IMG/VR virus record: IMGVR_UViG_3300020596_000097
Location: 1 to 25,726 of that record
Strand: one strand, 5' to 3'
Source: a virus
Length of the DNA stretch: 25,726 nucleotides
In this document: one piece after another, positions 1 to 25,726 of the stretch
Position numbering within the stretch: the stretch's first letter is position 1
Layout: every line of letters begins with the position of its first letter
Made by a program: the position numbers and the translations under genes
Notes under the pieces: generated by a model
Databases searched by the model: none
Seen by the model: only the letters and a program-made list of their open reading frames with translations
What the model was told of the DNA's origin: nothing

Positions 1-1512
1 GCCTGAGGTAATATAGCCAGCCTTGCCACCGCCTGGACCGGCACCACTAACTCCAGTGCTACCGGCGCCAAAAGTGTGACCAGCGCCAACACCGCTTAGA
101 GTGCCACTAATTGTCACTGTGTCAAGCGAGTTTATAATAATTGGACTTGCCGAAAGTGTTACTGTGTTTGAAGCTGTTACAGATAAAGTAGTCGCATTAT
201 ATTGGGTAGGAGTTGAAACCGTTGAAGTTGTTAGAGTTACAGCGCCGCTAACGCCATTGCCACCAAAAGAATTTGGCGCAGAAGTGGCAGGTGTAAAAGC
301 TTCATAAGCATTGTCGGCAGCGTTTCTGCGGATAGATTGCATAGCTGTCAACACTGGTGAGTTAACAATTTTTGTGCCGTCAAGAACTGCGAAAGTTTTA
401 TTTGTCGCTGCCAGAGAAGCATTATTACTGCCACCATGCGCGAGATCTATCGGCGCTGGTAAATCGCCATTAACAATTGAGCGATAAGTGTGAGCGACTC
501 CGCCGCCAGCGTTATAGACAAATCCTATAGTTGGAGCGCCTAGAGAAGTCATTGTAGTGCCGGCAGAGTTGCCAACAATTAAACCGTATGCAGTCGGCGT
601 GATTGCTGCGCCGGCGCCACCGTTAGCAGTGGTAATAATCGGTAGATCACTATTTAAAATCGACCTGAACGCGCCAAGCCCCGATCCACTGGCTGGCGAC
701 ATAAACGCTTGATTTTGTGATTGACTTAGACCAGTCGGTGAAATCGGCGCATATCTGCCGTCACCAGTAGTTTGATTCAGTGCATGAGCGCCCAGCGTCG
801 CGTTCGCTACTTTGAATAACGGCGCAGTTTGAGCAAGCGAAGTTACAGCAGTAATTACAGATCCGTTAGTTACAACTTTTTGAATCAGTTGGCCAGGCTG
901 GCCGGTTGGTGCCGGCGCGCCGTTTGAAACGGGAACGTGCAACCAAGAGCCGTTGTTTTGGAAATAATCGTAGGTGTCTTTATTGATCGTATAAGTAAAG
1001 CTATTAGCTGCCGGCAGTAGTCTCTGACCGTTGGCAATGATTACTCCCACGGGCGTAATCATTGTAAGAGAGCTTGACGGAACAGAGCCCACTAGACCGG
1101 AGACCAGGTAATCACTGAAATTATCGGCAGTTACAAATAGCTTTGGATCTGGAGAGACGGCCTGCCAAACCGCAGCGCCTGTTGAGTTGTTAAAACAGAC
1201 ATACAAGGCACTATGCGTAGTATCAAGCCAAACCGATCCGGGCAGATACCCTAATGCATTATCGTCTGATACTGTCGGCGCTGTTGTAGCGGATACATTA
1301 GCTGGACCTGTTCCTAGCACCTGCCAGACGCTACCAGTCCACACTTTGAACTGCCTGGTTACACTGTCAAAAATAACCGTGTTGTTAGCAGTAGGTGTTG
1401 TTATCGAAGAGGTGCCTGGCCGAATGAAATAACCAGTATCGGCAGCGAAGGCTGCTTGGCACGAAACCAAGAAGGCAAGTAATACAACTGCTAAAGTTTT
1501 GAACTGACGCAT
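1..1512 (-). CDS. Signal-peptide-bearing tail fibre / adhesin (5' 504 codons, C-terminus off the left edge)
   Basis: I translated 504 codons without a stop from ATG at 1512, which has GGAGG 4 nt upstream; the frame runs off the window. It begins MRQFKTLAVVLLAFLVSCQA then AFA-AD: a signal peptide, cut after AFA, or lipidated at C18 (L-V-S-C). Residues 45-125 hold two short beta units ending FKVWTGSVWQVLG and ALYVCFNNSTGAAVWQAV. Residues 239-258 include LGAHALNQTTGDGRYAP, and 296-325 ANGGAGAAITPTAYGLIVGN, both common in phage tail fibres. From about 465 a glycine-rich domain begins (GAGPGGGKAG). It is likely the receptor-binding fibre, exported or anchored by unknown means. Confidence 0.82.
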   Translation of the reverse strand, partial: MRQFKTLAVVLLAFLVSCQAAFAADTGYFIRPGTSSITTPTANNTVIFDSVTRQFKVWTGSVWQVLGTGPANVSATTAPTVSDDNALGYLPGSVWLDTTHSALYVCFNNSTGAAVWQAVSPDPKLFVTADNFSDYLVSGLVGSVPSSSLTMITPVGVIIANGQRLLPAANSFTYTINKDTYDYFQNNGSWLHVPVSNGAPAPTGQPGQLIQKVVTNGSVITAVTSLAQTAPLFKVANATLGAHALNQTTGDGRYAPISPTGLSQSQNQAFMSPASGSGLGAFRSILNSDLPIITTANGGAGAAITPTAYGLIVGNSAGTTMTSLGAPTIGFVYNAGGGVAHTYRSIVNGDLPAPIDLAHGGSNNASLAATNKTFAVLDGTKIVNSPVLTAMQSIRRNAADNAYEAFTPATSAPNSFGGNGVSGAVTLTTSTVSTPTQYNATTLSVTASNTVTLSASPIIINSLDTVTISGTLSGVGAGHTFGAGSTGVSGAGPGGGKAGYITSG

Positions 1513-1524
1513 TGCGCCTCCAAA

Positions 1525-2037
1525 TTAGGGAGTGAGAGGTATATGAGCAGTGGCAGCATCAGCTTCTACGGCTGCCTTTACTGCCGGTGTTGCCCAGCCT
1601 GCGAGTGGCCCTGCGGCTTCTGGCGAGTAAGCCATGCATACCGCAGCCCATGCCGTCTGAATTTTTGCTGGCTCAGGGAGGTAGCTTTCCAAAACTGGGA
1701 AAAAAATCGTGAGCTGAAGTTTTGCATAAAGCGGAATTGCATTGTCTGCCCAAATTGAATCTTTAAAGGCAGACATATTGGGCGGCACTGCCACTGGCGC
1801 TGGCGCATAAACGACTGCGTTATTTATTAGCTTGTAATTTCGCAAATCTTCATCAGGTTTGCCGCCAGCATCTGTCGAAGGAGCCCACAAATACACGACA
1901 GCATTTGAAGGAGGTTGGCCAACCCATTTTGCAGAAGGCGAGCCATCACTACCAAATTGCAGATACTGAGAAGTCTGCGCGCAGGCAGAAACAGTCGATA
2001 GAGCTAAGACAAGAAGAAACGCGATCAAGTTTTTCAT
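1525..2037 (-). CDS. Small exported protein or lipoprotein in the fibre cluster, unknown function
   Basis: 170 residues. The ATG follows the previous stop by 2 nt and has AGGA 8 nt upstream. The N-terminus MKNLIAFLLVLALSTVSACA is a signal peptide; V-S-A-C at 16-19 fits a lipobox, so C19 could be lipidated, although a type I cut after ACA is also possible. The mature N-terminal part (KWVGQPPSNAVVYLWAP, LRNYKLINNAVVYAP) is strand-like and ends in a loop; the C-terminal half is helical with IPLYAKLQLTIFFPVLESYL and KIQTAWAAVCMAY. Genes after fibres are often fibre chaperones, and the strand half loosely recalls them, but I do not recognise the family. Confidence 0.62.
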   Translation of the reverse strand: MKNLIAFLLVLALSTVSACAQTSQYLQFGSDGSPSAKWVGQPPSNAVVYLWAPSTDAGGKPDEDLRNYKLINNAVVYAPAPVAVPPNMSAFKDSIWADNAIPLYAKLQLTIFFPVLESYLPEPAKIQTAWAAVCMAYSPEAAGPLAGWATPAVKAAVEADAATAHIPLTP

Positions 2038-2039
2038 AA

Positions 2040-2882
2040 TTAAATTCCTATTCTTCCGCCTTCAAAAGTTCCGTCATTCCAAACTACGCCCGCAGCTCCA
2101 GCTTGACCGCCTACGCTTGTGCCGCCTGAGGCGGTCACGGTACCAGAGTTACTAACACCACTAGATTTTGCAGACTGAAGATTTACAACGCCACCGCCGC
2201 CGCCGCCACCCGCGCCGCCGATTGTGTTATTGCCGCCATTGGCATTAATAATTGCGCCAGAGGCAATGGAGATTGTGCCCATGCTGCGGAAATCAGCGCC
2301 GCCACCCGCTCCAGCTCCACCACCAGTACTACCGTCTGCGCCTCTAACTGAAATATTTGCAAAGGAAGTTAAAGAGATAGGACCATTAGCTTCAACGTAA
2401 AAACTTCCGCCACCGCTCCCTATAACACCACCACCAGACGGAGGCATAGGCGAACCACCACAACCAGGCAATGGCTGCCAGCGGTACGGATAAGCTCCAG
2501 GTGGACCGGGATAACCAGGATATGTGCCACCAAGGCCACCATGTGAACCGCCAGCACCTGAGTTTATTGCGCAGATTCCATAAGGCCCCTGGCCGCCTGA
2601 ATTAGCTTCGACGCCTGTTGCACAGGTGACAGTATCGTTAAAAGTGACTGAGCCGCCGAAGTAACCACGAACGCCGTTTGATGTGATAGGCCCAGTCTGC
2701 ACCCAGTTCCCCGAAGTCTTGTAGACGCCGGTTAGGGTACCTGACGTTGGCATAGGTCTGGCGTTGGTGTAATCACCGAAAGTGAGCGCCGCCTTGGTAT
2801 ACGAAGGCACCACATTCTGAGCTTGACCCACTTGGCCGAACGTAAGACAAAATGCAACCAGTAAAAACAGTAACTTGCGCAT
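2040..2882 (-). CDS. Signal-peptide-bearing glycine-rich adhesin-like protein
   Basis: 280 residues. The ATG at 2882 has AAGGAG 5 nt upstream; a GTG immediately before it is too close. It begins with a clear Sec signal peptide: MRKLLFLLVAFCLTFGQVGQ, then A-Q-N with a predicted cut after A. The mature part has three Cys, a Pro/Gly loop (YPGYPGPPGAYPY), then long runs such as SGGGVIGSGGG, GSTGGGAGAGGGA and GGAGGGGGGG alternating with strand-like segments (ISVRGADG, GTISIASGAIINANGG). This is like glycine-rich domains of phage fibre tips and bacterial surface adhesins. The position after the fibre gene suggests receptor binding, but an export signal on a tail protein is odd. Function is inferred. 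Confidence 0.72.
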   Translation of the reverse strand: MRKLLFLLVAFCLTFGQVGQAQNVVPSYTKAALTFGDYTNARPMPTSGTLTGVYKTSGNWVQTGPITSNGVRGYFGGSVTFNDTVTCATGVEANSGGQGPYGICAINSGAGGSHGGLGGTYPGYPGPPGAYPYRWQPLPGCGGSPMPPSGGGVIGSGGGSFYVEANGPISLTSFANISVRGADGSTGGGAGAGGGADFRSMGTISIASGAIINANGGNNTIGGAGGGGGGGVVNLQSAKSSGVSNSGTVTASGGTSVGGQAGAAGVVWNDGTFEGGRIGI

Positions 2883-2891
2883 CACAACTCC

Positions 2892-4133
2892 TTAAGGAAG
2901 AACATGCCAGCCCACAGCTGCCTGTGGCCCAAGGCGAACGGCGTCCCCGGGATTAAGAGTAATTGGCGCATTGGCTGCCATTCCGCCTAGACTTTCGCCG
3001 GTGGCCGGGTAAATAGTCATGACGTTTGTTGAGCCAATATTTTTAAATTCAACGACACCAGTGCCGTAGGACGCTGCAGTTCCCAAGGTACAAGTTCCGG
3101 CACCACTCGCGGTATTACACAAATAAATCGTGCCGCCGACTACGGGGCTGATCGGGAATGAACTAACGACAACGCAACCGCCTACCAAGCCAATCGGCTG
3201 CCAAACTGCAACACCAGCGCCACCAGTAGTAACGCAAACCCAAAGAATGCTGGCATCAGATTGAAAGAACAAATCTCCCGCTCCCCCAGCTAAAACAGCA
3301 ACAGGCGTGCCAACTCCACTCCTTAAAGTAGGAAGCAAACCATATAGACTTGTCGCCGGCAGGTGAGACAAAGGCACGATGCCGGTGATTTCCGTAGTTA
3401 CATCAATCTGAGGAGCTTGACCGTATGCCGCACCTTTATGATGCTGCGCTCTAACGCCTCGCCAGATCGGAGCTGGTGGATAGCCACCTATGCCTGCTGG
3501 AGCTTCTAAGATTTGACCGTTTGTAATTGTAGTTTGACCGAAAGTCAAAAGCACCAGATATAACGGAACAAAGCCGCCGCCTGGAGATGGTGCGACTTGA
3601 GCGCCGGTAGTAGCCGGTGTGCCGTACACGGTTGAAATTTCAACGGAGCCCTTTCTGACACTAGGCAAAATTCCGCCGTTGTTGTTGATCCCTTGCAGCG
3701 GATTTCTTGGATCCGCTGAGTTGTAGAAAGGCTGAACTCCACTCGTTGGATCGCCAGGCCGTACGGCATCGACTTGCTTGAAACGTGCTCGGATCAAAAC
3801 CCACTGACTTTGGCCAGATGAAAGTTGCGCGGTCGTTAAAACAATTTCTTGTGCTTCTGCGAAACCTAACTGGTAGCAATAACTGGCATCTGCGGCGGCG
3901 GCACCGTAAGGATCAGCATCGACAGGTGCCCATTCTAAAATGCTTCCGGATGCAAGATCAAAAGTCATATTGGGAATTGATTTTGCAGCAGCGCTGAAGC
4001 GGGTAAGGATCGTATCCGACGGCCCGAATAGACTTTGCGCAAGGTTTCCCTCACTCTTCATGCAATCGCGCATGCCTTCCAAAAAGTCAAAAGAACGGAT
4101 CTGCTCTTGGCTGTAAATTATGGATCTGTACAC
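2892..4133 (-). CDS. Baseplate-proximal tail fibre protein
   Basis: 413 residues from GTG at 4133 with AGGGG 7 nt upstream. A TTG 25 codons further upstream overlaps the preceding gene and lacks a ribosome-binding site. The N-terminus MYRSIIYSQEQIRSFDFLEG followed by a helix is a pattern seen in fibre proteins anchored to a baseplate. The middle is Gly/Pro-rich with beta strands, and near residue 290-320 is LWVCVTTGGAGVAVWQPIG, a short unit also found in the last gene of the window. The C-terminal ~85 residues form a beta domain (ITLNPGDAVRLGPQAAVGWH). It likely connects the baseplate to the adhesins encoded next. Confidence 0.72.
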   Translation of the reverse strand: MYRSIIYSQEQIRSFDFLEGMRDCMKSEGNLAQSLFGPSDTILTRFSAAAKSIPNMTFDLASGSILEWAPVDADPYGAAAADASYCYQLGFAEAQEIVLTTAQLSSGQSQWVLIRARFKQVDAVRPGDPTSGVQPFYNSADPRNPLQGINNNGGILPSVRKGSVEISTVYGTPATTGAQVAPSPGGGFVPLYLVLLTFGQTTITNGQILEAPAGIGGYPPAPIWRGVRAQHHKGAAYGQAPQIDVTTEITGIVPLSHLPATSLYGLLPTLRSGVGTPVAVLAGGAGDLFFQSDASILWVCVTTGGAGVAVWQPIGLVGGCVVVSSFPISPVVGGTIYLCNTASGAGTCTLGTAASYGTGVVEFKNIGSTNVMTIYPATGESLGGMAANAPITLNPGDAVRLGPQAAVGWHVLP

Positions 4134-4179
4134 GCCGATACCCCTATGAGTCGTTTCTACAGTAGCGAAAATTCTTCCT

Positions 4180-5553
4180 TCAACTTTCGTGAATGGCCCA
4201 GTACACAAATGCGTCGACTGGAGGTGCTTCCGAAAAAGAAAGGCGTAAAGCTGTTGTTGTTTTGTCTATGTCAACGCTCGTATTCCATGTTGGCAACACG
4301 AATGCCTGAAACGGATCTCTTGTTGAAACAGGAATTGAAAAGCTGTAATTATTGGCGGGTACTGTTGTAACTCCTGAATACAGTGGATCAAAATATTTGT
4401 AAGCAAAAGAGGCTGATAGTGGAGCGGGTGTTCCGAATTTAAAAACAGCCGAACTGAGAGATTTTGAATGGAGCCAACACGTTGTATTCCAGCTTGGTTG
4501 AGCAATTATTGTTTGCGCTTGGAACGCTGCCAGAATTCCAACCGTACTAGAAATTAAGTCGGCCGCTACTACTCCCGATCCGCAACCTGGCACAATAAGT
4601 GGCGTGGCGACCCAATCAACAGCCCCACCGCCTGGTGGCAATGGCACACTAAACGTCATCAGAAATTGATTTGTGCCAATCGGTGTATAGCTGACGACAG
4701 TATTCCAGTTGCAATTTGCCAGTACCATAAAGGCTCCAGCGAACGCGGGGAACACCTCGATTAAGTAGCTGCTGACTCCCTCTTCAAGAAATAGAGAACC
4801 ACCTACGGCAGTTTTTGTAAGAAGCTGGCCGCTATAACGACGCCAAACAATGGTGCCATAGGGCTTAGTTTTATTGATCAAAGCGTCGATCCGAGCGACT
4901 TGAAGCCACCAAGTAGCTTGTGCCTCAAAGAAATATGCGCTTGGAGAATCCCACGCAGCGCCTTTGTCAAAACACCAAATTGGATAATCGCCCTGGTTGC
5001 CGAAACTAGGTAACGCCGACTCTACAAAGCCCTGGTGCGTTAACCCAGGATCGCCCATACGTGCGGAATTTTCTGGAGTATCAACATCAAAAAATGATTG
5101 AATATCCCAGACCGAAGTATCGCCTGGGCTCCACGGCTCCATTACTCGAGGCTGTTGATTTGTCAGCCTGACAAGAAGGTCTATTAAACTCTGTCGAGTT
5201 GCGGCAGGAAGAAGCAAGGTTGCTTTAATTCGATCGCGTAAGCTGCTATCTGGTTCTCCTGGCGCTCTAATTACATCAGCTGGAAATCCAGCAACACTGC
5301 CAAAAAAATCTTGAGCGATGAGATCAAGCGCTTCGTCGACAGCTGTCTCGATTCGGCAAGCTTTCCAGTCATAACGAACATTTTCAAGTTGGCCGGCAAC
5401 TGCTTGACCAAGGGCAAACATTAGGGCATATAAAACGCCACCGAGCTGCCTTGCCTCAACACTCGTCCAAGGCTCTGGAAAGGTTTTTAAAAATTTGTCG
5501 GCCCATTCCGGTTCTGTGAAGTAAGGAATGACAGTTGGCAACGAGGTGGTCAT
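4180..5553 (-). CDS. Baseplate I-like wedge protein with three C-terminal beta repeats
   Basis: 457 residues. The N-terminal 210 residues include LENVRYDWKACRIETAVDEA and GEPDSSLRDRIKATLLLPAA, the pattern of baseplate wedge proteins encoded after J (T4 gp48/P2 gpI position). P2 gpI is about 180 residues, so this one is much longer. The extra length comprises a linker and three tandem copies of a ~70-residue unit with W-N-T (W near residues 283, 354 and 423) followed by F/L-x-F-x3-P/A-P. The repeats look like small beta sandwiches and could present or bind the fibre encoded next. Confidence 0.72.
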   Translation of the reverse strand: MTTSLPTVIPYFTEPEWADKFLKTFPEPWTSVEARQLGGVLYALMFALGQAVAGQLENVRYDWKACRIETAVDEALDLIAQDFFGSVAGFPADVIRAPGEPDSSLRDRIKATLLLPAATRQSLIDLLVRLTNQQPRVMEPWSPGDTSVWDIQSFFDVDTPENSARMGDPGLTHQGFVESALPSFGNQGDYPIWCFDKGAAWDSPSAYFFEAQATWWLQVARIDALINKTKPYGTIVWRRYSGQLLTKTAVGGSLFLEEGVSSYLIEVFPAFAGAFMVLANCNWNTVVSYTPIGTNQFLMTFSVPLPPGGGAVDWVATPLIVPGCGSGVVAADLISSTVGILAAFQAQTIIAQPSWNTTCWLHSKSLSSAVFKFGTPAPLSASFAYKYFDPLYSGVTTVPANNYSFSIPVSTRDPFQAFVLPTWNTSVDIDKTTTALRLSFSEAPPVDAFVYWAIHES

Positions 5554-6701
5554 TAGAAGCTACCAACGGTCACGTTGGCCGGAATTGTTCTAATGACCTC
5601 AAACTGAGTGATTACCTTATCCAATTCCAAAGTATCAATTTTCACGCTATTTATTTGCACGGCATAAATGTTGTCTGGATCTGCAGCTTTAGCAATCTCG
5701 ATCAAGTTATAAACATAAAGAGGTTGGCCGATCTTGAGGCTATTTATGTAACTGACAATTGCAAGTTGCGCTTTTGTTTGAACCAAAGTTGAGTTGACAT
5801 CAGGGTTGACTTTGATATTCAAGGTTGCAGCAACAGTCACTTTCGTTGCTGGAACAACAACGAAAGCAATCGTAAAACCTCGCACTCGCTCAACAGCTTG
5901 TGTGATCCGCGTAAGCAATGCTTCTGGAGGATCGCCAGAGCCGTCATCAATTACAACAGTGAAAAACCCATTTCGTGCGCTGCCGTTCTGATCGAAGTTT
6001 TCAACTAGATTAAAGTTGATCGCTTGCTGCACAGACATAATTGCAGCAGAGATCGACGGCCGGGTATTTTTGGAAAGGCTGTTTATATAGAGAATAAAAC
6101 GGTTGCGAACATCGGTGTCAGATTCAGCATCTAAGCCGTTTGTGATTGCTAAGGTGTTGAGCACATCGTCTGCGCCAGTGTTGCTTGACGAGAACTGCGA
6201 GATCTGATTTGGTTGAACGTTATATGCGGAGCCAGCTATTGGAGCTTCAACAGTAGCGATAATGCTTGTTTGCCCAGCTTGGATAATGTAAGCGCCGTTC
6301 GCGTCGCTCCATGCCGTTTGAGTTGGATCAGCAACGATTGAGTACTTAATCGCGCCGCCTGGAGTCTGTACAACCTTGCCAATCGGAACAGTGACGTTAT
6401 CCGCTCTGGCAATCCTCAAGCTGAGCCGGACTTGGCCGCGAGCTTTTACGGCTGGAAGGCGAGCGAAATCAAACTGCGCCATCCACGAATCGAGATCTTC
6501 ACCAGTCGCAGTCGTTGAACGTGAGAAAATATAGACTTTCTTGCACAGCGCTTGAATGAAATTGATCTGTGTGGCATCACCTTGAGCGATCGCAAGCAAT
6601 GGATCGCCGCTCGTCAAACTTGGGTCTAATCCAAGTTGACTGGCAAATTCTGAAACTAATTCTGAAGCGATTTGCTCTTCAGATTTGATGTTTAGTGGCA
6701 A
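5553..6701 (-). CDS. Baseplate J-like wedge protein
   Basis: 382 residues. The start is TTG at 6701, supported by AAGGGGG 8 nt upstream; no ATG or GTG lies nearby in frame. The sequence TATGEDLDSWMAQFDFARLP (about residues 64-83) is the signature of baseplate J-like proteins, followed by beta domains (VTVPIGKVVQTPGGAIKYSI) and a C-terminal alpha/beta part (LAIVSYINSLKIGQPLYVYN, with AADPDNIYAVQINS). It forms the wedge arm connecting to the outer baseplate (T4 gp6/P2 gpJ). Its stop overlaps the next ATG (TAATG), suggesting coupling with the I-like gene. Confidence 0.92.
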   Translation of the reverse strand: MPLNIKSEEQIASELVSEFASQLGLDPSLTSGDPLLAIAQGDATQINFIQALCKKVYIFSRSTTATGEDLDSWMAQFDFARLPAVKARGQVRLSLRIARADNVTVPIGKVVQTPGGAIKYSIVADPTQTAWSDANGAYIIQAGQTSIIATVEAPIAGSAYNVQPNQISQFSSSNTGADDVLNTLAITNGLDAESDTDVRNRFILYINSLSKNTRPSISAAIMSVQQAINFNLVENFDQNGSARNGFFTVVIDDGSGDPPEALLTRITQAVERVRGFTIAFVVVPATKVTVAATLNIKVNPDVNSTLVQTKAQLAIVSYINSLKIGQPLYVYNLIEIAKAADPDNIYAVQINSVKIDTLELDKVITQFEVIRTIPANVTVGSF

Positions 6702-6741
6702 AGGTGAATCCCCCTTGCCCTAAGCTATCAATTAAAATTTC

Positions 6742-7176
6742 CTAGCCATTTGAGTAATTGAAGACGATAGTGCCAGATTTGCCGGTCTTCAAAAAGACAA
6801 CGACGGCAATATACACTCGATGGTTCTGTTCTTTAATCGTAATTATTGGATCGCGAGTGGTGTCAACGCCCTGATCAACAAGAACGCCTTTCCTAATTTC
6901 CGTCCGCAATCGCTTTTCCAAAGTCTTTGAAAACGGCTCGCCAATTGTGCGCCTGCTGCCAATGCCATAATTTTGGTCATAAATGTAGTCTGCCGAAATG
7001 GGCTGACCATCATGCAGGGTAAATTTTGGGTTTGTCAGAATTCTGCGCAAAATCCTTTGGCGATCTTGAGCCCAACCACCTACCAAAACCAAGCCGCCAT
7101 TTTGCGAAGCAATAAAATCCGTACCCCAATCGAGATCAAGGGTTCTGTCATTCGGATTAATGAGAATGTCGCTCAT
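6742..7176 (-). CDS. Baseplate wedge protein (gpW/gp25-like)
   Basis: 144 residues. It begins SDILINPNDRTLDLDWGTDF and contains QDRQRILRRILTNP, a region with the R-I-L-T-x-P pattern seen in gp25/gpW-like baseplate wedge proteins. The middle holds EKRLRTEIRKGVLVDQGV and the end has beta strands (HRVYIAVVVFLKTGKSGTIV). In T4 and P2 this protein links the sheath to the wedge and starts sheath assembly. It lies between the spike and J-like genes as in P2-type clusters. No strong ribosome-binding site is visible; the ATG follows the spike's genes by 3 nt. Confidence 0.82.
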   Translation of the reverse strand: MSDILINPNDRTLDLDWGTDFIASQNGGLVLVGGWAQDRQRILRRILTNPKFTLHDGQPISADYIYDQNYGIGSRRTIGEPFSKTLEKRLRTEIRKGVLVDQGVDTTRDPIITIKEQNHRVYIAVVVFLKTGKSGTIVFNYSNG

Positions 7177-7179
7177 CTA

Positions 7180-8193
7180 TTAGCCTGCCGCGAAGACTGT
7201 AGTGGTTTCTGCGTCAACTATAGCTGGAATTAATGGAGCACTAGTAATGCCGCCTGGCGCGTTGTGAGAGTGGCCATTAAACAGCAAAAGAAATGCCTCG
7301 TTGCATAGTCTTTGTACTTGAGCCGGGTCCAGGCCAGCATTAATAAATGGCGCGATTAGATTGATAAGTCCGTCAGCGATTACGGAAACAGTGGTGCCTT
7401 CCACCGATACATCGCCGCTGATTGTTGAAATGCCTATATCACCGCTTTCGGTAATTACAAGAATGCTGCCTTCCTCTGAGCTCACAAGGGTATCGCCAAG
7501 GGGCGTGGTTACCGTTGTATTGCCTAGTTCAACCAGGCTATTCAAATCGCCTTCTTCAACAATTATATTTGCGCTACCTTTTTCGACTGTGACATTAAGA
7601 TCGCCTTCACGCACAACAATATTTGCTTCTTCTTTCACGTAGAGATGTAGGTCTTTCTTGGCAAACAACTGCACGTTGCCATCTTCGTAGAATTTCAGGA
7701 AGCTTCCACCAGGCAGCAACATCACATATTCGCCTGCCTTAAGTTTTTCCCGGCCTTTCTTATCTTCATCCCAGCCAAACTTCTCGCCATCTTCCTCTTC
7801 TTGAGCTTCTTGATCTTGCTCTTCCTGAGATTTCTTGCCACTGCCTGGCGGCTCCATTTTTTCATTCCAGCAGAGATGCGCGGTCATCATGTGACCGTCA
7901 GATCTTTCCAGGATATGAACTTGAACCTGCTCACCTTTCTCAGGCTCGTCCTTAGTTGCGCCTCCTTGAAGCGCGTATTGCACACCAGTTTTATCGCCGG
8001 TTACTCCGGCGCCAAGTGATATCCAGTTCGTCTCACAAGGCTCATCATCCTCGTCCTGCATGATCATCACTTTGACGGCGTGCGTTTCAGGATCGTAACT
8101 TGAGACGTGGCCCCATTTAATTAGCTTTGTTTCGCCGACGTTGGCCTTTGAAACGTGGCCAATTCCATGCATGAAATCAGTTTCGCCGCTCAT
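7180..8193 (-). CDS. Baseplate central spike (gpV/gp5-like)
   Basis: 337 residues from the ATG at 8193, which overlaps the hub stop (ATGA) and has GGAGG 4 nt upstream; a longer frame reaching 8295 lies inside the hub gene and is rejected. Residues about 1-110 look like the OB-fold of spike proteins (YDPETHAVKVMIMQDEDDEP). Residues about 115-148 are highly acidic. Residues about 165-270 are short valine/glycine-rich repeats with G-D/S turns (EGDLNVTVEKGSANIIVEEG), a trimeric beta-helix. Near residue 306 is GHSHNAPGG; HxH motifs at this place bind iron in P2 gpV and phi92 spikes. It is the membrane-piercing tip. No lysozyme domain is present. Confidence 0.87.
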   Translation of the reverse strand: MSGETDFMHGIGHVSKANVGETKLIKWGHVSSYDPETHAVKVMIMQDEDDEPCETNWISLGAGVTGDKTGVQYALQGGATKDEPEKGEQVQVHILERSDGHMMTAHLCWNEKMEPPGSGKKSQEEQDQEAQEEEDGEKFGWDEDKKGREKLKAGEYVMLLPGGSFLKFYEDGNVQLFAKKDLHLYVKEEANIVVREGDLNVTVEKGSANIIVEEGDLNSLVELGNTTVTTPLGDTLVSSEEGSILVITESGDIGISTISGDVSVEGTTVSVIADGLINLIAPFINAGLDPAQVQRLCNEAFLLLFNGHSHNAPGGITSAPLIPAIVDAETTTVFAAG

Positions 8194-9329
8194 GACACCT
8201 CCGGCCTTAACTGCGCTGTAATCTCTGTAAACAGCCCGCCTGAGCTTCCGCCCTCTTCGGGCATATCCCAACTGTGCACAACTTGGCTGATGCAATATTC
8301 GATAGCATCAAAGCCTAAAATATCGACTGAGACGCATTTGACCTTGAGCTTGGAGTGAATCTTGACTGGCTTCATTTCAATGGTGCCTGACATGATAATT
8401 TGCTTTTTGGCAATGTCCTTGGCAGTTGCTTTCGCAAGTTCGTCAGCCTGTTCCTGAGTCAATCCATCTCTTCGAATAGTCACTGTGGGAGTTTTATTAG
8501 CTTTTGTGGATTTGGTCTTGCGTGTCTTCCGTGTTTTCTTAGGTTGTCCCGAAGCGGTGTAGCGCTTGTTTCCGCCGCTCGGTTCTTTGCCTTTTGCAGT
8601 AGCTTCAGAAGACACTTTTTGCGCTTTTGTGGGATGGTAGCTGACCACTTTTACCTTTACATCGCCGTTGCGCGCCAGCTGGTAAGTAGTCTCCAGGTCT
8701 TTAATTGGATTTTTGGGATTATTCTTTGGGTCGCCACCGTAAGTCACAGTTAAGGTGCCGCCACCTGATTCCTCGGGAGGTTTGAACGAAAGAACGTTAT
8801 CTTTGTCGACTTTTACTGCATAGCCCACCTGTCTGGCCAAGTCTTGGAACAGACTCCACGGATTGTCGGCACTGGGCAAATATTGGTGTTCGCCATGCTG
8901 CTCGGAGCCGGCCATGATGCCAGGATCCTTAATATCGGTATCAAGGCCAAAATCTTCAGCAACCTGCTTGACGATTTTGCCAATTGTCTGGTTTTTGAAA
9001 TCGTATTTTGATAACACAAGCTTGGACTGGTTGAGAACTGCACCAAGATCTCTACAACTGATTTCGACCGTGTCTCTATCCCACTTAAATCTGACATCAT
9101 CAACGACACCGCTAAAAAGATGATCTAGCCCGTCAAGGCCAGCATGAATGTCTACTGCATCGTCTTTTTTCGGAATTTCGACGCCTTGTATACGCCAGGC
9201 AGCAATGCTACTTGAGATGTTGGCAGTTGAGAACTCACCTTGGGAGCTGTCGGTTACTTTAAATGCGGACGCCGGCAAGTCTGTGCCTGCCACCGAAATT
9301 GAAACATTGATCATGCGAGCTAGAGCCAC
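8190..9329 (-). CDS. Baseplate hub protein (gpD/gp27-like)
   Basis: 379 residues using GTG at 9329, which has GGAG 7 nt upstream (9337-9340). The ATG five codons later has no ribosome-binding site, so the GTG is preferred, giving a 10-nt overlap with the upstream gene. The N-terminal half (AGTDLPASAFKVTDSSQGEF, then FSGVVDDVRFKWDRDTVEIS) and the central part (VAEDFGLDTDI, NPWSLFQDLARQVGYAVKVD) fit gpD-like hubs with tube-like domains. Residues about 255-285 are extremely basic (KKTRKTRKTKSTKANK), an insertion not typical of the family core. The hub trimer links tube to spike. The spike gene overlaps its stop as ATGA. Confidence 0.85.
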   Translation of the reverse strand: MALARMINVSISVAGTDLPASAFKVTDSSQGEFSTANISSSIAAWRIQGVEIPKKDDAVDIHAGLDGLDHLFSGVVDDVRFKWDRDTVEISCRDLGAVLNQSKLVLSKYDFKNQTIGKIVKQVAEDFGLDTDIKDPGIMAGSEQHGEHQYLPSADNPWSLFQDLARQVGYAVKVDKDNVLSFKPPEESGGGTLTVTYGGDPKNNPKNPIKDLETTYQLARNGDVKVKVVSYHPTKAQKVSSEATAKGKEPSGGNKRYTASGQPKKTRKTRKTKSTKANKTPTVTIRRDGLTQEQADELAKATAKDIAKKQIIMSGTIEMKPVKIHSKLKVKCVSVDILGFDAIEYCISQVVHSWDMPEEGGSSGGLFTEITAQLRPEVS

Positions 9330-10246
9330 GTTGTAACTCCAGTAGCAGCCAGCATCGAATCAACAGGAATAACTATTTTAAACGTACCAATTGGCATCGG
9401 ATCCATAGGCAAAACGCTGCTATTGGCGTGAACGATCTGCTCCCACTTCGTTGCATCTCCATAATATTGAGCGGCTAATTGGGGTAAGTTTGGATTCATA
9501 ACATCTAGCTCTTGGAGCGGCTGCACGGCACGATCAAGAGTGTTCGTGATGACACCAAGAGTAGTGTTTAAAACTGAAGCGGCACTTGTTACGAACGGAT
9601 CATTACTTAAAAGCAGTGGCGCCAATTGTTGTTGAACTTGAGAAACCTGGCCCTTAAGTAAATTAATGGTGCCGAGCGGCACGCTGCTTAAATTCTGGCC
9701 ACTCTGTTGAATTGCTTGAGTTACTGCGCCTTGTAAATTGGTCACACTCTGTTGGACTGGCTGTGAAAATTGATATTGGCTTGTAGCAGATGTTACTTGT
9801 TCTTGGGCTATGTTGAAAGCTTGAGCGAGCTGGCTGGCATTATCTAAATCAGGCGCAACCATACCGCCCTGGCCATCGGCCTCAAGCGGTTTAAATACGG
9901 CGTGATAGTTGACCTCGTGAATATTTTCAATGTCAACTTTGAACTCTCGGAGAATGCCAAACCATGACAATTCGCCGTATTGAAGAACTATTGGCTTCGG
10001 CTCCTGCCGCAGCTTGTCGACTTTCTGAAAACGTTCAATTGCATCGGCCCCGTAAAAGGTACCGGACCAATCAATAGGCTTCGGAAAAGCGCCAGCAAAT
10101 TGAACGGTTATGACTCCACCAAAAAATTCCGTGAAGACAGCGCGCTGCTCGCCACCCACATCTGATAGCGGAGGCTTTGCTTCGAAATCATCATCTGCGT
10201 GCTGCGCTAAATCAACGCCGCCAATGGAAAAAGGGGTCTTATTCAT
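9320..10246 (-). CDS. Baseplate/tail protein with C-terminal LysM-like domain
   Basis: 308 residues. The ATG abuts the tape measure stop (TAAATG). Residues 1-135 are beta-rich (FGGVITVQFAGAFPKPIDWS and ELSWFGILREFKVDI), resembling the N-terminal part of tail-tube-initiator proteins. Residues about 145-245 are helical and Gln/Ser-rich, likely a coiled or extended linker. Residues about 250-292 (NPNLPQLAAQYYGDATKWEQ, then IVHANSSVL and PIGTFKIVIP) match a LysM-like unit, as in P2 gpX and T4 gp53-type proteins. It probably starts the tube and joins it to the hub encoded next. In such proteins the LysM fold is usually structural rather than wall-binding. Confidence 0.72.
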   Translation of the reverse strand: MNKTPFSIGGVDLAQHADDDFEAKPPLSDVGGEQRAVFTEFFGGVITVQFAGAFPKPIDWSGTFYGADAIERFQKVDKLRQEPKPIVLQYGELSWFGILREFKVDIENIHEVNYHAVFKPLEADGQGGMVAPDLDNASQLAQAFNIAQEQVTSATSQYQFSQPVQQSVTNLQGAVTQAIQQSGQNLSSVPLGTINLLKGQVSQVQQQLAPLLLSNDPFVTSAASVLNTTLGVITNTLDRAVQPLQELDVMNPNLPQLAAQYYGDATKWEQIVHANSSVLPMDPMPIGTFKIVIPVDSMLAATGVTTWL

Positions 10247-12349
10247 TTACGTACCGTGCGCATAGCTGTTATAGGATCCGCCGCTTCTAGTGTGGGTTTT
10301 AGGCGCGTTCTTTCCAATATCGCCCAGTACTTCCTTGACAGCTTTTTTCACTTCGTGATAGGCAGCTTTCGGATCAGTCGATTTGATATTGAAATTGATT
10401 GATCCAACTTGCGTGCCACCGCCAGCGCCATGCTTTGCCAGCGGAGTGAACGAACCGCCCGCAGGGGCACTGCGTTTTACTGCTGTAAACCCACCGGGTG
10501 CTAATTTGAGCTTTTCCCCTGGAGCAACCATTCTGCCGCCAGCCTTCCCATGAAGCGCGCTGTTGTCCTGAGCGGTTTTAATTTGCGCATTGAGAGACGC
10601 CTGAGCGATGCCTGCAACTGCATTTATTTGAGCCATGGGTAGTTGGAACATCCCTTGACTGATACCGCTGACAAAGCCATTAATCATGCCTGCTGCGCCC
10701 GCGACGCCCGAGACCATAGCGCTCAGCATTTGAAGAAACGCTACCTGAACGTTGTAGAAAACAGAGATGCCTTGGTTAAGGACTCTGGTCAATGTTTTGC
10801 TCACTCGGCTCCAATTCAGCACCACCCAAATCAAACCAGCTACTACTCCGACCGCAATAATTACGCCCACAAAAACTGCCGCAAAGCCTGCTGCAACTAC
10901 TCCCAATCCAACACCTAAAGTGGCCGCTACTGCGCCTAAAACAACAAATGGAATAGTGATTCCCATCAGCGCAGATACATACAAGCCAACTGCAGCGATA
11001 CTTCCTAAGATTGCTGCCACAGCTTTCGCCTGGCCAGGATGTGAGTTGAAATACTGCCCAACAGCACCAAGTGCTTCAGACAACTTCAGCAGCGCCGGCA
11101 CAATATATGGAACAACGTTTTTACCGATTGAAATCTTCAAAGTTTCCAAAGCTGCATCGAAAGCCTTGTCAGCAACATTGGGTGAATTCAAAGCTCTCTT
11201 GCCCAGCTCTTCCGAGCCTGGGACACGGTCTAGTTTTTCGCCGAAGCGCCCGAACTGCTGGTGCTTATTGACCAATTCTTGTAACAAAGCAACTGCCATC
11301 TGGTTGCCTTTAAAGATTTGCGCGACACGAAGAGCCTGACCCAATGGATCATTCTTGAGTGAAGGGTCTTGCTTGAGCATCGCAGGAAGCATATATTTTT
11401 GAACCCAGGCTTCAGGGTTCTTTGAAAACATTTTGGAGTCAGTTACACCATCAAAACCCATGACCTGAGTTCCGGTAGTGGTTGTTTTAACAACATGTGA
11501 TTTCAACAAGCCAAGCTTCTCAAGGTTGCCGGCAGTCGCCACGGACATGATGCCTTGGACGCCTATTCGCATTGCGGCAGCTATCATTGCACCTGGTCCG
11601 CCGCCGCCGCCTGCGCCACCGCCACCCGACTGCATTTCCATAATCAGCTCAGGCAAGATCTTGTATTTAAAATCATCACTCAGCGTGAGTTTGCCTTGAC
11701 GGGCATATTTAAAAACGTTTTGATAATGGCTTGGCAACACCTTACCACCGGTTGCAACAGCAACACGATTCATCATATTTTGCTGGTGCTCGAAGTCTTT
11801 TCTATTGTTGACAGCACCAATCATTTCAAGAGCCTTAGCCATTGAATAGACCTGGGTGTGAGCATCAACTTTATTTTCAGAAATCCCTTCGAAGATCAGC
11901 TGACTTCGCATAAAGCTCGGCAAGAGCTCTCTGGCTTCAGAGAAGTCTCCACCTTTTTTGATGAAAAAGTTTGACAAGTCATTAATAGCTTTTAGGTTTG
12001 AAGTCGGAGTGGTCATTGGCATCTTGCCAGCGACTTCCCATGCAGTTCTAACGTTTTTGGCGATTTCGGATTGCTTTACTCCGGCCATGTTCATCTGATT
12101 TAGAACGTGCACATATTCCTTGGCAGGTTCAATTACAGCGGCCAAGCCACCAGCTCCGAACTTAAACATGTCCTCACCGACAGATTTAAATGCCGACATA
12201 GCTTGCATTGAAACAGCAAGACCTTTCATCTTTGCGTGAAATTCGTCTGCTTGCTTTTGTGTTCTGAGCAATGACGCCGAAATATTCCCCATGCCGGCGG
12301 AGAATCTATCGATCATTTGGATAGTTACGCCAACAGTGAAATTGCTCAT
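10247..12349 (-). CDS. Tail tape measure protein
   Basis: 700 residues, one of the two longest genes in this part of the window and directly after the chaperone pair. The N-terminal 80 residues are helical and amphipathic (FSAGMGNISASLLRTQKQAD). A glycine-rich loop (GGGGAGGGGGPG) is near residues 242-253. Residues about 440-515 form two or three strongly hydrophobic segments (VVLGAVAATLGVGLGVVAAG, then FVGVIIAVGVVAGLIWVVL), like the membrane-interacting segments of other tape measures. The C-terminus is polar and basic. The protein sets tail length and is ejected ahead of DNA. By the usual rule of about 0.15 nm per residue the tail would be near 100 nm. No lysozyme or peptidase domain is seen. 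Confidence 0.9.
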   Translation of the reverse strand: MSNFTVGVTIQMIDRFSAGMGNISASLLRTQKQADEFHAKMKGLAVSMQAMSAFKSVGEDMFKFGAGGLAAVIEPAKEYVHVLNQMNMAGVKQSEIAKNVRTAWEVAGKMPMTTPTSNLKAINDLSNFFIKKGGDFSEARELLPSFMRSQLIFEGISENKVDAHTQVYSMAKALEMIGAVNNRKDFEHQQNMMNRVAVATGGKVLPSHYQNVFKYARQGKLTLSDDFKYKILPELIMEMQSGGGGAGGGGGPGAMIAAAMRIGVQGIMSVATAGNLEKLGLLKSHVVKTTTTGTQVMGFDGVTDSKMFSKNPEAWVQKYMLPAMLKQDPSLKNDPLGQALRVAQIFKGNQMAVALLQELVNKHQQFGRFGEKLDRVPGSEELGKRALNSPNVADKAFDAALETLKISIGKNVVPYIVPALLKLSEALGAVGQYFNSHPGQAKAVAAILGSIAAVGLYVSALMGITIPFVVLGAVAATLGVGLGVVAAGFAAVFVGVIIAVGVVAGLIWVVLNWSRVSKTLTRVLNQGISVFYNVQVAFLQMLSAMVSGVAGAAGMINGFVSGISQGMFQLPMAQINAVAGIAQASLNAQIKTAQDNSALHGKAGGRMVAPGEKLKLAPGGFTAVKRSAPAGGSFTPLAKHGAGGGTQVGSINFNIKSTDPKAAYHEVKKAVKEVLGDIGKNAPKTHTRSGGSYNSYAHGT

Positions 12350-12350
12350 C

Positions 12351-12878
12351 TTAAATCACCGTGTTTTGACCAGGGCCAGCCTGAGGCCAACTATATACGT
12401 TGAAATTTGTGATGCCACAGAAACTGTTAGCGACACCATTTCCAATTCGGTTTAAAAACTTCGGCGCCACTCGGAGAGCCGCAGGTCCGAAAACAGCTCG
12501 CGGGGCCATTCTAGCTGTACCTAATTCGGTCCAAACAATTTCTGGAACATTTGTACCGATATGAACGGCAAGAAGTCTCTTATCTACACTAATGTCTATT
12601 GACTGTGAAAATTTGCCAGTCGCAAAAAGCGGAGTATCAGGACCGCCTCTACCTAGAGGTGGTTTGTTTCTCGCTTTTCTATCAAGAGTCGTTTGTTTCA
12701 GTGGCGCCCAAGCTGCAAAGTTACCGATACCTGGCTGATATGTGCCAATGGAACTTTCTGCTTGAAGTTTGACAGCGTGACCTAACTCATGGCACAGGTG
12801 ATGCATCTGAGTCTGCATATTGTGCTGGGCTTGGTGAGCCAAGTACATGGCAAAATTTTGCAGAGTCGTTACTGTCAT
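12351..12878 (-). CDS. HK97 gp10-like virion morphogenesis protein
   Basis: 175 residues, with GAGG just upstream of the ATG. Residues about 40-60 read SSIGTYQPGIGNFAAWAPL, then residues about 80-92 PDTPLFATGKFSQS, then WTELGTARMAPRAVFGPAA. This matches the gp10-like/virion morphogenesis family pattern of IGxYQ, WxPL, L-x-TG-x-L/F-x2-S and E-x-GT-x2-M-x-P-R. In HK97 and relatives these proteins work in head-tail joining or tail completion. Here the gene lies between tail chaperone and tape measure, not among the neck genes, so a tail role is likely. It contains HELGH at 30-34, discussed and rejected as a protease motif. Confidence 0.75.
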   Translation of the reverse strand: MTVTTLQNFAMYLAHQAQHNMQTQMHHLCHELGHAVKLQAESSIGTYQPGIGNFAAWAPLKQTTLDRKARNKPPLGRGGPDTPLFATGKFSQSIDISVDKRLLAVHIGTNVPEIVWTELGTARMAPRAVFGPAALRVAPKFLNRIGNGVANSFCGITNFNVYSWPQAGPGQNTVI

Positions 12879-12882
12879 GGCC

Positions 12883-13547
12883 TCACTTCGGCATCTTCCA
12901 GGCTCCAGTCTCCCAGTTTATTTCATAACCTTCTTGACGCAAAAGTGAATAGAAGACAGAAGATCTTTCGAGTGGATCCATTCCCCACGCTTCCTGCCAG
13001 CCAAAGCCATTTTTGCGCAGGAAGGTGCATTCCATAAAATCTCTGTCTTCTACGATTTTTTTACGTTCTTGATCTCAACCCGCGTCAGGCCGGGGAAGCA
13101 CTCTTGGAAAATACCGAAAACGCCTTCTGTAGCTTCTGAGCCCAAATCTTGAATGAGTTTTTCAATTTCAATCATATTGCTCGGCCTACTCATTTCTTCA
13201 CCGTCAACTTCACTAACGTGAAGAAGCGCTTGCACTTGGCTCATGGTGACAGCCAGCAAATTTGCATCACTGAACTGCTCATTGTTCAAAATCCTGTTAA
13301 CGCGCATCGTCATAGGGAATTTTGGTCGAGACATTTTGATTTTCTTGTCGCCGACTTCAAAGCTGACCTCATTGCAACGCTCTGGCCCAGCGACTGTACG
13401 ACCTTGGGACTCAGCAACACGAGCCTCTTGGACTTCTTTGTAGGATTCAGCGCGCTTTTCTGCGTCATCAGCAGCTTTTATAAAAGCATCAGGAAACTCC
13501 GGCAATGCCTCTTCTGGCACCTGCCGTTCTATGCGTAAATCGGACAT
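12883..13547 (-). CDS. Tail assembly chaperone, -1 frameshift long form (GT-type)
   Basis: The product joins residues 1-164 of the short form (13547 down to 13056) to a -1 frame that rereads base 13056 and runs to TGA at 12883-12885. The extension adds 57 residues: it starts IVEDRDFMECTFLRK, includes QEAWGMDPLERSSVFYSLLR and ends in NWETGAWKMPK, giving 221 in total. The extension fills the otherwise empty space up to 12878, the ATG of the next gene. In lambda, P2 and many other tailed phages the G/GT pair is made this way, and the T part binds tape measure and tube proteins. The frame change is deduced from sequence; the extent of shifting is unknown. Confidence 0.85.
13050..13547 (-). CDS. 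Tail assembly chaperone, short (unshifted) form
   Basis: 165 residues, starting at ATG with AGAGAGG 6 nt upstream. The N-terminal half is acidic and helical (AADDAEKRAESYKEVQEARV). The C-terminal half is a compact helical domain (MRVNRILNNEQFSDANLLAV..., MIEIEKLIQDLGSEATEGVF). The order tube, chaperone, tape measure is the standard place for the G-type chaperone that coats the tape measure protein during tail assembly. The reading frame ends in AAA AAA TCG TAG right after an A7 run, where a fraction of ribosomes would shift to make the longer form described separately. The protein is normally not in the finished virion. Confidence 0.85.
   Translation of the reverse strand: MSDLRIERQVPEEALPEFPDAFIKAADDAEKRAESYKEVQEARVAESQGRTVAGPERCNEVSFEVGDKKIKMSRPKFPMTMRVNRILNNEQFSDANLLAVTMSQVQALLHVSEVDGEEMSRPSNMIEIEKLIQDLGSEATEGVFGIFQECFPGLTRVEIKNVKKS
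13056..13062 (-). promoter_or_regulatory. -1 programmed frameshift slippery site (A AAA AAA)
   Basis: On the minus strand the codons GTA AAA AAA TCG TAG contain seven consecutive A. A AAA AAA is a slippery heptamer that allows both tRNAs to re-pair in the -1 frame. The zero-frame stop is one codon away. A perfect 8-bp inverted repeat CTTCCTGC / GCAGGAAG (12990-12997 and 13017-13024) begins 31 nt downstream, farther than the usual stimulatory distance, so its role is uncertain. Confidence 0.83.
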
Positions 13548-13574
13548 ATTGGACCTCTCTAATTACAACCAAAA

Positions 13575-14033
13575 TTATGTGATGATTACTTCGGAGCCTT
13601 TAAAGCTGAAGCCTTGATCAATTTCTTTGTCAGCTTTAGCGCCGAACAACTTGCCTTTCGAGATAGTCACGCTTCGAACTGAGTACGTGTCAATCGAACC
13701 ATCTCTGTTGCGAAGCTGGAACTGGAATGTGTACTTTTCGAGCTGGCCATTTTCGTAGAAATTCTTCTGACGATTTATGAGCATCTTCGACAGTTCGCCG
13801 TTAAATCGGGCGAAGGTGATTTTACCAGTCAGTCCGTGAGGCAAGGTTTGATGTAATGGCCGACCACCATTTGTCATGGCCTTGACGGAGATTTCATGGT
13901 CATCAAAATCGCATTCAACGTCAGTTAAGTGACCTAGTTGATCAGCAGTCCAAGTCTGTCCGCTGTTTGAGCGAATGACAAACGAAAGATCTTGGCCGAC
14001 GTTAAAATCAGAGCGATCAAAAATGTTACTCAC
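13575..14033 (-). CDS. Tail tube protein
   Basis: 152 residues, a usual tube length. The start is GTG with AAGGAG 6 nt upstream, reading MSNIFDRSDFNVGQDLSFVI. The sequence is almost all beta strands with one helix (GELSKMLINRQKNFYENGQ) and includes the H-E-I-S-V-K-A-M-T-N-G segment and the final SFKGSEVIIT, both common in myophage tube proteins. It forms hexameric rings inside the sheath through which DNA leaves. It is placed between the sheath and tail chaperone genes as expected. Confidence 0.88.
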   Translation of the reverse strand: MSNIFDRSDFNVGQDLSFVIRSNSGQTWTADQLGHLTDVECDFDDHEISVKAMTNGGRPLHQTLPHGLTGKITFARFNGELSKMLINRQKNFYENGQLEKYTFQFQLRNRDGSIDTYSVRSVTISKGKLFGAKADKEIDQGFSFKGSEVIIT

Positions 14034-14048
14034 ACCTAACTCCTTGGA

Positions 14049-15659
14049 TTACGCTGCCAGACCGTCTTGCAGAGTGTTTTGAACAGTGATTACAGTGGTG
14101 CCGCCCTGTAGGTCGATGATCAGATACTGAACACTCGACATATAGCGAACATAAACTTGAGCTTTCAAGAATCCGCGCGCGATCATTGCGTCAGAGTTAT
14201 TTGACTTGTCGCAAACAACCTTGAACGAATCAATTTGCAAGTTGTCGGCTAGGTTCTGAAGGAACTCATCTAGAGCGGCTTTAACTTGTGCTCGCAAAGG
14301 ATCATTAGTCCGTTGCGATTGATTCATACCGACAAACCTGCCCATGTAGCCGTTAATCGAGTGAGCTAAGAAATTGGTCATTCTTGCCCATTCAATTCTT
14401 GCGCGTACACCGTCAGTGGTTGCAGCATTACCATGAGGCATGCCCCACATGCTGCCAGCGGGAATCGGATTGTGAGCAATCATAATTCCGTTATCGTGGC
14501 ACTGGCCGATTTCGGACGCTGAGTATGATCTGTAGCCGGTTTGATCGTTCAATCGCTCAGTGCCGAGCACTTCAAACAACTCTTTGTTGCAAGGGCTATT
14601 CTCGGGTGACAAAGCAGCAATGCGGCCGGCGATAAATGGAGTCGGAGAAACTAACTTGACGCGACCGACGCCTGGTGTTGAGTCGAAATGATAGACCCAA
14701 TCTTTAGTGAAGAAACAAAGCGGATCGTCAATACCGAGTGTCGTTCTAGTGCTGGATGCAGTTGCAGTAGACGTTCCGGCGGGAAGCGTGAACGCGGCCA
14801 TCATGCCTTCACTGCGCACAAACGATTGGATGGTTGGAACTGCAGTTGGATCTGTTAAACCAGCGCACCACATAACAGTAGGCACAGGTTGAAGGTTGCG
14901 AAGAGAATAGATGCCAGTTTTAGGAACGGCACCATCAGAACCCATGAAGCTTGCGACGTCGACAGTAGAACGGCCATCGGTACCACCAGCCATCGAGAAT
15001 GGGCTACCAACCAGCGTTGGATTGACCGAAGTACCGCCAGCGGCGCTGGCTTTAACGAGCTTAGAAGGTCCACGGAATCCACTTACGCCTTGGTTGATTG
15101 CATTCAGCAAATTATTTGCGAAGACACCAGCAGAACCACCCAAGATATTTGGGAAGACTTCTACATCAAGCGGGCTCGGAGGGACTAAGGTCACGTTGTA
15201 CGAACTAAGTGCGGCACCATTTGTGATGTGAACTTTGATCTGGTTGCCGACAATACCGCTGTAGAGCGCGGTCAAAGTGAGAATGGCTACCGGCGAACCG
15301 GCGATATCCATCAGAATTACGCTCGATTTGGCGTCTGTACCGTCCGAAATACGGACGAGCCATTGCTGTTGTGAAACTGGAGACTGTGCTTGAGCAAACG
15401 CAATATTGCTCTCGTTGCAGAGGTCGAAAGGATCGGACGATCCAACAACTGAACTGCCACCATAAGCAAGAGCGGTATCGGAAGGAGAGCCAGAAAGGTA
15501 AGGCGTATTGAGAGCGCCCCATGATGCAGTGCCAAGAATCGCAGCTGCATCAGTAGGCTGGCCTAAAATATAACCAGGTGGTCGAATAATTCGAACGTAG
15601 ACGCCTGGCGTATTCAGCGCAAGCAAGTTCAAATTATTGGAATCGTAAATAATGGCCAT
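14049..15659 (-). CDS. Contractile tail sheath protein
   Basis: 536 residues. The N-terminus contains NTPGVYVRIIRPPG (about residues 16-29), the signature of phage tail sheath proteins. Residues about 110-215 form a beta-rich insertion domain (VAILTLTALYSGIVGNQIKV). The C-terminal third has the long helix and strands typical of the conserved sheath core, including FLAHSINGYMGRFVGMNQ and ending with VRYMSSVQYLIIDLQGG, TVITVQNTLQ. Copies stack around the tube and contract to drive it into the host. Start is ATG with GGGAG 8 nt upstream. The tube gene follows 15 nt later. This gene makes the phage a myovirus type. Confidence 0.94.
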   Translation of the reverse strand: MAIIYDSNNLNLLALNTPGVYVRIIRPPGYILGQPTDAAAILGTASWGALNTPYLSGSPSDTALAYGGSSVVGSSDPFDLCNESNIAFAQAQSPVSQQQWLVRISDGTDAKSSVILMDIAGSPVAILTLTALYSGIVGNQIKVHITNGAALSSYNVTLVPPSPLDVEVFPNILGGSAGVFANNLLNAINQGVSGFRGPSKLVKASAAGGTSVNPTLVGSPFSMAGGTDGRSTVDVASFMGSDGAVPKTGIYSLRNLQPVPTVMWCAGLTDPTAVPTIQSFVRSEGMMAAFTLPAGTSTATASSTRTTLGIDDPLCFFTKDWVYHFDSTPGVGRVKLVSPTPFIAGRIAALSPENSPCNKELFEVLGTERLNDQTGYRSYSASEIGQCHDNGIMIAHNPIPAGSMWGMPHGNAATTDGVRARIEWARMTNFLAHSINGYMGRFVGMNQSQRTNDPLRAQVKAALDEFLQNLADNLQIDSFKVVCDKSNNSDAMIARGFLKAQVYVRYMSSVQYLIIDLQGGTTVITVQNTLQDGLAA

Positions 15660-15676
15660 TTATGCAACTCCCAGAG

Positions 15677-15699
15677 ATTTCTAGGAGAAGCATAGAAAT
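15677..15699. repeat. Inverted repeat upstream of the sheath gene
   Basis: ATTTCTA and TAGAAAT form a perfect 7-bp dyad around a 9-nt loop in the 59-nt gap between tail terminator and sheath genes. There is no T-tract after it, so it is not a terminator. The sheath ribosome-binding site GGGAG lies just downstream on the minus strand. It could be an RNA processing or stability hairpin. Confidence 0.45.
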
Positions 15700-15718
15700 T
15701 ATTCTTTCCAGCTATTTT

Positions 15719-16600
15719 TCAGAATTCGGAAATTGGTCCAAGTCCAACTATTACAGTCCAGAGAGTTTCAGTATCGACAACTGAATATTCGATTCCCAGA
15801 AGGAAATCAGCGCGGTAAACATCTGCTTGAGTGTCTTTATCGCTCACTGCCAAACCTTTCATGTCAGTTACTCGGATCGTTTCACCGTTGCTTAAGCCGA
15901 AACCAAAATCTGATTTATAACGAAAAAATTTTGTTTCAAGAATTGAGCGGATTGCATCACGCCCCTGACTCGAACCAGCGAAAATAACAACCTGGAGTTG
16001 AGTTTGAGCTCGACCAAGCATCGTGTAAACGGTCGCAATATTGCCACAGTTGGACTGCAACTTAAGGATTTGAGTCGAAGCGTTGGTTAAAGTCAGAACC
16101 GCGCCAGATCTGCTCACAGAAATGACGCCGGTGAATTCAGAGTTTGCTTGGATATCAATCAAAAGCTTTTGAGCAACCGCTGATAGATCATCTGCCGACA
16201 CGGCAACACCAGTTGCACCGATTCTGGTGCTAAACCTGTCCACTACTAACGAGCAGGCATCTTTATCCTTCACAGCCGAAGAGCCTACAGCAAAAGCAAC
16301 CGTCAGCGTCGCTGTGCCGCCAGGTGCAACCGTATCTGAACTCAAAATTGTTTTGATGCCTGGTGCTGTGACTACGGTAGCGAGATCTGTTGGCCAAAAA
16401 CGGCTAACAGAACTACTTAAACCCCTGTCAGTTACCCCAACCACCGCCTGTTCACGTTTGGCACATTCTTCAATAGCGTTGATTCCAGGCCAGCCTTGGG
16501 CCACTTTGACCGCTAGCGCCGAACCATCAACTGAAAGCGACGCTAACAGCGGTTTTAAAAGCGCTACCAAACCTTTTTCGACAGTGGGAATCGTGGCCAC
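15719..16600 (-). CDS. Tail terminator / tail completion protein
   Basis: 293 residues using the GTG at 16600, which overlaps the previous TAG by one base (TAGTG) and has AGAGG 7 nt upstream. A TTG 15 codons further upstream has no such site. The N-terminal 70 residues (VEKGLVALLKPLL..., GWPGINAIEECAKREQAVVG) and the C-terminal part (QTQLQVVIFAGSSQGRDAIR, then IRVTDMKGL and ADFLLGIEYSV) together fit the fold of tail terminators that cap the tube and sheath. About residues 75-195 hold a beta-rich insertion. It sits immediately upstream of the sheath gene. The assignment rests on position and sequence pattern. Confidence 0.65.
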   Translation of the reverse strand: MATIPTVEKGLVALLKPLLASLSVDGSALAVKVAQGWPGINAIEECAKREQAVVGVTDRGLSSSVSRFWPTDLATVVTAPGIKTILSSDTVAPGGTATLTVAFAVGSSAVKDKDACSLVVDRFSTRIGATGVAVSADDLSAVAQKLLIDIQANSEFTGVISVSRSGAVLTLTNASTQILKLQSNCGNIATVYTMLGRAQTQLQVVIFAGSSQGRDAIRSILETKFFRYKSDFGFGLSNGETIRVTDMKGLAVSDKDTQADVYRADFLLGIEYSVVDTETLWTVIVGLGPISEF

Positions 16601-17385
16601 TAGTCTGCCTCTTTTTCGCGTTCGAGAAATAGATACGTGCCGCAAGCACCGCTTTCTTGAGGCGCGGCAAAGATTACGTAATAGCGAGTTCCATCAGGCA
16701 TCAATATCCTGTCGCCTTGTCTAGGTTTAAAGCCTTTCAGCGGCGGCAGGAAGGCGCACCAGCCCGCTTTTTTTGGCATCGCTGGAGTGTCCATGATTGC
16801 TTTGTCGCCATAGGGCCTGGCGACCGGGAAGAGGCCTATCGGAATAAGGCTCGAAGTATCGCTTTCTACGCCCACAACAAAAGTCCCGTTAACCAGACAG
16901 ACTGGCAGCGTATTAAAGGAGTCTGGCTCCCATTCATCGTCAGAACTTGGTTCTACTTTCTGGCGAACCAGGTGGCAAAGTTGGTTCAACCGAGCTCCGA
17001 TAGTGACCTTGTTAGGCTTATTCTGGATCATGACAAATGCATTTATGTCAGTTGTCGCATAGGTAGTGGTGTCATACCCAGGCCCGAAGACTTGATCGTT
17101 TAAAACGAATAGATCGCCGACTTTCAAACCATACTGATACGTGTCAAGCCGGAGCTCATAGAGGATTACGCCGGGTATTTTTTCGGCTTCCAGGTGACGC
17201 TTTAGAGTTGGGGTGTTGACTTCATGCAAGACTTTGACGTTCTCAAAAAGGACGTTACCCGGGATCAGGACATCACCAGTTGCACTTGCGCCAATTCTAT
17301 ACACTTTCCAAGGAGGGCCCAGGACGTTAGCTTCTTTGCCTGCGCCAAATTGAATCTTCTGAGCAATCTGATTCCACTCAACCAT
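16600..17385 (-). CDS. Probable head-closure or neck protein
   Basis: 261 residues. The ATG overlaps the previous TAA (TAATG) and no ribosome-binding site is seen, which suggests translational coupling. It begins MVEWNQIAQKIQFGAGKEAN, then strands rich in Val, Tyr and aromatic residues. A central segment (about 118-145) is helical with PNKVTIGARLNQLCHLVRQK. The C-terminus includes a PRQGDRILMPDGTRYYVIFA segment typical of small beta-barrel stopper proteins, where a proline/glycine turn precedes Y-x-V. Position between adaptor and tail terminator fits a protein that plugs the portal and makes the tail-binding face. No exact family is recognised. Confidence 0.5.
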   Translation of the reverse strand: MVEWNQIAQKIQFGAGKEANVLGPPWKVYRIGASATGDVLIPGNVLFENVKVLHEVNTPTLKRHLEAEKIPGVILYELRLDTYQYGLKVGDLFVLNDQVFGPGYDTTTYATTDINAFVMIQNKPNKVTIGARLNQLCHLVRQKVEPSSDDEWEPDSFNTLPVCLVNGTFVVGVESDTSSLIPIGLFPVARPYGDKAIMDTPAMPKKAGWCAFLPPLKGFKPRQGDRILMPDGTRYYVIFAAPQESGACGTYLFLEREKEAD

Positions 17386-18164
17386 TAGAGTTCAAAGCCT
17401 GAATTGCCGTTTCTGTTATCAGCAAGGCCAAGAAACTTACGAAGTTCCGCTCTCCAGAAATTCAAAATCTCTTTGCGTTCTTTGAGTTCAAAGCCGCGGG
17501 TATAACCACCGGCTTTGGCAACGTCAGCGTTTCTAGTAACGCCAGCGATCGCGCTAGACAAGTGATTTAAAATTGGAATAAAGCCATAGCGAACAGTCTG
17601 TACACCAAGCGACTCACCAATAACAGCAGACGGCTCAACATGGTCGCCCTGCTGACTGACGACGAGCGCAGCCTGACCTGTGTAGCCAACGGCCAAAACA
17701 AATGGGCTTTTCGCTTTAAATTCAATGTGTGGATTTGCGTTTGCCGAAATTACTGCAAAACCTTCAAACGGACCTGCTGGCTGAATGCGTGCCGTCGCTA
17801 AAGTTACGTTTTGAGCCGCAAGCGAAGCCAATTTAGAGGCAAGAGTAAACCGCGTTTCACCTGGTGCGGCAATAATCGTGATGGTCACAGGGGACACCAA
17901 TTCATCACTATTGATGATCACTGAATAAGATTCTGCCGAGAGCGGATCGCGACCAATAATGGTTATCAGGCCTATACAAGCGCCTGTCAATTTCGCTTCA
18001 TCAACGGCGTCCAGCTCTTGCAATCGTGATTCGACGGCAGCCAAGCCTGAATTCATCTGGTAGTTTCGAACTGCGCCGACAGAACCAATGCTTTGACGGT
18101 TGACCGCAATCGCGTGATAGCCTAAATGCCGCCTGATATCGGACATCTCATCTGGAGTGAGCAT
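17385..18164 (-). CDS. Head-tail adaptor (connector) protein with a beta-rich insertion
   Basis: 259 residues. The start MLTPDEMSDIRRHLGYHAI and the C-terminal helices ending in ILNFWRAELRKFLGL fit a gp6-like helical adaptor that docks under the portal. Between them, about residues 62-175, lies a beta-rich segment with ITIIAAPGETRFTLASKLAS, the strand-helix-strand pattern seen in other genes here. So this is probably a helical connector interrupted by an extra domain on the outside of the neck. The stop of the previous gene is directly followed by this ATG (TAAATG). Its own stop overlaps the next ATG by one base. The function is inferred from helix layout and from position between capsid and tail terminator genes. 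Confidence 0.62.
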   Translation of the reverse strand: MLTPDEMSDIRRHLGYHAIAVNRQSIGSVGAVRNYQMNSGLAAVESRLQELDAVDEAKLTGACIGLITIIGRDPLSAESYSVIINSDELVSPVTITIIAAPGETRFTLASKLASLAAQNVTLATARIQPAGPFEGFAVISANANPHIEFKAKSPFVLAVGYTGQAALVVSQQGDHVEPSAVIGESLGVQTVRYGFIPILNHLSSAIAGVTRNADVAKAGGYTRGFELKERKEILNFWRAELRKFLGLADNRNGNSGFEL

Positions 18165-18581
18165 TTAGCCACCTGCAAAAATGTGCTTACACTTCGGGCA
18201 TTGATGTTGGCCGGCCAGAGGTGCAATAGGCTGTGCGAGCTTTGTGAGCTCTAGAATCTTTTGGCCGTCTGCAATAATTTCGTTTTCTTTAAAGGAGAAC
18301 AGCATCCCAAATAGATAGCAGCTAAATGGTTTTGTGGCGTAATGAGCGGGCATGGAAGGAAGTTCGGCGTCTGGCTCAGAAGGCAAGACTTCTAAAATTG
18401 GCTCGTCATCTTCAACATTTGAATCAGCATCTGGAATTTGATCCTCGACCAATTCAAAACTTTGAGCTTCTAAGATCGGTGTGAATTTCGGCAACTCTTG
18501 CGTTTCTTCACCAACGGTGGGTTTGACCTTTTTCAAAGTCTTCTCAATCAGATATTCTTCTTCCATGCCCTTCTTAGCCAT
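18165..18581 (-). CDS. Small acidic protein with C-terminal CxxC zinc-binding-like motif
   Basis: 138 residues. The ATG overlaps the previous stop by one base (TAATG). The N-terminus is charged, the middle (about 35-75) is strongly acidic and proline-rich, and the C-terminal 55 residues look folded (FGMLFSFKENEIIADGQKI). It ends with QCPKCKHIF, half of a zinc ribbon. Only one CxxC pair is present, so zinc binding would need the other cysteine (about residue 87), another residue or a second subunit. Small proteins of this kind occur between capsid and neck genes in phages, but their role is not known to me. The function is unassigned. Confidence 0.55.
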   Translation of the reverse strand: MAKKGMEEEYLIEKTLKKVKPTVGEETQELPKFTPILEAQSFELVEDQIPDADSNVEDDEPILEVLPSEPDAELPSMPAHYATKPFSCYLFGMLFSFKENEIIADGQKILELTKLAQPIAPLAGQHQCPKCKHIFAGG

Positions 18582-19168
18582 TATTGAATTGGGCTCCCTG
18601 CTGCAGCCATAGCTACTACTACATTTGCGCCCAGCGTTATCGGCTCACCTGCACGACAACGAATATGCTGCCCTTTTAAATTGAAATCGAAATCTTCAGA
18701 TGGAACAACCGGACCACTACCACCAGCGAGAAGTCCGCCATTGCCGAGAGTTAAGACGCCTGAGCCAACCGGCACAGACTGCGTCAACGACACAGAATTT
18801 CCAAGGAGGCCTGGCCAATAGAAGGTGATCACACCTAAAATCGCCGTGGCATAGCAGCCATAGGCTCGTAAAGTAGCGTCGTCATTCAACGCTTTCACCA
18901 ATCTTTGCGCGCCATTACTTACAGTGTCATCAGTGACTAGGGTGACGGTCTTAGTGATCATTCCGCCAGGTAGACCCGGCAAAATAACGTTGAGCCGCAG
19001 CTGGTCATTGTTGGACAAAGTGCCGCTTACGGTGCAAGTGCATGAGGCCAATCCGATAGGGTTTCTTGTCAAAAAAGACGACACCGGCTCAGAAATGATC
19101 TGACCATTCAAAAGAGACTTAGGCATAAACCGAGCCAATTGCGATGGTCTTTTAGTCTGCAATACCAT
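18581..19168 (-). CDS. Head-associated structural protein with beta-rich domain, function unknown
   Basis: 195 residues. Start is ATG with AGGAGAG upstream, close behind the capsid terminator. The N-terminal 40 residues are basic. Residues about 43-130 form a beta-rich unit with pattern CTVSGTLSNNDQLRLNV, then a threonine/valine strand, the helix NGAQRLVKALNDDATL, and further strands. That strand-helix-strand plan resembles a domain often inserted in phage structural proteins and recurs in other genes here. A glycine-rich loop follows (LTLGNGGLLAGGSGPV), and the end is hydrophobic (ITLGANVVVAMAAAG). The position straight after the capsid gene suggests a minor head or decoration protein. I do not recognise a specific family. 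Confidence 0.5.
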   Translation of the reverse strand: MVLQTKRPSQLARFMPKSLLNGQIISEPVSSFLTRNPIGLASCTCTVSGTLSNNDQLRLNVILPGLPGGMITKTVTLVTDDTVSNGAQRLVKALNDDATLRAYGCYATAILGVITFYWPGLLGNSVSLTQSVPVGSGVLTLGNGGLLAGGSGPVVPSEDFDFNLKGQHIRCRAGEPITLGANVVVAMAAAGSPIQ

Positions 19169-19185
19169 TTCTTGTTCTCTCCTAG

Positions 19186-19212
19186 AAAAGAAGGGGCCAA
19201 TTTGACCCCTTC
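19186..19212 (-). terminator. Rho-independent terminator after the major capsid gene
   Basis: On the minus strand, 44 nt past the capsid stop, GAAGGGG and CCCCTTC form a 7-bp GC-rich stem separated by 9 nt, and the stem is followed at once by TTTT. The stem can extend by two pairs (one G-T) to leave a 5-nt loop. It sits just upstream of the ribosome-binding site of the next gene, so it would attenuate rather than fully separate downstream genes unless another promoter exists. Confidence 0.75.
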
Positions 19213-19256
19213 AGGATAATCCCCAGATTTTCTACCACAATTTATGCGGCACCGAC

Positions 19257-20615
19257 TTAAGCCGCGTGTTCAACCCAGAGGGCTTTTTTGTACATTGAGT
19301 TCGATGCAGTTGGGATGATATCTGAGTTAGCTCTCATATCGGAACCGCAAGTGAAGCCAGTGCACATAGACCATGCAAGAGGTTGCATTCTGCGTTTTAC
19401 GTCGATTGGATCACGCAAGATCAGAGCGATATTGCTTTGGATCTTCTCAACGTAATGCAGCGAGCTGCCTTGAGCTTGATCGATGTAGTTATTGAAACCT
19501 TGCCAGTCAGCTTCCATACAAGCTTCAGGATCAGCAACAAACAACATACGGTGAACGTTGACACCAGTTGAACCAGGAGAGATCGGCACTTCATTCGTTT
19601 CAACATAACGGATACCGTCATGTTCGAAGATCTTGCCACGCTTGATCACTTCGTCGCTATCGCCACGGCCTTGGTAGGCCAATTGGAACTGAGGATCTTT
19701 TCTCAGTTGGCGCAAGCTGGAAGGGCTAGCTAAGCAGTAAATGTAGCCATCTCTGTAACCGTCATTACCTTGGTTTTTCAGGTAAGTGGTTGCATCGGCA
19801 GCCAAATCTAGAGTTGCAATGTCGCCGGCACCGATCAGGGCAGAGTGAACACGACCGCCAGCTCTAAATACTTTTGGAGCATTTTGAGCAAGGAGAGCAT
19901 GGCCAGCAGTTGGAATGGTGGCAGTGCTGTATGTAATCTGACCAGAGAAACCGCCGAGGCTGTTAGCGAGCAACGAAGACACGTTAGAGTCAGCTGCTAC
20001 ACCAGTCACCGTCAAGGTTTGAATCAGAGTGCCGGAAGTGTCATACTGATCTACCAACAGAGTGTTAGATCCATCAACAGAAACCAATTTACCGCCAGCA
20101 GTCAGAACTTTTTGGAAACCACGAATATCATCAACACGGCAAGTTGTAGCGCTGAGAGTACCGCTCGCAAGAACTCTGGTGTTACCACCGAGATAGAAGT
20201 CTAGATAGGCTTTTCTTACCAGACGCTCTTTCGTTTGTGCGGCGTTGATACCGAAGTTGCCAACTTGTCTAACCAAATCAGAAGCAATCATTGCTTCATT
20301 TTGGAAGAGGTTGACATAATCCAGAGCATCCCATTCATCCACCTTAACGGTGAATTGTTCGATACCAGCTTTTCTGACCGTCATCCCGTTATCCAAGTTG
20401 GATGCAGCATCAGTTGCAGCTCTAGGAGTCAGGTCAACAGCCAGGCGGCCGTTTTTAGTGAAAGTCTTTTCGTCGCCCAAATTAGCGTCGAGCATTTCTT
20501 TATAAGTGAATGCGCTGAAAGCAAGTTTGCTATCCATGGCGCTTTCGAACTTAAGTTTCAGGATACCTTGCTGAACAGCAGCAGCGACAGTCGCGTCAAA
20601 TGCGTAAAGAGACAT
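19257..20615 (-). CDS. Major capsid protein, HK97-fold, N4-gp56-like
   Basis: 452 residues from the ATG at 20615, which follows GGGGGGAG. A frame-compatible TTG four codons upstream lies inside that ribosome-binding site and is rejected as the start. The order is that of the HK97 fold: an N-terminal helix, an extended segment (about 35-70), a long helix region NLFQNEAMIASDLVRQVGNF with a charged helix after it, a beta-rich insertion (about 155-245), then a P-domain-like C-terminal half with HDGIRYVETNEVP, a motif common in N4-gp56-type capsid proteins. It forms the icosahedral shell. The position after the scaffold, its own leader and its own terminator all fit a highly expressed capsid gene. 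There is no sign of a cleaved N-terminal delta domain. Confidence 0.93.
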   Translation of the reverse strand: MSLYAFDATVAAAVQQGILKLKFESAMDSKLAFSAFTYKEMLDANLGDEKTFTKNGRLAVDLTPRAATDAASNLDNGMTVRKAGIEQFTVKVDEWDALDYVNLFQNEAMIASDLVRQVGNFGINAAQTKERLVRKAYLDFYLGGNTRVLASGTLSATTCRVDDIRGFQKVLTAGGKLVSVDGSNTLLVDQYDTSGTLIQTLTVTGVAADSNVSSLLANSLGGFSGQITYSTATIPTAGHALLAQNAPKVFRAGGRVHSALIGAGDIATLDLAADATTYLKNQGNDGYRDGYIYCLASPSSLRQLRKDPQFQLAYQGRGDSDEVIKRGKIFEHDGIRYVETNEVPISPGSTGVNVHRMLFVADPEACMEADWQGFNNYIDQAQGSSLHYVEKIQSNIALILRDPIDVKRRMQPLAWSMCTGFTCGSDMRANSDIIPTASNSMYKKALWVEHAA

Positions 20616-20779
20616 AGCTCCCCCCAATAATAAAAACGTGTTTTGTTCAAAGCGCGTTTTTTATTAACGAGAAGGAGCCGCAGATCCTCACGTCGCCACA
20701 AGCGAGATCACGTTTTACTTTTAGAGTCGAGAACCGTAGATCTAGACTTGAGCACTGCTCTCTAGAAAAACTACCAGAA
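20616..20779 (-). promoter_or_regulatory. 164-nt non-coding leader upstream of the major capsid gene
   Basis: This is the longest gap in the window, lying between the scaffold stop and the capsid ATG. I see no convincing sigma70 promoter. Read on the minus strand it holds the dyad GAGCAGTGCTC, then GGCTCCTTC (20671-20679), then AAAAACGCG-12 nt-CACGTTTTT (one mismatch) followed by ATTATT, then the capsid ribosome-binding site GGGGGGAG. GGCUCCUUC can pair with the GGGGGAGCU over nine positions counting G-U pairs, which would hide the ribosome-binding site around the inner hairpin. A phage-specific late promoter, RNA processing site or terminator are also possible. The structure is inferred by eye. 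Confidence 0.5.
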
Positions 20780-21442
20780 TTATTTTCTTACCGATTGTAG
20801 AAAAGCACTTACGACTTCATCTGCTTCTTTTGTCCCGGGTTTTACACCGTCGGCCAATTTGCCCGAGCCTTCTTTCCCTGGCTCGGTCACAGCTGCGCCA
20901 GTCACCTTTGTGACTTTCTTTGCGGCGGCAGCAGCAATGGAAGCGGCTGCAGCATCAGCCTCTGCGTTCTTGAATAAATGGGGTTTGGCTTTTTTAAATT
21001 CCGCCATGGCTTCGGCGACGCCTTCAATTTCGTAGTTGGCATCAACTTTGATCTTGGCGAGATCAATCATCGAAATCAGATCAGGATCGATAATACCGGC
21101 CGACGCAGCAGCAGCTTTCAACTCAGATTGAATCAACCTGCTCTGCATCGCAGTAACTTTCTGTTCTGACTCTTGAGTAGTTTTATTCAAAAGCTTCTCA
21201 AGATCGCCATTCTTCTTGGCTTCGGCCAGCTCCTTATCGGCTTGGGCCCTTTCAAAGACTGTCAGCTTTTCGTCTTTGTCTTTAAGTTCGGCCTTCTTGC
21301 CATTAAGCTCAGATAGAAGCGCCTTGTTATGGCGTTTGAGTTTTTCCAAGTCATCGTCGCCAGGTTTTGCAGCATCCGCGGTATCGGCAGCAGTAGCAGC
21401 TGGATCAACAACCTTAGTTTCGTCCTTGTTATCGTCGGCCAT
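20780..21442 (-). CDS. Capsid scaffolding protein (GP20-like)
   Basis: 220 residues, highly charged, Ala/Lys/Glu-rich and mostly helical. Residues about 30-115 form a predicted coiled coil (LEKLKRHNKALLSELNGKKA onward). Residues about 113-155 contain AGIIDPDLISMIDLAKIKVD followed by an amphipathic helix and KAKPHLF, a pattern typical of GP20-like scaffold proteins. The C-terminal part is Ala-rich and ends in a short helix (EVVSAFLQSVRK) of the kind that contacts the capsid protein in other scaffolds. It would guide capsid assembly inside the prohead and then leave. It lies directly upstream of the capsid gene. No recognisable prohead protease is encoded beside it, so exit without cleavage is plausible. 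The ribosome-binding site GAGAGG is 11-12 nt from the ATG, slightly long. Confidence 0.85.
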   Translation of the reverse strand: MADDNKDETKVVDPAATAADTADAAKPGDDDLEKLKRHNKALLSELNGKKAELKDKDEKLTVFERAQADKELAEAKKNGDLEKLLNKTTQESEQKVTAMQSRLIQSELKAAAASAGIIDPDLISMIDLAKIKVDANYEIEGVAEAMAEFKKAKPHLFKNAEADAAAASIAAAAAKKVTKVTGAAVTEPGKEGSGKLADGVKPGTKEADEVVSAFLQSVRK

Positions 21443-21470
21443 AAAAAGTTATCCTCTCAAGTGTTCTAAT

Positions 21471-21845
21471 TTAGTAGGTGTGGGCGTGGAAACGCGCACC
21501 TAGAGTGGCTGGAGCCACAACGGATATAGCGGTCGTTTTGATTTTGTACCAGCGGCACTTTGTAGCAACAGCTACAAATCCGACAGCTGATATATCAGAG
21601 CCGATTTGAATGCCGTCAGTGGCGTCCGCTGGCTGATCTTTGGCATTACTGCCCATTAATTTGGCAGTAAATGATGTAAAAGTTCCGCCTGGTGTATCTT
21701 GCAGAACTTCAATACTGCCATCGACAATATCGTGTCCCTTAAACCAAGTGCCTGTGTTAGTTGCGCCAACTTTTTCGAGAGCACTTATCAACCTAGCTCC
21801 TCGATTGAAACCAAACTTTTGAGTGTCGTCATTTCCACCTTGCAT
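21471..21845 (-). CDS. Small beta-rich structural protein between portal and scaffold, possible decoration protein
   Basis: 124 residues. The pattern G-S-I-E-V-L, then GTFTSFTAKLMGSN, then CRWYKIKTTAISV and a C-terminal beta strand resembles small phage beta-sandwich proteins in which a strand-rich core ends with a W/Y-x-R/K-x-K/R segment. Such folds are often capsid decoration or cement proteins, but I cannot confirm the family. The ATG at 21845 has AAGGAG about 9 nt upstream, and the gap to the portal stop is 16 nt. Position inside the head cluster supports a virion role. A minor head protein or a host-interacting accessory protein are alternatives. Confidence 0.55.
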   Translation of the reverse strand: MQGGNDDTQKFGFNRGARLISALEKVGATNTGTWFKGHDIVDGSIEVLQDTPGGTFTSFTAKLMGSNAKDQPADATDGIQIGSDISAVGFVAVATKCRWYKIKTTAISVVAPATLGARFHAHTY

Positions 21846-21861
21846 CGCTCGAGCTCCTTAC

Positions 21862-23379
21862 TTATGTTGTCGTCTTAGATTGTGTCTTTTCTTTTTTCTT
21901 AGGCAGTTTGCTTGAGGTTTGATGCATATCGGTTTTCGCCCTATGCTGATCAAAGGCCGCGCGCTGATCTATTAAGCCGGCATCTTGAGCCTGGTCAAGT
22001 GCTTGGACGTTTTGTTGGTATTCCTGCGGTGTCTGCTCGTGCAGATCCGGCCACGACAACTTGAGTAAGTCAATCAAGCCTTCGTCAATCCCTGTCATCA
22101 GTTGATGGTCAATGCGAATGGCCGCTTTACAGATTTTTTTGATCAGCTTCAGGTAGCCGTTATTGCCATAGTTCGTACGCAATTCAAAAACGAGATCCAA
22201 AAACTCTTCTTCGACAATTCCCATGCCTTTGCCAGACATCGAAGTAGTTACTTTGTCTGGATCTTTCCTGCTCGAGCTAATCTGCTCAGCAGCGTCTTTT
22301 TTAAGCTGCCTGTAGTAATCCAGGCCAGCGGCAAAACCTAGCCCATTTGTCTCTAAGAATTTTGCATCGCCGCCCTCTTCAACCACGTCTTCAATCTTTT
22401 GAGTGGTATTAAATTGCAAATAGCGTTGAGGCGAGCGAGCTATAGGCTTGCCTTCATCATCAGTAGTACCTTGCGGGCTGCCGTGAATAACGGTCATAGG
22501 ACAAGCTGAATTTTTGATACCAAGATCAAGTTGGCTCATTCCGTAGTCATAGAGAACAATGTTGTCTAGTCCAGCCTCGAAAAGACAGTCACCGTCAGGG
22601 AACTCGCCACCAGATAAATTCAAGAACCAGTGAGCAGGAACCATTTTTAGCTCATGAACTACTGGCTCAAGGACGCCTTCTTCAATCTCTTTCAAATATT
22701 TGGTGTTGTCGCCCGTCAGCGGATTCCAGTCAACCTGCCTGATGGGCAAATAGTGAATTTCACGCTCTTTGTCGAGAACACGAACCATCCAATATTTTTT
22801 CTTCGGTTCTATATTTTGGCCTTGAGAGTCGTGCGTGTAGCCGTAGTCAAGGAACCAGCGAGCGCTCACTGGCTTGGCAAGCATCAACTGTTTAAGTTGC
22901 TTCGCTGGATCAAAAGTTGGAAAACATTCCACTGCCCGGTGAATGTTCATGACGAGAGTCGGCCCTTCGTCGACTTCTACAATTTTGAAAGACGCGCACA
23001 CAGAGCCAATTGAACCGCGCATTACAAGATCGATCATCTGGGACTCAAGATCGGCCTGGTCCAGCAGTTGCTGAATCTTCTCAATAATCTCTGGTTTTTT
23101 CTCGCAAATTAGACTTGGAGCATGCCGGCCAGCAAAGAGCTTCCTTGCAATATTTCGAGCTGTCATTTTTGCCAAATTCATTCTGACTGACGGCCTGCGG
23201 TGTTTCATACTCACATAAGAGCTGTCGCCAGATGCTTCTTCGTCAAATTCCTTGGCCAGATGACCATAGATTTTTCCGTCCAAGTGAAGATCCATCAAAG
23301 CGAGCTTACAGAGTCGCTCATTGTCGCGAATCCAAGCAGGAATTTTTCTTAGAGCTGTTTGTTCCAGTCTGTCCCGCAT
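21862..23379 (-). CDS. Portal protein
   Basis: 505 residues, the usual portal length. It follows TerL directly and precedes the scaffold and capsid genes, the standard portal position. The N-terminal third is helical and charged and includes KHRRPSVRMNLAKMTARNIARKL (about residues 59-81), resembling the start of many portal proteins. The middle is mixed alpha/beta with many aromatic residues. Residues about 365-410 include SSSRKDPDKVTTSMSGKG, then a long helix, and the end is a Lys/Gln/Thr-rich tail (KKKEKTQSKTTT). Twelve copies would form the ring at one capsid vertex through which DNA passes. No MuF-type domain is fused to it and none is encoded next to it. The assignment rests on size, order and overall composition rather than on a single diagnostic motif. 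Confidence 0.88.
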   Translation of the reverse strand: MRDRLEQTALRKIPAWIRDNERLCKLALMDLHLDGKIYGHLAKEFDEEASGDSSYVSMKHRRPSVRMNLAKMTARNIARKLFAGRHAPSLICEKKPEIIEKIQQLLDQADLESQMIDLVMRGSIGSVCASFKIVEVDEGPTLVMNIHRAVECFPTFDPAKQLKQLMLAKPVSARWFLDYGYTHDSQGQNIEPKKKYWMVRVLDKEREIHYLPIRQVDWNPLTGDNTKYLKEIEEGVLEPVVHELKMVPAHWFLNLSGGEFPDGDCLFEAGLDNIVLYDYGMSQLDLGIKNSACPMTVIHGSPQGTTDDEGKPIARSPQRYLQFNTTQKIEDVVEEGGDAKFLETNGLGFAAGLDYYRQLKKDAAEQISSSRKDPDKVTTSMSGKGMGIVEEEFLDLVFELRTNYGNNGYLKLIKKICKAAIRIDHQLMTGIDEGLIDLLKLSWPDLHEQTPQEYQQNVQALDQAQDAGLIDQRAAFDQHRAKTDMHQTSSKLPKKKEKTQSKTTT

Positions 23380-24681
23380 TTAAACGCCCCAAACGCTGCC
23401 AGTGAATGGCACTACTTTACGTTCTAGTCTTGCCATGTTTTTCTGAAGGCGCCGGATATAATCCAAAGCCTGGGAAGTACTATCGACATAATCATCAAAT
23501 TTGGCTTTCGGAAACGAGCATAATTCAGAGCTGAAATCGTAGAGCCATTCAGCATCTCCACTGTTTGGCAAAAAGATAATTCCAGTCTCAAACAGCGGAG
23601 TTATTGAATAAGCTCGAGCCAATTTGTCGCCGTCAACCTTTACAGGCTTGATCGGAATGATGGTGTTCGCTTTCATTTCCTGGTGGAGTGATTGACCGCT
23701 AGCTTTGTCTTCAATTAAAACCATGGACGGCATAAACTTATTGTAGAGAAGCTCGACCTGCTTTTTCAGCGCAGGAAATTCAACACGGCCGGCCCATGCG
23801 TGTATCAGATAAATCTCGTTCTTCGTAACGCCCCAAGTCGTGCAAGCCGATCTGTCGTTTTTAATGCCTTTTTTAAAGGCCGTATCCCACGACTGAATTA
23901 TCGCGCGAAACTTCGGCATGTACTCAGGATCGTAGTATTTGCTAAACCACTCCAGCCGGAAAACATCGCCCGAAGGTGCTGCAAACCAGTCGCCACTCAA
24001 CCAAGCGCGAACCAAATGTGGCGGCCCGGAAAGTTTTAGTCGGTCAACGTACTCAGGATCGTTATCTAAGAGTTTCGGATTGTCTTGAATTCTGGCCGGC
24101 ACATAGTACCGCCTGATTTTTGTGCCTTCTACCGGAATCATTGTGAAGCCATCTGGCGCCGGCTCAACGAATCGTTCTCTCAGCCAGTCGTTACCAACGC
24201 CGCCCGGATTGGCAGTCATGAAAATCTGAGCTGGGACACCTTCAGCCGATCGCATAGCGCCATTCAGCAAGTCGATAGGCTCTGGCTTGGGATATTGGCC
24301 AGCTTCTTCAACAATAATCAGCGTGTATTCGTGGCCTTGATATTTCTCGGCATCTTGTTCGTTTTCTAAAATGCGGAAGCGGACGAGAAAACCACTTGGA
24401 GCTGTGAAATCCTTTTCGCCAGATCTGTATGCCCAACCGAGTTTTGACAGATATCGCCGGCAAAGCAGGATGAAATCCTGCAAGTCCTTGTAATAGCGCC
24501 GAAGAACTAATACTTTGCCATTTTGGCCATACAACTGTTCATGCTGAACGATCTTGAACATCGCGCAGAAAGATTTTGCACCACCTCTAGCGCCGCCATA
24601 CACCAGCTGGTGAGCATTGCACTTAAGCGTATGCGCCTGCTTCGGGTAAGGTGTCGGAAACTCAAAGGTGGTAGCTGCCAT
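23380..24681 (-). CDS. Large terminase subunit, packaging ATPase and nuclease (TerL)
   Basis: 433 residues, full length. The N-terminal ATPase domain has Walker A GGARGGAKS at residues 29-37, Walker B LIIVEE at 121-126 with catalytic Glu, and the coupling motif TANPGG at 156-161. The C-terminal RNase H-like nuclease has SWDTAFK with D266, LIEDKASG with E324/D325, and DDYVDS with D397 and D400, a complete metal-binding set. The enzyme docks on the portal, pumps DNA into the prohead using ATP and cuts the concatemer. The stop TAA is directly followed by the portal ATG (TAAATG). The ribosome-binding site is weak, so translation may be coupled to TerS, whose TAG ends 5 nt before this ATG. No truncation or missing catalytic residue is seen. 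Confidence 0.97.
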   Translation of the reverse strand: MAATTFEFPTPYPKQAHTLKCNAHQLVYGGARGGAKSFCAMFKIVQHEQLYGQNGKVLVLRRYYKDLQDFILLCRRYLSKLGWAYRSGEKDFTAPSGFLVRFRILENEQDAEKYQGHEYTLIIVEEAGQYPKPEPIDLLNGAMRSAEGVPAQIFMTANPGGVGNDWLRERFVEPAPDGFTMIPVEGTKIRRYYVPARIQDNPKLLDNDPEYVDRLKLSGPPHLVRAWLSGDWFAAPSGDVFRLEWFSKYYDPEYMPKFRAIIQSWDTAFKKGIKNDRSACTTWGVTKNEIYLIHAWAGRVEFPALKKQVELLYNKFMPSMVLIEDKASGQSLHQEMKANTIIPIKPVKVDGDKLARAYSITPLFETGIIFLPNSGDAEWLYDFSSELCSFPKAKFDDYVDSTSQALDYIRRLQKNMARLERKVVPFTGSVWGV

Positions 24682-24686
24682 AAAGC

Positions 24687-25538
24687 CTAATCTTGTGTTG
24701 CGGCTTTATGCTCTCGACGGAAGCGATCGCCTTCGCTCTCGAATTTCTTCGGATTGTTTGCATCTGGGACTGGCAAGTTGACGATATGAGGCTGTGCCGC
24801 AGATACATCTTTCTCCCCGACGCGAGGTAGCGCTTCTGCCCAGTAAGCTTTATTTCTTGATTTGAGGAAGTAAATGATCGCGCCGACGTTGCCTTTTTTC
24901 ACAAGTGTCATTAAGGCGCCAACGACTTCGCCCTCGATTTTCTTGAAACCCATGTCGTAAGCTGCTTGAATCTCAGGCACTTCCTGCATTTTGTATTCAA
25001 GAGTACCGACAGCAATTCCCATTTTCGCGGCAATAACATCTGGCGTGAAACCTTCGGATGCCATCTGAGTAATTGTGGCCAAATCATCTGGAGTTGGTTG
25101 CCATGTCTTCATGTTTGCAAGGATTAGCCGGCCGTTGCCTTGCGCCTGTCCACGGGCCACCGCGTCCTTGATCTCTGGATATTTGTTTCTTGCTGCGCGC
25201 CACGTTGCCAAATCAATATCGAACTGCTGGGCGATCTTCACTTCAGACCAACCTAGCTTTGTCAGTTCTTCAATGCAGGCAAGGTCTGTATCCGTCGGAA
25301 TGAACCAGGTGGCTCGCTTCTCAACTCTGGAACGTCTTTGAGCGTCCTTATTGACCATGGCCAAGCGATCTTTGCCGTCTTTAATCGCTTTATGGACTTC
25401 GAGATTCTCACTGACCCATTTTTTTGCCTGCACCAAAGTCAAACCAAACTGCTCTGCAATATCGGCTACTTCAAGTCCTTCAGCAGCCATATCTTCAATA
25501 GTTTTAAGTTCGGCTTTGGTGAGGCCTTTTTCAGACAT
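24687..25538 (-). CDS. Small terminase subunit with three helix-turn-helix repeats (TerS)
   Basis: 283 residues. The protein contains three clear copies of a ~50-residue unit at about residues 6-55, 81-130 and 148-197. The shared pattern is roughly T-x2-D/E-L-x2-I-x2-M/L-x3-G-x4-x-I-A-x2-F/M-x-I/L, followed by E-I-x2-A-x3-G. Each unit looks like a helix-turn-helix DNA-binding domain. Residues 216-233 (GNVGAIIYFLKSRNKAYW) match a motif I know from phage small terminases. The protein would recognise the packaging site on phage DNA and hand it to the large terminase encoded 5 nt downstream. The C-terminal 45 residues are hydrophilic and may contact TerL. The start is ATG directly after the stop of the upstream gene. 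The role is inferred from the HTH content, the motif and the position beside TerL. Confidence 0.82.
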   Translation of the reverse strand: MSEKGLTKAELKTIEDMAAEGLEVADIAEQFGLTLVQAKKWVSENLEVHKAIKDGKDRLAMVNKDAQRRSRVEKRATWFIPTDTDLACIEELTKLGWSEVKIAQQFDIDLATWRAARNKYPEIKDAVARGQAQGNGRLILANMKTWQPTPDDLATITQMASEGFTPDVIAAKMGIAVGTLEYKMQEVPEIQAAYDMGFKKIEGEVVGALMTLVKKGNVGAIIYFLKSRNKAYWAEALPRVGEKDVSAAQPHIVNLPVPDANNPKKFESEGDRFRREHKAATQD

Positions 25539-25726
25539 TTATTTCTTCTTGCCTTTTTTCGGTTCTTCAAAAGACTCTTCAACTGTCTCTTCTTCAGCTT
25601 TGAGAGCTTCAGCTTCCGCCTCGGCTTTCTCCAGTTCTTCAACATCCGATAGAACCGGAGATTGAACCTCTGCTGGTGCTTCCACAACTGGAGGCGCTGG
25701 CGGCCGAACTGCGGCAAGGGCTTTTT
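25539..25726 (-). CDS. C-terminal end of an unidentified acidic, Pro-rich protein (partial)
   Basis: An open frame enters from the right edge and gives 62 codons before a TAA at 25539-25541 that abuts the ATG of the small terminase gene. The visible tail starts as an Ala/Pro/Val-rich linker (PPAPPVVEAPAEVEPP), turns into a Glu/Ala-rich, probably helical or coiled stretch (EELEKAEAEAEALKAEEE), and ends in a lysine-rich tip (KKGKKK). No catalytic or binding motif is visible. Direct abutment to the terminase gene suggests the same transcript. The 5' part lies outside the window, so family and function cannot be named. Similar charged low-complexity tails occur in many unrelated phage proteins. 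Confidence 0.75.
   Translation of the reverse strand, partial: KALAAVRPPAPPVVEAPAEVQSPVLSDVEELEKAEAEAEALKAEEETVEESFEEPKKGKKK

Follow-up and report, generated by a model that had tools for sequence, protein, structure and literature searches.

Three consecutive genes of an uncultured contractile-tailed phage, designated A, B and C, each begin with a predicted Sec signal peptide (SP), and their products are most likely fibers or adhesins that are exported via Sec and cleaved by signal peptidase I. Many other phages bear such a tag exactly before what is otherwise an ordinary tail-fiber start. Together, these findings suggest that certain phages send outer appendages through the host Sec machinery, so that their assembly is not confined to the cytoplasm. 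What the sequence itself shows comprises the leaders, the signals for translating them, their conservation and modular position, and the fiber nature of A. The window (the whole stretch of DNA analyzed) represents the final 25.7 kb of contig G000:C147 (41,258 bases), which belongs to a 5.9-Mb draft genome of 333 contigs. The phage encodes a terminase, a contractile tail sheath (14049 to 15659), a baseplate J-like protein (5553 to 6701), which served as the anchor of the tail module, a sheath-initiator-like protein and a number of fiber proteins, all on the negative strand, as are genes A to D and their features described below.

Genes A, B and C are positioned in the tail operon behind the baseplate genes, where the surrounding intergenic gaps measure 2 to 12 bases. 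Gene D (2892 to 4133), the product of which is a baseplate-proximal fiber protein without an SP, probably uses a GTG start at 4133, its reading frame being open to 4208. The contig ends within A, truncating its 3′ part, so that A, B and C, which a sequence-only reading had described as the last three genes, come last on the contig but not in the phage. The phage probably continues on contig G000:C248 of the same genome, since the next stretch (profile positions 540 to 720) of a profile of A and A′, its counterpart in the related phage described below, lies at the very end of that contig, and since a small “DxNKDG” protein stands behind both this stretch and A′; the missing 3′ part of A thus probably lies at the end of G000:C248. 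At this site (L027, 10280 to 11023, negative strand), the glycine-rich open frame at the contig end precedes the genes for the small DxNKDG protein and for a lysozyme. On its other arm, the phage contig (L002) harbors thymidylate synthase, dNMP kinase-like, serine recombinase (IS607-type) and tRNA-Met genes (509 to 1954, 7580 to 8284 and 8660 to 8737). A small SP-bearing coiled-coil protein is encoded upstream of the terminase genes (L002, 14227 to 14517) in a layout resembling that of L013 (16758 to 17081), and is possibly a lysis or envelope protein. Single-sequence scans returned no close relatives of B or of the baseplate J-like protein.

Gene A (1 to 1512) encodes a tail fiber-type protein of 504 amino acids up to the contig end, the SP of which (1444 to 1512; MRQFKTLAVVLLAFLVSCQAAFA) has a predicted cut after residue 23, before ADTG, and is preceded by the Shine-Dalgarno sequence GGAGG (1517 to 1521) at a gap of 4 bases. 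Gene B (1525 to 2037) specifies a 170-amino-acid protein with an SP (1978 to 2037; MKNLIAFLLVLALSTVSACA) that is predicted to be cut after residue 20, before QTSQ, its Shine-Dalgarno sequence being a weak AGGA at a gap of 8. The product of gene C (2040 to 2882, with an ATG start at 2882) is a glycine-rich, adhesin-like protein of 280 amino acids with an SP (2820 to 2882; MRKLLFLLVAFCLTFGQVGQA) and a predicted cut after residue 21, before QNVV, and the gene is preceded by the Shine-Dalgarno sequence TAAGGAG (2888 to 2894) at a gap of 5. All three N-termini display a positive n-region, a long uncharged hydrophobic h-region and small residues at positions −3 and −1, as scored by our own script for n-, h- and c-regions, which is not SignalP and whose cutoff is passed by 0.9% of shuffled phage-protein N-termini. 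Among 20,000 shuffled N-termini per gene, the observed score was reached by none for A, 1 for B and 78 for C; 22 of the 23 other genes of the window scored nothing, the exception (8190 to 9329) being a weak false positive. The leaders are very probably translated, given the Shine-Dalgarno sequences before their starts and the lack of any start codon backed by a ribosome-binding site behind them within the first 60 codons of each gene. A dual start yielding a cytosolic isoform was rejected, as no such start is present behind the leaders of A, B and C or of the nozzle-like gene of L025 discussed below. The signal peptides attributed to these genes by the sequence-only reading were therefore borne out by their three regions, their cut sites, their own ribosome-binding sites and the shuffle test, and the three leaders are indeed unalike in sequence.

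As that reading had also stated, A contains the fiber motifs GDGRYAP and ANGG...GLIVGNSAG. Residues 69 to 119 of A (1156 to 1308) constitute a fiber module which is common to many SP-less phage tail fibers and phrog_33012, and which is also present in cultured-phage proteins annotated as tail fiber. Since 76 of the 79 proteins with this module at viral loci fetched with the A-type profile lack an SP, export does not appear to be needed for the module, and A is, as judged from its composition, made up of ordinary fiber parts with a predicted export tag in front. Of the three fiber-region genes, A carries tail-fiber modules, while C is only glycine-rich as far as fiber-type features are concerned and no tail-fiber sequence modules were found in B. 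When B was considered as a tail fiber assembly chaperone, no Pfam, PHROG, PDB-sequence or fold match was obtained, and the N-terminal half of its structural model was of low confidence; the model, which is partly confident, contains a helical C-terminal domain and has no significant match among PDB or viral structures. The structural model of A was poor (pLDDT 44), and PDB sequence searches with A, an SP-bearing relative, B, D and nozzle-like profiles returned nothing useful.

Conservation of the leaders in homologues, the check proposed by the sequence-only reading, is seen for A, B and C in the nearest related phage. Contig G016:C46, from the same bacterial family as G000, harbors a phage with a 51% identical sheath and the gene order D′, B′, C′, A′, in which D′ lacks an SP and the other three products all carry one, the leader sequences being divergent. 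A aligns with A′ at 43% identity, and the latter comprises 721 amino acids with a glycine-rich C-terminus. Directly behind the leader lies the A-type mature N-terminal domain (xGxFVRPxSSxIxSP...; 1309 to 1443), which corresponds to the first approximately 45 mature residues, starts at the cut in all four homologues and is found in four SP-bearing proteins of four phages (A, A′ and those of L058 and L072). B-like proteins are encoded after fiber genes in unrelated phages of G000's bacterial order (L025, 17728 to 18120; L026, 9128 to 9517; L013, 8869 to 9321); this family bears an SP in two myophages and lacks it in L013, L025 and L026, its podophage members matching weakly. Some B-like proteins and some proteins of other families are thus homologues that start downstream of the hydrophobic stretch, the observation named by the sequence-only reading as refuting, whereas none of the A-type proteins does so; such homologues point to gain or loss of the tag rather than to an unreal tag.

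Lipobox candidates, which would represent alternatives to the predicted cuts, are LVSC in A (residues 15 to 18), ITAC in A′ and VSAC in B, while C, B′, C′ and the A-type proteins of L058 and L072 contain none. The earlier proposal of lipoproteins coating the infected cell consequently finds some footing in A, A′ and B and none in C, B′, C′ and two of the four A-type proteins; as the lipobox is not conserved in the family, a lipoprotein coat processed by signal peptidase II was rejected as a common theme, and signal peptidase I is the predicted common denominator of the leaders.

The same arrangement recurs in other fiber families. Viral contigs were scanned with the DNA-level pattern STINPxxPxxxxxLxSAP[VIM]RxNF, which carries no leader information, and 24 stretches were retrieved. 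The pattern follows the initiator methionine in five (L136, L142, L148, L154 and L155), is cut off in one and follows an SP in about 16 distinct contigs, where STIN begins 0 to 6 residues behind the predicted cut, so that cleavage would restore the usual fiber N-terminus. Gain and loss of the SP in this family require four changes on the best tree, of which well-supported branches force only one. A phylum-wide profile search for this family yielded no match, and pattern and profile scans of genome contigs for its hosts were also empty. SP-bearing genes inside tail operons often form blocks, with four in a row in L160 and two each in L150 and L141; the L160 block around the STINP gene encodes proteins of 1007, 221, 889 and 347 amino acids. 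The STINP gene of L147 (minus strand, core 5771 to 5839) is an SP-bearing fiber gene immediately flanked by baseplate J on one side and a tail protein I-like gene on the other. At baseplate J-anchored loci of 80 viral contigs, an SP was predicted for 0 of 207 large genes upstream versus 6 of 126 downstream (Fisher P = 0.003).

The C-terminal parts of SP-bearing proteins match annotated tail fibers or spikes (Bradyrhizobium phage ppBdUSDA122-1; Pam5). In ppBdUSDA122-1 (OP596612), whose virions are produced spontaneously by Bradyrhizobium diazoefficiens USDA 122, an annotated tail fiber carries a leader and its C-terminal third matches tail-collar and tail-fiber families, the proteins of interest in this phage being WAX24263.1 and WAX24264.1, with a predicted mature N-terminus AEQSS...; the paper on this phage is without virion proteomics. 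More central virion parts can also carry an SP: in podophage relatives, the protein encoded between the major capsid protein and the tail adaptor (the head-fiber position) bears one in L026 and L042 and lacks one in L025, and the nozzle-like tail protein of G031:C147 (L025, 13316 to 15025), the only such gene on its contig, has a 20-residue SP and a good ribosome-binding site, its orthologues in L026 and L028 starting without one. An SP-bearing protein of 142 amino acids with weak tail-protein similarity (phrog_16194) is encoded in the head-tail/tail region of the noncontractile prophage G026:C2 (L012, 16279 to 16707). SP-bearing fibers were found neither in G034:C9 and G046:C483, from the host order, nor in the stretches inspected in several cultured phages. 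SP-bearing STINP proteins contain 9.7 cysteines per 1,000 residues versus 2.7 in their SP-less relatives, and among SP-bearing proteins of more than 250 amino acids, even cysteine counts outnumber odd ones by 20 to 6, with no even bias in controls; this pattern is consistent with a stay in the periplasm, although the signals are modest or small and the proteins partly related.

Based on these observations, we propose, at slightly under even probability, that A, B and C are exported, processed and then meet the virions at lysis. As late tail-operon proteins, they would be exported via the host Sec machinery, and signal peptidase I would remove the leader, leaving an N-terminus of the same kind as in SP-less phage fibers. 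The mature fibers or adhesins would fold in the periplasm, a compartment that permits disulfide formation, would encounter virions built in the cytoplasm once the cell lyses and would dock next to the cytoplasmic fiber D via the conserved N-terminal domains, the putative docking function of which we infer from their position. Docking is favored because immediately after the cut the proteins retain a docking-type N-terminus, for which a mere decoy would have no need, and a meeting with virions because parts as central as the head-fiber-position and nozzle-like proteins can carry an SP. Among the three explanations offered by the sequence-only reading, that of adhesins which join virions after lysis fits best in view of the conserved fiber N-terminus behind the cut, with virion docking as its conjectural part. 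We know of no precedent among tailed phages for docking after export, and exported fibers could be lost by diffusion, which counts against docking.

The proteins may instead be exported without becoming virion parts, a reading which we regard as a substantial but lesser possibility, and in which secreted or surface-held fiber-type adhesins would occupy host receptors, for superinfection exclusion or to keep progeny from adhering to debris, or would glue cells together. Export by Sec in itself suggests a destination outside the virion, A, A′ and B contain lipobox candidates, the SP-bearing genes of the myophages adjoin fiber gene D, whose SP-less product could serve the virion alone, and Lom of phage lambda, an SP-bearing β-barrel outer-membrane protein rather than a fiber, sets a precedent as an exported product of a gene located among the tail genes (PMC12309495). 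A decoy, however, needs only its receptor-binding end, yet the docking-type N-terminal domain is strongly conserved in the SP-bearing proteins; moreover, the head-fiber-position protein (L026 and L042) and the sole nozzle-like protein of G031:C147 also bear an SP, and the lipobox is not conserved.

Retention of an uncut leader, as an N-terminal helix that either tethers fibers to the inner membrane while assembly proceeds or becomes embedded in the baseplate, would agree with virion assembly in the cytoplasm and with the single helix drawn by AlphaFold (at low confidence) for the leader of A. This explanation is nonetheless unlikely, given that A-x-A-type cut sites directly precede an ordinary fiber N-terminus in about 16 contigs, that the leaders are unalike in sequence and that SP-less relatives are devoid of any hydrophobic N-terminus; the leader resembles a modular add-on, and the earlier suggestion that the baseplate retains a hydrophobic N-terminus is accordingly disfavored. 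Rather improbable, too, is an origin as lysogenic-conversion morons, i.e., surface proteins of bacterial type that are expressed on their own and came to lie among the tail genes: despite the export signals and the temperate lifestyle of some relatives (G026:C2, G016:C2 and the Bradyrhizobium phage), the gaps within the tail operon are only 2 to 12 bases, promoter and terminator patterns are no commoner than in shuffles, and the fiber modules are common to phage tail fibers. That the hydrophobic stretches arose by chance or from wrongly annotated starts might be argued from the use of a predictor other than SignalP, but is very improbable in light of the shuffles, ribosome-binding sites and homologues, and is largely refuted for A and C.

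Tailed-phage assembly is, in textbooks, a cytoplasmic process. Known tail fibers, such as module proteins of Rhizobium and Roseobacter phages and tail collar fibers, agree with those described here in their position after the baseplate genes, the module at residues 69 to 119 of A and the kinds of N-terminal domain, but are built in the cytoplasm and begin right after the methionine, whereas A, B and C carry an SP. Prophage proteins of the Lom and Bor type, the latter a small lipoprotein, are likewise SP-bearing, and Lom is similarly located among tail genes. Llp of phage T5 and Cor are phage-made superinfection-exclusion lipoproteins of the envelope that block receptors; they are small and lack fiber modules, in contrast to A. 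The pIII and pVIII proteins of filamentous phages are virion proteins with cleavable Sec signal peptides, but inoviruses assemble at the membrane and are extruded, while the carriers described here are double-stranded DNA tailed phages. No report of SP-bearing tail fibers was found in the accessible portion of the literature on signal peptides and tail proteins, a weak negative, as subscription journals lie mostly outside its coverage.

The need for an explanation of export signals on fiber-type proteins, the central point of the sequence-only reading, survived the tests that were run. In its most general and still more tentative form, the proposal is that some tailed phages may add Sec-exported, signal peptidase-trimmed and periplasm-folded fibers, head fibers and one nozzle-like protein to their virions at lysis, the SP being a portable module that is gained or lost at the exact fiber N-terminus. 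A recurrent export tag on several fiber families would imply that virion assembly has a second stage outside the cytoplasm or else that secreted fiber-type proteins are widespread, and in both cases the annotation and testing of receptor-binding proteins from environmental phages would change.
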